From Variovorax terrae (GTDB taxonomy: Bacteria; Pseudomonadota; Gammaproteobacteria; Burkholderiales; Burkholderiaceae_C), in NCBI RefSeq assembly GCF_022809125.1, contig NZ_JALGBI010000002.1:691685-755684 (forward strand): a DNA stretch of 64,000 nt, read 5' to 3'. Below the pieces are notes generated by a model. The model worked only from the letters and a program-made list of their open reading frames with translations. It searched no databases and was not told where the DNA came from. A program made the translations under genes and the position numbers. Shown here in pieces: positions 1 through 64,000 of the stretch (position 1 is the first letter of the stretch; every line of letters begins with the position of its first letter).

Positions 1-567
1 GCACCAGTACACGGGCTTCAGGCCGCGGTAGACGAAGCCGCGCTCCATCACGCGCTTGAAGGCGCGGATCTCGTCGGCCTCGTTGCTGAAGTCCATGGTG
101 CGGTAGGGATGGTCCCAGTCGCCCAGCACGCCCAGGCGCTTGAAGTCGGCCATCTGGATCGCGATCTGCTCGGTGGCGAAGGCGCGGCTCTTGGCCTGCA
201 TCTCGTCGCGCGGCAGGTTGCGGCCGTACTTCTTCTCGATCGCGTTCTCGATCGGCAGGCCGTGGCAGTCCCAGCCGGGGATGTAGCCGGCGTCCAGGCC
301 CTTGAGCTGGCGCGCCTTGACGATCATGTCCTTGAGGATCTTGTTGACCGCGTGGCCCATGTGGATCTGGCCGTTGGCATAGGGCGGGCCGTCGTGCAGC
401 ACGAACTTGGGCGCGTTGCAGCGCGCGTCGCGCAGCTTCTTGTACAGGCCCTGGTCCTCCCAGTCCTTGACCCAGCCCGGCTCGCGCTTGGGCAGGTCGC
501 CGCGCATCGGGAACGGCGTGTCGGGCAGGTTGAGGGTGGCGCGGTAGTCGGGTTTGGTTTCGGACAT
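1..567 (-). CDS. ileS: isoleucyl-tRNA synthetase, N-terminal part (cut by window edge)
   Basis: Cytoplasmic class I aminoacyl-tRNA synthetase that charges tRNA-Ile. Only the first ~189 residues are in the window; the reading frame is still open at base 1. The protein starts [15 protein letters not shown] at the ATG complementary to 565-567. It shows HDGPPYANG (about residues 58-66) followed by HMGH (69-72), which is the class I HIGH signature, and later [10 protein letters not shown], which is typical of IleS. It lies downstream of ribF in the same direction, the ribF-ileS order common in proteobacteria. The pair is separated by about 120 bases that hold an inverted repeat. Confidence 0.95.
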
Positions 568-585
568 GACGGAATCTTCGCTAGG

Positions 586-661
586 GCTTCGACAGGCTCA
601 GCCCGAACGGGGGAGGTGATCGGTGCGTGAGGTAAGCCGTTCGCCCTGAGCCTGTCCAAGG
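586..661. repeat. REP-like inverted repeat between ribF and ileS
   Basis: Two arms of about 24 bases, at 586-610 and 636-661, are near-perfect reverse complements (core TCGACAGGCTCAG in one, CTGAGCCTGTCC in the other) with a ~25 base loop. The transcript from ribF into ileS could fold it into a large hairpin. Arms of this sequence are a common dispersed repeat in Burkholderiales genomes, from general knowledge. It could act as an attenuator or mRNA stabiliser, or be neutral. Confidence 0.75.
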
Positions 662-687
662 GCGCGCAGCTGCGGGGCAGGCGGGCT

Positions 688-1797
688 TTAAATTCGGTCG
701 CGCGTGGTCTGGCGACGCGTGGCGGCAAAGTACGCGCGAGCCTCGTCGCAGTCCTGGCGGATGCCCCGGGTCAGGGCATCGAGACTGTCGTACCTCAGTT
801 CGTCGTGCAGTTTGTGCAGCAGTTCCACGCGGATGATTTTACCGTACGCTCCCTCGGCGCCCAGGCTGTCGGGCCATTCGAGGCAGTGCGTCTCCAGCAG
901 CACCCGGCCGCCGTTCACGTCGTCGGGGTCGATCGAGGGGCGGATGCCCAGGTTGGCCACGCCGGGCAGCGGGCGACCCAAGGCCCCCACGCTCCCGGCT
1001 TCGCCTGGTTCGCTGCCCCCCAAGGGGGCGCAAGCCGCCTTGGGGCGGCCCGGCGGCGGCTCGGTCAAGCCGTGCACCCGCACCGCGAAGATGCCGCTGG
1101 CCGCCGGCTTCCAGTGCGCGAAGCGCAGGTTGAGGGTGCGAAAGCCGTCGCCGCGTCCCGGCCCGGAAGCGCCCAGATCACGCCCGAGCTTGCGCCCGTG
1201 CACCACGTGGCCGCTGATGCTGTAGGGCCGCCCGAGCAGCCGCGCGGCATCGTCCATCCGGCCCTGGCCCAGGGCCTCGCGCACGGCTGAGCTGGACACG
1301 CGCAGGCCATGCACCTCATAACTGTTCATGCGTGCCACGTCGAAGCCCCTGGCGTTGCCGGCCGCGTCCAGCATGGCGTAGTCGCCCGCGCGCCGGGCGC
1401 CGAAGCGGAAGTCGTCGCCCACCAGCACGTACTTCACGCCCAGGCCGCGCACCAGCACGTCGTCGATGAAGGCCTGGGGCGACAGCGACGACAGCTTCGC
1501 GTCGAACGGCAGCACCACGCACTGCTCGACGCCGCAGCGCTCGAGCTCGGTGAGCTTGTCGCGCAGCGTGGCGATGCGGGCGGGCGCCAGCTCGGATTTG
1601 CGCGCCACCGCGGCGAAATAGTCGCGCGGATGCGGCTCGAAGGTCATCACGGAGCTGGGCACGCCGCGATGCCGCGCCTCGTTGTTCAGCAGCGCCAGCA
1701 TGGCCTGGTGGCCGCGGTGCACGCCGTCGAAGTTGCCGATGGTCAGGGCACAGGCGGGGGCGATGCCGGGATGGTGGAAGCCTCTGAAAATGCGCAT
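688..1797 (-). CDS. ribF: bifunctional riboflavin kinase / FAD synthetase, with an in-frame insertion
   Basis: Makes FMN from riboflavin and FAD from FMN in the cytoplasm. The N-terminal FAD synthetase half has GNFDGVHRGHQ (residues 21-31), the nucleotidyltransferase HxGH-type site. The C-terminal flavokinase half has GRPYSISGHVVHGRKLG and PLPGVANLGIRPS. At 369 residues it is longer than the usual ~310-330. About 30 extra residues, rich in Pro, Gly and Ala, separate VHGL from PLPGVANLG; their DNA (about 973-1062) resembles a G/C-rich dispersed repeat. The extra residues lie in a loop between beta strands of the flavokinase domain, so the enzyme may still work. Upstream of ileS on the same strand. 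Confidence 0.94.
   Translation of the reverse strand: MRIFRGFHHPGIAPACALTIGNFDGVHRGHQAMLALLNNEARHRGVPSSVMTFEPHPRDYFAAVARKSELAPARIATLRDKLTELERCGVEQCVVLPFDAKLSSLSPQAFIDDVLVRGLGVKYVLVGDDFRFGARRAGDYAMLDAAGNARGFDVARMNSYEVHGLRVSSSAVREALGQGRMDDAARLLGRPYSISGHVVHGRKLGRDLGASGPGRGDGFRTLNLRFAHWKPAASGIFAVRVHGLTEPPPGRPKAACAPLGGSEPGEAGSVGALGRPLPGVANLGIRPSIDPDDVNGGRVLLETHCLEWPDSLGAEGAYGKIIRVELLHKLHDELRYDSLDALTRGIRQDCDEARAYFAATRRQTTRDRI
973..1062 (-). repeat. family B G/C-rich repeat inserted in ribF
   Basis: On the minus strand this segment reads as CCCCAAGGCGGCTTGCGCCC, then a run of G, then a part ending GGCGAAGCCGGGAGC. The same order of elements (a short CAAGGCGGCTTG or CGAAGCGCCTTCG palindrome, a C/G run, GGCGAAGCCGG) is seen at 37165-37243, and a weaker version near 27121-27215. 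It is translated in frame in RibF. Confidence 0.55.
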
Positions 1798-1813
1798 GGC
1801 AGGGATCGGTGTT

Positions 1814-1860
1814 GGTATCTTTTTGATAGCAGAGGAGCGCCCGCAATCAAGCGCTTCAAG
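1814..1860 (-). repeat. family A GCTAT...ATAGC repeat, copy 1
   Basis: Read on the minus strand it has GCGGGCGCTCCTCTGCTATC followed by AAAAAGATA. This matches the second half of the family A consensus (GGGCGGTC, short spacer, GCTATnAAA, ATAGC). It lies just upstream of ribF, between the divergent ribF and HNH genes, and so may sit in or near both promoters. Confidence 0.5.
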
Positions 1861-1960
1861 ACCCTGTGGAACGAAACTGTCATCGAAACAGGGTATATTG
1901 TGCTTGAGAGACGTTTGCGTATCCGGTCAGTGGTTTTCCGATTGTTGATGGAGGCGTGTT

Positions 1961-2518
1961 GTGAAGGTCTTGAAGCTGTCGGCCCAAGGGTTGCCGCAGT
2001 CGTGGATTTCGCTTGAACAGGCGGTGCTCCACTACGCGGCGGAAGAGGTGCGCTGGGAAGTCGGCGCCGAGGTGGCCGTGTTCCACGGCGGCCACAACGC
2101 CGTCACGGGCGAGCAGTCCGTCATCGCCATCAGCAGCATCATCGGCACCAAGGGCGTGCCCAACATCAATCCGTTCGACCTCAAGCCGGGCCTCACCAAC
2201 AGCAAGCTGTTCGCGCGCGACCGCAACGTCTGCGCCTACTGCGGCGACCATTTCCTCGAGGACGATCTCACGCGCGAGCACATCATCCCGTTCGCGCAGA
2301 ACGGCATCGACACCTGGATGAACGTGGTCACGGCCTGCCGCGCCTGCAACCACCGCAAGGGCAACCGCACACCCGAACAGGCGCACATGCCGCTGCTGTA
2401 CGCACCCTATGTGCCCAGCCTGTGGGAAGACTTCATCCTGCGCAACCGCCGCATCCTGGCGGACCAGATGGAGTTCCTGATGGCGCATCTGCCCAGGACT
2501 TCGCGGCTGTTCGCCTGA
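1961..2518 (+). CDS. HNH endonuclease
   Basis: Predicted single-domain HNH nuclease of 185 residues. CAYC (91-94) and CRAC (126-129) form the zinc-binding pairs. REHIIP (105-110) carries the catalytic His, and N121, N130 and H131 complete the HNH core. The ~85 residues before the domain have no known match that I recognise. The GTG at 1961 is used as start because it is the first start in the frame and gives the usual MKVLKLS beginning. Single, stand-alone HNH proteins of this type are conserved in betaproteobacterial chromosomes and are not by themselves a sign of a mobile element. Substrate and role unknown. Confidence 0.85.
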   Translation: MKVLKLSAQGLPQSWISLEQAVLHYAAEEVRWEVGAEVAVFHGGHNAVTGEQSVIAISSIIGTKGVPNINPFDLKPGLTNSKLFARDRNVCAYCGDHFLEDDLTREHIIPFAQNGIDTWMNVVTACRACNHRKGNRTPEQAHMPLLYAPYVPSLWEDFILRNRRILADQMEFLMAHLPRTSRLFA

Positions 2519-2569
2519 AGCGGCCGGCCCGGCTCCCCCGGGTTTTCTTGCACCCCTCGGGGGGAGCGC

Positions 2570-3949
2570 TCAGTAGGTCAGCTCCAGCATCACCAGATGG
2601 TTGCCCGCCGCCGGCCAGGTCCGGCCCGTGAGGCGCTCGCCATTGAACTCGGCGGTGATCGCGCGATCCTCGCCTGGCCCGGTCTTGATCTTCGAGCTGG
2701 ACACGCCGGCGCCCGCGGGCGGCACGCCCGGCGGCGGGGTCTGCCCGTCGAAACTCATGCGGTCGCGGGCCGCGTCGAAATAGCCGCGCGGGCGCGTCAG
2801 CGTGACCACCGCCCCGGCACCCTTGTCGGCCTCGGCCAGGCGCTCGGCGCGCAGGTGGATGAGCTTGCTCGAACGCGGGAACGGGCTGCGGTAGATGTGG
2901 GTGATGGCGTAGCCCGGCGCGCTGATGACGAACTCGTAGGGCATGCCGGCCTGCGCCGTGAACGGGCCCCAGCGGCCGTCGGCGCCGACCGTCTGGCGGT
3001 GCGCCGCGTCGCCGCGGCGCTGGCCGGTGGCGGCATCGGTGGCGTAGACCTCGAGCCGGGCTCCGGCCAGCGGCAGGTTGTTGGCGAAATTGCCCGAGGC
3101 CGGGTCGTCGGGCCGCAGGCCCAGCCCGATGATCTTGCCGCCGAGCACGATCGGCGACTCGGGCTGGATGGCGGTGGACGCCGGCTCGCGCCCGGTGAGG
3201 AAGCGCCAGGTGGCCTCGAACGCCACCGGTGAGAACGAGGTCTCGCGGTGGTCGATGCGCGGGATCACCACGTTGGTGGCGCCCTTGAGCTCCGGCCCGG
3301 CAAAGGTGATGTGGGTGGGCTTGCCCCTGGCGCCGATCCACAGGCCGTCGGGCTGGGCGAACTTGTCGTTGTTGTCGGAGCGGACGGTGAGCCATTTCAC
3401 ACCCGGCGTGACCTCGTCCCCGTTCGGCCCTTTCGGTGCGTTCAGCGCGGTGAGGAAGGGGCCCGTGCCCGAGAACTCGCTGCCCTCGTTGAAGCCCGGG
3501 ATGGCCCAGACGCCATGGCTGGGCGTGCCGCCGAGGACGGCGTGGCTGACGGTCTTGTCGCCGCCGCCGTTCTGGATGTAGTTGCGGATGGCGTTGCCGC
3601 CGCGCGAGTTGCCGATCAGCACGACCTTCTGCGCGCCGCTGGCCTGCAGCACCCGATCCACCTCGGCCTTGAGCAGGGCCATGTGCTCGGCCGTCGAGCT
3701 GCGGCCCGGCTGGGGCTTGGCGTCGTCGTCGCGCGAGAGCGGGTAGGGCGGGTCGATGACGTGGAGGCGGTCGCGTGGCCAGCCATTGGACTCGAAGCGC
3801 CAGACGGTGGTCTGCCACAAGGCGGCCGTGTCGCCGTTGCCGGGGACGAAGACGATGGGCGGCGCCTCCTGCAGCGTGGGGGCGCCGGCGCAGCCGGCCA
3901 GCAACAGGCCGCCGGTGGCGCCCTCCAGAAACAGTCGGCGTGAGATCAT
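2570..3949 (-). CDS. Tat-exported alpha/beta hydrolase lipoprotein
   Basis: Probable exported esterase or lipase of 459 residues. The N-terminus has a twin-arginine pattern (SRRLFLEG) and a lipobox LAGC with Cys at residue 20, suggesting Tat export and lipid anchoring. The alpha/beta hydrolase core shows PIVFVPGNGD (oxyanion region) and GNSRGG with the nucleophile Ser at about 115. A probable catalytic His follows in RIDHRETSF. The C-terminal ~180 residues look like a beta-rich carboxypeptidase-regulatory-like module (LPLAGARLEVYATD, GPFTAQAGMPYEFVI). Substrate unknown; the family includes enzymes annotated as lipases or polyhydroxyalkanoate depolymerases. A terminator separates it from the acyl-CoA dehydrogenase genes upstream. 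Confidence 0.75.
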   Translation of the reverse strand: MISRRLFLEGATGGLLLAGCAGAPTLQEAPPIVFVPGNGDTAALWQTTVWRFESNGWPRDRLHVIDPPYPLSRDDDAKPQPGRSSTAEHMALLKAEVDRVLQASGAQKVVLIGNSRGGNAIRNYIQNGGGDKTVSHAVLGGTPSHGVWAIPGFNEGSEFSGTGPFLTALNAPKGPNGDEVTPGVKWLTVRSDNNDKFAQPDGLWIGARGKPTHITFAGPELKGATNVVIPRIDHRETSFSPVAFEATWRFLTGREPASTAIQPESPIVLGGKIIGLGLRPDDPASGNFANNLPLAGARLEVYATDAATGQRRGDAAHRQTVGADGRWGPFTAQAGMPYEFVISAPGYAITHIYRSPFPRSSKLIHLRAERLAEADKGAGAVVTLTRPRGYFDAARDRMSFDGQTPPPGVPPAGAGVSSSKIKTGPGEDRAITAEFNGERLTGRTWPAAGNHLVMLELTY

Positions 3950-3971
3950 CCGGCCTCTCCTTTCAAGTAAA

Positions 3972-4002
3972 AAAGCCCGCAGGTCCAGGTGCTGCGGGCT
4001 TT
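3972..4002 (-). terminator. Rho-independent terminator after the acyl-CoA dehydrogenase genes
   Basis: AAAGCCCGCAG (3972-3982) pairs with CTGCGGGCTTT (3992-4002), an 11 bp stem with a 9-base loop. On the minus strand it is followed by a T run. It lies just past the stop codon at 4025 and ends the acyl-CoA dehydrogenase transcript. The loop and right arm also match family A repeat sequence (AGGTCCAGGTGCTGCGG). Confidence 0.85.
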
Positions 4003-4024
4003 GGGCGCTACCGAAACGATAGCG
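3979..4024 (+). repeat. family A repeat, copy 2 (overlaps a terminator)
   Basis: Carries AGGTCCAGGTGCTGCGG, as at 39337, then GCGCTACCGAAACGATAGC in the place of the GCTAT...ATAGC palindrome. It ends directly at the stop codon of the acyl-CoA dehydrogenase gene (4025-4027) and contains most of its terminator. Confidence 0.55.
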
Positions 4025-5140
4025 TCACGCGAACACGCCCGCCGTGTCCTGCATCCGCTGCGAGACTTCCCCGAGGTGGTGCAGCGTATCACCGAACGTC
4101 ATTTCCAACTGCGTGAGCTTCTTGAAGTAGTGGCTCACGATGTACTCGTCGGTCACGCCGATGCCGCCATGCAATTGCACCGCCTGCTGGCCGACGAAGC
4201 GCATCGAGTTGCCGAGCTGGTACTTGGCGCGGGCCAGCGCGCGGCGGCGCTCGTCGGCCGGGGCGTTGAGCTTGAGGCTGGCGTAGTAGCTCATCGAGCG
4301 GGCCAGCTCCAGCTGCATCTTCATGTCGGCCACGCGGTGGCGCAGCGCCTGGAAGCTGGCGATGGTGACACCGAACTGCTTGCGCTGGTTCATGTACTCC
4401 ACCGTGATGGCCAGCGTCTTGTCGAGCACGCCCACGGCTTCGGCGCAGGCGGCGGCGATGCCGATGTCCACCGCATGCTCCAGCGCCGCGAGGCCGTCGA
4501 GCGTGACGAGGCTGGCGGGTGCGTCTTTCAGGCTCAGCTCGGCGGCGCGGCTGCCGTCCTGCGTGCCGTAGCCGCGGGTGGCCACGCCGGCGGCGCCGCG
4601 CTCCACCAGGAACAGGGCGATCTTGCCGCCGACGGTGGCCGGCACCAGGAAGGCATCGGCCTGGTCGCCCGCGGGCACTATGCTTTTGATAGCGTTCAAT
4701 GTCCAGCCCGCCTGGACCTGCGTGGCCTGGGCCTCGCAAACGTCGAGCCGGTAGCGGGCCTTGCGCTCCTGCCAGGCCAGCACCACCAACTTCTCGCCGC
4801 CGGCGATGCCGGGCAGCCAGGCCGCCTTCAGCGCCTGCGGCGCATAGCCCGAGAGCACGCCGCCCGCGATCAGCGCCTGGGCCAGCGGCTCGAGCACGAT
4901 GCCGCGGCCGAGCTCCTCCATCACCACCATGCCCTCGACCGGGCCCATGCCGAGGCCGCCATCGTCCTCGCCGATGTAGAGGCCGGTCAGGCCCAGCTCG
5001 GCCAGCTCGCCATAGGCTGCGCGCGAGAAGCCGCCTTCCTTCACGATGCCGCGGCGGCGCTCGAAGCCGTAGCCCTTGTCGACCCATTTGCGCACGGCGT
5101 CGCGCAGTTGTTCCTGGTCGTCGGTGAAATCGAAATCCAT
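4025..5140 (-). CDS. acyl-CoA dehydrogenase, small-subunit type
   Basis: Flavoprotein of 371 residues that should act in fatty or dicarboxylic acyl-CoA beta-oxidation. It starts MDFDFTDDQEQLRDAV, and the C-terminal domain has RKQFGVTIASFQALRHRVADM and QLHGGIGVTDEY. Where most family members have a Tyr-Glu-Gly-Thr block holding the catalytic Glu, this one reads EMTFGDTLHH, so the Glu is absent at that position. That is the pattern of the non-catalytic partner in two-subunit acyl-CoA dehydrogenases such as the pimeloyl-CoA dehydrogenase and steroid side-chain types. Its partner gene lies 11 bases upstream. A family A repeat is embedded at 4663-4693, coding for NAIKSIVPAGDQ. Confidence 0.88.
   Translation of the reverse strand: MDFDFTDDQEQLRDAVRKWVDKGYGFERRRGIVKEGGFSRAAYGELAELGLTGLYIGEDDGGLGMGPVEGMVVMEELGRGIVLEPLAQALIAGGVLSGYAPQALKAAWLPGIAGGEKLVVLAWQERKARYRLDVCEAQATQVQAGWTLNAIKSIVPAGDQADAFLVPATVGGKIALFLVERGAAGVATRGYGTQDGSRAAELSLKDAPASLVTLDGLAALEHAVDIGIAAACAEAVGVLDKTLAITVEYMNQRKQFGVTIASFQALRHRVADMKMQLELARSMSYYASLKLNAPADERRRALARAKYQLGNSMRFVGQQAVQLHGGIGVTDEYIVSHYFKKLTQLEMTFGDTLHHLGEVSQRMQDTAGVFA
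4663..4693 (+). repeat. family A repeat, copy 3 (inside a gene)
   Basis: GGTCGCCCGCGGGCACTATG then CTTTTGATAGC. It has a shortened first half and a complete ATAGC end, and is read in frame by the acyl-CoA dehydrogenase gene on the other strand. Confidence 0.4.
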
Positions 5141-5151
5141 GTCTTGTCTCC

Positions 5152-6333
5152 TCAGCCGAGTACGGTTTGAGCCACGATGTTGCGCTGCACTTCGTTGCTG
5201 CCGCCGTAGATCGTGGTCTTGCGCATGTTGAAGTAGGTCGAGGCCAGCGGCGCGTTGGCCGTGACGCCGCCGGGGAAGTTGCCCTGCCAGCCGGCTTCCA
5301 TGGCCTCCTCGATGAAGGGCAGGCTGAACGGGCCGGCGGCCAGCATCATGAGCTCGCTGTAGCGCTGCTGGATCTCGCTGCCGCGGATCTTGAGCAGGCC
5401 GGCGATGTCCAGTGAGTTCTTGCCCGATTTCTCGGCCGAGAGCACGCGCAGCACCAGCATCTCGAGCGCCACCACGTCGACCTCGAGCTTGGCGATCTCG
5501 TCGCGAAAGCGCGGGTCGTCGTACATCCCTTCGGCCTTGGCGATGCGCTTGAGGCGCTCGAGCTCGCGCTTGGCGCGGTTCACGTCGGCGATGTTGGTGC
5601 GCTCATGGCTGAGCAGGTGCTTGGCGTAGGTCCAGCCCTTGTTCTCTTCGCCGATCAGGTTCTCGGCCGGTACCTCGACGTTGTCGAAGAACACCTCGTT
5701 GACCTCGCACTCGCCATCCAGCAGTTTGATCGGCCGCACGGTGACGCCGGGCGACTTCATGTCCAGCAGCAGGAAGCTGATGCCGGTCTGCGGCTTGCCC
5801 TCGGTGGAGGTGCGCACGAGGTTGAACATCCAGTCGCCGTACTGGCCCAGCGTGGTCCAGGTCTTCTGGCCGTTCACGATGTATTTGTCGCCCTGGCGCT
5901 CGGCGCGGGTCTTGACCGAGGCCAGGTCCGAGCCCGAGCCCGGCTCGCTGTAGCCCTGGCTCCACCAGACTTCGCCGCTGGCGATGCCGGGCAAGAAGCG
6001 CTTTTGCTGCTCGGCGTTGCCGAAGGCCATGATCACGGGCGCCACCATCACCGGGCCGAAGGGCACCACGCGCGGGGCGCCGGCCAGCGCGCACTCTTCC
6101 TCGAACAGGTGCTTTTGCACCGCGTTCCAGCCCGGGCCGCCGAAGGCCGTGGGCCAGGCATGGCCGAGCCAGCCCTTCTTGCCCAGGATCTTGGCCCAGC
6201 GCTGCAGGTCGTCGCGCGTCAGGCGCAGGGCGTTGTGCACCTTGTGCGAAATGTCCTGCGGCAGGTTCTCGCGCACCCAGGCGCGGATGTCCTCGCGGAA
6301 CTTCTGTTCTTCGGGGGTAAAAGCCAAGTCCAT
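5152..6333 (-). CDS. acyl-CoA dehydrogenase, large-subunit type
   Basis: FAD-dependent acyl-CoA dehydrogenase of 393 residues; start taken at MDLAFTPEEQKFRED (ATG at 6331-6333), since the longer frame upstream has no family similarity. It shows QGYSEPGSGSDLA, the conserved FAD/substrate motif; GQKTWTT; and the C-terminal TTIYGGSNEVQRNI. The next gene, 11 bases downstream, is a second acyl-CoA dehydrogenase that lacks the usual catalytic block. The two probably form a heteromeric enzyme like the PimC/PimD pair. No CoA ligase, hydratase or thiolase gene is nearby to suggest a substrate. Confidence 0.9.
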   Translation of the reverse strand: MDLAFTPEEQKFREDIRAWVRENLPQDISHKVHNALRLTRDDLQRWAKILGKKGWLGHAWPTAFGGPGWNAVQKHLFEEECALAGAPRVVPFGPVMVAPVIMAFGNAEQQKRFLPGIASGEVWWSQGYSEPGSGSDLASVKTRAERQGDKYIVNGQKTWTTLGQYGDWMFNLVRTSTEGKPQTGISFLLLDMKSPGVTVRPIKLLDGECEVNEVFFDNVEVPAENLIGEENKGWTYAKHLLSHERTNIADVNRAKRELERLKRIAKAEGMYDDPRFRDEIAKLEVDVVALEMLVLRVLSAEKSGKNSLDIAGLLKIRGSEIQQRYSELMMLAAGPFSLPFIEEAMEAGWQGNFPGGVTANAPLASTYFNMRKTTIYGGSNEVQRNIVAQTVLG

Positions 6334-6376
6334 GGGATAAGTCTCCAGAGAAGCCCTGTGTTTTAGCACGACCGTA

Positions 6377-7066
6377 CTATTCGGTCTGTCCGGGTTGCGA
6401 CAGGCCCAGTTCGGCGCACAGTCTTTGCACCGTACCACGCAACTGCGACACCTCGGCCTCGAGCGCGCCCAGGCGCGTCTGCAGGTGCGCCAGCTCGCCG
6501 GTGGAGAGCGCCGCCCCATCGCCCGGTGCGCTGCCGCCGGCCGCCGGCGCCGACGCGGCGGCCTCGACGGGCCCGCCCAGCAGATGCGCCCAGCGCTGTT
6601 CGCGCGCCCCCGGGGCGCGCGGCAGCTTCACCACCAGCGGGCCGCCCTTGTCTTCCGGGCGGTCCTGCATCTCTTCCAGGAAGCCCTCGACCGAGGAGAT
6701 GTCGGCAAAGCGGTGCCAGCGTTCGGTGTTGATGCGCAGTTCGCCCGAGGTCTGCGGCCCGCGCAGCATCAGCAGGCCCAGCAGCGCGGCCGACTGCTCC
6801 GGCACGCCGGCGACGCGCTGGAAGTTGTGCTCGTAGCGCGTGGCGCGCCCGCCGCTGGATTCGAATACGAGCGCGATGGACTTGAGGGCATCCAGCGCCA
6901 ACTGGGCCTGCGCCTCGTCGATGCTCATCAGCGGGTCGCGGCTGGTCTTCTGGTTGCAACCGGCGACCACCATGTTGAGCGTCAGCGGGTAGCTGTCGGG
7001 CACGGTGCGGGCTTTTTCCATCAGCGTGCCGAGCACGCGCATTTCAACGGGGGAGAGGATTCGCAA
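6377..7066 (-). CDS. YceH / DUF480 family protein
   Basis: Conserved UPF0502 (DUF480) protein made of two winged-helix domains, function not settled. Visible are the family signature [41 protein letters not shown] and [13 protein letters not shown]. Its last ~45 residues form a predicted coiled coil ([19 protein letters not shown]). The start is probably the TTG complementary to 7064-7066 ([11 protein letters not shown]); a downstream ATG at 7042 would cut the family motif. It is divergent from purN with a 19-base gap, so the promoters must overlap. Confidence 0.85.
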
Positions 7067-7085
7067 GGTGATAATTCCGTGAGGT

Positions 7086-7667
7086 ATGAAGAACATCGTG
7101 ATTTTGATCTCTGGCGGCGGCTCCAACATGGCGGCCATCGTGCGCGCCGCGCAGCGCGAGGGCTGGCAGGACCGGTTCGGTGCGCGCGTGGCGGCCGTGG
7201 TGAGCAACAAGGCCGCCGCCGGCGGGCTGGCCTTCGCGCGCGAGCAGGGCATTGCCGCCGAGGTGGTGGACCACAAGGCTTTCGGCTCGCGCGAGGCATT
7301 TGACGAGGCGCTGGCCGCGGTGATCGACCGGCATCAGCCCGCGCTGGTGGTGCTGGCGGGCTTCATGCGCATCCTCACGCCGGGCTTCGTGGCGCGCTAC
7401 GAGGGCCGGCTGGTCAACATCCATCCCTCGCTGCTGCCGGCCTTCCCGGGCCTGCACACGCACCAGCGCGCCATCGACGCGGGCTGCCGCGTCGCGGGCG
7501 TCACGGTGCACCAGGTGACGGCCGAACTCGACCACGGGCCGATCCTGGCGCAGGCCGTGGTGCCCGTGCTGCCCGACGACACGGCCGACACGCTGGCCGC
7601 GCGCGTGCTGACCCAGGAGCACGTGATCTATCCGCAGGCGGTGGCCAGTCTGCTTCAAAAACGATAG
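7086..7667 (+). CDS. purN: phosphoribosylglycinamide formyltransferase (GART)
   Basis: Transfers a formyl group from 10-formyl-THF to GAR in de novo purine synthesis, cytoplasmic. GGGSN (10-14) binds the phosphate. The catalytic Asn, His and Asp are visible in [13 protein letters not shown] (N111, H113) and ELDHGPI (D149). The length of 193 is normal. The last codons, LLQKR-stop, are made from a family A repeat, so the TAG stop lies inside GATAGC. Confidence 0.95.
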
Positions 7668-7698
7668 CAGCCAAGGACCGCCCGACGCGGACTATCGG
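7654..7698 (-). repeat. family A repeat, copy 4 (supplies the purN stop codon)
   Basis: On the minus strand: CCCGATAGTCCGCGTCGGGC, then GGTCCTTGGCTGCTATCG and TTTTTGAA. The first half is nearly identical to the copy at 49064 (CCCGATGTCCGCATTGGGCG). It forms the 3' end of purN and the spacer before the convergent DUF1653 gene. Confidence 0.65.
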
Positions 7699-7949
7699 GT
7701 GATTTGATTGGAAATCAGGGTGAAACGCGGCTGCCGCAGGCCATCGACCTCCACGGTTTCAAGAAACATCGCCGCCGGCCGCACCCACAGGCCGCGTTCG
7801 CCGTAGAGCGCGCGGTACAGCGTCATCGGCTCCAGCGTCTCGCTGTGGCGCACGGTGCCGATCACTTCGTACATCAGGCCCTTGTAGTGGCGGTACAGGC
7901 CTGGCGGGGTGAGCACGAGGGCGGGCAGGGGTTCTTCGGGCAGGGCCAT
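7692..7949 (-). CDS. DUF1653 domain protein
   Basis: Small cytoplasmic protein of 85 residues. The DUF1653 core is clear: GLYRHYKGLMYEVIGTVRHSETLEP followed by VLYR-type LYRALYGERGLWVRP and MFLETVEVDG. Function unknown. Start at the ATG complementary to 7947-7949, MALPEEPLP, because the upstream part of the frame has no family match and overlaps the divergent methyltransferase promoter. Confidence 0.85.
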   Translation of the reverse strand: MALPEEPLPALVLTPPGLYRHYKGLMYEVIGTVRHSETLEPMTLYRALYGERGLWVRPAAMFLETVEVDGLRQPRFTLISNQITR

Positions 7950-7998
7950 CGGGTGAAGCAGAAGGGTGGAAAGAGAGTGGGGTGGGACAATACGGACC

Positions 7999-9270
7999 AT
8001 GCATCCTAAAGCCCTGCTCGACGCCTGTGCCGAACTCGTCAAGCTCACCCTTCCTTTCGAGCACCCGGCCGATGCCGTGGTGTCGCGCTACTTCCGTGAA
8101 CACCGGGCCCTGGGCCCGCGCGAACGCGCCACGCTGGCCGAAACCGTCTACACCGTGCTGCGCAAGAAGCTGCTGTTCGAGCATTTCGCGCCCTCGGGCA
8201 GCGGCCCCCGCGAGCGCCGCCTGGCCATCCTCGGCTTTCACGGCCCGCGCGATTTTCTCAAGAGCGCCCTGAGCGACCAGGAAAGAAACTGGCTCGACCA
8301 GTGCGATGCCGTCGTGACGGCCGACCTGCTGGAGCGGCACCGCCACAACCTGCCCGAATGGCTGGTCCAGCCGCTGAAGGAGCAGCTGGGCGCCGAGTTC
8401 TGGCCCCTGGTGGACAGCCTGAACCAGGGCGCCGCGCTCGACCTGCGCGTCAATGCCCTGACGGAGAAACGAGCGGACGTCCAGAAGGAGCTGGTCCGTG
8501 CCGCCATCAAATCGGTGGCAACCCCGTACTCGCCCTGGGGCCTGCGGCTGGAAGGCAAACCGGCGCTGACCAAGCTCGACGCCTTCGTGCGCGGCGCCAT
8601 CGAGGTGCAGGACGAGGGCTCGCAGCTGCTGGCCCTGCTGCTGGAGGCCAAGCGCGGCGAGATGGTGGTGGATTTCTGTGCCGGCGCCGGCGGCAAGACG
8701 CTGGCCATCGGCGCGGCCATGCGCAACACCGGGCGCCTCTATGCCTTCGACACCTCGGCCCACCGGCTCGACGCGCTCAAGCCGCGGCTGGCGCGCAGCG
8801 GGTTGTCCAACGTCCATCCGGCGGCGATCGCGCATGAGCGCGACGAGCGCATCAAGCGGCTGGCCGGCAAGATCGACCGCGTGCTGGTCGATGCGCCCTG
8901 TTCGGGCCTCGGCACGCTGCGTCGCAACCCGGACCTGAAATGGCGCCAGTCGCCCCAGTCGGTGCAGGAACTCACGCTCAAGCAGGCCGCCATCCTGCAA
9001 AGCGCGGCACGCCTGCTCAAGCCCGGCGGACGTCTCGTGTACGCCACCTGCAGCGTGCTGCCGCAGGAGAACGAAGCCATCGCCCAGGCCTTCACCGAAG
9101 CGCATAGAGAGTTCAGCCCACTTCCGGTGGGCGAAATCCTGTCCAATCTGAAAGTGGAGGGCGCCGCCGGCCTGTGCGCTGGCCCGCAAACGGGCGCCGA
9201 GTACCTCCGGCTCTGGCCGCACCGCCACGGCACCGACGGTTTTTTCGCCGCAGCCTGGGTGAAAACGTAG
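7999..9270 (+). CDS. RsmB/NOP2-type RNA m5C methyltransferase
   Basis: SAM-dependent RNA cytosine-5 methyltransferase of 423 residues, probably acting on 16S rRNA (RsmB type). The N-terminal helical part resembles a NusB-like domain. The catalytic domain has VVDFCAGAGGKTLAIGA (SAM site), DAPCSGLGTLRRNPD with the release Cys, and VYATCSVLPQENE with the nucleophile Cys, followed by the C-terminal GFFAA block. Start at ATG 7999 (MHPKALLDACAELV). Divergent from the DUF1653 gene with 49 bases between. Exact target base is inferred from the family only. Confidence 0.88.
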   Translation: MHPKALLDACAELVKLTLPFEHPADAVVSRYFREHRALGPRERATLAETVYTVLRKKLLFEHFAPSGSGPRERRLAILGFHGPRDFLKSALSDQERNWLDQCDAVVTADLLERHRHNLPEWLVQPLKEQLGAEFWPLVDSLNQGAALDLRVNALTEKRADVQKELVRAAIKSVATPYSPWGLRLEGKPALTKLDAFVRGAIEVQDEGSQLLALLLEAKRGEMVVDFCAGAGGKTLAIGAAMRNTGRLYAFDTSAHRLDALKPRLARSGLSNVHPAAIAHERDERIKRLAGKIDRVLVDAPCSGLGTLRRNPDLKWRQSPQSVQELTLKQAAILQSAARLLKPGGRLVYATCSVLPQENEAIAQAFTEAHREFSPLPVGEILSNLKVEGAAGLCAGPQTGAEYLRLWPHRHGTDGFFAAAWVKT

Positions 9271-9425
9271 AAAAAAGAACTACCAATCCAGCAGGAATTG
9301 TGGGAGAAGCCCCCATTCGAGGGCCCCGCAACCTAAAATGCTTGCAAACCATTCGGGCCGGTCCCATCTACGACGGGCGGAATGCCGAATGGCGCTATGA
9401 CCGATAACGAGAGACTGATTGACCT

Positions 9426-10640
9426 ATGTTGTTACCTGACTGGGCCGTGCTGAACGCGGCCATCGATTGGCTCGGACACGGGCTGTGGAACATCGCCTGG
9501 TGGCAGATCGTTCTGTACACGCTCGTCACCACGCACGTCACCATTGCCGCCGTGACGATCTTCCTGCACCGCACGCAGGCCCACCGTGCCATGGACCTAG
9601 GGCCCATCCCCTCGCATTTCTTCCGCTTCTGGCTGTGGCTCGGCACCGGCATGGTGACCAAGGAATGGGTGGCCATCCACCGCAAGCACCACGCCAAGTG
9701 CGAAACCGAGGAAGACCCGCACAGCCCGCAGACCCGCGGCATCGACACCGTGCTGTGGCGCGGCTCCGAGCTGTACCGCGCCGAGGCCAAGAACCAGGAC
9801 ACCCTGGCCAAGTTCGGCCACGGCACGCCCGACGACTGGATGGAGCGCAACGTCTACACGCGCTACGGCTGGCAGGGCGTGGGCCTGACGCTGATCCTGG
9901 ACCTGGCGCTGTTCGGCGCCGTCGGCGCGGCCGTGTGGGCCGTGCAGATGCTCTGGATCCCGATCACCGCCGCCGGCATCATCAACGGCATCGGCCACTA
10001 CTGGGGCTATCGCAACTTCGAGGCACCCGACGCCAGCACCAACATCTCGCCCTGGGGCGTGATCATCGGTGGCGAGGAACTGCACAACAACCACCACACC
10101 TACCCGACCTCGGCCAAGTTCTCGGTCAAGAAGTACGAGTTCGACATCGGCTGGGTCTACATCAGCCTGATGCAGAAGATCGGCTGGGCCAAGGTCAAGA
10201 AGGTACCGCCCAAGATGCGGCTCGGCGCCATCAAGCCGGTGGCCGACGAGAAGACGCTCGAGGCGCTGATCGCCAATCGCTACGAAGTCATGGCCGGCTA
10301 CGCGCGCGGCGTGCGCCAGACCTGCAAGCAGGAGCTCGAACTGCTCAAGGCCAAGCAGGGCGACCTGTCGGCGCTCCAGTCCGCCAAGCGCTGGATGCAC
10401 CGCGACGACGACAAGGTGCCGGCCATGGCGCGCCCGCAACTGGCGCAGGCCCGTGCTGCCCATCCGGTGCTCGACAAGATGGTGACCATGCGCGAAGAGC
10501 TGCGCCAGATGTGGCTCAACACCTCGCACTCGCGCGAGCAACTCGCTGCCGACCTGCAGGCCTGGTGCCACCGCGCCGAGGAAAGCGGCATCGCCCAGCT
10601 CCAGCAGTTTTCACGGAAGCTGCGCGCCGCCCACTCGTAA
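9426..10640 (+). CDS. acyl-CoA/acyl-lipid delta-9-type fatty acid desaturase
   Basis: Integral membrane di-iron desaturase that should introduce a double bond into saturated acyl chains. The three histidine boxes are present: HRTQAH (48-53), HRKHH (85-89) and HNNHH (about 219-223), with the typical ELHNNHHTYPTSAKFS context. Membrane segments lie around residues 20-50, 65-80 and 150-190. The C-terminal ~130 residues are a soluble helical extension rich in Arg and Gln that is longer than in the short bacterial desaturases but usual in betaproteobacterial ones. A terminator follows. Probably single-gene transcript. Confidence 0.92.
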   Translation: MLLPDWAVLNAAIDWLGHGLWNIAWWQIVLYTLVTTHVTIAAVTIFLHRTQAHRAMDLGPIPSHFFRFWLWLGTGMVTKEWVAIHRKHHAKCETEEDPHSPQTRGIDTVLWRGSELYRAEAKNQDTLAKFGHGTPDDWMERNVYTRYGWQGVGLTLILDLALFGAVGAAVWAVQMLWIPITAAGIINGIGHYWGYRNFEAPDASTNISPWGVIIGGEELHNNHHTYPTSAKFSVKKYEFDIGWVYISLMQKIGWAKVKKVPPKMRLGAIKPVADEKTLEALIANRYEVMAGYARGVRQTCKQELELLKAKQGDLSALQSAKRWMHRDDDKVPAMARPQLAQARAAHPVLDKMVTMREELRQMWLNTSHSREQLAADLQAWCHRAEESGIAQLQQFSRKLRAAHS

Positions 10641-10667
10641 CAGTCCGGCGGCGGCGTCCAGCGACGC

Positions 10668-10991
10668 CTAGTACGCGCCCAACAGCCTGCGTCCCCAAAG
10701 GAGCAGGCTGTTTTTACGTGCGGCGGGCTGTGCGCTTGGCGCAGAGGCCTGCGGCGTGCCAGTCACCCGGCAGCGCGAGGGCTGCGCGGCTTCGAGCGTC
10801 AGCAGGACGGCCTGCTCGGTGCGCCAGCCCTGGCCTGGCAAGAGGTGGTGCGGTCCCGCCCAGGGGCTGTCGCCCGGCAGGCTGGGCGTAGTGGTCAGCC
10901 GCAAGGCGCCCGCGGCACAAAAGACTTCGGCGCCTGCCGGCAGGGCCAGCGCGATGTCCTGGCCCGTGTGCAGCCGGTATTCATGCGCCAT
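10668..10991 (-). CDS. DUF2917 family protein
   Basis: Small protein of 107 residues, MAHEYRLHTGQDIALALP at the start (ATG at 10989-10991). The pattern of a short beta-rich domain with EVFCAAGALRLTT and PLRLPAGQ-like DHHLLPGQGW fits DUF2917, whose role is unknown. Its start codon overlaps the end of the Rid-family gene upstream (stop at 10981), so the two are translationally coupled. The C-terminus lies over the desaturase terminator. Confidence in the family name is moderate. Confidence 0.65.
   Translation of the reverse strand: MAHEYRLHTGQDIALALPAGAEVFCAAGALRLTTTPSLPGDSPWAGPHHLLPGQGWRTEQAVLLTLEAAQPSRCRVTGTPQASAPSAQPAARKNSLLLWGRRLLGAY
10681..10715 (+). terminator. terminator after the desaturase gene
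   Basis: AACAGCCTGC (10681-10690) pairs with GCAGGCTGTT (10703-10712), followed by T residues. It also codes for the C-terminus of the convergent DUF2917 gene, so the two genes share it. Confidence 0.8.
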
Positions 10992-11478
10992 CGCCGGCTC
11001 CCGCGGTGGCGCTGGCCACCAGGTCGATTTCCACCGCGGCGTTTTTCGGCAGCTGGTAGACGCCGACCGAGGTTCGCGTGTGGCTGCCCGCCGGCCCCAG
11101 CACCGCGTACAGGACGTCCGACGCGGCATCGGCCACCTCGCTTTGAGCGACAAAGTCTGGCGCAGACTGGACGTACACACCCACACGCAGGATGCGCTCG
11201 ATCCGGTCCAGGCTGCCGAGCGACTGGCGCAGCAGCGCCAGGGCCCGCAGCACGCTGACCTGGGCGCCCCGTTGTGCCTGCTCCAGCGTGGTTTCGGCGC
11301 CCACGCGGCCGGTGGCGATGACGGTGTCGCCCACCCGCGGCAACTGGCCGCTGACGTAGACCGTGCGCTCATGCGCCACCACCGAGACGTAGCGGCCGCC
11401 GATCCGGATCTCGCCCTCGAAGCTGTAGCCCAGTTCTGCGGCAATGCGGTTGAACTGTTCCTGACGTGAAGATTGCAT
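10981..11478 (-). CDS. Rid (YjgF/YER057c/UK114) family enamine/imine deaminase
   Basis: Trimeric cytoplasmic protein of the Rid family, 165 residues. Rid proteins hydrolyse reactive enamine or imine intermediates made by PLP enzymes. The family pattern is visible: TVYVSGQLPRVGDTVIATG, then LSLDRIERILRVGVYVQSAPDF and RTSVGVYQLPKNAAVEIDLVA; the usual catalytic Arg of RidA is seen at the start of RTSVG. It starts at MQSSRQEQFNR (11478). It is divergent from a PLP-binding MocR regulator, which fits control by an amino acid or PLP signal, and coupled to the DUF2917 gene. Confidence 0.85.
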   Translation of the reverse strand: MQSSRQEQFNRIAAELGYSFEGEIRIGGRYVSVVAHERTVYVSGQLPRVGDTVIATGRVGAETTLEQAQRGAQVSVLRALALLRQSLGSLDRIERILRVGVYVQSAPDFVAQSEVADAASDVLYAVLGPAGSHTRTSVGVYQLPKNAAVEIDLVASATAGAGDGA

Positions 11479-11618
11479 GGCAGTGCGCTCCTGAAAAGGT
11501 TGATTCCCAGCCTCCAAGATACGCGCAGGTCGCCTGGGCGGACAGGCACAACACAGGGCCATTCCTCGCGCAGCAGGCAGGAAAAATGGCGTCTGTTATG
11601 GTTGTTTTTTGACCGTCG

Positions 11619-11636
11619 TGTATCTGTTTCGATACA
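11619..11636. promoter_or_regulatory. candidate operator between Rid and MocR genes
   Basis: TGTATC-tgtttc-GATACA is a perfect 6+6 inverted repeat with a 6-base spacer, 15 bases before the MocR start codon in the 173-base divergent spacer. An autoregulatory site for the MocR protein is a natural reading, but nothing beyond position and symmetry supports it. Confidence 0.45.
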
Positions 11637-11651
11637 GAAAAGGCGTTCATC

Positions 11652-13157
11652 ATGGCCACGCGAATACAGATGCGCTCTCCATTGCCCATGCCGCACACGC
11701 CCGAAGCCCCGATCTACCAGCAGTTGGCCGCCCACTACCGCGAGGCCATTGAAAAGAATGCGCTCCGCCTGGGCATGCGCATGCCCTCGGTGCGCGAGCT
11801 GATGCGCCGGCATGCCGTGAGCCTGTCCACGGCGCTGCAGACCTTGCGCGTGCTGGAGGAACGCGGCTGGCTTGAAGCCCGCCCGCGCGTCGGCTACTTC
11901 GTGCGCAACGCAGGGACTCCGGCGCTCGAGGAGATGTCCGATCCCGACCTGCGGGAGCCATTTCAGGCCGGCGACGGCCACGCCGGCGCGCGCTTCACCG
12001 GGATCAATGAACGGATCTCGCTGCTGGTGGAAAGCGGCCGGCGCGCCGACATCCGGGTGGACCTGGGCGGCGCCACCCCCGGCGAGGAACTGTTCGACAC
12101 CCGGTGGATGAACCGGAGCGCCGCGGCGCTGCTGCGGGAGCAGCCCGGCATCCTGGCCGTGGGCCGCTCCACCGCGGGCACCCACCCCGAGTTCCAGGCG
12201 GCCATGGCGCACCGCGCCCTGAAGGCGGGGATGCGGCTGGCACCGCAGGATGTGATGGCCACCTCGGGCAACACCGAGGCGGTGCACCTCGCCCTGGCGG
12301 CCGTGGCGCAGCCGGGCGACGTGGTGGCGGTCGAGTCGCCCACCTACTATGGCCTGCTGCAGGGGATCGAGTCGCTGGGCCTGAAGACGCTGGAGATTCC
12401 CTGCAGCCAGCACACCGGGATTTCGCTGGAGGCGCTGGACCTGGCCGTGCGCACCGAGCCCCGCCTGCGGGCCGTGGTCGTGGTGCCGGACCTGCAGATG
12501 CCCCTGGGCACCCTGATGCCCGACGGCCACAAGGCGGCGCTGGTCAAGTTCTGCGCCCAGCACGGCCTGGCGCTGGTGGAGGACGACTCCTACCGCCTGT
12601 TGGTCGAGGCGGCCGAACCGCCGCGGCCGATCAAGGCCTGGGATGTTTCAGGGCATGTGATCTACTGCGAATCGCTCAACAAAACCCTGGCTCCAGGCCT
12701 GCGCCAGGGCTGGATGACAGGCGGGCGATGGCATGAGCGGGTGCAGATGCTCAAGTTCGCGCAAAGCCGCAACACGAACACCCTGGGCCAGCTGCTGGCC
12801 GCGCGCTGGACCGCGGCGCCGGCCTTCGAGCGGCATCTGCTGCGGCTGCGGCCCCGCCTGCGCAGCCAGCGCGAACGCATGGCCCAGGCGATCGCGCGCT
12901 ACTTTCCCGCCGGCACGCGGCTGCGCCTGCCGCCGGGCGGGCTGAGCCTGTGGATCCAGTTGCCCGACGGCGTGTCATCGTCGTCGCTGTTCGAGCAGGC
13001 GCTGCGCCAGGGCATCCGCATCGCCCCCGGCGCGATGTTCTCCAACACGGCGCGCTATGACGGCTTCCTGCGCCTGAGCTGCGCGCTGGCCTTCACGGAC
13101 GGCGTCGACGGGGCCCTGCGCACGCTCGGCCAGCTCGCGGGAGCCGGGCGCGCATGA
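11652..13157 (+). CDS. MocR-type regulator (GntR helix-turn-helix fused to aminotransferase)
   Basis: Transcription regulator of 501 residues. The N-terminal winged helix is GntR type (IYQQLAAHYREAIEKN, RMPSVRELMRRHAVSLSTALQTLRVLEERGWLEARPRVGYFV). The rest is a fold-type I aminotransferase-like domain: TSGNTEAVHLALAA, ESPTYYGLLQGIESLG, EDDSYRLL and a PLP-binding Lys in CESLNKTLAPGLRQGW. MocR proteins sense PLP, amino acids or related amines. Target genes are most likely itself and the divergent Rid/DUF2917 pair. Confidence 0.92.
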   Translation: MATRIQMRSPLPMPHTPEAPIYQQLAAHYREAIEKNALRLGMRMPSVRELMRRHAVSLSTALQTLRVLEERGWLEARPRVGYFVRNAGTPALEEMSDPDLREPFQAGDGHAGARFTGINERISLLVESGRRADIRVDLGGATPGEELFDTRWMNRSAAALLREQPGILAVGRSTAGTHPEFQAAMAHRALKAGMRLAPQDVMATSGNTEAVHLALAAVAQPGDVVAVESPTYYGLLQGIESLGLKTLEIPCSQHTGISLEALDLAVRTEPRLRAVVVVPDLQMPLGTLMPDGHKAALVKFCAQHGLALVEDDSYRLLVEAAEPPRPIKAWDVSGHVIYCESLNKTLAPGLRQGWMTGGRWHERVQMLKFAQSRNTNTLGQLLAARWTAAPAFERHLLRLRPRLRSQRERMAQAIARYFPAGTRLRLPPGGLSLWIQLPDGVSSSSLFEQALRQGIRIAPGAMFSNTARYDGFLRLSCALAFTDGVDGALRTLGQLAGAGRA

Positions 13158-13185
13158 AAAAAGCCGCTCGGTGAGCGGCTTTTTT
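13157..13185. terminator. bidirectional terminator between MocR and rpmG
   Basis: AAAAAAGCCGCTC, loop GGT, GAGCGGCTTTTTT: a 13 bp stem with A and T tracts on both sides. It serves the MocR gene on the plus strand and rpmB-rpmG on the minus strand. Confidence 0.9.
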
Positions 13186-13203
13186 CGAAGGAATGGCGCC
13201 GAA

Positions 13204-13371
13204 TCACTTCAGCTTGATTTCCTTGTATTCCACATGCTTGCGAGCCTTGGGATCGAACTTCATGATCGCCATCTTCTCGGGCATGGTTTTCTTGTTCTTG
13301 TCGGTCGTGTAGAAGTGACCGGTGCCGGCCGTGGATTCCAGCTTGATTTTTTCGCGTCCGCCTTTTGCCAT
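13204..13371 (-). CDS. rpmG: 50S ribosomal protein bL33
   Basis: 55-residue ribosomal protein, [20 protein letters not shown] at the start and [13 protein letters not shown] at the end, which matches betaproteobacterial bL33. It is too short to appear in a scan for ORFs of 60 residues or more. The usual zinc Cys pairs are absent, so it is the zinc-free (C-minus) type. It lies 11 bases after rpmB in the standard rpmB-rpmG operon. Confidence 0.95.
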
Positions 13372-13382
13372 GATCGTTCTCC

Positions 13383-13616
13383 TTAGGCTTGGCCACGTGC
13401 ACGCAGGTCTGCGAGCACGGAATCGATGCCGTTCTTGTCGATCAGGCGCAGGGCGGCGCTGGAGACGCGCAGGCGCACCCAGCGGTTCTCGCTCTCGACC
13501 CAGAAGCGGCGATATTGCAGGTTCGGCAGGAACCGGCGCTTGGTTTTGTTGTTGGCGTGGGACACATTGTTGCCCACCATCGGGCCCTTGCCCGTGACTT
13601 CACATACGCGTGCCAT
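13383..13616 (-). CDS. rpmB: 50S ribosomal protein bL28
   Basis: 77-residue ribosomal protein: [38 protein letters not shown] and [17 protein letters not shown]. Full length and typical. First gene of rpmB-rpmG; the likely -10 element lies at 13753-13758, about 140 bases upstream, so the leader is long. Confidence 0.96.
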
Positions 13617-13752
13617 GAGGACACTCCGATATTTTCAACAGCCGTCACTCACGTGAGGGCCTCACCTCGCCAGAAGAAAGGGTGGCGGTAACCCTGTATT
13701 TGCTGCCGGAAAGCCGGCACAACGGCACCAGCTGGATTCAGCAAAGCCCTAC

Positions 13753-13758
13753 ATTATA
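13753..13758 (-). promoter_or_regulatory. likely -10 element for rpmB-rpmG
   Basis: On the minus strand the sequence reads TATAAT, a perfect sigma-70 -10 hexamer in very GC-rich surroundings (CGCGCTATAATGTAGGG). I find no good -35 at the normal spacing, so this is a weak-evidence call. Confidence 0.45.
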
Positions 13759-13824
13759 GCGCGGTCCGGATTTCCGCCCGGTATCCGCCAAAATGCGCGC
13801 GCTCAGGCCTGGGGCCGAGTTTTC

Positions 13825-14859
<1,035 letters not shown>

Positions 14860-14930
14860 TCAGGTTTGGATTTTCAATCCGTGCGATTGTAAGAACCCAT
14901 CATGCAGCGTGGTATGAGGAGGAGATAAAG

Positions 14931-15605
14931 ATGTCGATGTTGTCCAATCTGGAACTGATCCGTCGAGTGCCTCTGTTCGCGATGCTGACGGCGGTCCAGG
15001 CCGAGGCCGTGGCCGACGCCGTCGTCAAGCGGCGCCTCAAGCGCGGCGAACTGATCGTCGAGCAGGGCAAGAAATCCAATGCGCTGTTCATCCTCCTGAC
15101 GGGCCGTGCGCGCGTGGTGACGGCAGACAACCGCGGCCGCGAAGTGATCCTGGCCACCATGCAGCCGGGCGACTACATCGGCGAAATGAGCCTGATCGAC
15201 AACGAGCCGCACTCGGCCACCGTGCGTGCCGAAATCCAGACCGACGTGCTGGTGCTCGGGCGGACCGAGTTTGCGCGCTGCCTGCCTGAAAACAGCTCGA
15301 TGGCCTACGCCATCATGAAGGGGCTGGTGCAGCGCCTGCGCCATGCCGACCGGAAGATCGAATCCCTGGCGCTGATGGACGTGTACGGCCGGGTGGCCCA
15401 TGTGCTGCTGGAGTTCGCCCAGCCCGACCGCGAAGGCCAGATGCTGATCCGGGACAAGATTTCGCGCCAGGACATTGCCAAGATGGTGGGCGCTTCCCGC
15501 GAAATGGTTAGCCGCGTCATGAAGGACCTCGAGGAGCGGGGCTTCGTCGAAACCCAGGACAACGGCTCGATGCTGGTCAAGGAACGGCTTTCCACACTGG
15601 CCTGA
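14931..15605 (+). CDS. Crp/Fnr family transcription regulator
   Basis: 224-residue regulator. The N-terminal half is a cyclic-nucleotide-binding-type jelly roll (RGELIVEQGKKSNALFILLTGRARVV, GDYIGEMSLIDNEPHSATVRA). The C-terminal half is a Crp winged helix (ISRQDIAKMVGASREMVSRVMKDLEERGFV). The FNR-type iron-sulfur Cys residues are missing from the N-terminus, so an O2 sensor of that kind is unlikely. Start at ATG 14931 because it follows a strong Shine-Dalgarno (GAGGAG) 7 bases upstream. Upstream of ftsK; ligand and targets unknown. Confidence 0.88.
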   Translation: MSMLSNLELIRRVPLFAMLTAVQAEAVADAVVKRRLKRGELIVEQGKKSNALFILLTGRARVVTADNRGREVILATMQPGDYIGEMSLIDNEPHSATVRAEIQTDVLVLGRTEFARCLPENSSMAYAIMKGLVQRLRHADRKIESLALMDVYGRVAHVLLEFAQPDREGQMLIRDKISRQDIAKMVGASREMVSRVMKDLEERGFVETQDNGSMLVKERLSTLA

Positions 15606-15641
15606 CCGCCTCGGCGCCTGGGGTAAGCTCATGCCTTGCCC

Positions 15642-17975
15642 ATGACTTACTCTCTCAATACCCTGAATTCATCCTCTGGCGCAGCCAGCCCTTCCCGATC
15701 GGGCGTGGGGCGCTTTGCCCATGAAATCGGCCTGATCGCGGGGGGCGTGGCGCTGGTGTTCTGGCTGATGGCGCTGCTCAGCCATTCCCTTCAGGACGCC
15801 GCCTGGTCCACGTCGGGCATCGGCGGGCCGGTCCGCAACTGGGGCGGCCGCCTGGGGGCCTGGCTATCGGACGTGAGCTATTTCCTGCTGGGTTTTTCCG
15901 TGTGGTGGTGCTTTGCGGCCGGCGTGCGCGCCTGGCTGGCCACCCTGGCGCGCTGGATGCGCGGCGGCCAGGCAGTGCAGGAGCCCGATGCGGGCCGTTT
16001 TTCCGCGAGCCGCACTGCTTTCTGGCTTGGCCTGGCCGTGCTGCTTTGCGCCAGCACCGCGCTCGAATGGTCGCGCATGTACCGCTTCGAGACGCGCCTG
16101 CCCGACCACGCGGGCGGCGTGCTGGGGTATCTCACCGGGCCGGCCAGCGTCAAATGGCTGGGCTTCACGGGCGCCGGGCTGGTGTGTATTGCGCTGGGCG
16201 TGATCGGTGCCGCGCTGGTGTTCCGTTTTTCCTGGAGCCACGTGGCCGAGCGCGTGGGAGCGTGGGTTGATTCGTTCGTCGAGTCGCGGCGCGAGAAGCG
16301 AGAGATCGCCGAAGACCTGGCCGTGGGCAAGCGCGCCGCGCGCGAGCGCGAGGAAGTGGTGCATGAAGAACGCATCGAGATCGAGGAGCACCATCCCACC
16401 CCGGTGCTGATCGAGCCGGTGCTGGTGGACCTGCCCAAGAGCGAGCGCGTGGCCAAGGAGCGCCAGAAGCCGCTGTTCACCGAACTGCCCGACAGCAAGC
16501 TGCCGCAGGTCGACCTGCTGGACGGTGCGCAGACGCGCCAGGAAACCGTGTCGCCCGAGACGCTGGAGATGACCTCGCGGCTGATCGAGAAGAAGCTCAA
16601 GGACTTCGGCGTCGAGGTGCGCGTGGTGCTGGCCTCGCCGGGGCCGGTGATCACGCGCTACGAGATCGAGCCGGCCACGGGGGTCAAGGGCTCGCAGGTC
16701 GTCAACCTCGCCAAGGATCTGGCGCGCAGCCTGAGCCTGGTGTCGATCCGCGTGATCGAGACCATTCCCGGCAAGAACTACATGGCGCTGGAGCTGCCCA
16801 ACGCCAAGCGGCAGTCGATCCGCCTCTCCGAAATTCTCGGTTCGCAGGCCTACAACGAAGCCAAGTCGATGCTCACCATGGGGCTGGGCAAGGACATCGT
16901 GGGCAATGCCGTGGTGGCCGACCTCGCCAAGATGCCCCACGTGCTGGTGGCCGGCACCACGGGGTCGGGCAAATCGGTGGGGATCAACGCGATGATCCTG
17001 TCGCTGCTCTACAAGGCCGAGGCGCGCGACGTGCGCCTGCTGATGATCGACCCGAAGATGCTCGAAATGTCGGTCTACGAGGGCATCCCGCACCTGCTGG
17101 CGCCGGTGGTGACCGACATGCGCCAGGCCGCCCACGGCCTCAACTGGTGCGTGGCCGAGATGGAGCGCCGCTACAAGCTGATGAGCAAGCTGGGCGTGCG
17201 CAACCTGGCTGGCTACAACCACAAGATCGACGAAGCCAAGGCCAAGGAACAGTTCATCTACAACCCGTTCTCGCTCACGCCGGACTCGCCCGAGCCGCTG
17301 GAGCGCCTGCCGCACATCGTGGTGGTGATCGATGAACTGGCCGACCTGATGATGGTGGTCGGCAAGAAGATCGAGGAACTGATCGCCCGCCTGGCGCAGA
17401 AGGCGCGTGCCGCCGGCATCCACCTGATCCTGGCCACGCAGCGTCCCAGCGTGGACGTGATCACGGGCTTGATCAAGGCCAACATCCCGACCCGCATCGC
17501 GTTCCAGGTGTCGAGCAAGATCGACAGCCGCACCATCCTCGACCAGATGGGGGCCGAGGCGCTGCTGGGCATGGGCGACATGCTCTACATGCCCAGCGGC
17601 ACCGGCCTGCCGATCCGCGTGCACGGCGCCTTCGTGAGCGACGAGGAAGTCCATCGCGTGGTGCACTACCTCAAGGAGCAGGGCGGCGAACCCAACTACA
17701 TCGAGGGCGTGCTCGAAGGCGGCACGGTCGATGGCGAGGGCGACCTGCTCGGGGACGGCGGCGGTGAAGGCGGCGAGAAGGACCCGATGTACGACCAGGC
17801 GGTGGAAGTGGTGCTGAAGAACCGCAAGGCCAGCATCTCGCTGGTGCAGCGGCACCTGAAGATCGGTTACAACCGCGCCGCGCGCCTGGTGGAGGATATG
17901 GAGAAGGCCGGGCTGGTCAGCGCCATGAGCGGCAGCGGCCAGCGCGAGATCCTGACCCCTGCGCGGGCAGAATGA
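15642..17975 (+). CDS. ftsK: DNA translocase FtsK
   Basis: Divisome-bound hexameric translocase that moves chromosome ends and activates XerCD at dif; 777 residues from the ATG at 15642. Four predicted membrane segments lie in the first ~200 residues, then a short charged linker (EKREIAEDL... to ~300). The motor has Walker A GTTGSGKS, Walker [13 protein letters not shown] and [20 protein letters not shown]. The C-terminal gamma winged helix, which reads KOPS sites, is [22 protein letters not shown]... The linker is short compared with E. coli FtsK, as is usual outside the enterics. Next gene is lolA, 22 bases on. Confidence 0.96.
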
Positions 17976-17997
17976 TGCGCCGCATGGAAGCCCCCTG

Positions 17998-18633
17998 ATG
18001 ATGAACAAACGATTCGCTCTGTTGTTGATAGCGCTTGGCGCCGGCAGTGCCTGGGCTGGCGGGCTGGAAAGCCTGGAGGCCTTCATGCGGACGGCCAAGT
18101 CCGGCCGCGCCGAATTCACCCAGGTGGTGACGTCGCCGCCCAAGGACGGGCAAGCCACCAAGGCCCGGACGTCCAGCGGCAGTTTCGAGTTCCTGCGGCC
18201 CAACCGTTTCAAGTTCGTCTACAGGAAGCCGTTCGAGCAGACCATCGTGGCCGATGGCCAGACGCTGTGGCTCTACGATGCCGACCTGAACCAGGTGACG
18301 CAGCGCCAGCAGTCGATGGCGCTGGGCTCCACGCCGGCGGCCCTGATCGCCGCGGCCCCCGATCTGCGCGGCCTGCAGGCCGACTTCAACCTCCAGTCCG
18401 AGCCCGACAGGGACGGCCTGCAATGGGTGCTGGCCACGCCCAAGGCCAAGGATGGGCAGTTGCAAAGCGTGCGGGTGGGCTTCAAGGTGGACGAACTGGC
18501 CGCGCTTGAAATCATGGACAGCTTCGGCCAGCGCTCGCTGATCAGCTTCAGCAAGGTGGAGGTCAATCCCGCGCTGGGTGCGGGCGCCTTCCAGTTCAAG
18601 CCGCCGGCGGGCGCCGACGTGCTGAAGCAGTAG
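17998..18633 (+). CDS. lolA: outer-membrane lipoprotein carrier protein LolA
   Basis: Periplasmic chaperone that takes lipoproteins from LolCDE to LolB. 211 residues with a signal peptide (FALLLIALGAGSAWA, cleavage after AWA). The mature part has the LolA pattern LESLEAFMRTAKSGRAEFTQVV, GSFEFLRPNRFKFVYRKPFEQTIVADGQTLWLYDADLNQV. ftsK-lolA order is conserved in Betaproteobacteria. The partner genes lolCD (about 30.0-32.0 kb) and lolB (60.9-61.4 kb) are also in this window. Confidence 0.94.
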   Translation: MMNKRFALLLIALGAGSAWAGGLESLEAFMRTAKSGRAEFTQVVTSPPKDGQATKARTSSGSFEFLRPNRFKFVYRKPFEQTIVADGQTLWLYDADLNQVTQRQQSMALGSTPAALIAAAPDLRGLQADFNLQSEPDRDGLQWVLATPKAKDGQLQSVRVGFKVDELAALEIMDSFGQRSLISFSKVEVNPALGAGAFQFKPPAGADVLKQ

Positions 18634-18636
18634 GCT

Positions 18637-19008
18637 TCAGATCTCGCGGGCGATCCGCTCGAGCTCCTTGCGCTCGATGAACTCGTCCATGCGCGAGAGC
18701 AGGCGCCACCACTCGCTGCCGTCCTCGCGGTAGACCCGGATGGCGCCGGCGCGCACCAGGATCCTGCGCAACTCGTCGTCCTCGAACCCGCCCAGGTTTT
18801 TCCGCAGCGTCTCGAACGAGCGGTCGGTGAAGCTCTTGTGGCTCAGAAAGTGGCGCGCCGTTTCCTCGGCCATGAATTCGGCCTTGTTCTGTTCGTGCAG
18901 CACCTTGATCTGGTGGTTGAACTGCTGGCGGTTCAGCAGGTAGCTGATGCCGCCGCCCACGGCGGCGCCGAGCAGGGCGGACAGGACGGGCACGAGAGAG
19001 GCATCCAT
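18637..19008 (-). CDS. small membrane-anchored protein of unknown function
   Basis: 123 residues. The N-terminus (MDASLVPVLSALLGAAVGGGISYLL) is one membrane segment, followed by a charged helical cytoplasmic region (NRQQFNHQIKVLHEQNKAEFMAEETARHFL). It is convergent with lolA, sharing only a few bases between them, and divergent from the broken rarA gene. The family is not one I can name. Start at ATG 19006-19008; the longer upstream frame is a shadow of rarA. Confidence 0.7.
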   Translation of the reverse strand: MDASLVPVLSALLGAAVGGGISYLLNRQQFNHQIKVLHEQNKAEFMAEETARHFLSHKSFTDRSFETLRKNLGGFEDDELRRILVRAGAIRVYREDGSEWWRLLSRMDEFIERKELERIAREI

Positions 19009-19057
19009 ATGCCGCAGGACTATAAACTGTGTCCCCTGCAACCTCGAAGACCGACCC

Positions 19058-19504
19058 GTGAGCACCGCTGCGAACCACACCCCCCTGGCTGAACGCCTGC
19101 GTCCCAAAACCCTGGGGGAGGTCATCGGCCAGCAGCACCTGCTGGGCGAGGGCATGCCGCTGCGCATCGCCTTCGAGTCGGGCCAGCCCCACAGCTGCAT
19201 CCTGTGGGGGCCGCCGGGCGTGGGCAAGACCACCATCGCCCGGTTGATGGCCGATGCGTTCGACGCGCAGTTCATCACCATCAGCGCCGTCCTGGGCGGC
19301 GTGAAGGACATCCGCGAGGCCGTAGAGCAGGCCCAGGTGGCGCAGGGCATCATGGGCAGCGGCGGGCGCCGCACCATCGTGTTCGTGGATGAGGTGCACC
19401 GCTTCAACAAAGCTGTCAACCACCATATAAATCAGATACTTAGGAAGGTCGTTGTGCAAATTTTTGGGCTTCCCCATTGTTCTGAGGTGGGAAACCATGC
19501 CTGA
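19058..19504 (+). pseudogene. rarA: 5' fragment of native rarA, broken by insertion
   Basis: The first ~118 codons of a GC-rich rarA (replication-associated recombination AAA+ ATPase). Starts with GTG at 19058, VSTAANHTPLAERLRPKT, and keeps Walker A GPPGVGKTT and Walker B FVDEVHRFNK. Directly after the HRFNK codons (base 19411) the sequence changes to AT-rich DNA unrelated to rarA. The frame runs on for 31 foreign codons (AVNHHINQILRK...) to a stop at 19502-19504. The fragment would have no lid, sensor or tetramerisation region and is surely not active. The matching 3' end of the gene survives at 23194-23346. Confidence 0.9.
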
Positions 19505-20810
19505 TTTGTTCGCACAAGAGCCTGCTGCACCACTGGCTGAAGCCCTTCGCCCCAAGACCTTGGACGAGGTCATTGGGCAGTCTCACTTGCTGGGTGAAGG
19601 CAAGCCTCTGAGACTGGCTTTCCAGTCTGGAAAACCACACTCCATGATTTTTTGGGGGCCGCCCGGTGTTGGTAAAACCACCTTGGCACGGCTCACAGCT
19701 ACAGCCTTCAAGTGTGAGTTCATAGCCCTGTCTGCCGTGTTGTCTGGTGTCAAAGACATCAGAGAAGCAATGGATCAAGCGAGGCAATATCTTGCGCAGG
19801 GCAAGAACACCATCTTGTTCGTAGACGAAATTCACAGATTCAATAAGTCTCAACAAGATGCCCTGTTGCCTCATGTGGAATCAGGGCTGTTCACCTTTAT
19901 TGGTGCTACCACTGAGAACCCTTCTTTTGAGGTGAACTCGGCTCTGCTGTCACGTGCTCAGGTCTATGTGCTGAAGTCACTGACAGAAGAGGAATTGAAG
20001 CTGCTCTTGAAGCGGGTGCAAGAAGAAGGTGCCCTTGGTGAGCTTCAGTTTGAAGATAAAGCAGTAGATACCATCATTGGCTATGCAGACGGTGATGCCA
20101 GAAGGTTCTTGAACCTGCTTGAACAGTGCAAAACGGCTGCTGGTGCTGCTGGTGTTCAGAAGGTTGATAGTGACTTCATCCAGAATGCTTTGACCTTGAA
20201 TTCAAGGCGTTTTGATAAAGGTGGAGACAACTTCTATGACCAGATTTCTGCTTTGCACAAGTCTGTTCGTGGTTCCAATCCAGATGCAGCACTCTATTGG
20301 CTGACAAGAATGTTGGACGGTGGTGCTGACCCAAGGTATCTGTCCAGAAGAATTGTTCGTATGGCTTGGGAAGACATTGGGCTTGCTGATCCAAGAGCCA
20401 TGCAGATAGCCAATGATGCAGCACTGACCTTTGAGCGGCTTGGAAGTCCAGAAGGTGAACTAGCCCTTGGTCAAGCAGTTATCTATCTGGCTGTAGCTGC
20501 TAAGAGCAATGCTGGATACAACGCCTACAACCAAGCAAGAGCCTTTGTGAAGCAAGACAAGAGCCGTGAGGTTCCTGTTCACCTTAGAAATGCACCTACC
20601 AAGCTGATGAAGGAACTGGGCTATGGGCATGAATACCGATATGCTCATGATGAGCCCAATGCCTATGCTGCTGGTGAAACCTATCTTCCTGACGGCATAG
20701 AAGAACCTGGTTGGTATCAGCCAGTGCCTAGAGGGTTAGAGATCAAGATTGGTGAAAAGCTGGCTCTGCTGAAGAAATGGGATGAAGAAGCTGGCAAGGG
20801 GGATAAATGA
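19497..20810 (+). CDS. rarA: replication-associated recombination protein RarA (acquired copy)
   Basis: Full-length RarA/MgsA AAA+ ATPase, 437 residues, homologous to clamp-loader subunits and acting at stalled replication forks. Walker A GPPGVGKTT, Walker B ILFVDEIHRFNKSQQDALLPH, sensor I GATTENPSFEV, Arg finger region LLSRAQVY, then the C-terminal tetramerisation domain (ALYWLTRMLDGGADPRYLSRRIVRMAWEDIGLAD and YAHDEPNAYAAGETYLPDGIEEPGWYQP). Start taken at ATG 19497 (MPDLFAQEP), preceded by GAGGTGG at 19484-19490. It is clearly related to, but different in base composition from, the broken native rarA around it, and can replace it functionally. Its stop codon overlaps the start of the next gene by 4 bases (ATGA), so it may be co-translated with the cargo. 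Confidence 0.93.
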   Translation: MPDLFAQEPAAPLAEALRPKTLDEVIGQSHLLGEGKPLRLAFQSGKPHSMIFWGPPGVGKTTLARLTATAFKCEFIALSAVLSGVKDIREAMDQARQYLAQGKNTILFVDEIHRFNKSQQDALLPHVESGLFTFIGATTENPSFEVNSALLSRAQVYVLKSLTEEELKLLLKRVQEEGALGELQFEDKAVDTIIGYADGDARRFLNLLEQCKTAAGAAGVQKVDSDFIQNALTLNSRRFDKGGDNFYDQISALHKSVRGSNPDAALYWLTRMLDGGADPRYLSRRIVRMAWEDIGLADPRAMQIANDAALTFERLGSPEGELALGQAVIYLAVAAKSNAGYNAYNQARAFVKQDKSREVPVHLRNAPTKLMKELGYGHEYRYAHDEPNAYAAGETYLPDGIEEPGWYQPVPRGLEIKIGEKLALLKKWDEEAGKGDK

Positions 20811-21427
20811 TTGTTGAGCATGAAGGTGAATTTTCCATTCACGGGCCTTACCAAGCCTTCTATATTCAATCCATGCTCTTCAACACCTCGTCGGCACTTC
20901 AAGCATGTGAAAGAGCTTCCAAATACATTGAAGTCATCTCGGCTGGGAAGATTGGGCCTCAAGACAGCAAAGATGAGCTACTGGATTGCTTGCAAAACTT
21001 CATCAACCATAGTGGTGCAGTTGCAAGATACTTCTTTCCCTCGTTTGGTGGAATGAAGAAAGAAAAGAAGGACATTCACCAAAAACGTGCTGCTCACTTG
21101 TGCAGGGTTTTTCAAGTGGATGAGAAAAGCCCTCTTTTTGATAAGCAGCTTCGGAATGCCATAGAGCATTTTGATGAACGGCTGGATCGCTACCTTGAAG
21201 ATGGCATTGTTGGGCAAATTTTCCCAAGCCTTATTCTTGATAAGCCAGAAGATACAGAAGTCCCTCACCATATTTTCAGAGCCTACTACCTTAATGATGG
21301 TATCTATCAGGTTCTAGGTGAGCGGCACCATGTTCAGCCAATCTTGGATGAAATGATAAGAGTCCATGACATGCTGGTGAAGTTTGACCAGAATGGCGGA
21401 ATGCTTCGTATCCAGTCAAAAACTTGA
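20807..21427 (+). CDS. predicted HEPN-type protein (R-x4-H), possible ribonuclease
   Basis: 206-residue protein of unknown function. LFDKQLRNAIEHFDERLDRYL carries R116-NAIE-H121, an R-x4-H motif with Asn after Arg as in HEPN ribonucleases. It is preceded by two long hydrophobic helices, FNTSSALQACERASKYIEV and ELLDCLQNFINHSGAVARYFF, as expected for the four-helix HEPN core. HEPN proteins include RNase toxins of toxin-antitoxin and abortive-infection systems; the activity here is inferred. The start ATG overlaps the rarA stop codon, with AAGGGGG just upstream as ribosome site. No nucleotidyltransferase (MNT) partner is next to it. Confidence 0.6.
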   Translation: MIVEHEGEFSIHGPYQAFYIQSMLFNTSSALQACERASKYIEVISAGKIGPQDSKDELLDCLQNFINHSGAVARYFFPSFGGMKKEKKDIHQKRAAHLCRVFQVDEKSPLFDKQLRNAIEHFDERLDRYLEDGIVGQIFPSLILDKPEDTEVPHHIFRAYYLNDGIYQVLGERHHVQPILDEMIRVHDMLVKFDQNGGMLRIQSKT

Positions 21428-21437
21428 GTGAGCAAGC

Positions 21438-22256
21438 ATGGGACTCTTCAGTAGAATAAAAAAGACAATAGGCATGGGAAGCCATGAAGCTTTTAGGCGG
21501 TGGTCTGCTTCTGAGCTTGAAGAAAAGAAGGTCTATCTTGAGAATAAGCCTCCTGAAGAGTTCACTGCTGAAGATCACTATCTAGCTGCTGAATGGGTCA
21601 TTCAAAGATACCTGCCTGAAGGTGAAGACCCAACACCTGAGCAGTGGTCAAAGACCATAGGTGATATCCGCAAGAAGATTGACATCAATCTTCAGAAGGC
21701 TGCTGCTGGTGAGCTTGTTAAGACTGAGTATGTTCAACCAGAGCCATATGCTCTAACCAAAGAAGACTTCTTGAGGGATGTGGTTCCCACCTTCTCAAGC
21801 TTTGGACTGCTGCCTGATCCCTATCTGAAAGATGGGCAAGGTAGAGAGCTATGGACAGTGCTGTTTGAATTCACCCAGCCATATTCATACAAGCATGGTG
21901 AAGCAAAAGATGCCTTGATTCTCTTCTGTGATACCTACCTGGCTGAGAAGCTTGTTCAGGACCTGGGGCGCACCTACACAGCAATGCGAAAAGCACAGCA
22001 AGAAGGTTCAGCCAAGATGAAGGTGGTTTGCTCTGGCAAGCAATGCCCAGCTTGCATGGCCTTGGATGACAAGAAGCTGAGTGTTGAAGAACTCCTGGCC
22101 TCCTTCAAGAATGGGGCTCCAAAATTTCCTCATCCACTGCATAATGAAGAGGAAGTGAGTTGGTGTCCTGCACCATATCTTTCACCAGAACTTGCATTGA
22201 GGGAAGGTGATGACCCTGAGTTTCATGAAGTGCTTTTGAAGATTCTTGAGAAGTAG
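21438..22256 (+). CDS. unknown protein with Cys/His cluster
   Basis: 272 residues, no known family that I recognise. Starts MGLFSRIKKTIGMGSHEAFRR, a short basic helix with no clear signal peptide. The middle (residues ~20-190) is helical and charged. The C-terminal part has CSGKQCPACMALDDKKL (C198, C203, C206), FPHPLH (H232, H235) and WCPAPYL (C243), which could bind Zn2+. The CPxCxxLDxK plus HPxxC order faintly recalls the C-terminus of SPP1 gp7/Mu gpF-type phage head proteins, which may be chance. Starts 10 bases after the HEPN-like gene; AT-rich like the rest of the insert. Confidence 0.75.
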   Translation: MGLFSRIKKTIGMGSHEAFRRWSASELEEKKVYLENKPPEEFTAEDHYLAAEWVIQRYLPEGEDPTPEQWSKTIGDIRKKIDINLQKAAAGELVKTEYVQPEPYALTKEDFLRDVVPTFSSFGLLPDPYLKDGQGRELWTVLFEFTQPYSYKHGEAKDALILFCDTYLAEKLVQDLGRTYTAMRKAQQEGSAKMKVVCSGKQCPACMALDDKKLSVEELLASFKNGAPKFPHPLHNEEEVSWCPAPYLSPELALREGDDPEFHEVLLKILEK

Positions 22257-22266
22257 AAGGCAGACA

Positions 22267-22500
22267 ATGAAGAAGCAAATTGAAATCTATGTTCGCAATA
22301 GTGGCGATAGAAACCTGCTGATGCTGCATGTTCCAGAGGGCATGAAGGAACGACTCATTGAGGGTATCAGGAATGGTAGCTTTGAAGCACAAGATGCCAG
22401 CATTCATTTGGAGCTATCTATTCTCAATGAATGGAAGGATGTAGATAATCCTGAGCATGTGAGGCTGGAAGTGAACGAAATCACCGCCAGCTACGAATAA
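22267..22500 (+). CDS. small acidic protein of unknown function
   Basis: 77 residues from the ATG at 22267: MKKQIEIYVRNSGDRNLLML, then HVPEGMKERLIEGIRNGSFEAQ and HLELSILNEWKD. It looks like a small alpha/beta fold with an acidic surface. A purine-rich stretch (AGAAGTAGAAGGCAG) lies upstream. Its stop codon TAA shares one base with the start of the next gene (TAATG), so the two are probably coupled. No family recognised. Confidence 0.65.
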   Translation: MKKQIEIYVRNSGDRNLLMLHVPEGMKERLIEGIRNGSFEAQDASIHLELSILNEWKDVDNPEHVRLEVNEITASYE

Positions 22501-22808
22501 TGAATCTAAATACTGACAAGTCAATCAAGCGATTCGTTTTTGGACTGCATGAGAATGAAATGGGTCTTGAAGTCATTGCTGTGGTCTTCAATGATGAAAG
22601 CAATGAAAAGGTTCCTCTGACAGTTGAAAGTCTCACATGGGTTTCTGAACTGGTGAAGACTCAAGGTGTGAGGGTCAATAGCCAGAATTGTATGAACTTG
22701 GCATGTCAGAAGCTTTGGGATGAGCTGCTTCACTCCAAGGAAAGCAAACAGTTTCTTGATAGGTTGATTGAACGGGCCAAACAAGAAATGAAGCAAAAGA
22801 ACCAATAA
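22500..22808 (+). CDS. small protein of unknown function
   Basis: 102 residues. N-terminal part predicts as a beta-rich unit (FVFGLHENEMGLEVIAVVFNDE), C-terminal part as a long charged helix (LWDELLHSKESKQFLDRLIERAKQEMKQK). Last gene of the cassette: a rho-independent terminator overlaps its stop codon. With the previous gene it could be a regulator, antitoxin or adaptor pair; no family recognised and nothing in the sequence decides this. Confidence 0.65.
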   Translation: MNLNTDKSIKRFVFGLHENEMGLEVIAVVFNDESNEKVPLTVESLTWVSELVKTQGVRVNSQNCMNLACQKLWDELLHSKESKQFLDRLIERAKQEMKQKNQ

Positions 22809-22829
22809 GCACCTTCGGGTGCTTTTTTC
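22807..22829 (+). terminator. terminator of the inserted operon
   Basis: AAGCACC-TTCG-GGTGCTTTTTT: 7 bp stem, stable TTCG loop and T run. It overlaps the stop codon of the last cargo gene and closes the five-gene unit that begins with the acquired rarA. Confidence 0.9.
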
Positions 22830-22847
22830 ATACCTGCTTTATTTTTG

Positions 22848-23193
22848 TGAATGCGACGTCCCCCCGGATTTGAGTAGCAGGTGAGTTGGGAGTCCAATCC
22901 CATGCAACAGGAGATTGGACATGAAGAAGAGATTTACGGAAGAACAGATCATTGGCTTCCTGCGGGAAGCCGAATCGGGCTTGCCGGTGGCCGAGCTGTG
23001 CCGGCGGTACGGTTTCTCCGAGGCCAGCGATTACCCCTGGCGCAGCAAGTTTGGTGGCATGAGCGTGTCCGATGCCAAACGCCTGGAGGAGTTGGAAACC
23101 GAAAACAGACGGCTCAAGCGGCTGCTGGCCGAAGCCCTGCTTGAAAACGAGGTGACGAAAGAAGCCTTAGGAAAAAAGTGGTGAGCGCGCCCG
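22848..23193 (+). mobile_element. left part of an IS3-family element (IS407-like), truncated
   Basis: Starts at or near the TGTGAATGCGACGTCCCCCC run around 22846-22865, which has the TG start and C run of IS3-family ends (the exact end is uncertain). It holds a whole orfA and the first codons of orfB (GTGAGCGCGCCCGC...), after which rarA sequence begins. The right inverted repeat and the DDE transposase are missing, so it cannot move by itself. Confidence 0.75.
22921..23184 (+). CDS. IS3-family transposase OrfA (helix-turn-helix part)
   Basis: 87-residue OrfA: MKKRFTEEQIIGFLREAESG, LCRRYGFSEAS, WRSKFGGMSVSDAKRLEELETENRRLKRLLAEALLENEVTKEAL. Helix-turn-helix followed by a leucine zipper, typical of the IS407 group. 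It ends at the A6G slippery stretch (GGAAAAAAGTG, 23170-23180) where -1 frameshifting would make the OrfAB transposase, but the orfB part has been deleted. SDYPWRSKF replaces the usual SYYLWRSKF, a hint of decay. Confidence 0.88.
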   Translation: MKKRFTEEQIIGFLREAESGLPVAELCRRYGFSEASDYPWRSKFGGMSVSDAKRLEELETENRRLKRLLAEALLENEVTKEALGKKW

Positions 23194-23346
23194 CACGACG
23201 AGGAAGGCGGCTTTGCGGCCGGGGAGCGCTACTGGCCCGAGGGCATGGCCGCACCCCAGTTCTACCGCCCGGTGGAGCGCGGCCTGGAGATCCGGATTGC
23301 CGATAAGCTCCGCGAACTGAAGAAACTGAATGATCAGAAAAACTGA
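23194..23346 (+). pseudogene. rarA: 3' remnant of native rarA
   Basis: GC-rich and in the RarA C-terminal pattern: HDEEGGFAAGERYWPEGM, then FYRPVERGLEIRIADKLREL. It corresponds to the last ~50 residues of the native gene whose first ~118 codons are at 19058-19411. About 270 codons of the middle are missing. It joins the IS sequence at a short overlap (GCGCGCCCGCACGACG) that fits both the IS orfB start and rarA. Confidence 0.9.
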
Positions 23347-23443
23347 TTCCGATCAAATGCCGCTGATCGGCTTTCATTTCAAGGGTAAACCCCGTTAAAT
23401 CAGCGTTTTTGGCCTCGTAACCCTTGGCTACAATCCCGACCAC

Positions 23444-23476
23444 AAACCCGCCACTGCAGGATCCTGGCGGGTTTTT
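23444..23476 (+). terminator. terminator after the rarA remnant
   Basis: AAACCCGCCA (23444-23453) pairs with TGGCGGGTTT (23464-23473), followed by T residues. It probably was the native rarA terminator, and it insulates the liv operon. Confidence 0.8.
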
Positions 23477-23575
23477 TGCTAGATGGCAGATCGTGCTCAC
23501 AAGGCGGGTCTGTCGATCAAAAAGCCTGGTTCAGACAACTTGGCTCGTGGGCCGGTTACAAAACGGAGAATGTTT

Positions 23576-24505
23576 ATGGAAATCCTGCTGCAGCAGATCA
23601 TCAACGGTCTGGTCCTGGGCAGCATGTATGCCTTGGTAGCGTTGGGCTACACCATGGTGTACGGCATCATCAACCTCATCAATTTTGCGCATGGCGAAGT
23701 GCTGATGGTCGGGGCACTGACCAGTTGGTCGATCATCGGCCTCATGCGGGACGCCATGCCCGGCGCACCCGGATGGGTCATCCTGATGATCGCCATGGTG
23801 ATCGCCTGCGTGGTGGCCGCCACGCTGAATTTCGTGATCGAGAAGGTGGCCTACCGGCCGCTGCGCAACAGCCCCAAGCTGGCGCCGCTGATCACGGCCA
23901 TCGGCATGTCGATCCTGCTGCAGACGCTGGCCATGATCATCTGGAAGCCGAACTACAAGCCCTATCCCACCTTGCTGCCGAGCGCGCCGTTCAACATCGC
24001 CGGGGCCGTGATCACACCCACCCAGATCATGATCCTGGGCGTGACGGCGATATCGCTGGCGGTGCTGATGTACCTCGTGAACTACACCAAGCTCGGCCGC
24101 GCGATGCGCGCCACGGCCGAGAACCCGCGGGTGGCGGCCCTGATGGGCGTGAAGCCCGACATGGTGATCTCGGCCACCTTCATCATCGGCGCCGTGCTGG
24201 CCACGATCGCCGGCATGATGTACGCCTCCAACTACGGCACGGTACAGCACACCATGGGCTTCCTGCCCGGCCTCAAGGCCTTCACGGCGGCCGTGTTCGG
24301 CGGCATCGGCAACCTGGCGGGCGCGGTGGTCGGCGGCATCCTGCTGGGGCTGATCGAATCGATCGGCTCGGGCTACATCGGCACGATCACGGGCGGCGTG
24401 CTGGGCAGCAACTACTCCGACATCTTCGCCTTCATCGTGCTGATCATCATGCTCACGCTGCGGCCCTCGGGCCTGCTCGGCGAGCGTGTGGCGGACCGTG
24501 CCTGA
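23576..24505 (+). CDS. livH: branched-chain amino acid ABC transporter permease LivH
   Basis: Inner-membrane permease of 309 residues with about eight membrane segments. Starts MEILLQQIINGLVLGSMYALVALG; the LivH signature is seen as GKAMRATAEN-like GRAMRATAENPRVAALMGV and KAFTAAVFGGIGNLAGAVVGG. The ATG at 23576 is preferred over 23570 because GGAG lies 7 bases before it. First gene of livHMGF. The operon has no binding-protein gene (livK) of its own in this window. Confidence 0.93.
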   Translation: MEILLQQIINGLVLGSMYALVALGYTMVYGIINLINFAHGEVLMVGALTSWSIIGLMRDAMPGAPGWVILMIAMVIACVVAATLNFVIEKVAYRPLRNSPKLAPLITAIGMSILLQTLAMIIWKPNYKPYPTLLPSAPFNIAGAVITPTQIMILGVTAISLAVLMYLVNYTKLGRAMRATAENPRVAALMGVKPDMVISATFIIGAVLATIAGMMYASNYGTVQHTMGFLPGLKAFTAAVFGGIGNLAGAVVGGILLGLIESIGSGYIGTITGGVLGSNYSDIFAFIVLIIMLTLRPSGLLGERVADRA

Positions 24506-24521
24506 CCCCGGGAGAATGACG

Positions 24522-25601
24522 ATGAAACAACAAAACAAGCTGGTGGTCATCCTGGTCTCGGCCGTGGCGCTGCTGATCCTGCCGCTGATCCTGCAGAGCG
24601 CGGGCAACGCCTGGGTGCGCATCGCCGACGTGGCGCTGCTGTACGTGCTGCTGGCGCTGGGGCTGAACATCGTGGTGGGCTACGCCGGCCTGCTCGACCT
24701 GGGCTATGTGGCCTTCTTCGCCGTGGGCGCCTACATGTTCGGCCTGATGGCCTCGCCGCACCTGACGGAAACCTTCCCCTGGTTCGCGGCGATGTTCCCC
24801 AACGGGCTGCACACGCCGCTGTGGCTCGTGATTCCGGCGGGGGCCGCGCTGGCCGGCGTGCTCGGCGTGCTGCTGGGGGCGCCCACGCTCAAGCTGCGCG
24901 GCGACTACCTGGCCATCGTGACGCTGGGCTTCGGCGAGATCATCCGCGTGTTCCTGAACAACCTGGACCACCCGGTCAACATCACCAACGGCCCCAAGGG
25001 GCTGGGCCAGATCGACTCGATCAAGTTCTTCGGGCTCGACCTGGGCAAGCGGCTGTCGATCGGCAGCTTCGAGATTTCCTCGGTCACGCTGTACTACTAC
25101 CTGTTCCTGGCGCTGGTGGTGGTGAGCGTCATCATCTGCCACCGGCTCGAGCTGTCGCGCATCGGCCGCGCCTGGATGGCGATCCGCGAGGACGAGATCG
25201 CGGCCAAGGCCATGGGCATCAACACCCGCAACATGAAGCTGCTGGCCTTCGGCATGGGCGCCACCTTCGGCGGCGTGTCGGGCTCGATGTTCGCCGCCTT
25301 CCAGGGCTTCGTGTCGCCCGAGTCGTTCAGCCTGATGGAGTCGGTGATGATCGTCGCCATGGTGGTGCTCGGCGGCATCGGCCACCTGCCCGGCGTGATC
25401 CTGGGCGCGGTGCTGCTGGCCGCGCTGCCCGAGGTGCTGCGCTATGTGGCCGGCCCGCTGCAGGCCATGACCGACGGCCGGCTCGACTCCGCCATCCTGC
25501 GCCAGTTGCTGATCGCCCTGGCCATGATTGTGGTGATGCTGCTGCGGCCGCGCGGCTTGTGGCCTTCGCCCGAGCATGGCAAATCCCTGAAGGCGAAGTG
25601 A
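24522..25601 (+). CDS. livM: branched-chain amino acid ABC transporter permease LivM
   Basis: 359-residue membrane permease, partner of LivH. Motifs: LNIVVGYAGLLDLGYVAFFAVGAY near residue 50-75, LGAPTLKLRGDYLAIVTLGFGEI, GRAWMAIREDEIAAKAMGIN and GGIGHLPGVILGAVLLAALPEVLR. Start at ATG 24522, with GGGAG 7 bases before it. 16 bases after livH. Confidence 0.93.
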   Translation: MKQQNKLVVILVSAVALLILPLILQSAGNAWVRIADVALLYVLLALGLNIVVGYAGLLDLGYVAFFAVGAYMFGLMASPHLTETFPWFAAMFPNGLHTPLWLVIPAGAALAGVLGVLLGAPTLKLRGDYLAIVTLGFGEIIRVFLNNLDHPVNITNGPKGLGQIDSIKFFGLDLGKRLSIGSFEISSVTLYYYLFLALVVVSVIICHRLELSRIGRAWMAIREDEIAAKAMGINTRNMKLLAFGMGATFGGVSGSMFAAFQGFVSPESFSLMESVMIVAMVVLGGIGHLPGVILGAVLLAALPEVLRYVAGPLQAMTDGRLDSAILRQLLIALAMIVVMLLRPRGLWPSPEHGKSLKAK

Positions 25602-25611
25602 GGAGCGCGAC

Positions 25612-26382
25612 ATGGCAGAAACCGTACTCAAAGTCGCCGGCATCTCCAAACGCTTCGGCGGCCTGCAGGCCCTCAGCGATGTGGGCATCACCATCGAACG
25701 CGGCCAGGTCTACGGGCTGATCGGCCCCAACGGCGCGGGCAAGACCACCTTCTTCAATGTCATCACGGGCCTCTACACGCCCGACAGCGGCAGCTTCGAG
25801 CTGGCAGGCAAGCCCTACCAGCCCTCCGCGGTGCACGAGGTGGCCAAGGCCGGCATCGCGCGCACCTTCCAGAACATCCGCCTGTTCGCCGAGATGACGG
25901 CGCTCGAGAACGTGATGGTGGGCCGCCACATCCGCACCGGATCGGGGCTGCTCGGCGCGATCTTCCGCACCCCGGGCTTCAAGGCCGAGGAGGCCGCGAT
26001 CGCCAAGCGCGCGCAGGAGCTGCTGGACTACGTGGGCATCGGCAAGTACACCGACTACAAGGCCCGCACCCTCAGCTACGGGGACCAGCGCCGCCTGGAG
26101 ATCGCGCGCGCGCTGGCCACCGACCCGCAGCTCATCGCGCTGGACGAACCCGCGGCCGGCATGAACGCCACCGAGAAGGTCATGCTGCGCGAGCTGATCG
26201 ACCGCATCCGCCACGACAACCGCACCATCCTGCTGATCGAGCACGACGTGAAGCTCGTCATGGGCCTGTGCGACCGCGTCACCGTGCTCGACTATGGCAA
26301 GCAGATCGCCGAAGGCACGCCCTACGACGTGCAGAAGAACGAGAAGGTGATCGAGGCCTACCTCGGCACCGGCGGCCACTGA
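25612..26382 (+). CDS. livG: branched-chain amino acid ABC transporter ATP-binding protein LivG
   Basis: 256-residue ABC ATPase. Walker A GPNGAGKTTFFNVITG, signature region TLSYGDQRRLEIARALATDP, Walker B LIALDEPAAGMN and the LivG-specific EHDVKLVMGLCDRV with YGKQIAEGTP. Starts 10 bases after livM; strong ribosome site GAGGAG. Confidence 0.95.
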   Translation: MAETVLKVAGISKRFGGLQALSDVGITIERGQVYGLIGPNGAGKTTFFNVITGLYTPDSGSFELAGKPYQPSAVHEVAKAGIARTFQNIRLFAEMTALENVMVGRHIRTGSGLLGAIFRTPGFKAEEAAIAKRAQELLDYVGIGKYTDYKARTLSYGDQRRLEIARALATDPQLIALDEPAAGMNATEKVMLRELIDRIRHDNRTILLIEHDVKLVMGLCDRVTVLDYGKQIAEGTPYDVQKNEKVIEAYLGTGGH

Positions 26383-26396
26383 GCGGGAGAACACGG

Positions 26397-27113
26397 ATGA
26401 GCAATACTCTTTTGAAAGTCAGTGGCCTGAAGGTGGCCTACGGCGGCATCCAGGCCGTCAAGGGCGTGGACTTCGAGGTGCGCGAGGGCGAGCTGGTGTC
26501 GCTGATCGGCTCCAACGGCGCGGGCAAGACCACCACCATGAAGGCCATCACCGGCACGCTGGCGCTGAGCGACGGCGACATCGAATACCTGGGCAAGAGC
26601 ATCCACGGCCAGGGGCCGTGGGACCTGGTGCGCCAGGGCCTGGCCATGGTGCCGGAAGGCCGTGGCGTGTTCACCCGCATGAGCATCACCGAGAACCTGA
26701 TGATGGGCGCCTATGTGCGCAGCGACAAGCCCGCCATCGCGCAGGACGTCGAGCGGGTGTTCACCATCTTCCCGCGCCTCAAGGAGCGCAAGGACCAGCT
26801 GGCCGGCACCATGTCCGGCGGCGAGCAGCAGATGCTGGCCATGGGCCGGGCGCTCATGAGCCGCCCCAAGGTGCTGCTGCTGGACGAGCCCTCGATGGGC
26901 CTGTCGCCCATCATGGTGGACAAGATCTTCGAGGTAGTGCGCGACGTCTCGGCCCAGGGCGTGACCATCCTGCTGGTCGAGCAGAACGCCAGCCGCGCGC
27001 TGCAGATCGCCGACCGCAGCTACGTGATGGAGTCGGGCATCATCACCATGTCGGGCGATGCCAAGGAAATGCTGAGCGACCCGAAAGTCCGCGCGGCCTA
27101 CCTCGGGGAGTAG
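26397..27113 (+). CDS. livF: branched-chain amino acid ABC transporter ATP-binding protein LivF
   Basis: 238-residue ABC ATPase, second nucleotide-binding subunit. Walker A GSNGAGKTTTMKAITG, MVPEGRGVFTRMSITENLMMGAY, signature MSGGEQQMLAMGRALMSRP, Walker B LLLDEPSMGLSP. It starts at ATG 26397, 15 bases after livG. Last gene of the operon. Confidence 0.95.
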   Translation: MSNTLLKVSGLKVAYGGIQAVKGVDFEVREGELVSLIGSNGAGKTTTMKAITGTLALSDGDIEYLGKSIHGQGPWDLVRQGLAMVPEGRGVFTRMSITENLMMGAYVRSDKPAIAQDVERVFTIFPRLKERKDQLAGTMSGGEQQMLAMGRALMSRPKVLLLDEPSMGLSPIMVDKIFEVVRDVSAQGVTILLVEQNASRALQIADRSYVMESGIITMSGDAKEMLSDPKVRAAYLGE

Positions 27114-27120
27114 CCTCCAG

Positions 27121-27215
27121 GCTCGGCATGCTGCGGGGCGGCGCCTGCGGCCTTCATCTGGCAGAAGGGGGCAGCCAGCGGCCCGGTTCAGCCGGCTTCG
27201 CGGCAGCCCCGAACG
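27121..27215. repeat. G/C-rich family B-like repeat downstream of livF
   Basis: Has GCGCCTGCGGCCTTC, a GGGGG stretch and CCGGCTTCGCGG, in the order seen in the ribF and DUF58 copies, though more diverged. It could fold and act as a transcription end; I see no cleaner terminator for the liv operon. Confidence 0.35.
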
Positions 27216-27256
27216 TCCCTACACGGCCTGCGAGCCGGTTTTTCAAACAAAATCAG

Positions 27257-27304
27257 GCCAAGGTCCAGGTGGGGCGGTCATTGTTTGCTATCAATTTTGA
27301 AGCA
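27257..27304 (+). repeat. family A repeat, copy 5
   Basis: AAGGTCCAGGTGGGGCGGTC, then ATTGTTTGCTATCAATTTTG and AAGCA. The 5' half is nearly identical to the copy at 39333-39380. Lies between convergent livF and recJ. Confidence 0.75.
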
Positions 27305-27314
27305 ACCGTGGCCG

Positions 27315-29024
27315 TCAAAGCTCCGCGCCTTCGACCAGGAAGCGCACGCGCCGCACGCCCTGCCATTCGTCCGCATCGAGGCGGAAGGCGAGCTTCACGC
27401 GCGCCGGCAGCGGGTCGGTGTGGCCGAACCAGATGCCGTCCACCGGCTGGCCCTGGTGGCGCAGCTTGAGCGCCAGGTGCTTCTCGCCCACCAGGCGCTG
27501 CGACAGCACCTCCACCTCTTCGCTGAACGTCGGCGGCGCGAAGCCCTGGCCCCAGACCTCGCGGTGCAGCGTGTCCACCATGTCGGCGCGGCGGTATTCG
27601 GGCGCCAGCGGGCCGTCGGTGTCGAGCCGGCGCGTCAGCGTGGCGGCATCGAGCCATTCCTGGGCCACCTGGCTCAGCGCTTGCTCGAACCGCTCGAGCT
27701 GCGCCTGCTCCACCGTGCAGCCCGCCGCCATGGCGTGGCCGCCGAAGCGCAGCAGCACCCCGGGGTGGCGCTTGGCCACGAGGTCGAGCGCGTCGCGCAG
27801 GTGAAAGCCCGGGATCGAGCGGCCCGAGCCCTTGAGCTCGTGCTCCTTGCCCGGCGCCTGGCTGGTGGCGAAGACGAAGGTCGGGCGGTGCAGCCGGTCC
27901 TTGAGCCGCGAGGCCACGATGCCGACCACGCCTTCATGGAAATCGGGGTCGAACACGCACAGCGCGGGCGGCGGCGCATCCGCTTCGCCGAACAGCGATT
28001 CGGCGATCAGGAACGCCTGGTCGCGCATGCCGCCCTCGATCTCGCGCCGCTCGCGGTTGATGCCGTCCAGCGTGCGCGCGAGCTCGTCGGCGCGCGCCGC
28101 GTCGTCGGTCAGCAGGCACTCGATGCCCAGCGTCATGTCGGCCAGGCGGCCGGCGGCATTGATGCGCGGGCCCAGCGCGAAGCCGAAGTCGAAGGTGGTG
28201 GCGGCCCGGGCCTGGCGGCCCGCGGCCGTGAACAGGCCGGCCAGGCCGGCCGGCAGCGCGCCGGCCCGGATGCGCCTGAGGCCCTGTGCCACCAGGCGGC
28301 GGTTGTTGGCGTCGAGCCTCACCACGTCGGCCACCGTGCCCAGGGCCACCAGCGGCAGCAGGGGGTCGAGCCGGGGCTGGCTGGCCGCATCGAACACGCC
28401 GCGCGCGCGCAGCTCCGAGCGCAGCGCCAGCAGCACGTAGAACATCACGCCGACGCCGGCGATGTGCTTGCTCTCGAAGCCGCAGCCCGGCTGGTTGGGG
28501 TTGACGATCACGTCGGCCGCGGGCAGCTCGGCGGCGGGCAGGTGGTGGTCGGTCACCAGCACCTGCAGCCCGAGCGCCTGCGCGGCGGCCACGCCGGCCA
28601 CGCTGGCGATGCCGTTGTCCACCGTGATCAGCACGTCGGCGCCGCTGTCCTTCACGCGCTGCGCGATCGGCGGGGTGAGGCCGTAGCCGTCGATCACGCG
28701 GTCGGGCACGATGTAGCCCAGCCGCTGCGCGCCCAGCAGGCGCAGGCCGCGCAGGCCGACGGCGCAGGCCGTGGCGCCGTCGCAGTCGTAGTCGGCCACG
28801 ATGCACAGGCGCTTGCCGGCCGCCATCGCATCGGCCAGCAGCACGGCGGCCTCGGCCGCGCCCTTGAGGCCCTCGGGCGGCAGCAGGCGCGCCAGGCCGT
28901 CGTCCAGCTCTTCCTTGGCACAGACGCCGCGCGCGGCATACAGGCGCGCCAGCAGGGGATGGACGCCGGCCTGCTCCAGCGCCCAGGCGGCGCGAGGGGG
29001 AACTTCTCTTGCTATTATTTTCAT
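27315..29024 (-). CDS. recJ: single-stranded-DNA-specific exonuclease RecJ
   Basis: 5'-3' ssDNA exonuclease of recombination and mismatch repair, DHH phosphoesterase family, 569 residues. Metal-binding motifs: DYDCDGATA, TVDNG, VTDHHLP, GPRINAAGRL. The DHHA1 region FGGHAMAAGCTV and the C-terminal OB-type domain follow. The start codon overlaps the stop of the RpfE-like gene (ATGA) and lies inside a family A repeat, so the N-terminus MKIIAREVP is coded by the repeat. Confidence 0.95.
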   Translation of the reverse strand: MKIIAREVPPRAAWALEQAGVHPLLARLYAARGVCAKEELDDGLARLLPPEGLKGAAEAAVLLADAMAAGKRLCIVADYDCDGATACAVGLRGLRLLGAQRLGYIVPDRVIDGYGLTPPIAQRVKDSGADVLITVDNGIASVAGVAAAQALGLQVLVTDHHLPAAELPAADVIVNPNQPGCGFESKHIAGVGVMFYVLLALRSELRARGVFDAASQPRLDPLLPLVALGTVADVVRLDANNRRLVAQGLRRIRAGALPAGLAGLFTAAGRQARAATTFDFGFALGPRINAAGRLADMTLGIECLLTDDAARADELARTLDGINRERREIEGGMRDQAFLIAESLFGEADAPPPALCVFDPDFHEGVVGIVASRLKDRLHRPTFVFATSQAPGKEHELKGSGRSIPGFHLRDALDLVAKRHPGVLLRFGGHAMAAGCTVEQAQLERFEQALSQVAQEWLDAATLTRRLDTDGPLAPEYRRADMVDTLHREVWGQGFAPPTFSEEVEVLSQRLVGEKHLALKLRHQGQPVDGIWFGHTDPLPARVKLAFRLDADEWQGVRRVRFLVEGAEL

Positions 29025-29060
29025 AGCGCCTCAAGAACCGTGCGTGCGGACGTGCGGCCG
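29009..29060 (-). repeat. family A repeat, copy 6 (contains the recJ start)
   Basis: On the minus strand: GGCCGCACGTCCGCACGCAC, CGGTTCTTGAGGCGCTATGA and AAATAATAGCAAG. It covers the end of the RpfE-like gene, the ATGA overlap and the first codons of recJ. Confidence 0.7.
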
Positions 29061-29947
29061 AAATGGCTTGAAATCCGCTGCCAAAGGCCGCGCGCCACGG
29101 TTTCAAAGGCCTGGGCGCTGCGTTCGCCGCACAGGGTCAGCGTCACGGCCTCGCCGCGGTCCAGCGCCGCCAGCAGCGCGGCGCCCTGCGTGGCGTCGAG
29201 CTGCTGCCAGGCCTGCGTCCAGGCGGCCCAGTCCTCCCGCAGGGCGGCCTGCGCCAGGCTCTGCGGCACGGTCGGCCCCGGCCCGGGCCGGGGCGGCTGC
29301 TGCAGGGCGCCGGTGCCGCTGACCCAGAACGAATTGACGGGCAGCAGGCCGCGCTGTTCACGCGCGTCGTTCACGGCGTGGGTGTAGAGCAGCATCTGCA
29401 TCTCGTTCTGCAGGCGGCGCAGGGCCCGGGCCTGCGGCAGCTTGGGCATCCAGAGGTCGATGGGGCGGCCCATCACGCGGTCCAGCGAGGCCGTGGGCAG
29501 GCCGCGGAACACCTCGCCGCGCGCCAGCCAGCGCGTGGGTTGCCGGTAGGCCAGGGCCACGCCGTCTTCCTCGAAGAACGGCTGCATGGCCGCCAGCAGG
29601 GCCTGCGACTCGGCCTCCTGCAGCTGCAGCGCCTCGGGGTCGCCCATGCTGATCTGCTCGGTGCCGACGCGCCAGTGGCAGGGCGTGATCCAGGCCCAGG
29701 CCTGGTCGCCGGCATCGGCCCCGGCCTGCCAGGCGGCCCAGGGGATCTGCCCGTCGCCGGCCACCAGGCCCAGGGCGCGGGCCAGCGCCCGCTCGTGGGG
29801 CGGCGACAGCGTGTAGTCGTCGCCGGCGTCGGCCGCGGCGGGGGTCAGGCGCGCCAGCAGCCGGTCGAGGTGCGGCAGGGCCAGCGAGCGCAGGGCCTGC
29901 TGGCAGGCTGGGGCGCTGCCGGAGGCGAACGGAATCAGGAGGTGCAT
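29021..29947 (-). CDS. RpfE-like conserved protein
   Basis: 308-residue protein, conserved next to recJ in beta- and gammaproteobacteria (rpfE in the Xanthomonas rpf region). It shows HLLIPFASGSAPACQQAL at the start, WAWITPCHWRVGTEQISM, and LYTHAVNDAREQRGLLPVNSFWVSGTGAL near residue 200-230, which is the family core. It is often annotated as a phosphoglycerate-mutase-like protein, but the biochemical role is unknown. Coupled to recJ by a 4-base overlap. Confidence 0.75.
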   Translation of the reverse strand: MHLLIPFASGSAPACQQALRSLALPHLDRLLARLTPAAADAGDDYTLSPPHERALARALGLVAGDGQIPWAAWQAGADAGDQAWAWITPCHWRVGTEQISMGDPEALQLQEAESQALLAAMQPFFEEDGVALAYRQPTRWLARGEVFRGLPTASLDRVMGRPIDLWMPKLPQARALRRLQNEMQMLLYTHAVNDAREQRGLLPVNSFWVSGTGALQQPPRPGPGPTVPQSLAQAALREDWAAWTQAWQQLDATQGAALLAALDRGEAVTLTLCGERSAQAFETVARGLWQRISSHFGRTSARTVLEAL

Positions 29948-30024
29948 GGGGTGATTGTCCGGGATGCCACAATCCAGCCAGGCATGACCTTCTTTTGGCC
30001 GACGACCTCCTTTCCTGGCAGCCG

Positions 30025-31281
30025 ATGCAACTTCCCTTTGAACTGACCCTGGGCTGGCGCTACACCCGCGCGGGCCGCGCCACCCGGCGCGACGGCTTCA
30101 TCTCCTTCATCTCGGGCGTGTCCATGCTGGGCATTGCGCTGGGCGTGGCGGCGCTGATCATCGTGCTGAGCGTGATGAACGGCTTCCAGAAGGAGGTGCG
30201 CGACCGCATGCTGAGCGTGGTGTCGCACATCGAGATCTTCGCGCCCGGCGGCGCGGCCCTGCCCGACGTGGACAAGACCCTGGCCGAGGCGCGCCGCAAT
30301 CCGCAGGTGGTGGGCGCCGCCCCCTTCATCGCCGCCCAGGCCCTGCTGGCGCGCGGCGAGGACATGAAGGGCGCGATCATCCGCGGTATTGATCCGGCCC
30401 GCGAGCCCGAGGTGACGGACCTGGCGGCCGACCTCCGCAACAAGGCGCTTTCGCGCCTGACGCCGGGAGGGTTCGGCATCGTGCTGGGCGGCGAACTCGC
30501 GCGCTCGCTCGGCGTGGCCGACGGCGATGCCGTGACGCTGATCGCGCCCAGCGGGCAAGTGACGCCGGCCGGCGTGGTGCCGCGCCTCAAGCAGATGACG
30601 GTGGTCGGCACCTTCGACTCCGGCCACTACGAATACGACTCGTCGCTGGCCATGATCCACCAGGACGACGCGGCGCGCATCTTCCGGCTCGAAGGGCCGA
30701 CCGGCATCCGCCTGAAGCTCAAGGACCTGCACCAGGCGCGCGAGGTGGCCGTGGAGCTGAGCCACAGCCTGAGCGGCAACCTGCTGATCCGCGACTGGAC
30801 GCGCCAGAACAAGACCTGGTTCGCGGCCGTGCAGTTGGAGAAACGCATGATGTTCATCATCCTCACGCTGATCGTGGCGGTGGCCGCGTTCAACCTGGTC
30901 AGCACGCTGGTGATGACGGTGACCGACAAGCGCGCCGACATCGCGATCCTGCGCACGCTGGGCGCCAGTCCGAAAAGCATCATGGGCATCTTCATGGTGC
31001 AGGGCGCGATGGTCGGCGTGATCGGCACGCTGGCCGGGCTGCTGCTGGGCCTGGGCATTGCGCTCAACATCGATGTGATCGTGCCGGCGCTCGAGCAGCT
31101 GCTGCACGCGAGCTTCCTGCCCAAGGACATCTACCTGATCAGCCGCATGCCCAGCGACCCGCAGAGCGCCGACATCGTGCCGGTCGCGGTGATCTCGCTG
31201 GTGCTGTCCTTTGTGGCGACTCTCTATCCGAGCTGGCGCGCCAGCCGTGTCAATCCGGCGGAGGCCCTGCGCTATGAATGA
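30025..31281 (+). CDS. lolC: lipoprotein-releasing ABC transporter permease (LolC/E)
   Basis: 418-residue inner-membrane protein with one N-terminal and three C-terminal membrane segments and a large periplasmic domain, FtsX-like family. Typical start [14 protein letters not shown]...[34 protein letters not shown]; typical end [27 protein letters not shown]. Start at ATG 30025 rather than the upstream in-frame ATG. Only one LolC/E-type permease gene precedes lolD, so the complex probably has two copies of it (LolF-like arrangement) unless a second gene lies elsewhere. Confidence 0.93.
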
Positions 31282-31957
31282 GGTGGTGTTGCAGGCCGAG
31301 GGCCTGACCAAGCGTTTCGTCGAAGGCCGGCTCGACGTGACCGTGCTGCAGGGCGTGGACCTGCAGGTGCGTGCCGGCGAGACGCTGGCCATCGTGGGGG
31401 CCTCGGGCTCGGGCAAGAGCACGTTGCTGCACCTGCTGGGCGGGCTCGACGCGCCGAGCGGCGGCAGCGTGCGCCTGCAAGGCCAGAACCTGGCCAGCCT
31501 GGATGCCGCCGCCCAGGGCGTGCTGCGCAACCGCCATCTGGGCTTCGTCTACCAGTTCCACCACCTGCTGCCCGAATTCAGCGCGCTGGACAACGTCGCC
31601 ATGCCGCTGTCGATCCGGCGCCAGCCGCAGGCAGAGTGCGAGCAGGCGGCCGCCGCCGTGCTGGCGGCCGTGGGCCTGCAGGAGCGCCTGCAGCACCGGC
31701 CGGCGGAGCTGTCGGGCGGCGAGCGCCAGCGCGTGGCCATCGCGCGCGCGCTGGTCACGCGGCCGGCCTGCGTGCTGGCCGACGAGCCCACCGGCAACCT
31801 CGACCGCAACACCGCCGACGGCGTGTTCCAGCTGATGCTGCAGCTGGCGCGGGAGCAGGGCACGGCCTTCGTGATGGTCACGCACGACGAGTCGCTGGCG
31901 GCGCGCTGCCAGCGCCAGTTGCGGCTGGTGCGCGGCCGCCTGTCCGAGCAGGCGTGA
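31274..31957 (+). CDS. lolD: lipoprotein-releasing ABC transporter ATP-binding protein
   Basis: 227-residue ABC ATPase. Walker [17 protein letters not shown], LolD motif [26 protein letters not shown], signature [15 protein letters not shown], Walker [12 protein letters not shown]. Its ATG overlaps the stop of lolC by 8 bases. Works with LolA (18.0 kb) and LolB (61.4 kb). Confidence 0.95.
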
Positions 31958-31987
31958 TGTCGCCGGCGATGCTCGGGCCCCGATAGG

Positions 31988-33079
31988 TCAGAGCATCGGG
32001 TGCGGCGGGACCCCGGTGTTCGCGCCGGCGAGCTGGAACCCGTATTCGGACGAATCGATGAGGTGCACGGCGGCCAGCAGGCTGCCGTCGTCGCCGATCG
32101 GGATCGCCGGTTCGAGCAGCGGGCGGATGCGGCCGGACAGGGCGCTGTGCAGATCGATGTCGACCAAAGACTGGCCGCTGCGCACCTCGGCCGCTTCGGC
32201 CGGAGGCAGGCCGTTGGCGCGCCCCACGTCCGACAGGATTTCCAGCCCGCCTGAGAACTCCAACTGGAGCCAGGACAGGTTTCCGGCGCCGTCGATCCCG
32301 AGAATCCCGAAAGGCGAGCCCATCACCACGTACTCCACCCAGTGGCGTCGCGCCAGGTCGAGCAGGTCCCGGGCCACCGCCGGGTGCTGCAGCGCCAGCC
32401 GCTGCCGGCGGTTCAGTGTGCGGGCCCAGATGGCCTCGAAGGCCGGATGGGGGGACCAGAGCAACTGCTCGATGATGCCGCTGAGAGGGGTGGCGTCGTG
32501 GGGCAGGTACAGGACGCCGTCCAGGGCCGGGGCCAGGGCGGTTGCGAGGTCGCTGGGCGCATCCGTCAGCATGAGCTTGTGGCCCGGCCAGCCGAGCAGG
32601 TCGCTCATGACCTGCCGTTCGGGCATGCCGGACATCGGGGAGACCGCGGCCAGCAAGCGCGTGAGGGCGTAACGCTCGGGCGCGCGCGCCCAGTAGCGGA
32701 GCACCAGGCGGATCAGGGACCGGCCTTCGAGGTGGGAATCGACCATGCGCCGGTGCGCCCAGAAGTCGGCTTCCCAGCGGGGAGGCTCCTGCTGCATGTA
32801 GTTCAGGCAGGTCTCGGAACTGCCGAAGGACAGGATGTTCCAGCTGGCCGGAAGTGTCTTGCGCAGCCGCCCCAGCTGGTCGGGGCATTCGCCCAGCAGC
32901 ACGATCTGGCCCGGGCGGCGGTACAGGGGAAAGCCCTCGGGGGCTCCGGCCATCGCCGGGATGTCGAGGAACCCGCTGGCGTTCGAGGCCGGCTCCATGG
33001 CCAGCCTGTCCAGGCGCGGCGAGGCGGGATTCAGGTGGCGGGCGATCCTGCCCATCAGATGAAAGCCTCGTGAACCCAC
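31988..33079 (-). CDS. receiver-like accessory protein next to luxI
   Basis: 363 residues, beginning with a basic segment (first codon may instead be M9 or M28). Residues ~55-110 resemble a degenerate response-regulator receiver: QIVLLGECPDQLGRLRKTLPASWNILSFGSSETCLNYMQQEPPRWEADFW, without the usual phospho-Asp block in an obvious place. The rest is unknown. It is 18 bases downstream of luxI and likely cotranscribed, so it probably takes part in quorum-sensing output. Similar large proteins are found beside luxI in other Burkholderiales, from general knowledge. Confidence 0.6.
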   Translation of the reverse strand: MGSRGFHLMGRIARHLNPASPRLDRLAMEPASNASGFLDIPAMAGAPEGFPLYRRPGQIVLLGECPDQLGRLRKTLPASWNILSFGSSETCLNYMQQEPPRWEADFWAHRRMVDSHLEGRSLIRLVLRYWARAPERYALTRLLAAVSPMSGMPERQVMSDLLGWPGHKLMLTDAPSDLATALAPALDGVLYLPHDATPLSGIIEQLLWSPHPAFEAIWARTLNRRQRLALQHPAVARDLLDLARRHWVEYVVMGSPFGILGIDGAGNLSWLQLEFSGGLEILSDVGRANGLPPAEAAEVRSGQSLVDIDLHSALSGRIRPLLEPAIPIGDDGSLLAAVHLIDSSEYGFQLAGANTGVPPHPML

Positions 33080-33097
33080 AGTGCGCGCTCCCGCCGG

Positions 33098-33712
33098 TCA
33101 GGCCAACCCATTCAGGCTGGGTTCCGGCTCTTCGGTCTGGACGGCCCGCAGGGTGATCTCGTCGACTTCGATGATGCAGGCGACGGTCAGGACCACGCCG
33201 ATCTTGATCGGGGGGCCGATGCGGTGGATGTGCAGCCCCTGGCGCTTGAGCAGCCGCTCGATGGCCACTGTGGTGACGGTGACGTAGCGCACGATGTTGT
33301 TGGCCAGCGCGAAGCGGGCGGCTTCGGCCATCAGGGCCACGGAAAGGGGGCCGAACCCGCTGTCGGCCGTTGCCACGCGGTCCGACGCGATGGCGAAGCG
33401 GCTGAGCTCCCAGATGTCGGCCGCTGCCGGTGCGGGTTGGCCGTGCAGCAGCTCGGGAAAGGTATGGCTCAGCATGTAGGGCCCGACGGTCGGCAGCAGG
33501 CGCCAGCAGGCGTCGACCTCGGTGCCGGGGGATTTCGCGATGATGTAGGCGGCGCGCTCGATGTCGTCGAAGGCATCGCGTTCCAGGCCGTCGTGGGTCT
33601 GAACGGCCCAGCCCAGCCGTCCGGCGAAAACCTCATAGCGTAGCTGGAACATGCCGGTGCGCTCGGCCTCCGACATCTCGGGAAGCTGCAGGGTGCTCAC
33701 AACGTGGTTCAT
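33098..33712 (-). CDS. acyl-homoserine lactone synthase, LuxI family
   Basis: 204 residues, makes an AHL signal from SAM and an acyl donor (acyl-ACP or acyl-CoA). The invariant residues are all visible: R25, F29 (LRYEVF), W35, D46, D49 (ERDAFDD), R71 (CWRLLPT), F85, E102 and R105 (WELSRFAI). Acyl chain length cannot be told from the sequence. It is on the strand opposite to luxR, with the unknown 147-residue gene between them. A hairpin at 33715-33750 overlaps its ribosome site. Probably activated by the neighbouring LuxR protein. Confidence 0.93.
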   Translation of the reverse strand: MNHVVSTLQLPEMSEAERTGMFQLRYEVFAGRLGWAVQTHDGLERDAFDDIERAAYIIAKSPGTEVDACWRLLPTVGPYMLSHTFPELLHGQPAPAAADIWELSRFAIASDRVATADSGFGPLSVALMAEAARFALANNIVRYVTVTTVAIERLLKRQGLHIHRIGPPIKIGVVLTVACIIEVDEITLRAVQTEEPEPSLNGLA

Positions 33713-33714
33713 GG

Positions 33715-33750
33715 CTCGGTCCTCAAATGGCGGTGATCCATTTGACCGAG
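33715..33750 (-). promoter_or_regulatory. hairpin at the luxI ribosome-binding site
   Basis: On the minus strand CTCGGTCAAATGG pairs with CCATTT-GAG-GACCGAG across a 7-base loop. The stem is 13 pairs long, with a three-base bulge in the right arm that includes the GAGG Shine-Dalgarno core (spacing 8 to ATG). The fold ends only 2 bases before the luxI start codon, so it should restrict ribosome access. Confidence 0.55.
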
Positions 33751-33797
33751 ACGTGTGTGAAAAAGTAACTAGCTGTTTGGTGAGGGGTTACCGCTGA

Positions 33798-34241
33798 TTA
33801 ATGACTAAAAGTGGTAATCGATTCTTCGTTTATGCAATCCTGCACTGCTTTGCGCCAGGCAAGCCGGTCGATCAGGGCCCGCAAGTGCTGCTCGCAGGCC
33901 GGGACATCGAGGTCATAGCCCTGCGCATCGATCACCATGATGTTGGAGCGGGGGCCGTCGAACGGGCTGGTGCAGATCGCCTTGCCGTCCCAGGACAGCC
34001 AGTCCCAGCCGAGGCTGAGGATGGTCTGCCCGACGGTGCCGGACCATTCCGTGAAACCCGAGAAGGCCGGCCGCTGGCCGGGCCGGCCCGCATTGTCGAT
34101 CCAGGCGGCCCGGTCGCAGCCGGTGTGCAGATGCGCGAAGTTCGACGCCTCCAGCGCCTGCCGTCCGATGCGCACGCGGTAGTCGCCGGAGTGCAGCTGC
34201 GGGGGGGTGGCCCCGAACGCGGCACCTGTTGTACTATTCAT
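33798..34241 (-). CDS. small conserved protein of quorum-sensing loci (DUF4902-like)
   Basis: 147 residues, MNSTTGAAFGATPPQLHSGD; conserved-looking core ASNFAHLHTGCDRAAWID, FSGFTEWSG, LSLGWDWLSWDGKAI and RSNIMVIDAQGYDLD. I believe this is the family (DUF4902) found between or beside luxI and luxR homologues in Burkholderiales, of unknown role. It is divergent from luxR, with only 38 bases between, and in the same direction as luxI, 85 bases upstream of it. It may be a quorum-sensing modulator like RsaM, though not by sequence. Confidence 0.65.
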   Translation of the reverse strand: MNSTTGAAFGATPPQLHSGDYRVRIGRQALEASNFAHLHTGCDRAAWIDNAGRPGQRPAFSGFTEWSGTVGQTILSLGWDWLSWDGKAICTSPFDGPRSNIMVIDAQGYDLDVPACEQHLRALIDRLAWRKAVQDCINEESITTFSH

Positions 34242-34279
34242 TTCTTCTCCCTGTCAGTGGAAATCTCGGCGCAGCATCC

Positions 34280-35005
34280 ATGACGATTGAATCGCCCTTG
34301 ACCCTGATCTCGTCGGTCCTCGAGGCCAGCACCGAAGCCGAGGTGCTGGATCGCGTGCAGCGGGCCGCCACGGCCCTGGGGTTCGAGCGGGTGATGCTGG
34401 GCATCGAGGTCAAGCGCCCCCTGGTCGCACCGGTGCAGAACGTCACGAGCGGCTATCCGCTGGCGTGGCAGCGCGTCTACGTGGAAAACCAGTACGTCGC
34501 GATCGATCCCACGGTGGCGCACTGCCAGGAGCACACCAAGCCCCTGATCTGGTCCGAAGGACTCTACACCAAGGACTCCATCCGCCTGTGGGAGGAAGCC
34601 CGGGCCTATGGCATTGGCCATGGCATCAGCGTTCCGATCCATGAGCGGTTCTTTGGCGTGAAGAGCATGGTGAGCCTGGCGCGCGACAAGCCGCTGGACC
34701 ACAGCCCCGCGGCCTTGCAGGAGATGATGGCGGCGGCGACCCAGTTGACCACCAGCGCGCACTATGCGGCGGCCAACGTGATCCTGCCCTCGCTGTTCGC
34801 GGCGCGCGATCCCAAGCTGTCGCCGCGGGAGCGCGAATGCCTGAAGTGGGCCGCCGAAGGCAAGTCCAGCTGGGAGACGGCGGGCATCCTGAATATCTCG
34901 GACGGCACGGCCCGGCTGCACATGAACAACGCCATGCGCAAGCTGAAGGTCCATACCCGCACGCAGGCCGTGGCGCTGGCCGTGGCCCTGGGGGTGGTGA
35001 AGTAG
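34280..35005 (+). CDS. LuxR-family AHL-responsive transcription regulator
   Basis: 241 residues. The autoinducer domain has W63, Y67, D76, P77 (AWQRVYVENQY...IDP) and W91 as in LuxR/TraR, with the GIGHGISVP loop. The C-terminal helix-turn-helix is LSPRERECLKWAAEGKSSWETAGILNISDGTARLHMNNAMRKLKV. All AHL-binding landmarks are intact, so it should be a functional partner of the LuxI homologue. The gap to the divergent DUF4902-like gene is very short (38 bases), so its promoter may lie inside that gene. No clean lux box was found. Confidence 0.92.
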   Translation: MTIESPLTLISSVLEASTEAEVLDRVQRAATALGFERVMLGIEVKRPLVAPVQNVTSGYPLAWQRVYVENQYVAIDPTVAHCQEHTKPLIWSEGLYTKDSIRLWEEARAYGIGHGISVPIHERFFGVKSMVSLARDKPLDHSPAALQEMMAAATQLTTSAHYAAANVILPSLFAARDPKLSPRERECLKWAAEGKSSWETAGILNISDGTARLHMNNAMRKLKVHTRTQAVALAVALGVVK

Positions 35006-35162
35006 GCGTTCGTGCACTCGCATGGCTCCAGTCTAGGGGGCCGGGTGCCCGGCGGGCAATCCGCACCTCCCCAAACCGACAGCTAGCCGAATGGTGAGGG
35101 TGGCCTGGCGCAGGCGCTGCCGCAGTGGCCCCGTGTCAGGCCGGATGTGCTAGGCACCGGCC

Positions 35163-36209
35163 TCACAGGATGCGGTTGAACCAGAGCAGCGACAAGCCGG
35201 CCGACAGCAGTGCCAGCAGGGCGGCGGCCAGCGCCAGCAGGGCCGAGACCTCGGTTTCCTTCTTCTCCACCGTCAGCCGCGAACGCAGCGTCTCATAGAC
35301 TTTCTTGAGGTCGGCCGCGGTGCCGGCATAGAAGTACTCGGCCTGGGTGCGGCTGGCGATGCCTTTGAGGGTTTCCTCGTCGAGCCGCACGCGCATGGAC
35401 CAGCCCTCGAAGCCGATGGTCTCGCCGTCCACCGTGCCGATGCCCACGGTGTAGACGCGCACGCCGCGGTCGGCCGCCATCTTGGCGGCTTCGAGCGAAT
35501 CGACGCCCGTGGTGCGCTGGCCGTCGGTCAGCAGGATGATGGCGGCCGAGGCGTAGGAGCCGGGCGCCACCGGCACGAACTCCTTCTTCGGCGGCTCCTT
35601 GCCGGCCTGGTCGAGCGCCAGGCCGCGCGGGCGGTCGCGCCCGGAGCCGAGGGTGGCGAGGTCGATGCCGGCGTCGGGGAACAGCGTGGCCAGCGACAGC
35701 ACGATGCCATTGCCGATGGCCGTGCCGCGCTGCAGCTGGAAGCGGTCGATCGCTGCCACCAGGTCTTCGCGGTTGATGGTGGGGCCTTGCGCCACCTGGG
35801 CCGAGCCCGCGAAGGCGACGATGCCCACTTTCACCGGGCGCGGCAGTTCGGCCAGGAAGGCCTTGGCCGCGTTCTGCGCGGCCACGATGCGGCTGGGCTG
35901 CACGTCGGTGGCGCGCATGCTGCCCGACACGTCCATGGCAAGGATGATGGTCTCCTGCTGCGAGGGCAGGGTCATCACCGCCAGCGGGCGCGAGGCGGCC
36001 AGCAGCATGGCGGCCAGCGCCAGCAGGAACAGGAAGGGGGGAATGTGGCGGCGGATGCTCTGGGCCGGCCCCATGGCCTCGCGCACGATGGACAGGCTGG
36101 CGTAGCGCAGCGCGAGCTTCTTCTTGCGGCGCATCAGCCAGAGGTACAGCAGCACCAGCAGCGGCAGGGCCAGCAGCAGCCAGAGGAATTGGGGCCAGAG
36201 GAAATTCAT
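35163..36209 (-). CDS. VWA-domain protein (BatA-like), membrane anchored
   Basis: 348 residues from MNFLWPQFLWLLLALPLLVLLYLW (start at 36209). Two N-terminal membrane segments, a von Willebrand A domain with the MIDAS DVSGS, and a C-terminal segment (SALLALAAALLALLSAGLSLLWF). It forms a cluster with the DUF58 gene and moxR upstream. Such MoxR-DUF58-VWA sets are thought to assist the folding or metal insertion of partner proteins; substrate unknown. Confidence 0.85.
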   Translation of the reverse strand: MNFLWPQFLWLLLALPLLVLLYLWLMRRKKKLALRYASLSIVREAMGPAQSIRRHIPPFLFLLALAAMLLAASRPLAVMTLPSQQETIILAMDVSGSMRATDVQPSRIVAAQNAAKAFLAELPRPVKVGIVAFAGSAQVAQGPTINREDLVAAIDRFQLQRGTAIGNGIVLSLATLFPDAGIDLATLGSGRDRPRGLALDQAGKEPPKKEFVPVAPGSYASAAIILLTDGQRTTGVDSLEAAKMAADRGVRVYTVGIGTVDGETIGFEGWSMRVRLDEETLKGIASRTQAEYFYAGTAADLKKVYETLRSRLTVEKKETEVSALLALAAALLALLSAGLSLLWFNRIL

Positions 36210-36223
36210 CGCGTTCGCACCTT

Positions 36224-37243
36224 TCAAGCCGCCCGCCGCAGATGGGCAGGCAGTCCGCCGCCGGCGGCCAGGCGGCTGCGCCGCTTGCGCATCTCGGTGA
36301 AGCGCACGATGGCGTCCGCCAGGTCGCCGTCGGTGGAGAGTTCCAGCGTGTCGACACCGGCCCGCCCCAGCGCCTGGCGCAGATCCGCTTCGCGCTGGGC
36401 GGCGATGCGCGCGAAGCGGCGGCGAAAGCCCGCGTCGTGCGTGTCCACCAGCAACTGCTCGCCGGTCTCGGCATCGCGCAGGGTGATGAGGCCGAGGTCG
36501 GGCAGTTCCAGCTCCAGCGGATCGAGCAGGCGCACCGCCACCACCTCGTGGCGCTGCGCCAGCAGCGCCAGCGGACGCTCCCAGCCCGGCTCGCTGATGA
36601 AGTCGGACACCACGAACAGCGTGCTGCGCCGGCGCACCGCGTTGGCGGCCGATTGCAGCAGCTCGTGCAGGCGTGTGGTGCCGGTGGCGCGGGCCTCGGG
36701 CTGTGCCTGCAGGGCGTGCAGCAGGCGCAGCACATGGCGGCGGCCGCCGCGCACGGGAATCATCGCGTCCCGGTGGCCGCCGTAGAGCAGGGCGCCGACC
36801 CGGTTGCCGTGGCGCGTGAGCAGGCGGGCCAGCACCGCCACGAACTCGGCCGACACCTGGCGCTTGCGCTGCTGGCCCGAGCCGAAATCCACCGAGGGGC
36901 TCAGGTCGAGCAGGAACCAGGCCGCCATTTCGCGGTCTTCGGTGAACACGCGCACATGCGGCACCTGCAGCCGCGCGGTCACGTTCCAGTCGATGTGGCG
37001 CACGTCGTCATGGTGCTGGTATTCGCGCAGGTCGGCCAGGTCCAGGCCGGCGCCGCGCAGCAGCGTGCGGTAGTCGCCCTGCAGCAAGCCGTCGAGCCGG
37101 CGCAGGACGGTCCACTCCAGCCGGCGCAGAACGTCCTCGGCGGACGATCCGCCAGGCGGGGCCACCGCGGAACCGGCTTCGCCGATCTGCGGGTGGCGCC
37201 CCCCCGGGGGGGGAGCGCCGAAGGCGCTTCGGGGGGGAGCCAT
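36224..37243 (-). CDS. DUF58 domain protein
   Basis: 339 residues. The DUF58 core is seen in LLRGAGLDLADLREYQHHDDVRHIDWNVTARLQVPHVRVFTEDRE and LDLSPSVDFGSG (VWA-like). Start at ATG 37243, which makes a first ~45 residues of PPPGG-type sequence (MAPPRSAFGAPPPGGRH) coded by a family B repeat. The true start could be further in, at or just before the SSAEDVLRRLEW region. The cluster order is moxR, DUF58, VWA on the minus strand with a gap of one base. Confidence 0.85.
   Translation of the reverse strand: MAPPRSAFGAPPPGGRHPQIGEAGSAVAPPGGSSAEDVLRRLEWTVLRRLDGLLQGDYRTLLRGAGLDLADLREYQHHDDVRHIDWNVTARLQVPHVRVFTEDREMAAWFLLDLSPSVDFGSGQQRKRQVSAEFVAVLARLLTRHGNRVGALLYGGHRDAMIPVRGGRRHVLRLLHALQAQPEARATGTTRLHELLQSAANAVRRRSTLFVVSDFISEPGWERPLALLAQRHEVVAVRLLDPLELELPDLGLITLRDAETGEQLLVDTHDAGFRRRFARIAAQREADLRQALGRAGVDTLELSTDGDLADAIVRFTEMRKRRSRLAAGGGLPAHLRRAA
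37165..37243 (-). repeat. family B G/C-rich repeat at the DUF58 gene start
   Basis: On the minus strand: CGAAGCGCCTTCG hairpin, then a C7/G7 tract, then GGCGAAGCCGG. Same element order as in ribF (973-1062). The long C and G tracts (CCCCCCCGGGGGGG) are prone to slippage. Confidence 0.55.
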
Positions 37244-37244
37244 G

Positions 37245-38249
37245 CTACGCGGCGAGCTTTTCATGTTCCAGCGGCTTGGCCGGCGCGGGAACCTTGGCCA
37301 TGATCCGGGCGACCAGCGCATCGGGGCTCAGCCCTTCGGACAGCGCCTCGTAGGACAGCACCAGCCGGTGCCGCAGCACGTCGGGCACCAGGTCGCTCAT
37401 GTCCTCGGGCAGCGCATAGCCGCGCCCGCGCAGCATGGCCAGCGCGCGGGCGCCCTCGGTCAGGCTGATGGTGGCGCGCGGGCTGGCGCCGAAGGTGATG
37501 AAGCGCGCGAGGTCCTTCAGGCCATGCTTGTCGGGTGTGCGGGTGGCCGACACCAGGCGCACGGCGTACTGCACCAGCGACGGGTCCACATAGACCCTGC
37601 GGCACTCGGCCTGCAGCGCGGCGAGCTGCTCGGTGCTGGCGACCGGCGTGACGCTGACCGGCGGGCCGATGACGCGCTCGACGATCACGAACTCCTCCTC
37701 GTCGCTCGGGTAGTCCACCAGCACCTTCATCATGAAGCGGTCCACCTGTGCCTCGGGCAGCGGGTAGGTGCCCTCGGTCTCGATCGGGTTCTGCGTGGCC
37801 ATCACCAGGAAGGGGCTGGGCACCTTGTGGGTTTCGCCCGCGATGGTGACCTGGCGCTCCTGCATCACTTCCAGCAGCGCGCTCTGCACCTTGGCCGGCG
37901 CGCGGTTGATTTCGTCGGCCAGCAGCAGGTTGGTGAACACCGGCCCGAGCGCGGTGCTGAACTCGCCGGTCTTCTGGTTGTAGATGCGCGTGCCCACCAG
38001 GTCGGCCGGCACCAGGTCGGGCGTGAACTGGATGCGCTTGAACTGGCCGCGCACGGCGTTGGCCAGGGTCTTGACCGTCAGGGTCTTGGCCAGGCCTGGC
38101 ACCCCTTCGACCAGCAGGTGGCCCTGCGCCAGGATGGCGACCATCACGCGCTCGAGAAAGCGGTCCTGGCCGACGACGACGCGCTTGACCTCGTAGAGGA
38201 TCTGCTCCATCAGCGTGGCGGTGTCCTGGGTGCCGGAAGAGGTGTCCAT
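37245..38249 (-). CDS. MoxR-family AAA+ ATPase
   Basis: 334 residues, AAA+ ATPase of the MoxR family. Walker A region is HLLVEGVPGLAKTLTVKTLA, Walker B is LLADEINRAPAKVQSALLEVMQERQVTI, and sensor/arg-finger NPIETEGTYPLPEAQVDRFMMKV follows. It acts with VWA proteins as a chaperone-like machine. First gene of the moxR-DUF58-VWA unit. Confidence 0.93.
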   Translation of the reverse strand: MDTSSGTQDTATLMEQILYEVKRVVVGQDRFLERVMVAILAQGHLLVEGVPGLAKTLTVKTLANAVRGQFKRIQFTPDLVPADLVGTRIYNQKTGEFSTALGPVFTNLLLADEINRAPAKVQSALLEVMQERQVTIAGETHKVPSPFLVMATQNPIETEGTYPLPEAQVDRFMMKVLVDYPSDEEEFVIVERVIGPPVSVTPVASTEQLAALQAECRRVYVDPSLVQYAVRLVSATRTPDKHGLKDLARFITFGASPRATISLTEGARALAMLRGRGYALPEDMSDLVPDVLRHRLVLSYEALSEGLSPDALVARIMAKVPAPAKPLEHEKLAA

Positions 38250-38274
38250 GGTGCTCCTGGGGGTGGGGTTCGCG

Positions 38275-39174
38275 TCAGAACGGCGGCATGCCGACGGCCG
38301 AGGCCGCGTTCTCGATCGGCACGGCGAAGCCGATGCCGATGAAGGTGCGCGACTGGGTGGGGTTGAGGATGGCGGTGACGATGCCCACCACCTCGCCTTC
38401 CATCGTCACCAGCGGGCCGCCCGAGTTGCCGGGGTTGGCGGCGGCGTCGAACTGGATCAGGTTGTTCATCTCCTGCTTGCCTTCGGGCGAGCGGAACACG
38501 CGCTGCAGGCCCGACACCACGCCCGCCGACGCGGAGGGCCCGATGCCGAAGGGGTAGCCCACCGCCATGACCTGGTCGCCGGGCGCGAGGTCGGCGGTGG
38601 AGCGCAGCGTGGCGGCCTGCAGGTCGTCGGGGATCTTGTGGGCCTGCAGCACCGCGAGATCGTTCTCGGCCTGCACGCCGGTGATGGAGGCGGTCGATTC
38701 GAGGCCGTCGAAGAACGTGACCTTGATCGTCTGCGCGCCGGCCACCACGTGCAGGTTGGTGAGGATGACGCCCTTGTCCACGATCACCACGCCGGTGCCG
38801 ACGCCGCGCTCGGCCTCCTTGCGGGTCTTGGGGTCGATGGCATAGCTCACCACGCGCACGACCGAGGGGCGGATGGCCTCGTAGGCCTTGGCGGCGGGCG
38901 AGGGCAGGGTGGCGGTGGCCAGCGTGTGCAGCACGGCGGCGTCGATGTCCTTCTGGGTCAGCCGCGGCGGCGCCGGGCGCCCGACGAGGGCGGTGCTCGC
39001 CAGCAGCAGGAGCAGCAGCATGCCGATGGCGATCCAGAGCAAACGGGGGCTGGGCGCCCACCGGGCGGGCGCAGGCGTGGCGGCGGGCGGCGAGTCGGCC
39101 GGCCCGGGCGGGCCCGGGTCGGGCGCTGCCTGCGCGGGGCGGCTGGAACTGCTGTAAAGGGCGGGCCTGCGCAT
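38275..39174 (-). CDS. membrane-anchored trypsin-like (S1C) serine protease
   Basis: 299 residues from MRRPALYSS (start 39174). A proline-rich cytoplasmic segment of ~45 residues and one membrane helix (LLWIAIGMLLLLLLASTAL) precede a DegP-like protease domain. The triad is visible: His in ILTNLHVVAG, Asp in ENDLAVLQ, Ser in NPGNSGGPLV. It lacks a PDZ domain, so it is short compared with DegP/DegS. Located just upstream of moxR, perhaps cotranscribed. Confidence 0.85.
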   Translation of the reverse strand: MRRPALYSSSSRPAQAAPDPGPPGPADSPPAATPAPARWAPSPRLLWIAIGMLLLLLLASTALVGRPAPPRLTQKDIDAAVLHTLATATLPSPAAKAYEAIRPSVVRVVSYAIDPKTRKEAERGVGTGVVIVDKGVILTNLHVVAGAQTIKVTFFDGLESTASITGVQAENDLAVLQAHKIPDDLQAATLRSTADLAPGDQVMAVGYPFGIGPSASAGVVSGLQRVFRSPEGKQEMNNLIQFDAAANPGNSGGPLVTMEGEVVGIVTAILNPTQSRTFIGIGFAVPIENAASAVGMPPF

Positions 39175-39332
39175 TCGTTCACCTGCGGTCAATGCGTGGG
39201 GACATGGGTGGAGCTGCGCTGCCACGGTATCACGGTTCGGGCCGTTTTGCACCGGGTTCGGCCCGCCCGGCGCCGGGGCTGCGCCGCGGCCGGCTGCACG
39301 GCCCCGCACGCCGGAAAATTCAGTGATTTCCG

Positions 39333-39380
39333 GCCGAGGTCCAGGTGCTGCGGTCGTTGTTTGCTATCAAAATAATAGTA
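39333..39380 (+). repeat. family A repeat, copy 7
   Basis: GAGGTCCAGGTGCTGCGGTC, then GTTGTTTGCTATCAAAATAA and TAGTAAAC. With copy 5 it is the clearest pair: both have GGTCCAGGTG, TGCGGTC or GGCGGTC, TTGTTTGCTATCAA. It lies between the convergent-facing genes at 39.2-39.4 kb. Confidence 0.78.
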
Positions 39381-39400
39381 AACGGAACCGCGCTTGGCGG

Positions 39401-40081
39401 CTACTCCCAGTGGATGTGCCGATAGTCGAGCCGCGCTGCCAGTGTGGGCTTGATGATCTCGAAGTAGGGCGATACATCGAAGTCCCGCGGCGCGAACAGG
39501 CTGCGGTCGCGGATGTGGAAGATCTCCTCGGTCACCGCCCGGTGCAGCCGGGGGTCCTGATGGCGGTCGAAGGTGATGGTGGGCAGCACCGGGTAGCCCA
39601 CGCCCTGGAACGCCTCGGCGATCAGCGACGAGCAGATCGCCCGGGTCGGGTCGCCGCTGCCCAGCGCGAGCATCTGGCGCCGCCAGCGCCCCGGCACCGG
39701 CGGCCTGGGCAGCAGGTAGCGCGCCAGGTCGACGACGTTCTTCAGGTCGTACCGCTCGCCGAGCTTGCCCACGACCGAACTCAGCAGCAGCTCCCGGTCG
39801 GCGTCTCCCAGGTGGAAGGGCCGGCAGATGCGGGTGTGGAACGACTGGTAGTGCGACAGAGGGCGCTTGCACACGCCCTGCACCATGTCGGCCTCGATGA
39901 ACAGGTAGGGCTCGCCCTGCTCGTCCAGGCCGCCCAGCTGCGGGCCGACGTACAGCGTGGCGTGCGACCAGGTGGACTGGGTCAGGTACTTGATGGCCGC
40001 CGCGATCCGGCTGCTGCCCTCGACCAGCAGCACGTCGCCAGGCCGCAGGCTTTGCAGCAGCTGGTCGCGCCGCGACGGCAT
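39401..40081 (-). CDS. YiiX-like NlpC/P60 papain-fold protein, probable N-terminal frameshift
   Basis: 226 residues: QLLQSLRPGDVLLVEGSSRIAAAIKYLTQSTWSHATLYVG, with the His in WSHATLYVG, and ICSSLIAEAFQ with the likely catalytic Cys. This matches the YiiX/YebB-like cysteine hydrolase fold. Homologues usually have an upstream segment of ~20-30 residues. Here that segment (MASLPHTIGLLLAQY, from an ATG at 40162-40164) lies in another frame, and the two frames meet at a tandem GTACT GTACT (40115-40124) that adds five bases. Without it the reading would be LLAQYLSRPRPGAQIGMPSRRD. Either the gene now starts at 40081, or it is a frameshift mutant, or a sequencing error. Confidence 0.7.
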   Translation of the reverse strand: MPSRRDQLLQSLRPGDVLLVEGSSRIAAAIKYLTQSTWSHATLYVGPQLGGLDEQGEPYLFIEADMVQGVCKRPLSHYQSFHTRICRPFHLGDADRELLLSSVVGKLGERYDLKNVVDLARYLLPRPPVPGRWRRQMLALGSGDPTRAICSSLIAEAFQGVGYPVLPTITFDRHQDPRLHRAVTEEIFHIRDRSLFAPRDFDVSPYFEIIKPTLAARLDYRHIHWE

Positions 40082-40114
40082 GCCGATCTGGGCGCCCGGG
40101 CGGGGGCGGGACAG

Positions 40115-40124
40115 GTACTGTACT
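40115..40124. repeat. 5-bp tandem duplication (GTACT x2)
   Basis: Two adjacent copies of GTACT. Removing one would restore a continuous frame between the upstream ATG at 40164 and the YiiX-like gene. Could be a recent mutation or a sequence error. Confidence 0.6.
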
Positions 40125-40332
40125 GGGCCAGCAGCAGCCCGATGGTGTGGGGAAGGGAGGCCATCAGCGTCTGCACCCGGGGGGCGAGGGCCGAGGCGCC
40201 GCGCGGCGGCGGCACCGGCAGGAGGGGGCTGGCTTGCGCATCAATTCACCCGTGGCGATCTGGGCCGGAGCCGGTGCCATGAAGGTAGCACGATTCGCCG
40301 GCGCCTGCATCGGGTTCGGGCATGATCGCCTC

Positions 40333-41181
40333 ATGCCGGCCTGGATCGATACCCACTGCCATCTGGATGCGCCCGAATTCGCAGCGGACGTGCACGCCGT
40401 GCGTGCCCGGGCCGCGGCGCGGCAGGTGGTGCACTGCATCGTGCCGGCGGTGGAGGTGGGCAACTTCGAGGCCGTGCGCGCGCTGGCCCACCAGCATGGC
40501 GACAGCTACACGCTGGGCATCCACCCGCTGTATGTGCCGCAGGCCGGCGAGGACGACCTGGCGCGGCTGGACGCGGCGCTGGCGCAGTACCGCGACGACC
40601 GGCACCTGGTGGCGGTTGGTGAGATCGGACTCGACTATTTCGTGCCCGCCCTGCGCGAGGGGCCGCTGCGCGACAAGCAGGAGGCGTTCTATGCCGCGCA
40701 GCTGCGGCTGGCGCAAAAGCACGGCTTGCCCGTGATCCTGCACGTGCGGCGCTCGGCCGACCGGCTGCTCCGGGGCCTGCGCGAGACGGCCGTCAGCGGC
40801 GGCATCGCCCATGCCTTCAATGGCAGCGCGCAGCAGGCCGAGATGTTTCTCAAGCTCGGCTTCAAGCTGGGTTTCGGCGGCGCCGTCACGTTCGACCGGG
40901 CGCTGCAGCTGCGCCGCCTCGCGGCCGCCTTGCCGCTGGACGCCCTGGTGCTGGAGACCGACGCGCCCGACATTCCCCCGCACTGGCTCTACCGCACGGC
41001 GCAGCAGCGCTCGGCGGGCCAGACGCAGGGGCGCAACGAGCCGGCGGAGCTGCCGCAGATCGGGGCGGTGGTGGCGGGCCTGCGCGGCATGGCCAGCGAG
41101 GACCTGGCGGCCGCCACCACGCGCAACGTGCTGGCGGCCTTGCCGCGGCTGGCGGGCCGGCTGGCCTTGCCGGTGAACTAG
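40333..41181 (+). CDS. TatD-family deoxyribonuclease/hydrolase
   Basis: Metal-dependent hydrolase of the TatD family, 282 residues, 3'-5' exonuclease on ssDNA/RNA in the studied members. Metal ligands appear in DTHCHLDAPEF, AVGEIGLDYF, ILHVRR, AHAFNGS and LETDAPDIPP. Start at ATG 40333 (MPAWIDTHCHL) since the longer frame upstream has no TatD similarity. Confidence 0.92.
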   Translation: MPAWIDTHCHLDAPEFAADVHAVRARAAARQVVHCIVPAVEVGNFEAVRALAHQHGDSYTLGIHPLYVPQAGEDDLARLDAALAQYRDDRHLVAVGEIGLDYFVPALREGPLRDKQEAFYAAQLRLAQKHGLPVILHVRRSADRLLRGLRETAVSGGIAHAFNGSAQQAEMFLKLGFKLGFGGAVTFDRALQLRRLAAALPLDALVLETDAPDIPPHWLYRTAQQRSAGQTQGRNEPAELPQIGAVVAGLRGMASEDLAAATTRNVLAALPRLAGRLALPVN

Positions 41182-41359
41182 GGTCTGCCGCCCCGGGCTG
41201 CGGCCTCGAAGGTCCGGTTGGCGGCGCGGGGATGGCCGTGCATCGTCCGGCCGGGAGGCCCGGGGCACTTTCGGGCCAAAATCAACGGCTTTGCCTGATC
41301 GAGAAATTCAAGATGATGATCCCGGTATCGATGAATCCGCCGCGGGCTGCCCGGGGCGC

Positions 41360-41899
41360 ATGGTGATGGCCGAGCGCCGCAAAGTGCAGGCGCAGGCCGT
41401 CCGCCTGCATGGCCTGCCGCCGCTGATCGCCAGCGGCACCAGGCTGTTGATCCTGGGCAGCTTTCCCGGTGCCGCCTCGCTGGCGGCGCAGCAGTACTAC
41501 GCCCATCCGCAAAACCATTTCTGGAAGATTTTGAGAGCCGTTTGGCCCGAAGGTCCGCACGGGGCGGACGCAGACAGCTATCAAATTCGTAGCGAATGGC
41601 TGCTCGGCAAGGGCCTGGGCCTGTGGGACGTCTATGCGGCCTGCGAGCGCGAGGGCAGCCTGGACGCCCACATCCGCCACGCCGAGGCCAATGATTTCGC
41701 GAGCCTCGCGCGCCTTTGCCCGCAGCTGCGGGCCATCGCCCACAACGGCGGCGAGAGCTACAGGCACGCGCGCCACACCGCCGCGCTGGGCGTGCCGGTC
41801 CATCGGCTGCCCTCCACCAGCCCGGCCAACGCGTCCTGGAGCTTCGAGCGCAAGCTCGCGGCCTGGCGCGAGGTGTTCGAGCAAAGCGGGCTGCTGTGA
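41360..41899 (+). CDS. DNA-deoxyinosine/uracil glycosylase (UDG superfamily)
   Basis: Base-excision repair glycosylase. Motif I is ILGSFPGAASLAAQQYYAHPQNHFW; motif II is LPSTSPANA. This is the family 6 pattern (hypoxanthine-DNA glycosylase, HDG), where the first Asp/Asn pair is altered. Start at about 41360 (MVMAERRK) or 41366; the frame is open further upstream but without homology. A family A repeat is read through in frame (EGPHGADADSYQIRSEW). The stop overlaps the next gene start (TGATG). Confidence 0.85.
   Translation: MVMAERRKVQAQAVRLHGLPPLIASGTRLLILGSFPGAASLAAQQYYAHPQNHFWKILRAVWPEGPHGADADSYQIRSEWLLGKGLGLWDVYAACEREGSLDAHIRHAEANDFASLARLCPQLRAIAHNGGESYRHARHTAALGVPVHRLPSTSPANASWSFERKLAAWREVFEQSGLL
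41544..41593 (+). repeat. family A repeat, copy 8 (inside the glycosylase gene)
   Basis: GAAGGTCCGCACGGGGCGGA, then CGCAGACAGCTATCAAATTC and GTAGCG. The coding reading is Pro-Glu-Gly-Pro-His-Gly-Ala-Asp-Ala-Asp-Ser-Tyr-Gln-Ile, a stretch not expected in the family. Confidence 0.65.
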
Positions 41900-42659
41900 T
41901 GGCGCGCCGGAGAACCCCCGCAGCGGCCCTGCCCGAAGTCAATTTTTCGGACTACGGCGACATCCGCTACCTGCACCTGGGCACCGAGTGGGTGCAGGGC
42001 TCGATGCTGATCGACGCGCCGTTCGAGATCGAGCTCGAGTACGTGCAGCGCATGATGGCCTGGCTGCTGTTCGTGGAGCCGTCCAGCGTGGCGCGCCGCC
42101 ACGCCATGCAGCTCGGCCTGGGCGCGGCCTCGCTCACCAAGTTCTGCCACAAGAAGCTGCGCATGAAGACCACCGCGGTGGAGCTCAACCCGCAGGTGCT
42201 GGCGGCCTGCCGCGGCTGGTTCAAGCTGCCGCCCGACGACGCGCGGCTGTCGGTGGTGCTGGGCGATGCGGGGCTTGAAATCCGCCGGCCCGATTGGCAG
42301 GGCACGGTGGATGCCCTGCAGGTCGACCTGTACGACCACGAGGCCGCCGCCCCGGTGCTCGACAGCGAGGACTTCTACGCCGACTGCCGCCTCCTGCTGA
42401 CGGAGGACGGCTGCATGACGGTGAACCTGTTCGGCCGCTCGTCGAGCTACCCGCGCAGCCTGGAGAAGATCGCCTCGGCCTTCGGGGCCGACGCGGTCTG
42501 GGCTTTCAAACCGACGCGCGAGGGCAACACCGTGGTGCTGGCCCAGCGCAGTCCCGGCCGGCCGAAGCGGGCGGCGCTTGCCGAACACGCCGAAAACATC
42601 CAAACTCGCTGGGGCCTGCCCGCCGCCAAATGGCTGCGGGTGTTCAAACCCCACACTCC

Positions 42660-42663
<4 letters not shown>
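41899..42663 (+). CDS. spermidine-synthase-like methyltransferase-fold protein
   Basis: 254 residues, Rossmann-fold protein of the spermine/spermidine synthase family. Visible are IRYLHLGTEWVQGSMLIDAPFEIELEYVQRMM, HAMQLGLGAASLTKFCHKKL (nucleotide-binding Gly block) and KTTAVELNPQVLAACRGWF. It is short and lacks the usual N-terminal beta barrel, so polyamine synthesis is doubtful; a methyltransferase is possible. The gene is coupled to its neighbours on both sides (TGATG and ATGA overlaps). Confidence 0.75.
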
Positions 42664-44450
<1,787 letters not shown>

Positions 44451-44599
44451 AAACCGGACGCCACCTGTCTGCGGGCTGACCATCCAGGGGCGCTGGACAG
44501 AGGGTTGTCCCTACGGGCCCATAGGTGGAATCCACATCCGCCGTCTCCCGGAATCCCACCACAATCCGCCAGTCGAAATCTATTTCGAGGAGATAACTT

Positions 44600-45088
44600 G
44601 TGAAAATCAAAAGTCAGAAGGACTTCTTTTCCGGCCTCATGTTCATGGGCGTCGGAATTGCGTTCGCTTGGGGCGCCACGACCTACAACGTTGGCGAAGG
44701 GGCCCGCATGGGTCCTGGTTACTTTCCGCTGATGCTCGGGATCGTGATGGCGATTCTGGGCGGCGCCATCACCTTCAAGGCCCTCGTGGTCGAGACCGTG
44801 GGTGGCGACAAGGTCGGCAAATGGGCCTGGAAGCCGCTGTGCTACATCATCGGCGCCAACCTGGCGTTCGGCGTGCTGCTTGGCGGCCTGCCCAGCATCA
44901 ACGTGCCGGCCATGGGCATGATCATCGCGATCTACGCGCTGACCATCCTGTCGAGCCTGGCCGGCGAGCGCTTCAATCTCAAGGACGTGCTGATCCTGGC
45001 CACCATCCTGTCGGCTGGCAGCTACCTGGCCTTCATCGTGCTGCTCAAGCTGCAGATCCAGGTCTGGCCCAGCTTCATTACCGGCTGA
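44600..45088 (+). CDS. tctB: tripartite tricarboxylate transporter small membrane protein TctB
   Basis: 162 residues with four predicted membrane helices, MKIKSQKDFFSGLMFMGVGIAFAWGATTYNVGEGARMGPGYFPLMLGI. It starts with GTG at 44600, preceded by GAGGAG. It forms the inner-membrane part of a TTT carrier with TctA; the substrate (citrate, tricarballylate or an aromatic acid) cannot be read from the sequence. Confidence 0.93.
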   Translation: MKIKSQKDFFSGLMFMGVGIAFAWGATTYNVGEGARMGPGYFPLMLGIVMAILGGAITFKALVVETVGGDKVGKWAWKPLCYIIGANLAFGVLLGGLPSINVPAMGMIIAIYALTILSSLAGERFNLKDVLILATILSAGSYLAFIVLLKLQIQVWPSFITG

Positions 45089-45101
45089 GAGGAATAACAA
45101 C

Positions 45102-46613
45102 ATGGATCTGCTTACCAATCTCTCGATCGGTTTCGGTGTCGCGTTCACCCCGATCAACCTGCTCTACGCCTTCATCGGCTGCGTGCTCGGCACGCTGATC
45201 GGCGTGCTGCCCGGCATCGGCCCGGTGGCCACCATCGCGATGCTGCTGCCCGCCACCTACGCGCTGCCCCCGGTGTCGGCGCTGATCATGCTGGCTGGCA
45301 TCTACTACGGCGCCCAGTACGGCGGCTCCACCACGGCCATCCTGGTGAACCTGCCGGGCGAATCGTCCTCGGTGGTGACCTGTATCGACGGCTACCAGAT
45401 GGCGCGAAAGGGCCGGGCCGGGCCCGCGCTCGCGGCGGCCGGCCTGGGCTCGTTCTTCGCCGGCTCCGTGGGCACGCTGATCCTGGCGGCCTTCGCACCG
45501 CCGCTGACCGAGCTGGCCTTCAAGTTCGGCCCGGCTGAATACTTCTCGCTGATGATCCTGGGCCTGATCGGCGCCGTGGTGCTGGCTTCCGGCTCGCTGC
45601 TCAAGGCCATCGCCATGATCGTGCTGGGCCTGCTGCTCGGCCTGGTCGGCACCGACGTGAACTCCGGCGTGGCGCGCTTCAGCTTCGACATCCCCGAGCT
45701 GACCGACGGCATCGGCTTCGTGGTGATCGCCATGGGCGTGTTCGGCTACGGTGAAATCATCAGCAACCTGGCGCAGCCCGAGGACGAGCGCGAGGTGTTC
45801 ACCGCCAAGGTGCAGGGCCTGTTCCCGACCAAGGATGACTTCAAGCGCATGACGCCTGCCGTGCTGCGCGGCACCGCGCTGGGCTCCCTGCTGGGCATCC
45901 TGCCCGGCGGCGGCGCGCTGCTGGCGGCCTTCGCCGCCTACACGCTGGAGAAGAAGACCAAGCTGAAGCCGGGCGAAGTGCCGTTCGGCCAGGGCAACAT
46001 CCGCGGCGTGGCCGCTCCCGAGTCGGCCAACAACGCCGGCGCGCAGACCTCCTTCATCCCGCTGCTGACGCTGGGCATTCCGCCCAACGCCGTGATGGCG
46101 CTGATGGTGGGTGCCATGACCATCCACAACATCCAGCCGGGCCCGCAGGTGATGACCAGCAACCCGCAGCTGTTCTGGGGCCTGATCGCCTCGATGTGGA
46201 TCGGCAACCTGATGCTGGTGATCCTGAACCTGCCGCTGATCGGCATGTGGATCAAGCTGCTGACCGTGCCCTACCGTTTCCTGTTCCCCGCCATCGTGCT
46301 GTTCTGTGCGGTCGGTGTGTACACCACCAACAACAACACCTTCGACGTGTGGATGGTGGCAGCCTTCGGCGTCATCGGCTACCTGTTCGCCAAGCTCGGC
46401 TGCGAGCCCGCACCGCTGCTGCTGGGCTTCATCCTGGGCCCGATGATGGAAGAGAACCTGCGGCGCGCGCTGCTGCTGTCGCGGGGCGACTGGAGCGTGT
46501 TCGTCACGCGTCCGCTGTCGGCCGGCCTGCTGGCGGCTGCGCTGCTGCTGCTCATCATCGTGCTGCTGCCGGCGGTGAAGAACAAGCGCGAGGAAGCCTT
46601 CGTCGAGGATTGA
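45102..46613 (+). CDS. tctA: tripartite tricarboxylate transporter large membrane protein TctA
   Basis: 503 residues with 11-12 membrane helices. Conserved TctA blocks: GVLPGIGPVATIAMLLPATYALPP, GIYYGAQYGGSTTAILVNLPGESSSVVTCIDGYQMA and GILPGGGALLAAFAAYTLEKKTK. 13 bases after tctB. A terminator follows. Confidence 0.95.
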   Translation: MDLLTNLSIGFGVAFTPINLLYAFIGCVLGTLIGVLPGIGPVATIAMLLPATYALPPVSALIMLAGIYYGAQYGGSTTAILVNLPGESSSVVTCIDGYQMARKGRAGPALAAAGLGSFFAGSVGTLILAAFAPPLTELAFKFGPAEYFSLMILGLIGAVVLASGSLLKAIAMIVLGLLLGLVGTDVNSGVARFSFDIPELTDGIGFVVIAMGVFGYGEIISNLAQPEDEREVFTAKVQGLFPTKDDFKRMTPAVLRGTALGSLLGILPGGGALLAAFAAYTLEKKTKLKPGEVPFGQGNIRGVAAPESANNAGAQTSFIPLLTLGIPPNAVMALMVGAMTIHNIQPGPQVMTSNPQLFWGLIASMWIGNLMLVILNLPLIGMWIKLLTVPYRFLFPAIVLFCAVGVYTTNNNTFDVWMVAAFGVIGYLFAKLGCEPAPLLLGFILGPMMEENLRRALLLSRGDWSVFVTRPLSAGLLAAALLLLIIVLLPAVKNKREEAFVED

Positions 46614-46638
46614 CCCCGCGGCTCTTGAAACAGCCCAC

Positions 46639-46663
46639 AACGGCGCCTTCGGGCGCCGTTTTT
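46639..46663 (+). terminator. terminator after tctA
   Basis: AACGGCGCC-TTCG-GGCGCCGTTTTT: 9 bp stem with TTCG loop and T run. It sits between tctA and the DUF3422 gene, so the binding protein gene tctC downstream is likely on its own transcript. Confidence 0.9.
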
Positions 46664-46770
46664 CATTTTGTCGGGCCACCCGATGATGAAAGGCGGCCCC
46701 TCGGGGGGGCAGCGGCAGATCATGGCGGCGGCGCAAGGCGCGGGTTGGCGCTGAGTCACAATGGCGACCC

Positions 46771-48084
46771 ATGGACCGCATGCAACCGAGCCTTCAACCG
46801 AGGCAGCACCCCCAGCGCGCCGCGCTGCACAACGAAATCCACGCCCGGCCGCCCGAGTCGATGAATGCGCCGCTGGCGATCTCGCACATCGTCATGGCCT
46901 GCGACGCCGCCCAGCGCGATGCCAGCCGCGAGCATGTGGCCACCCTGCTGCGCGACCACCACCTGCCCCAGCCCGATGCGCAGTCCACCCACCTGCGGAT
47001 GGACCTGGGGCCGTTCCGGCTGCGCTGGGAGCTGCACACCGAATTCGTCACCTGGACCTTCATGCGGCCGCTCGAGGCCGATGCAGGCAGCCATCTGGCC
47101 GGCGAGCGCGAGCCCGCCACCGCGGCCGGCGTGGTGCCGCAGGGCTGGCTGCCCCAGCTGCCGGGCCAGTGCCTGGTGAGCCTGCACCTGTGGGTGCTGC
47201 CCACGCGCACCTTCGGCACCGACTCGCTGGTCAAACACCTGCTGCACGAGGACACGCTGGTGGCCTCCACGGTGGCCGACGGGCATGGCGAGGTCTACAC
47301 CGACTTCGCCATCCATGCCGACGGTTTTTCCCGCATGGTGCTGCTGGCCGGCAGCGTCACGCCGCGCCGCCTGGGCCGCCTGGTGCAGCGGCTGCTGGAG
47401 ATCGAGACCTACCGCATGGCCGCGCTGCTGGGCCTGCCGGCCGCCCGCGAAGCCTCCGCCGTGCTGGCCCACGCCGAGCGCGAACTGGCCGAGCTGGCGG
47501 AGTCGATCCGCAGCGCCGACCACGCCGACGAGCCGCAGCTGCTCGACCGGCTGACGCGGCTGGCCGGCAAGGTGGAGAGCCAGTACGCGGCCACGCACTC
47601 GCGGTTCTCGGCCAGCGCGGCGTATTTCGAGCTGGTGGACAAGCGCATCGGCGACATCACCGAGTCGCGGCTGGCGGGGCTGCAGACCATCCGCGAGTTC
47701 ATGGACCGGCGCCTCACGCCCGCGCGCAGCACCTGCGAGTGGGCCACGCGGCGCCAGGATGCGCTGTCGCAGCGCGTCTCGCGCATGAGCAACCTGCTGC
47801 GCACCCGCGTCGAGATCGAGCAGCAGCAAAGCAGCCAGGCACTGCTGGGCGCGATGAACCGCCGCCAGGGCCTGCAGCTCAAGCTCCAGTCCACCGTCGA
47901 GGGGCTGTCGGTCGCCGCCATCACCTACTACATCGTGGGCCTGGTGAGCTACCTCGCCAAGGGGGCTGAGAAGATCGGCTGGCCCTGGAGCCCCGAGAGC
48001 ACGGCGGCCTGCGCCATTCCGGTGGTGGCGCTGGCGGTCTGGTGGTCGCTGCGGCGCCTGCATCACAAGGTGTTCAAAGCCTGA
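46771..48084 (+). CDS. DUF3422 domain protein, C-terminal membrane segments
   Basis: 437 residues. Starts with QHPQRAALHNEIHARPPE, the DUF3422 start. The rest is alpha-helical (AERELAELAESIRSADH, MSNLLRTRVEIEQQQSSQALLGAMNRRQ) and ends with two hydrophobic helices (LSVAAITYYIVGLVSYLA, CAIPVVALAVWWSLRRLHH). Function unknown. Its place between tctA and tctC suggests some link to the transporter. A second in-frame ATG at 46780 is possible as start. Confidence 0.85.
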   Translation: MDRMQPSLQPRQHPQRAALHNEIHARPPESMNAPLAISHIVMACDAAQRDASREHVATLLRDHHLPQPDAQSTHLRMDLGPFRLRWELHTEFVTWTFMRPLEADAGSHLAGEREPATAAGVVPQGWLPQLPGQCLVSLHLWVLPTRTFGTDSLVKHLLHEDTLVASTVADGHGEVYTDFAIHADGFSRMVLLAGSVTPRRLGRLVQRLLEIETYRMAALLGLPAAREASAVLAHAERELAELAESIRSADHADEPQLLDRLTRLAGKVESQYAATHSRFSASAAYFELVDKRIGDITESRLAGLQTIREFMDRRLTPARSTCEWATRRQDALSQRVSRMSNLLRTRVEIEQQQSSQALLGAMNRRQGLQLKLQSTVEGLSVAAITYYIVGLVSYLAKGAEKIGWPWSPESTAACAIPVVALAVWWSLRRLHHKVFKA

Positions 48085-48096
48085 CAGAATGGCGGC

Positions 48097-49053
48097 ATGA
48101 AACGCCGCCATCTCGTTCTTTCCGCGGGCCTGGCGCCTGCGCTCGCCTGGGCCCAGACCTACCCGGCCAAACCCGTCCGCCTCGTCGTGCCATTTCCGGC
48201 CGGCGGCGCGACCGACATCTTCGCCCGTGCGCTGTCGCAGAAGCTCGGCGACAAGCTGGGCCAGCCGCTGGTGGTGGAGAACCGGCCCGGCGCCGGCGGC
48301 ACCATCGGCTCGGAAGTGGTGGCCAAGGCCGCGCCAGACGGCTACACGCTGCTGCTGGCCACCTCCAGCACGCATTCGATCGGCCCCAATCTGAATCCGC
48401 GCATGCCCTACGACGCGGTGAAGGACTTCACGCCGATCTCGCATGTCGGCAACGCGCCCAGCATCATGCTGGTGCCCAACAGCACGCCGGCCAGGACGCT
48501 CAAGGAGTGGCTGGACTATGCCCGCGGCAATCCGGGGCGCCTGAACTATGCCTCCAGCGGCAACGGCACCATCGTGCAGCTCACGGCCGAGCTGTTCAAG
48601 GCCCAGGCCGGGCTGTTCATCGTGCACATTCCCTACAAGGGCACGGCGCTGGCGATTCCCGATCTCGTGAGCGGCAAGGTCGGCGTGCTGTTCGATTCGC
48701 TGCCCACCGGCCTGCCGCACGTGCGCGACGGCCGCCTGCGTGCGCTGGCCGTGACCTCCGCGAAGCGCACCGCGATGGCGCCCGAGCTGCCGGCCGTGGC
48801 CGAGCTGCTGCCGGGCTTCGAGTCCAACACCTGGTTCGGCCTGTACGCGCCCCGCGCGCTGCCGCCCGACATCCTGGCCCGGGTCAACGCCGCGGCCAAC
48901 CAGGCCCTGGCCGAGCCCGACGTGAAGGACAAGCTGGCGCGGCTGGGCATCGAGCCGGTGGGCGGGACGCCCCAGCAGTTCGCACAGATGGCGGCTGCGG
49001 ATGCCCTCAAGTGGAAAAAGATCATCGCGGAACGGAAAATCACCTCCGATTGA
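48097..49053 (+). CDS. tctC: tripartite tricarboxylate transporter substrate-binding protein (Bug family)
   Basis: 318-residue periplasmic binding protein. Signal peptide RRHLVLSAGLAPALAWAQ; mature part starts with the Bug-family pattern YPAKPVRLVVPFPAGGATDIFAR and continues GQPLVVENRPGAGGTIGSEVVAKAAPDGYTLL. Ends KWKKIIAERKITSD. 12 bases after DUF3422. The ligand cannot be read from the sequence. Confidence 0.92.
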   Translation: MKRRHLVLSAGLAPALAWAQTYPAKPVRLVVPFPAGGATDIFARALSQKLGDKLGQPLVVENRPGAGGTIGSEVVAKAAPDGYTLLLATSSTHSIGPNLNPRMPYDAVKDFTPISHVGNAPSIMLVPNSTPARTLKEWLDYARGNPGRLNYASSGNGTIVQLTAELFKAQAGLFIVHIPYKGTALAIPDLVSGKVGVLFDSLPTGLPHVRDGRLRALAVTSAKRTAMAPELPAVAELLPGFESNTWFGLYAPRALPPDILARVNAAANQALAEPDVKDKLARLGIEPVGGTPQQFAQMAAADALKWKKIIAERKITSD

Positions 49054-49063
49054 AGTGTTTTTC

Positions 49064-49114
49064 GCCCGATGTCCGCATTGGGCGGTCCTCTCTAGCTATT
49101 GAATTGATAGCAAT
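49064..49114 (+). repeat. family A repeat, copy 9
   Basis: CCCGATGTCCGCATTGGGCG, then GTCCTCTCTAGCTATTGAAT and TGATAGCA. This copy has the full palindrome GCTATTGAATTGATAGC. It lies between tctC and the phosphatase gene. Confidence 0.8.
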
Positions 49115-49147
49115 AGCCGATACCGCGCATGCCGGATAATCGGATCA

Positions 49148-49822
49148 ATGACCGAACTGATACTGATCCGCCACGGCGAAACCGACTGGAACCGTGAGCT
49201 GCGTTTCCAGGGCCAGGTGGATGTGCCGCTCAACCCGTTGGGGCACGAGCAGGCGCGCCGCGTGGGCCAGCGCCTGGCGGCGGAGACCGTGCACCACCTG
49301 TACTGCAGCGACCTTCTGCGCACGCAGCAGACGGCCGGGCCGGCCGCGAAGCAGCTCGCGCTGTGCAGCGTCACCGATGCCGCCCTGCGCGAGCAGAACT
49401 TCGGCGTGGTGGACGGCATGCGCGTGGACGACATCAAGCGGCAGCACCCCGAGGCCTGGGCCCGGTGGCTGCAGTTCCGCGAGGACTATGCGATGCCCGA
49501 AGGCGAAAGTCCCCTCGAGTTCCATGCCCGCGTGATGCAGGCGGTGTACCGGCTGGCGGCGGCGCATCCGCAGCAGACGCTGGCGGTGGTGACGCATGGT
49601 GGCGTGCTCGACATGATCTACCGCACGGCCCGCCGGCTCGGGCTCAACGGGCCGCGCCAGAGCCAGATTCCCAACGCGGGCCTGAGCCGGGTGCGGGTGC
49701 AGGGCGAGGCGATCGAGATCCTCTCGTGGGCCGACACGCAGCACCTGGCCGACCTGCCGGCGCAGCCGGTCTACGATCAGGCCAGGCTGGCCAGCGCCGA
49801 GTCGAGCCCCAGCGCCGCATAG
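49148..49822 (+). CDS. histidine phosphatase / phosphoglycerate-mutase-like protein
   Basis: 224 residues. RHGETDWNRELRFQGQVD (nucleophile His in the RHG motif) and VTHGGVLDMIYR (second His) show an active histidine phosphatase. It may be a GpmB-type mutase or a phosphatase with another substrate. Its last 46 bases overlap the convergent TPR gene in opposite orientation (49777-49822), which is unusually long. Confidence 0.88.
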   Translation: MTELILIRHGETDWNRELRFQGQVDVPLNPLGHEQARRVGQRLAAETVHHLYCSDLLRTQQTAGPAAKQLALCSVTDAALREQNFGVVDGMRVDDIKRQHPEAWARWLQFREDYAMPEGESPLEFHARVMQAVYRLAAAHPQQTLAVVTHGGVLDMIYRTARRLGLNGPRQSQIPNAGLSRVRVQGEAIEILSWADTQHLADLPAQPVYDQARLASAESSPSAA

Positions 49823-51123
49823 ACGGCTTCGGCCTGGCGGCGCAGCCGCAGCGATTCCGGCTGGCCGCGCAGCTGCTGCTGCAACAGGTTCTGGGCGCCG
49901 GACAGGCCGCCGCTGCGGATCAGCGCATCCAGGTGGATCTGGGCGAACAGGTCGCGCTGGGCATGGCTGCCGCCGATCTCCAGCAACCGGGGCAGCGCCG
50001 CGCCGAGTTCGTCCACGGCGGTGGCGTGGTCGCCCGCGGCGTGCGCCAGCAGGCCGCGGCAGGCGGGCAGGCAGACGCGCTGCCAGGCGGCGCGCGACGG
50101 GCCGGCGGCCTGGGCCGCATGGGCTTCGATGTGGCGCATCAGCAGCGCGGCTTCGGGGCGCTGCGCGCGGGCCAGGCCGTACAGGTACTGCATGTCGAGG
50201 AACGGCAGCACATGGTCGTCCAGGCGAGTGGCCAGGTAGCGGCCGACATCCTGCCAGCGCTCGCCCACGTCCACGCCGGCCAGCTCCAGCCGCGCCAGCA
50301 GCGAGACGGCGTTGACCTGGTCCTGCGAATATTCCTTGACCACGCCCCAGACCTGCTCGTCATACAGGCGCAGCACCTCGTCGTGCTGTCCGAGGTCCAG
50401 CGCGAACAGGGCCAGGTGCCACCAGTTGTGCGTGACCATGAACGAGTTGAGGCCGGTCCAGGTGGGGCTGACGTCCCGCAGGAACGCCATGCCCTCGGTG
50501 AGCCGCCCTTCGGTCAGCATCACATGGGCCAGCGCATGGTGGGCCCAGGGTTCCTTGCGGCACAGATGGATGGCCTGGCGAGCGGCGCGTTCGGCCTGCG
50601 CCAGCAGATGGCACTGCTCCCAGGCGAAGGCGGCCATGCCGTGCAGGTAGGGCACGTCGGCGGCGGCGGGCAGGGCGGCCAGGGCCAGGCGCAGCATGCC
50701 GGGCGAGTCGCCCTGGTTGAACAGGTGGTATTGCCCCAGCTTGAGCGAGGCCAGGTCGCGCGGGTGCTCGCGCGCCTGCTCCTCGTGGAGCCGGATCGCG
50801 AGGTTGATGTCGCCGTCGATCCAGGCCTGCACGGCGCGCACGAAGCGCTGCTCGCGCTCGCTGGCCGCCAGCGGCGAGGCCAGGGCCCGCTCGATGAACG
50901 GCCGCGCGTTGCCCGGGCCCTCGCGCGATTCGGCGAACATGTGCAGCGCCGCCGCATAGGCCTGCACGATCGGGCCGTCATCGTGCTGCGCGGCCGGCAG
51001 CACGTTCACGGCCCGCGCTTCGCAGGCAATGAACCCCTCGACGAAATCATTGACAGCCGCAACGCTGGCCGGGTCGGACACCGCCAGGGGGTTGCCCAGG
51101 GCGTCGCGGAGTTCTGCAGCCAT
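49777..51123 (-). CDS. TPR protein of the TTC38 type
   Basis: 448 residues. Helical repeats through the whole length, best seen at residues 150-230 (MLRLALAALPAAADVPYLHGMAAFAWEQCHLLAQAERAARQAI, EPWAHHALAHVMLTEGRLTEGMAFL, SFMVTHNWWHLALFALDLGQHDEVLRLYD), as in tetratricopeptide-repeat protein 38. Role unknown. It is the last gene of the dipeptide transporter operon (10 bases after the binding protein gene) and overlaps the convergent phosphatase gene. Confidence 0.8.
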   Translation of the reverse strand: MAAELRDALGNPLAVSDPASVAAVNDFVEGFIACEARAVNVLPAAQHDDGPIVQAYAAALHMFAESREGPGNARPFIERALASPLAASEREQRFVRAVQAWIDGDINLAIRLHEEQAREHPRDLASLKLGQYHLFNQGDSPGMLRLALAALPAAADVPYLHGMAAFAWEQCHLLAQAERAARQAIHLCRKEPWAHHALAHVMLTEGRLTEGMAFLRDVSPTWTGLNSFMVTHNWWHLALFALDLGQHDEVLRLYDEQVWGVVKEYSQDQVNAVSLLARLELAGVDVGERWQDVGRYLATRLDDHVLPFLDMQYLYGLARAQRPEAALLMRHIEAHAAQAAGPSRAAWQRVCLPACRGLLAHAAGDHATAVDELGAALPRLLEIGGSHAQRDLFAQIHLDALIRSGGLSGAQNLLQQQLRGQPESLRLRRQAEAVYAALGLDSALASLA

Positions 51124-51133
51124 GGGCTCCGGT

Positions 51134-52636
51134 TTATTTCCAGGCCAGGGCCGACAGGTCGTTCACGAAGATGGGCTGGTCCTTCCACACGCCGCTGAGC
51201 TTGGCGCTGGTGACGGTGGCCCATTGCGGCGCGAACAGGAAGCCGTTGACGGCGTCGGTGGCCAGCAGGCGCTGGGCTTCGCCGTAGTACTTGGCGCGGT
51301 CGTCGTTCTTGGTGGCGGTGTTGATCTTGTCGATCAGCTCGCGGAACTTGGCCGAGTCGTACTGGAAGTAGTAGTCGGGTTTGGCGTAGTTCGAGAAGTC
51401 GAAGGCCTCGACGTGCGAGACGATGCTCAGGTCGTAGTTCTTGTTCTTGTAGACGCCGTCGAGCCACTGCGCCCATTCGACGTTCTCGATCTTGGCCACG
51501 ATGCCGACCTTGGCGAGCTGGGCCGCGATGATCTCGCCACCCTGGCGCGCATAGGGCGGCGGCGGCAGCTTGAGGCTCAGTTCGAGCGGCGTCTTCACGC
51601 CGGCCTCGGCCAGCAGGGCCTTGGCCTTCTCCACGTTGTAGGGATTGACGCCGGTGGTGTCGACATAGCCGAAGGCGCCCGGCACGTAGTGGCTGCCGAT
51701 GGGCGTGCCCAGCCCGTCCACGGCGCCGTCGATCACGGCCTTGCGGTCGATCGCGGCCGCGATGGCGCGGCGCACGCGCACGTCGTCCAGCGGCTTCTTC
51801 TTGTTGTTGATGCTCAGGATGGTCTTGGCGCGCGAGTTGCCGATCAGCACCTGGAAGCGCGGGTCGTTCTTGAACGGATCGAGGCTCTTGGCCTGGATGC
51901 CGCGCGGGTAGGCGTCCACGTCGCCGGCCAGCAGGGCGGCCACCGAGGCGGCCTGGTCGCTGATGAAGCGGAAGGTGGCCTTGCCGATCTTGATGGCGGC
52001 CGGGTTGCGGTAGCCGTCCCACTTGGACAGCGTCACGGCCGAGCCCTTGGCCCAGTTGTCGAACTTGTAGGGGCCGGTGCCGACCGGCTGGGTGCCGTTG
52101 GTGGCGGCGCTCTTGGGTTCGACGATGATGGCCGTGCCCTGGCCCAGCATGAGCAGCAGGTCGGGGTTGGGGTTCTTGAGCGTGAGCACCACCGTGGCCG
52201 GGTCGGGGGTGTCGATCTTGGCGATGTTGGTGAACACCGCCTTGTCCTTGTTGGTCGAGCCTTCGGCGGCGGCGCGCTCGAACGAGTACTTCACGCTGGC
52301 GGCGCTGAAGGGCTCGCCGTTGTGGAACTTGACGCCGGTGCGCAGCTTGAAGGTGTAGGTCTTCTGGTCCGGCGAGATGGTCCAGCTCTCGGCCAGCAGG
52401 GGCGTAGCCGTGCCGTTCTCGTTGAACTTGGTGAGGGTTTCGTAGATGTTGTAGAGCGTGACTTCGGAGATGGACGAAGCGGCGCCTGCGGACGGGTCGA
52501 GGCCGTTGGGTTCGAGCGTGACGCCGATGGTCACGGCATTCTTGTTGGCCTGGGCGATGCTGCTCATGGGAACGGCGGCCAACAGGCTGGCCGACACGGT
52601 GGCTGCAAGCAGCACGGAACGCCGTTGAATCTTCAT
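51134..52636 (-). CDS. ABC transporter substrate-binding protein (family 5)
   Basis: 500 residues, periplasmic peptide/nickel/opine-type binding protein. Signal peptide MKIQRRSVLLAATVSASLLAAVPMSSIAQA. The SBP_bac_5 pattern follows: VTIGVTLEPNGLDPSAGAASS, YTFKLRTGVKFHNGEPFSAASVKYSFERA, VGTGPYKF, GYRNPAAIKIGKATFRFI. The substrate is unknown. It lies after the ATPase gene (112-base gap), an unusual order; in most such operons the binding protein is first. Confidence 0.92.
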   Translation of the reverse strand: MKIQRRSVLLAATVSASLLAAVPMSSIAQANKNAVTIGVTLEPNGLDPSAGAASSISEVTLYNIYETLTKFNENGTATPLLAESWTISPDQKTYTFKLRTGVKFHNGEPFSAASVKYSFERAAAEGSTNKDKAVFTNIAKIDTPDPATVVLTLKNPNPDLLLMLGQGTAIIVEPKSAATNGTQPVGTGPYKFDNWAKGSAVTLSKWDGYRNPAAIKIGKATFRFISDQAASVAALLAGDVDAYPRGIQAKSLDPFKNDPRFQVLIGNSRAKTILSINNKKKPLDDVRVRRAIAAAIDRKAVIDGAVDGLGTPIGSHYVPGAFGYVDTTGVNPYNVEKAKALLAEAGVKTPLELSLKLPPPPYARQGGEIIAAQLAKVGIVAKIENVEWAQWLDGVYKNKNYDLSIVSHVEAFDFSNYAKPDYYFQYDSAKFRELIDKINTATKNDDRAKYYGEAQRLLATDAVNGFLFAPQWATVTSAKLSGVWKDQPIFVNDLSALAWK

Positions 52637-52748
52637 GACCTCAAACTCCTTCAGGACTCAATGATTGGGATGCAAACGTACATTGTGACGCCAAGCCCCA
52701 GTGGCGACAAGGCGTAAGTTCATGCGCGCAGCGCCTATGCGGCCGGGG

Positions 52749-53758
<1,010 letters not shown>

Positions 53759-53762
<4 letters not shown>

Positions 53763-54739
53763 GCCGGCTCCGGGGTCATGGGCTGGGCCAGCACGCAGCG
53801 GGCCTCGTGGTGGGCGCCGACGAGCACCGGCGCGGGACGCAGGTGGGCACAGCTGTCCAGGGCCACGCTGCAGCGCGCGGTGAAGGGGCAGCCGGACGGC
53901 AGGTCCACCAGCTCGGGCACCGTGCCCGCGATGGTGGTCAGGCGCGCATGGCGGGCGCCGCCGATGCGCGGGCGGGCGGCGAACAGGCCCTGGCTGTAGG
54001 GATGGGCGAGATGGGCGAACACCGATTCGGTGGGGCCGCTTTCGACCACGCTGCCGCCATACATCACGAGCATGCGGCGCACGTTCTCGGCGATCACGCC
54101 GAGATCGTGCGAGATCAGGATCATGGCCATGCCGCGCTCCTGGACGAGGTCGGCGATCAGGTCGAGGATCTGGCCCTGGATGGTCACGTCAAGCGCGGTA
54201 GTGGGCTCATCGGCGATCAGCAGCTCGGGGCCGCAGGCCAGCGCCATGGCGATGGTCACGCGCTGGCGCTGGCCGCCCGAGAACTGGTGCGGGTAGGCGT
54301 CCACGCGGCGCGCGGCGTCGGGCAGGCCGACGCGGTCGAGCAGGGCGATCACCTCCTTGCGGGCCGCTGCCCCGGACAGGCCGCGGTGGCGCATCAGCGG
54401 CTCGGCCACCTGGCGGCCGATGGTGTGCAGCGGGTTGAGCGCCGTCATCGGCTCCTGGAAGATCATGCCGATGCGGTTGCCGCGGACCTTGCACAGCTCG
54501 GCGTCGGGCAGGCCCACCAGTTCACGGCCATTGAGGCGGATGCTGCCGGTGACCTGGGCGCTGGCGGGCAGCAGGCCCATCAGCGCCATGGCGGTGAGCG
54601 ACTTGCCGCAACCCGATTCGCCGATCAGGCCGAGCGTGTCGCCGCTGTCCAGGCTGAAGCTCACGCCGCGCACCGCATCGGCCGGGCCGCGCGAAGTTTT
54701 CAGTCGGACGACGAGGTTGTCGACTTCCAGCAGGGCCAT
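53759..54739 (-). CDS. dipeptide/oligopeptide ABC transporter ATP-binding protein (DppD/OppD type)
   Basis: 326 residues from [13 protein letters not shown] (start 54739). Walker [32 protein letters not shown], signature [36 protein letters not shown], and the Cys segment [21 protein letters not shown]. Start and end both overlap or nearly touch neighbouring genes, as expected for one operon. Confidence 0.93.
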
Positions 54740-54741
54740 GC

Positions 54742-55614
54742 TCAGCGCTCCCGTGACAGACGCGGGTCGAGCAGGTCGCGCAGACCGTCGCCCAGCAGGT
54801 TGAGGCCGAGCACGGCCATCGCGATGGCCAGCCCCGGAAAGACCGCCAGGCGCGGGGCCTGGAACAGCAGCGTCTGCGCTTCGCTGAGCATGCGGCCCCA
54901 GGACGGCTGGGGCGGCTGGGTGCCCAGGCCCAGGTAGGACAGTGCGGCTTCCGCAAGAATGGCGATGGCGAAGCGGATGGTGGCCTGCACGATGATGATC
55001 GAGAGGATGTTGGGCAGCACATGCTCGATCGAGATGCGCCAGGCGCCCTTGCCGCAGGCGCGCGCGGCCAGCACGTACTCGCGTCCCCACACGCTGGTGG
55101 CCGAGGCCCGCGTGATGCGCGCGAACGTGGGGATGTTGGCAATGCCGATGGCGATGATGGAGTTGACGATGCCGGGGCCGAACACCGCGGTCATCATGAT
55201 GGCCAGCAGGATGGCGGGGAAGGCGAAGGTGAAGTCCGATGCGCGCATGATGAACTCCTCCACCCAGCCGCGGCGCGCGGCCGCCAGCATGCCCAGCAGC
55301 GTGCCGCCGACGAGGCCGATGCCGACCGCGATCACGCCCACCAGGATGGAGTTGCGCGCGCCGGCCATGATGAGCGAGAGCACGTCGCGCCCCAGCGAGT
55401 CGGTGCCCAGCCAGTGCGCGGCGCCCGGCTTCTGCAGCTTGCCCGGGATGTCGATGTCGTAGGGCGACCAGGGCGTCCAGAACAGCGACACGGCGGCCGT
55501 GAGGATCAGCAGCAGGGTGAGCAGGGCGCCGAGCATGAAGCTGCGGTGGCGCAGTGCGCGGCGCCAGAAGCCGGGCGGTGCCGTCGGGGCGGGAGTCAGG
55601 GTCAGGGTATTCAT
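54742..55614 (-). CDS. dipeptide/oligopeptide ABC transporter permease (DppC/OppC type)
   Basis: 290 residues, N-terminal cytoplasmic tail then six membrane helices. GTDSLGRDVLSLIMAGARNSILVG is the start block of DppC; EAALSYLGLGTQPPQPSWGRML is the C-terminal block. Stop is 2 bases before the DppD-type gene. Confidence 0.93.
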   Translation of the reverse strand: MNTLTLTPAPTAPPGFWRRALRHRSFMLGALLTLLLILTAAVSLFWTPWSPYDIDIPGKLQKPGAAHWLGTDSLGRDVLSLIMAGARNSILVGVIAVGIGLVGGTLLGMLAAARRGWVEEFIMRASDFTFAFPAILLAIMMTAVFGPGIVNSIIAIGIANIPTFARITRASATSVWGREYVLAARACGKGAWRISIEHVLPNILSIIIVQATIRFAIAILAEAALSYLGLGTQPPQPSWGRMLSEAQTLLFQAPRLAVFPGLAIAMAVLGLNLLGDGLRDLLDPRLSRER

Positions 55615-55632
55615 CGGAAAGCGGGGCCGGGC

Positions 55633-56583
55633 TCAGATGTCCGAGGCCTTGATGCGGGGGTCGATCGCGGCATACAGCAGGTCGACCACGAAATTCACCA
55701 GCACCACCATGCCGGCCAGCAGCATCATGCAGTCGCGCACGACGATCAGGTCGCGGTTGGAGATGGACTGGAAGATCAGACGCCCGAGGCCGGGCAGGTA
55801 GAACACGTTCTCCACCACGATGGTGCCGGCCAGCAGCTCGGCGAACTGCAGGCCCATGACGGTGATCACCGGAATCAGCGCGTTGCGCAGCACATGGCCC
55901 CACAGCGTGGCGCGCTGCGACAGGCCCTTGGCGCGCGCGGTGCGCACGAAGTCCTCGCGCAGCACCTCCAGCACGGCCGAGCGCGTGATGCGCGCCAGGA
56001 TGGCCGCCTGCACCACGGCCAGCGACACAGCCGGCAGCACCAGTGACTTGAGCGCGGGCCAGACGCCGTTGCCCCAGCCCGGAAAGCCGCCGGCGGAGAA
56101 CCATCGCAGGTTCACCGAGAACAGCAGGATCAGCAGGATGGCAAACCAGAAATTCGGGATCGCGATGCCGAACTGGCTCAGGCCCATCATGCCGACATCG
56201 CCGAGCCGGTTGTGGCGCGAGGCGGCGTAGATGCCGGCGGTGAGCGCCAGCACGGTGGTGAGCAGCATGGCCAGGATGGCCAGCGGGATGGTCAGCGCCA
56301 GGCGCTCGAGGATCAGCTCGGTCACCGGCGTGCCATAGGCATAGCTGTTGCCGAGGTCGCCCCGGCTCATGCCCTCGATCCAGTCCCAGTAGCGCTCGGC
56401 CGCGGGCTTGTCCAGCCCCAGCTTGTGCGACAGCGCCTGCACGGCTTCCTGCGGGGCGTCGGGCCCCATCATCATCTGGGCCGCGTTGCCGGGCAGGACT
56501 TCGAGGGCCAGGAAGATGACGACGGACGCGGCGAGCAGGGTGGCGATCAGCGTGATGAACCGCTTGGCAAGAAAAAGACTCAT
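55633..56583 (-). CDS. dipeptide/oligopeptide ABC transporter permease (DppB/OppB type)
   Basis: 316 residues, six membrane helices. MSLFLAKRFITLIATLLAASVVIFLALEVLPGNAAQ, DLGNSYAYGTPVTELILERLALTIPLAI and RALAKGLSQRATLWGHVLRNALIPVIT-type sequence are the DppB blocks. First gene of the minus-strand operon dppBCDF, binding protein, TPR. Confidence 0.93.
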   Translation of the reverse strand: MSLFLAKRFITLIATLLAASVVIFLALEVLPGNAAQMMMGPDAPQEAVQALSHKLGLDKPAAERYWDWIEGMSRGDLGNSYAYGTPVTELILERLALTIPLAILAMLLTTVLALTAGIYAASRHNRLGDVGMMGLSQFGIAIPNFWFAILLILLFSVNLRWFSAGGFPGWGNGVWPALKSLVLPAVSLAVVQAAILARITRSAVLEVLREDFVRTARAKGLSQRATLWGHVLRNALIPVITVMGLQFAELLAGTIVVENVFYLPGLGRLIFQSISNRDLIVVRDCMMLLAGMVVLVNFVVDLLYAAIDPRIKASDI

Positions 56584-56795
56584 GGAGGCGCTGTGTCACC
56601 GGGCTGCGTGGGTTGTCGATCCGTCGGCATGCATAGGAATACCGGGGCGTGCCCGACGAGCATACACGCAAATTTCCTGCCATTGTTCTTGCTGCCCGCC
56701 GGCTCGACCCTGAGGGGGACAGGGCCGTGCGCAGGACGCGATAATCGGGCCATGAATGCAGAGCAGCCGCTTGTTACCTGCCGCGGGAGCGCACC

Positions 56796-57056
56796 ATGGC
56801 GCTGATGATCACCGACGAGTGCATCAACTGCGATGTCTGCGAGCCCGAGTGCCCGAACCAGGCGATCTACCTGGGCGCCGAGATCTACGAGATCGACCCG
56901 CGCAAATGCACGGAATGCGTCGGCCATTTCGATGAGCCGCAATGCGTGCAGGTCTGCCCGGTGGCCTGCATTCCGCTGAACCCCGAGGTGGTGGAGTCGC
57001 GCGAAACGCTGTGGCAGAAGTTTCAGCGCCTGCAGTCCGAGGCCAAGACGGCCTGA
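56796..57056 (+). CDS. yfhL: YfhL-type 4Fe-4S ferredoxin
   Basis: 86-residue ferredoxin with two [4Fe-4S] motifs: CINCDVCEPECP (C at 10, 13, 16, 20 region) and CTECVGHFDEPQCVQVCP, with the inserted loop typical of YfhL/Alv-type ferredoxins. Electron carrier; partner unknown. The gene is convergent with the DUF4124-like gene. Confidence 0.93.
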   Translation: MALMITDECINCDVCEPECPNQAIYLGAEIYEIDPRKCTECVGHFDEPQCVQVCPVACIPLNPEVVESRETLWQKFQRLQSEAKTA

Positions 57057-57073
57057 GCCCGTGCGGGGGCCGC

Positions 57074-57433
57074 TCACTTGCCGCGGCTGGCTTGGCCGGA
57101 CGGCTGTCTCACGATGTGCCGGGAAGGCGGTTCGTCGGAGGCCGACGAGGCCGCGGTGCGCGGCACGGCGGCGGCCTGGGCGCGGGTCCTGGCATTGCGC
57201 TGGAGGCGTTCCTGTTCCATCTGGCCGGCGGTCTGCGACGCGCGCCGGGTCGCCGCGTCGGCCTCGGCCTTTTGCGCGGCCGTGCGCGCGTCGTCCGCGG
57301 GCACGGCGATGCCGCCCGGGCAGGGCGACTGGCCATAACTGTTCCCGCAGCGCCAGACTTCCTCGGCATGGGTGCCCGCGGCCAGCAGACCGGCCAGGGC
57401 AAGCAGGAGGCCGTGCGCTGCGTGGTGCTTCAT
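57074..57433 (-). CDS. small exported protein, DUF4124-like
   Basis: 119 residues. Signal peptide MKHHAAHGLLLALAGLLAAGTHA, then EEVWRCGNSYGQSPCPGGIAV with two Cys, close to the DUF4124 pattern (V-W-R-C ... G-x-x-x-Y-S-x-x-P-C). The rest is Ala/Arg/Gln-rich and likely helical or disordered. 23 bases downstream of pth. Confidence 0.7.
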   Translation of the reverse strand: MKHHAAHGLLLALAGLLAAGTHAEEVWRCGNSYGQSPCPGGIAVPADDARTAAQKAEADAATRRASQTAGQMEQERLQRNARTRAQAAAVPRTAASSASDEPPSRHIVRQPSGQASRGK

Positions 57434-57456
57434 GAAGGCCGCCAGGAAGAGGGGGC

Positions 57457-58083
57457 TCAGGGCAGGCTGTCGGGCCTGGCCGCCTCGGGCCGGGGTGGCT
57501 TGGGGCGCGGCGGCTTGCTGGTGTGGATCAGCAGCGTGGCCTTCTCCATCTCGCCTGCCAGCAGCGCGGGCACGGCCTTGAGGGTACGGTCCACGCATTC
57601 TTCGATGGCGCTGCGCTGTTCGGGCGAGGGTTTTTTCAGCACCCAATGGATCACTTCCGATTTCACGCCCGGGTGGCCGATGCCCAGGCGCAGGCGCCAG
57701 TAGTCGGAGGTGCCGAGCTGGGCATGGATGTCGCGCAGGCCGTTGTGGCCGGCGTGGCTTCCCCCGAGCTTGAGCTTGGCCTGGCCCGGCACGATGTCGA
57801 GTTCATCGTGCACCACGAGGATCTCGTCGGGCTGGATCTTGAAGAAGCGGGCGAGTGCCGCCACCGACTTGCCCGAGAGATTCATGAAGGTCTGCGGCTC
57901 GAGCAGCCAGAGCGTCTGTCCATGGATGGCCGTGCGCGCCACCAGGCCGTGGTAGCTCTTGTCAGGCACCAGCGTGACCTTGAGCTCGCGCGCGAGCGCA
58001 TCGATCCACCAGAAACCCGCGTTGTGGCGCGTGGCGTCGTATTCGGGGCCGGGATTGCCGAGGCCGACAAACAGTTTGATCAT
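57457..58083 (-). CDS. pth: peptidyl-tRNA hydrolase
   Basis: 208 residues; recycles peptidyl-tRNA released from stalled ribosomes. [24 protein letters not shown] has the catalytic His in RHNAGF and Asn in [14 protein letters not shown] and [30 protein letters not shown] complete the family. Just downstream of rplY, the usual order. Confidence 0.95.
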
Positions 58084-58114
58084 GATGAGGGTCGATTATC
58101 GGGGCGCCCAAGCA

Positions 58115-58138
58115 AACGGCCCACCGAGGTGGGCCGTT
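58115..58138 (-). terminator. hairpin between rplY and pth
   Basis: AACGGCCCACC pairs with GGTGGGCCGTT. On the minus strand it is followed by TTTGCTT, a weak T run, so it may attenuate rather than fully end transcription from rplY into pth. Confidence 0.55.
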
Positions 58139-58159
58139 GTGCACGAAGCCGGGGAGGGC

Positions 58160-58801
58160 TTACTTCTTGGGGGCGGCGGGAGCCTTGGCAGCGGCAGGCG
58201 CGGCGGCCGGGGCTGCAGCAGCCGGTGCGGGGGCTTCTTCGGCAACCGTGGCCACCACGGACACCAGCACCGGGTTTTCCTTGCCGCGGGTGACGGCGGC
58301 CACGCCCTTGGGCAGGGTGATGTCGTTCAGGTGCAGCGAGGTGCCCTTCTTCAGGCCGCTCAGGTCCACCGTGATGAACTCGGGCAGATCGGCCGGCAGG
58401 CAGGAAACTTCGAGCTCGGCGACCACGTGGTTGACCACGCAGTGTTCGAACTTGACCGCCTGTGACTCTTCCGCGTTGACGTAGTGCAGCGGCACCTTCA
58501 TGTGCAGCTTGGTCTTGGCGTCCACGCGCTGGAAGTCGATGTGCAGCACGAGTTGCTTGAACGGGTGGAACTGCACGTCGCGCAGCAGCACCTTGGCGGC
58601 CTTGCCGTCCAGCTCCATGTCCAGGATGGACGAGTGGAAGGCTTCCTTCTTCAGGGCGTGCCAGAGGGCGTTGTGATCGAGTTCGATCAGTTGCGGCTGG
58701 CCTTCGCCACCGTAGACGATGCCGGGCGTCTTGCCCGTGTTGCGCAGACGGCGGCTCGCACCCGTACCCTGCTTTGCGCGCTCAAAAGCGACGAATTTCA
58801 T
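58160..58801 (-). CDS. rplY: 50S ribosomal protein bL25 (Ctc form)
   Basis: 213 residues: [32 protein letters not shown] is the bL25 5S-rRNA-binding domain, followed by the Ctc C-terminal domain ([30 protein letters not shown]). The last ~30 residues are Ala/Pro-rich ([19 protein letters not shown]), a tail that is common in Burkholderiales. Confidence 0.96.
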
Positions 58802-58892
58802 GGTTCACTCCAATGAGAGCCCACCGCGACCAGTGTGGCTCCGGTTTCAACAAGGGCCCCGGACGAGGCCCGCTTTTTTGACTCGGCACCCC

Positions 58893-59867
58893 TCAGAAGA
58901 GGTTTTCCTGGTCCGAGAACAAACTCATCACCGACTCGCCCTTGGCAATGCGCTGGATCGTCTCGGCGATCAGCGGCGCCACGGAGAGCTGGCGGATTTT
59001 CTGGCATCCCCGCGCGGCATCGCTGAGCGGGATGGTGTTGGTCACCACGACTTCATCGAGCGCCGTGCCCTTGGCGATGCGCTCGATGGCGGGGCCCGAG
59101 AAGATCGGGTGCGTGCAGTAGGCATAGACCTTCTTGGCGCCGCGTTCCTTGAGCACCTCGGCCGCCTTCACAAGGGTGCCGGCGGTGTCGATCATGTCGT
59201 CCATGATCACGCAGTTGCGCCCGTCGATCTCGCCGATCACGTGCATGACTTCGCTCACGTTGGCCTTGGGGCGGCGCTTGTCGATGATGGCCAGGTCGCA
59301 GCCGAGCTGCTTGGCCAGCGCACGGGCGCGTACCACGCCGCCGACGTCGGGCGAGACCACGATCAGGTCGTCGTAGCTCTTCTGGCGCAGGTCGCCCAGC
59401 AGCACCGGCGAGGCGTAGATGTTGTCCACCGGGATGTCGAAGAAGCCCTGGATCTGGTCGGCGTGCAGGTCCATGGTCAGCACGCGGGACACGCCCACGG
59501 TCTGCAGCAGGTTGGCAACCACCTTGGCCGAGATCGGCACGCGCGACGAGCGCGGGCGGCGGTCCTGGCGGGCGTAGCCGAAATAGGGGATCACCGCGGA
59601 AATGCGCTCGGCCGAGGCGCGCTTGAGCGCATCGACCATGATCAGCAGTTCCATCAGGTTTTCGTTGGTCGGGGCGCAGGTGGACTGCACCACGAAGACG
59701 TCGCGCGCACGCACGTTCTGGTTGATCTCGACGGTGACTTCGCCGTCGGAAAAGCGCCCCACATGGGCCGCACCCAGCGAGATGCCCAGATGCTGCGCAA
59801 TCTCGGCGGCCATGCCAGGGTTGGCATTGCCCGTGAAAACCATGAAATCAGGATGTTGAGCCTGCAT
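58893..59867 (-). CDS. prs: ribose-phosphate pyrophosphokinase (PRPP synthetase)
   Basis: 324 residues; makes PRPP for purine, pyrimidine, His and Trp synthesis. Start at [20 protein letters not shown] (59867). [20 protein letters not shown], the flexible loop, and [31 protein letters not shown] (PRPP-binding) are present. The frame stays open further upstream through the tRNA gene, but that part is not coding. Confidence 0.96.
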
Positions 59868-59916
59868 GAGCGTCCCAGCGATTGTGTAGCGTTTGTGCCT
59901 GTACGTCTGACGTATT

Positions 59917-59993
59917 TGGCAGGGGAGAAAGGATTCGAACCTTTGCATGCCGGAATCAAAATCCGGTGCCTTAACCAGCTTGGCGACTCCCCT
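59917..59993 (-). tRNA. tRNA-Gln (anticodon TTG)
   Basis: Minus-strand tRNA: acceptor stem AGGGGAG pairs with CTCCCCT, D arm with GTTAAGGCA, anticodon stem CCGGA-tTTTGat-TCCGG with anticodon TTG, T arm AAAGG-TTCGAAT-CCTTT. CCA is encoded. It lies between ispE and prs, its normal place in Betaproteobacteria. Confidence 0.97.
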
Positions 59994-60007
59994 ACACGGG
60001 TTGACGG

Positions 60008-60895
60008 CTAAAAACCGCCCACCGATGAATTGTCGCTGGGTGCCCACCCCAGCAGGGGATGGACATCCAAATTGTTGCATGAGCGGACCTGCCAGGCTTG
60101 AGGCCGAAGGCCCTGGGCGTCATCCAGATCCACGTCGCGCAACATCTGCGCAAATACCGCACTTCCCGAGCCTGTCATCCGGCCCTGCAATCCCTGGGAA
60201 CCCAGCCATTTCAGGGCCTGGGTCACCTCGGGGCAGAGCCTTTGGGCGACTGGCTGCAGGTCGTTGCGACCGAAGCTGAACTTGTCTGATTCAGCATTTG
60301 CAGCAAAGCCTTGGATTGTAGCAGTTTTACTGTCGCGTTTCAGCTCCGGGTCCGTGAAAATCGTTTGGGTCTCGAGTCCGCTGCCCGGTTTGACCACCAG
60401 AAAGCGGGCTGGCGGCAGGTCGAGAGGGGTGATTTTCTCGCCAATACCCTCGACCCAGGCATGGCGGCCGTACAGGAAGAACGGCACGTCGGCACCCAGC
60501 TGCAGGCCGATCCGGGCCAGTTTTTCGAGCGGCAGGTGCAGTTGCCACAGGCGGTTGAGGGCCAGCAGGCAGGAAGCCGCGTCGGAGGACCCTCCGCCCA
60601 TGCCAGCCTGGGCGGGAATCTGCTTGGCCACGCCGATGTGCGCGCCCAGCGGCGTGGCGGCGGCGGCCTGAAGCGCCCGCGCCGCCCGGACCACGAGGTC
60701 GTCCGCGGGTAGCGCGGCCGTCAGGTCTTCGCGGCTGATGATCCCGTCGGGGCGCAGCTCCACATGCAGCGTGTCGCACCAGTCGATCAGCATGAAGACC
60801 GATTGCAGCAGGTGGTAGCCATCCTCCCGGCGCCCGGTGATGTGCAGGAACAGGTTCAGCTTGGCCGGAGCCGGGACGTCGTACAGCGCCTTCAT
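60008..60895 (-). CDS. ispE: 4-diphosphocytidyl-2-C-methyl-D-erythritol kinase
   Basis: 295 residues, GHMP kinase of the MEP isoprenoid pathway. [29 protein letters not shown], the ATP-binding [25 protein letters not shown] and GSGSAVFAQ are the family motifs. Fourth gene counting back from mutM; between lolB and tRNA-Gln. Confidence 0.95.
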
Positions 60896-60922
60896 GGCGG
60901 CATTATCGGCGGCGGCTCTCGC

Positions 60923-61414
60923 CTACCGGTCCAGCGCCAGCCGCAGCTGGGCGGTGGGCGCCGGCTCGGTGCGCCGGGCCGCTAGGCGCCCGTCGGCGCG
61001 CCGGGACAGGTCGGCCTGCCAGCCCGGCACGGGGGTGTCGCGGCCCTGCAGCCAGTCGAACAGGGCGGCGATGGGAAGGGGCGTGCCGGTGGCCTGGGCG
61101 ACCAGCGCATCCAGCGAGTCGAAGCTGCGGGTGCCCTTGTCGTCGCGCAAAGTGGCGCTGCCCGGCGCCCAGGCCAGCACGGCCAGGGTGCTGCCCAGCG
61201 GGGAGAACAGCGCCAACTCGCCCGCGCCGGCGTTGCCTCTGAGTTCGAAGCCGGCCGAGAACGACTGCGGCGGCTCGGAGTCGACCTGCAGCGCCAGACG
61301 GCCGCTCCAGACCGGGTTTTCTGCATCATTCAGGCCAGAGGTCCTTGTCGGGTGGGCACATCCTGCTATGAAAAGAATAGCAATCAGCAGCAGCCAGCGA
61401 CGCGGCGGGTTCAC
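60923..61414 (-). CDS. lolB: outer-membrane lipoprotein LolB
   Basis: 163 residues; accepts lipoproteins from LolA and inserts them in the outer membrane. Starts with GTG (complement of 61412-61414), whose GTGA overlaps the TGA of the upstream TPR gene. Signal peptide RRWLLLIAILFIAGC, with lipobox Cys in IAGCAHP. WSGRLALQVDSEPPQSFSAGFELRG and ALVAQATGTPLPIAALFDWLQGR fit LolB, though it is short for the family. The lipobox codons fall in a family A repeat. Confidence 0.9.
   Translation of the reverse strand: MNPPRRWLLLIAILFIAGCAHPTRTSGLNDAENPVWSGRLALQVDSEPPQSFSAGFELRGNAGAGELALFSPLGSTLAVLAWAPGSATLRDDKGTRSFDSLDALVAQATGTPLPIAALFDWLQGRDTPVPGWQADLSRRADGRLAARRTEPAPTAQLRLALDR
61333..61383 (+). repeat. 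family A repeat, copy 10 (codes for the LolB lipobox)
   Basis: GCCAGAGGTCCTTGTCGGGT, then GGGCACATCCTGCTATGAAA and AGAATAGCA. On the minus strand it encodes Leu-Ile-Ala-Ile-Leu-Phe-Ile-Ala-Gly-Cys-Ala-His-Pro-Thr-Arg, so the lipobox IAGC is made from the GCTAT...ATAGC palindrome. Confidence 0.75.
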
Positions 61415-63168
61415 AGCTTCACGCGCAGGCGCTTGAGGGTTTCCTGCAGGGCCTCGTTGTTGGCGTTGAGCAGCAGGCCTTCCTTCCAGATGGCGACGGC
61501 GCGCTCGCGCTGGCCCAGGGCCCAGAGCACCTCGCCCAGATGGGCTGCGATCTCGGGGTCGGGCTTGGACTGGTAGGCGCTGTCCAGAATGCGCAGCGCC
61601 TCCGCCTGGTTGCCCATGCGGAATTCGACCCAGCCCAGGCTGTCCGAGATGAACGGGTCGCCCGGCGCGTACTCCAGGGCCTTGCGGATCAGGTCGCGCG
61701 CCTCGGGCAGGCGCACGCCACGCTCGGCCAGCGAATAGCCCAGTGCGTTGTAGGCATGGTGGTAGTCGGGCTTGATGGCGATCAACTGCCGCAGCAGGCG
61801 CTCCATCTCGGCAAAGTTGCCCAGCTTCTCGGCCAGCATGGCCTGGTCGTACAACAGGTCGCTGTCGGTGGGCGAGCGCTCCTGTGCACTGCGCAGCAGC
61901 TCGTAGGCGCTCTGGTACTGCTTGTTGTCGCGCAGCAACTGCACCTCGGCCATCAGCTTGGAGCGGGCCTCGGCCGGGTTGCGTTCGGGCAGGCCGCGGA
62001 TCAGGCGGCGCGCTTCGTCGAGCTTGCCCTGGCGCGCCAGGATCGAGGCGCGGCGCGTCTGGGCGCTGGCCAGGGCCTGCGGGTTGTCGATGCGGTTCAG
62101 CCAGGCTTCGGCTCCCGCGTAGTCCTTGCGCTGCTCGGCAATCTGCGCCAGCGACAGATAGGCCTGGGCAAGGGCGCGGCTGCGCTCCTCCACCGGGCCG
62201 CCCGCCTTGGCCAGCTCGATGAAGCGCTTGAACGAGGTTTCGGCCGCGGCGGGCTGGTTGTCCTGCATCTGCAGCGTGCCCTGGACCAGCCAGGCCTCGG
62301 CGAAATCGGGCTTTTCCGCAGTAATGACCTGCAGCTGCCCCGAGGCCTCCGCGTAGCGCTGGGCATCGAGCAGGACGCGGGCGTAGGCCATGCGCAGCTC
62401 GGGCAGCGGCTTGCCTTCGAGGTATTTCTTCACCACGGGCTCGGCTTGCGGCACCTTGAGGTCCATCAGCTCCAGGGCGAGCAGCACCGGGCCTTCGGCG
62501 CGCGGGTCCATCGCCTGGCCGCTGCGCACGGCGTCGAGTGCGCCACTGGTGTCGGCGGCGGCCAGGCGCATGCGGCCGACCGTGGTCCAGGCCGAGGAGC
62601 CGGTGGCCGGGTTGCCCAGGTAATCCGTCAGGGCCTGTTCCACCACGCTGGCCGCCAGCTTCTTGTCCACAGCCCGCGCGTAGTGGCGCGGGATGGCGCC
62701 GATGGCCAGGGCCCGATCCTTGGGCGGAGCCAGGCCGACTTCGTTCTTGAGGGGCTCCAGGGAGTCGTTGAGCCGGTTGAGCGCGATCAGGATCTGCAGC
62801 ACATAGCGGTTGGCTTCGCGCGATTCCGGCAGGGTCTGCTGCCAGGCGCGGGAGGCCTGCAGCGCGGCATCGCCGGAGCGTGATTGCAGGGCGATTTCCA
62901 CGGCGCGCTGGAACAGCTGGCTGTCGCGCGTCCGGCGCGCGGCATCAAGAACCAGTGAGTAGCCCGCACCGGGCTCGCCGCTGCGCACGTTGAGCTCGCC
63001 CAGCAGCAGTTCGTAGAACAGCTCGGCATCGAGATTGGAGTTGACCGGCGGCGGGCTGGCCGAATCGCTGCCGTTGCCGGCCGCGGGGGTGTCGGCCGAA
63101 ACCTGGGCCTGCGCGGCCAGGGCTGCAGCAGCCAGGGCGACGGCTGCAAGGCGGTGAAATCGCTTCAT
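61411..63168 (-). CDS. exported TPR-repeat protein
   Basis: 585 residues from [22 protein letters not shown] (start at 63168), a signal peptide, so the protein is periplasmic or outer-membrane attached. Many TPR units follow, such as [52 protein letters not shown] and [52 protein letters not shown]. It is the gene before lolB in many Betaproteobacteria and may aid outer-membrane biogenesis. It is divergent from mutM. Confidence 0.88.
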
Positions 63169-63210
63169 CAACCCATAATAATCCAAGCGTATGAACTCCA
63201 GCCTGACCCC

Positions 63211-64000
63211 ATGCCTGAATTACCCGAAGTCGAAGTCACGCGCCTGAGCTTTGCCGACCGCATCGCCGGCGCGCGGGTCGAGTCCGCCCGCCTGGGGCAG
63301 CCGCTGCGCTGGCCTCTGGGCTGCGATCCGGCGCAGCTCGCGGGCCGTACCGTGCGCCGGGTGCGCCGCCGCGGCAAATACCTGCTGCTCGACCTGGACG
63401 AAGGGCTGTTGCTGCTGCACCTGGGCATGTCGGGCAGCCTGCACTTCGCTGCGAGCCAGCCGCCGCCCGGCGTGCATGACCATTTCGATCTGGTCACCAG
63501 CCGCGGGGTGCTGCGCCTGAACGACCCGCGCCGCTTTGGCGCCGTGGTCTATGCCGGGAGCGAGGCCTCGCCCGTGGCCGTCAAGTTGCTGGGCCGGCTC
63601 GGCGTGGAGCCGCTGAGCGAGGCGTTCGACCTGAAAGGCTTTCACGCCGGGCTGCGGCGCCGCCATGCGGCGATCAAGCAGGTGCTGCTGGCCGGCGACG
63701 TCGTGGTGGGCGTGGGCAATATCTATGCATCGGAGGCCCTGTTCCTGGCCGGCATCCGGCCCACGCTGCGCGCGTCGCGCCTCAGCGCGCCGCGGGCCGC
63801 CCGGCTGCAGGCGGCGATCCGCGACGTGCTGGCGCGCGCGGTGGAGAAGGGGGGCAGCACGCTGCGCGATTTTTCCAACGCGCAGGGCGAGAGCGGCTAC
63901 TTTCAGCTGGAGGCCATGGTCTACGACCGGGCCGGCCAGCCTTGCAAGGTGTGCGGCACCGGCATCAAACTGTTGCGCCAGGGCCAGCGATCGACCTATT
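63211..64000 (+). CDS. mutM: formamidopyrimidine-DNA glycosylase (cut by window edge)
   Basis: Base-excision repair enzyme removing 8-oxoG and FapyG. First 263 codons are present. The invariant [12 protein letters not shown] with catalytic Pro2 and Glu3 is at the start; [52 protein letters not shown] follow. It ends within the zinc finger ([16 protein letters not shown]...). Confidence 0.95.

Follow-up and report, generated by a model that had tools for sequence, protein, structure and literature searches.

The rarA locus of the window (the whole 64,000-nucleotide stretch of Variovorax terrae DNA analysed) is probably the remnant of an integrative island that splits rarA, carries a rescue copy of the gene and is placed by a tyrosine recombinase. 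In four genomes, the window, G018, G023 and G215, the left junction lay at the same rarA codon and a complete divergent rarA was present inside the island. Two of the elements contained both rarA halves (G018, 43,373 bp; G023, 33,218 bp).

Layout of the broken rarA locus

The resident rarA was cut after codon ~118 (5′ part 19058-19411). The locus comprised the following features, all on the forward (+) strand.

19058-19402 (+): resident (type A) rarA, 5′ part up to the crossover; 82% to codons 45-155 of type-A rarA L077 (tblastn)
19403-19410 (+): attL crossover core TTCAACAA, codons F-N-K after Walker B; the same 8 bp in attL and attR of G018 and G023, attL of G215 and attR of G388
19411-19496 (+): element left end, homologous to the G018 left end; native frame open to a TGA overlapping the carried rarA start
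19497-20810 (+): carried complete rarA (type B), with TTCAATAA at the crossover (Pfam, tree, core table)
20807-21427 (+): cargo gene, 206 aa, no family assigned; RNxxxH (HEPN-like) motif by eye only; one partial relative, 42%
21438-22256 (+): cargo gene, 272 aa, no family assigned; 82% relative in Paracidovorax konjaci
22267-22500 (+): cargo gene, 77 aa, no family assigned; 88% relative in L036
22500-22808 (+): cargo gene, 102 aa, no family assigned; ORF only, no family match
22918-23184 (+): IS3-family orfA remnant at the point of right-end loss; HTH_Tnp_1, 76 bits
23194-23346 (+): resident rarA, last 50 codons; 76% to codons 419-464 of L077

These coordinates agree with the preliminary description, which had placed a native 5′ part (19058-19411) and the last 50 codons (23194-23346) around a complete rarA (19497-20810). 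The inserted segment was also AT-richer as described there, with GC per 300 bp dropping from 0.61-0.70 (18.0-19.5 kb) to 0.41-0.54 (intervals starting at 19.35-22.8 kb). The native 5′ part and the second rarA shared about 68-71% protein identity (two comparisons). The carried gene encoded an MgsA_C domain (217 bits, Pfam) and was the sole complete rarA found in the genome, all 25 candidates being scored.

Approximately 260 native codons were entirely gone between the two rarA remnants. The window copy contained no recombinase, no attR and little of the native 3′ half, and with these parts gone the earlier view of the locus as an intact or recent cassette was not supported. No relaxase or coupling protein was seen in the window. 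The IS3 orfA remnant directly precedes the rarA 3′ remnant; it matched transpos_IS3 at 51 bits, under the whole-transposase cut-off, and had one partial copy (69%) elsewhere in the same genome. Both this remnant and the ~260-codon gap were absent from the first feature list.

The 206-aa cargo protein had no match in Pfam, PADLOC or NCBIfam, a single partial relative (42%) among the other 249 family genomes searched, and an AlphaFold model with a mean pLDDT of 39; its RNxxxH motif, picked out by eye, makes HEPN-like a candidate reading. The 272-aa protein had one Pfam match, far under the cut-off, and its gene had no relative in the viral contigs or plasmids searched. In L036, the relative of the 77-aa protein adjoins a relative of the 272-aa cargo gene. 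The 102-aa ORF matched no family in Pfam, PADLOC or NCBIfam.

Related islands and the rarA survey

The G018 and G023 elements split rarA at the same codons as the window, had the 8-bp TTCAACAA at both attL and attR, and carried their complete rarA 86-110 bp beyond the crossover. The left ends of the window and G018, aligned together with the core over 96 columns, were identical at 80 of them. Phage_integrase matches identified a tyrosine recombinase beside attR in G018 and G023. The recombinase was detected in three of 399 family genomes (E<=1e-40; G018, G023 and G388) and adjoined the rarA 3′ half in all three; it was not seen in G215. G388 had the matching right end only (attR TTCAACAA, rarA 3′ half and recombinase), and its recombinase gene has an internal TAG. 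The G388 assembly yielded no complete rarA and no rarA 5′ half, which would mean that its left part is missing from the assembly or that the island has no rescue copy. The shared left junction codon and the G388 right end support the claim that a foreign element broke rarA and brought a substitute.

The G023 element encoded a relaxase (TrwC, 84 bits) and a coupling protein (TrwB, 126 bits), while in G018 the relaxase match was below threshold only. Differing cargo sets, often including restriction or other defence genes, were found next to a second rarA in related genomes, as the preliminary description had anticipated. Integrase relatives in plasmids amounted to 2267 records, every one below 60% identity. 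No integrase relatives and no attL pattern were found in viral contigs, and 274 class genomes, a search set that included no genome with a known match, gave no integrase at E<=1e-40.

The proposal that rarA is a repeated target was strengthened by an unrelated element of ~13.1 kb in G266, which interrupts rarA at a different position and likewise brings a rarA. Its junctions share TCTACG and the carried copy reads TCTACT; the carried gene occupies the right end and is reversed in direction. Next to attL the element has three large recombinase-like ORFs that overlap and have weak, sub-threshold PF00589 matches. In G248, rarA was broken at the G266 site: the 5′ part runs into 135 bases that do not resemble the left end of the G266 element, and another contig opens with the 3′ part. 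As this assembly is a draft, 79% complete, the case is kept as a lead and not counted as an insertion.

Several further candidates were rejected as insertions: partial rarA matches at contig ends (G046, G083, G222, G160 and G320), frameshifts (G189 and G384), matches that were pieces of one open frame (G037, G165, G226 and G309), two complete rarA genes in each genome (G057 and G359), and one complete and one truncated rarA (G386). The class-wide scan of 369 genomes, with four candidates scored per genome and 23 genomes scored in full, gave no further split plus complete rarA among the matches listed. Most partial matches in the fully scored class genomes were at contig ends, and G544 had two complete, different rarA genes.

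rarA was present in 223 of 224 good family genomes, so its loss seems to be selected against there. In the class, at least 266 of 314 good genomes matched with four candidates scored in each; the gene is thus not universal at class level, and rescue may be non-vital in some hosts.

Reading frame, crossover codon and competing explanations

In all four left ends the carried rarA was the first gene and had the same direction as the broken gene, with 86, 86, 110 and 89 bases from core to carried start. In each, two of the three frames were closed while the native one stayed open, and its stop sat on bases 6-8 of the carried rarA. The chance of an open native frame in shuffled sequence was 0.13-0.33 per element and jointly ~0.01, the four ends being taken as three cases because those of the window and G018 are homologous. 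Counting against coupling, an overlapping TGA is frequent at rarA starts anyway (24 of 45 scorable residents).

The TTCAACAA core was exact in 93 of 97 resident rarA genes and altered in all four carried copies, and its Asn codon was AAT in 4/4 carried copies versus 2/97 residents (counts recomputed by script). Two observations weigh the other way: the carried copies are AT-richer, and four AATs would arise from their own codon usage with a chance of ~0.03; and in the tree the core is unaltered in most of the type-B residents that lie close to the carried copies, so that descent between the two may have run either way. Together, the open native frame and the altered crossover suggest a rescue copy.

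In the proposed mechanism, the tyrosine recombinase would cross over at TTCAACAA in rarA, just past the Walker B motif, and the island would break rarA with a complete rarA of another lineage directly behind its left end. Because the carried gene has the same direction and the broken frame reaches a stop over its start, it could use the host rarA promoter, and is probably translationally coupled as well. Given the synonymous difference in the crossover codon, the recombinase should not mistake the carried copy for the true sites. Cargo would move between the ends of the island. The window has lost its right end together with the recombinase and the greater part of the native 3′ half, and an IS3 remnant sits at the break; precise excision would no longer be possible, and the rescue copy would now be the permanent rarA. 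Since related islands are alike in a few other bacteria, the arrangement looks like a reusable trick and not an accident.

The carried rarA might instead serve the element itself, in replication, in recombination or as a fitter RarA, making it cargo that stands at the left end by chance. Such a role would suit the presence of rarA in 110 plasmid-collection records (E<=1e-40), of which some are as large as a chromosome, and in 35 phage records (E<=1e-20), the right-end, opposite orientation of the G266 copy, and the G388 assembly without a carried copy. It is nevertheless judged unlikely, as the carried gene belongs to an element residing in rarA and is first, co-directional and reached by the open native frame in 4/4 left ends.

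Type-B rarA occurred in 62 of 399 family genomes and was patchy, with both types inside 15 genera (hand counts). A series of states seen inside one genus counts in favour of the island explanation; the genus of the window was represented by the window genome alone. In the tree, the split residents of G018 and G388 clustered with genus-mates and the carried copies with type B; the tree was made by a quick method with 35 of 103 inner branches open, and its rows included G189 with a frame-shifted tail and G359 and G276 with internal stops entered as X. Homologous allelic exchange could have brought a type-B rarA with adjacent cargo, without site-specific integration at this locus. Type B stands at the canonical rarA locus in many genomes, and G231 has an entirely type-B rarA and 1.4 kb of extra DNA, set between flanks 93-97% identical to G020. 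Many stand-alone type-B genes may have arrived in this way; for the window it is improbable, given that the native part stops at the crossover seen in the elements with both ends and that the ~85 bp beyond it match an element end.

RarA itself has been proposed as the recombinase of the clostridial cassette (PMC2764570, PMC4824171), and extending this role to the present island is hardly credible: RarA has AAA+ and MgsA domains and a Resolvase match of 19.3 bits, below the cut-off of 23.3, and a tyrosine recombinase lies at attR of G018, G023 and G388. An old tandem rarA duplication split later by an IS, to which the IS3 orfA remnant might point, is equally implausible, since the two genes are different deep rarA types of differing GC and the junction is common to larger islands.

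Comparison with known systems

The recA mobile element (RME) of Vibrio cholerae S24 is described as splitting a repair gene mid-gene, its two ends being occupied by a complete divergent copy of that gene and by a phage-type integrase, as here; its authors state that the carried recA averts loss of function (PMC4405046). The rarA islands likewise showed a fixed site inside a conserved gene (four left junctions), a divergent target copy and a far-end recombinase (G018, G023 and G388). The RME differs in its target (recA), its 9-bp inverted repeats and its insertion in both orientations when tested, and its working copy and excision were shown experimentally (PMC4405046), whereas the rarA islands are known here from sequence. 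The portions of that description used here do not mention coupling or core recoding (PMC4405046). A 4.2-kb insert of Clostridium difficile similarly breaks a different gene, that for thymidylate synthetase, and carries a version of it (cited in PMC4405046).

The bont/E cassette of type E Clostridium botulinum and C. butyricum, compared through its published description, also splits rarA (codon 102), brings an intact rarA of another lineage and was inserted independently in two species (PMC2764570, PMC4824171, PMC8776182). It differs in phylum, in the place of its carried rarA, which flanks the toxin cluster on the 3′ side, in its 6-bp TTCATC repeat, in occurring also in a plasmid helicase gene, and in having RarA as the proposed recombinase; one strain has a predicted integrase/transposase beside the cluster, and other strains have transposase genes there (PMC2764570, PMC4824171, PMC8776182). 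TTCATC was absent at the ends of the present islands, where the core is TTCAACAA.

The three recombinase-like ORFs by attL in G266 recall the three-integrase islands (GInts), whose description, in the parts drawn on here, mentions no carried target copy, unlike G266 (PMC5385486). Ordinary site-specific islands with an attP replacement segment are also reported to preserve target function after integration (PMC10111431), but they mend part of the gene by fusion, whereas the rarA islands supply a whole gene and the native halves are abandoned.

The kind of element is thus already known from the Vibrio recA island and the clostridial rarA cassette; the host group, the identified recombinase, the apparent coupling, the recoding and the decay into gene replacement are new. 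The arrangement seen with rarA in clostridia and recA in Vibrio can now be linked, in betaproteobacteria, with a defined recombinase and crossover, and for the clostridial carried rarA a simpler reading is on offer, rescue and not recombinase. Two mechanistic ideas become directly testable: that the rescue gene is translationally coupled and that its crossover is recoded. The findings suggest that mobile elements may permanently swap a housekeeping gene, which bears on gene phylogenies.

More tentatively, disrupt-and-rescue could be a general lifestyle reached several times by unrelated integrases, a possibility judged less likely than not: a conserved DNA-maintenance gene would be broken, in this case within its best-conserved motif, and a whole substitute supplied, recoded at the crossover and translationally tied to the broken gene. 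On decay the rescue copy would replace the native gene, and one rarA lineage would spread between genera and even between orders. If so, the disrupt-and-rescue island would be a natural parallel to synthetic cleave-and-rescue drives.

The broken rarA and elements with both ends

The preliminary description had reported a rarA split around a complete second copy, and the locus is arranged as it stated:

19058-19411: 5' part of the resident rarA, ending at the motif VDEVHRFNK
19497-20810: complete second rarA, between the two resident remnants
Also between the resident remnants: four ORFs without family match above the cut-off and, in addition to that description, an IS3 orfA remnant
23194-23346: last 50 codons of the resident rarA

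Measured in 300-bp steps, GC content of the window falls from 0.61-0.70 to 0.41-0.54. No further complete rarA was found in the window's genome. A small ORF with the look of a real gene occupies the minus strand of the gap that separates lolA from rarA (18637-19008).

The left junction was also present in three compared genomes (G018, G023, and G215), where the rarA 5' part ended at the same codon and was followed by a complete rarA of type B, the deep lineage of the window's carried copy. The rarA 3' part was kept in G018 and G023, starting at the same codons; in G215 it was matched over only ~29 codons. The left and right element ends (attL and attR) had TTCAACAA in common, the 8-bp crossover core that follows Walker B within rarA. 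The elements were 43,373 bp (G018) and 33,218 bp (G023) long, with a GC content of 0.46 and 0.48, respectively, compared with 0.61-0.71 in the 3-kb flanks. A tyrosine recombinase adjoined attR in both (426 aa in G018 and 423 aa in G023; 46% identical to each other; Phage_integrase matches of 47 and 46 bits, respectively).

Searching 399 family genomes at E<=1e-40 gave this recombinase in three (G018, G023, and G388); none appeared in 274 class genomes, a search that had no positive control. The G388 recombinase adjoined a rarA 3' half (L113 1-2909); thus, all three recombinases of this kind were at rarA. It was interrupted by an internal TAG, and neither a complete rarA nor a rarA 5' half was found in the G388 assembly, so this genome shows no rescue copy (i.e., a carried rarA replacing the broken gene). 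The window's left end matched that of G018 in 80 of 96 alignment columns, core included. An element of the G018 subfamily therefore once sat in the window, an identification that is well supported.

Two rarA lineages, decay, and probable gene replacement

The rarA genes of the 399 family genomes (250 + 79 + 70) were compared with the window's second rarA, and identity was bimodal among the matches listed. Type B occurred in at least 62 of the 399 genomes (best match >=74% over most of the length; tables read by hand), four of which (the window's genome, G018, G023, and G215) were counted through the carried copy. Most other family genomes among the matches listed had type A (60-73% identity). 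In the sampled loci ftsK-lolA-rarA-livH was the usual home of both types, with neighbors missing at some loci, and both types were present within 15 genera (hand count).

A rarA tree of 106 rows, built by a quick method and containing many weak forks, grouped the window's carried copy with those of G018 and G023. Their shallow branch (support 91) has 19 rows, the other 16 being resident genes from 11 genera. The G215 carried copy fell on a different type-B branch. Of the resident genes that were split, those of G018 and G388 clustered with their own genus-mates. The split resident of G023 (L101/L100) was itself type B, so an already replaced rarA may have been hit a second time in this genome.

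Within genus g52, G051 had a type A rarA, G166 a type B rarA with an insertion of ~4.1 kb at its stop, and G244 a type B rarA followed by a scar of ~49 type-A codons; outside rarA the DNA of these three was mostly 83-92% identical. In genus g21, flanks of G231 and G020 were 93-97% identical, and G231 had type B with 1.4 kb of extra DNA. The earlier interpretation that a foreign element broke rarA and brought a substitute mostly holds, with the same junction in G018, G023, and G215. Its picture of an intact or recent cassette is not supported, as the recombinase, the right end, and most of the native 3' half are gone. The state of the window is intermediate: no longer an element with both ends, not yet a mere scar.

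Genome G405, from another order, had a rarA that shares 90% identity with the copy carried in the window (L162, G405:C25, 2043-3338). Its core was TTTAATAA, with AAT as in carried copies, and no other rarA was found in G405. Transfer would explain this gene or, less likely, contamination.

The open frame and the altered core

Distances from core to carried start were 86 (window), 86 (G018), 110 (G023), and 89 bases (G215). At all four left ends the broken gene's frame was the sole stop-free frame of three, closing at a TGA at bases 6-8 of the carried rarA. The chance of an open native frame after shuffling was 0.33 (window), 0.27 (G018), 0.13 (G023), and 0.23 (G215), jointly ~0.01 for three cases, with the homologous window and G018 ends taken as one. 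An overlapping TGA at the rarA start is not special, being present in 24 of 45 scorable residents.

The exact TTCAACAA core occurred in 93 of 97 residents, and all four carried copies had TTCAATAA or TTTAATAA. The core Asn codon was AAT in 4/4 carried copies vs 2/97 residents (Fisher 3.7e-6, ignoring relatedness). From the carried genes' own codon usage, the chance of AAT in all four was 0.03; among the nine residents whose GC was at most 0.58, eight kept AAC. We infer rescue, translational coupling to the broken gene, and recoding of the core; open frame and core codon point the same way, and neither is proof.

Cargo, a second element, and known systems

G018 cargo included type III methylase and restriction proteins, of which the restriction part appears to be disrupted by an IS; a NERD-UvrD protein; and an ATPase with a 913-bit match to PDC-S46. 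G023 encoded a DrmD-like helicase, type III methylase and restriction proteins, TrwC relaxase, TrwB coupling protein, and ArdC. Other cargo comprised an HA-repeat helicase that also gave a weak match of Mrr type (G166), an alginate-lyase-like protein (G231), and peptide-transporter-like genes (G215, by eye). Two of the window's four cargo genes had close relatives together in Paracidovorax konjaci (L036 6313-9066), adjoining their own tyrosine recombinase, different from that of the rarA element.

In G266 the resident rarA was split near codon 247 by an insert of ~13.1 kb that started with three overlapping recombinase-like ORFs; at its far end lay a complete third-type rarA, encoded on the opposite strand. 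TCTACG was common to the junctions, and the carried rarA had TCTACT there. In the draft genome G248 (L159, L160, L170) the resident rarA was broken at the G266 site (codons 246/249) and followed by 135 bases of different DNA up to the contig end, possibly another element at this site. Third-type rarA also occurred on large Diaphorobacter and Comamonas plasmids beside a ZIP metal transporter (L157 1945-3258; L169 6001-7314), related to the G266 carried copy. Several 2-5 Mb records filed as plasmids look like chromosomes (e.g., Neisseria gonorrhoeae), inflating the plasmid rarA count.

Among the matches listed, open-licence literature reported no rarA-targeting islands in this host group, and a general search of titles and abstracts for islands carrying their own target gave RME and nothing else recognized. 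The G266 element resembles GInt, although its recombinase-like ORFs match only weakly. The Vibrio cholerae RME interrupts recA and brings an integrase together with a divergent recA that is functional (PMC4405046). In the clostridial bont/E cassette, rarA is split at codon 102, an intact rarA of another lineage is carried, and RarA is suggested as the recombinase (PMC2764570, PMC4824171). The TTCATC repeat of that cassette reads GATGAA on the coding strand, possibly the codons for Asp-Glu of Walker B, which lie a few codons away from the present crossover site. The rarA-targeting island system is a variation on known target-carrying islands and not wholly novel.
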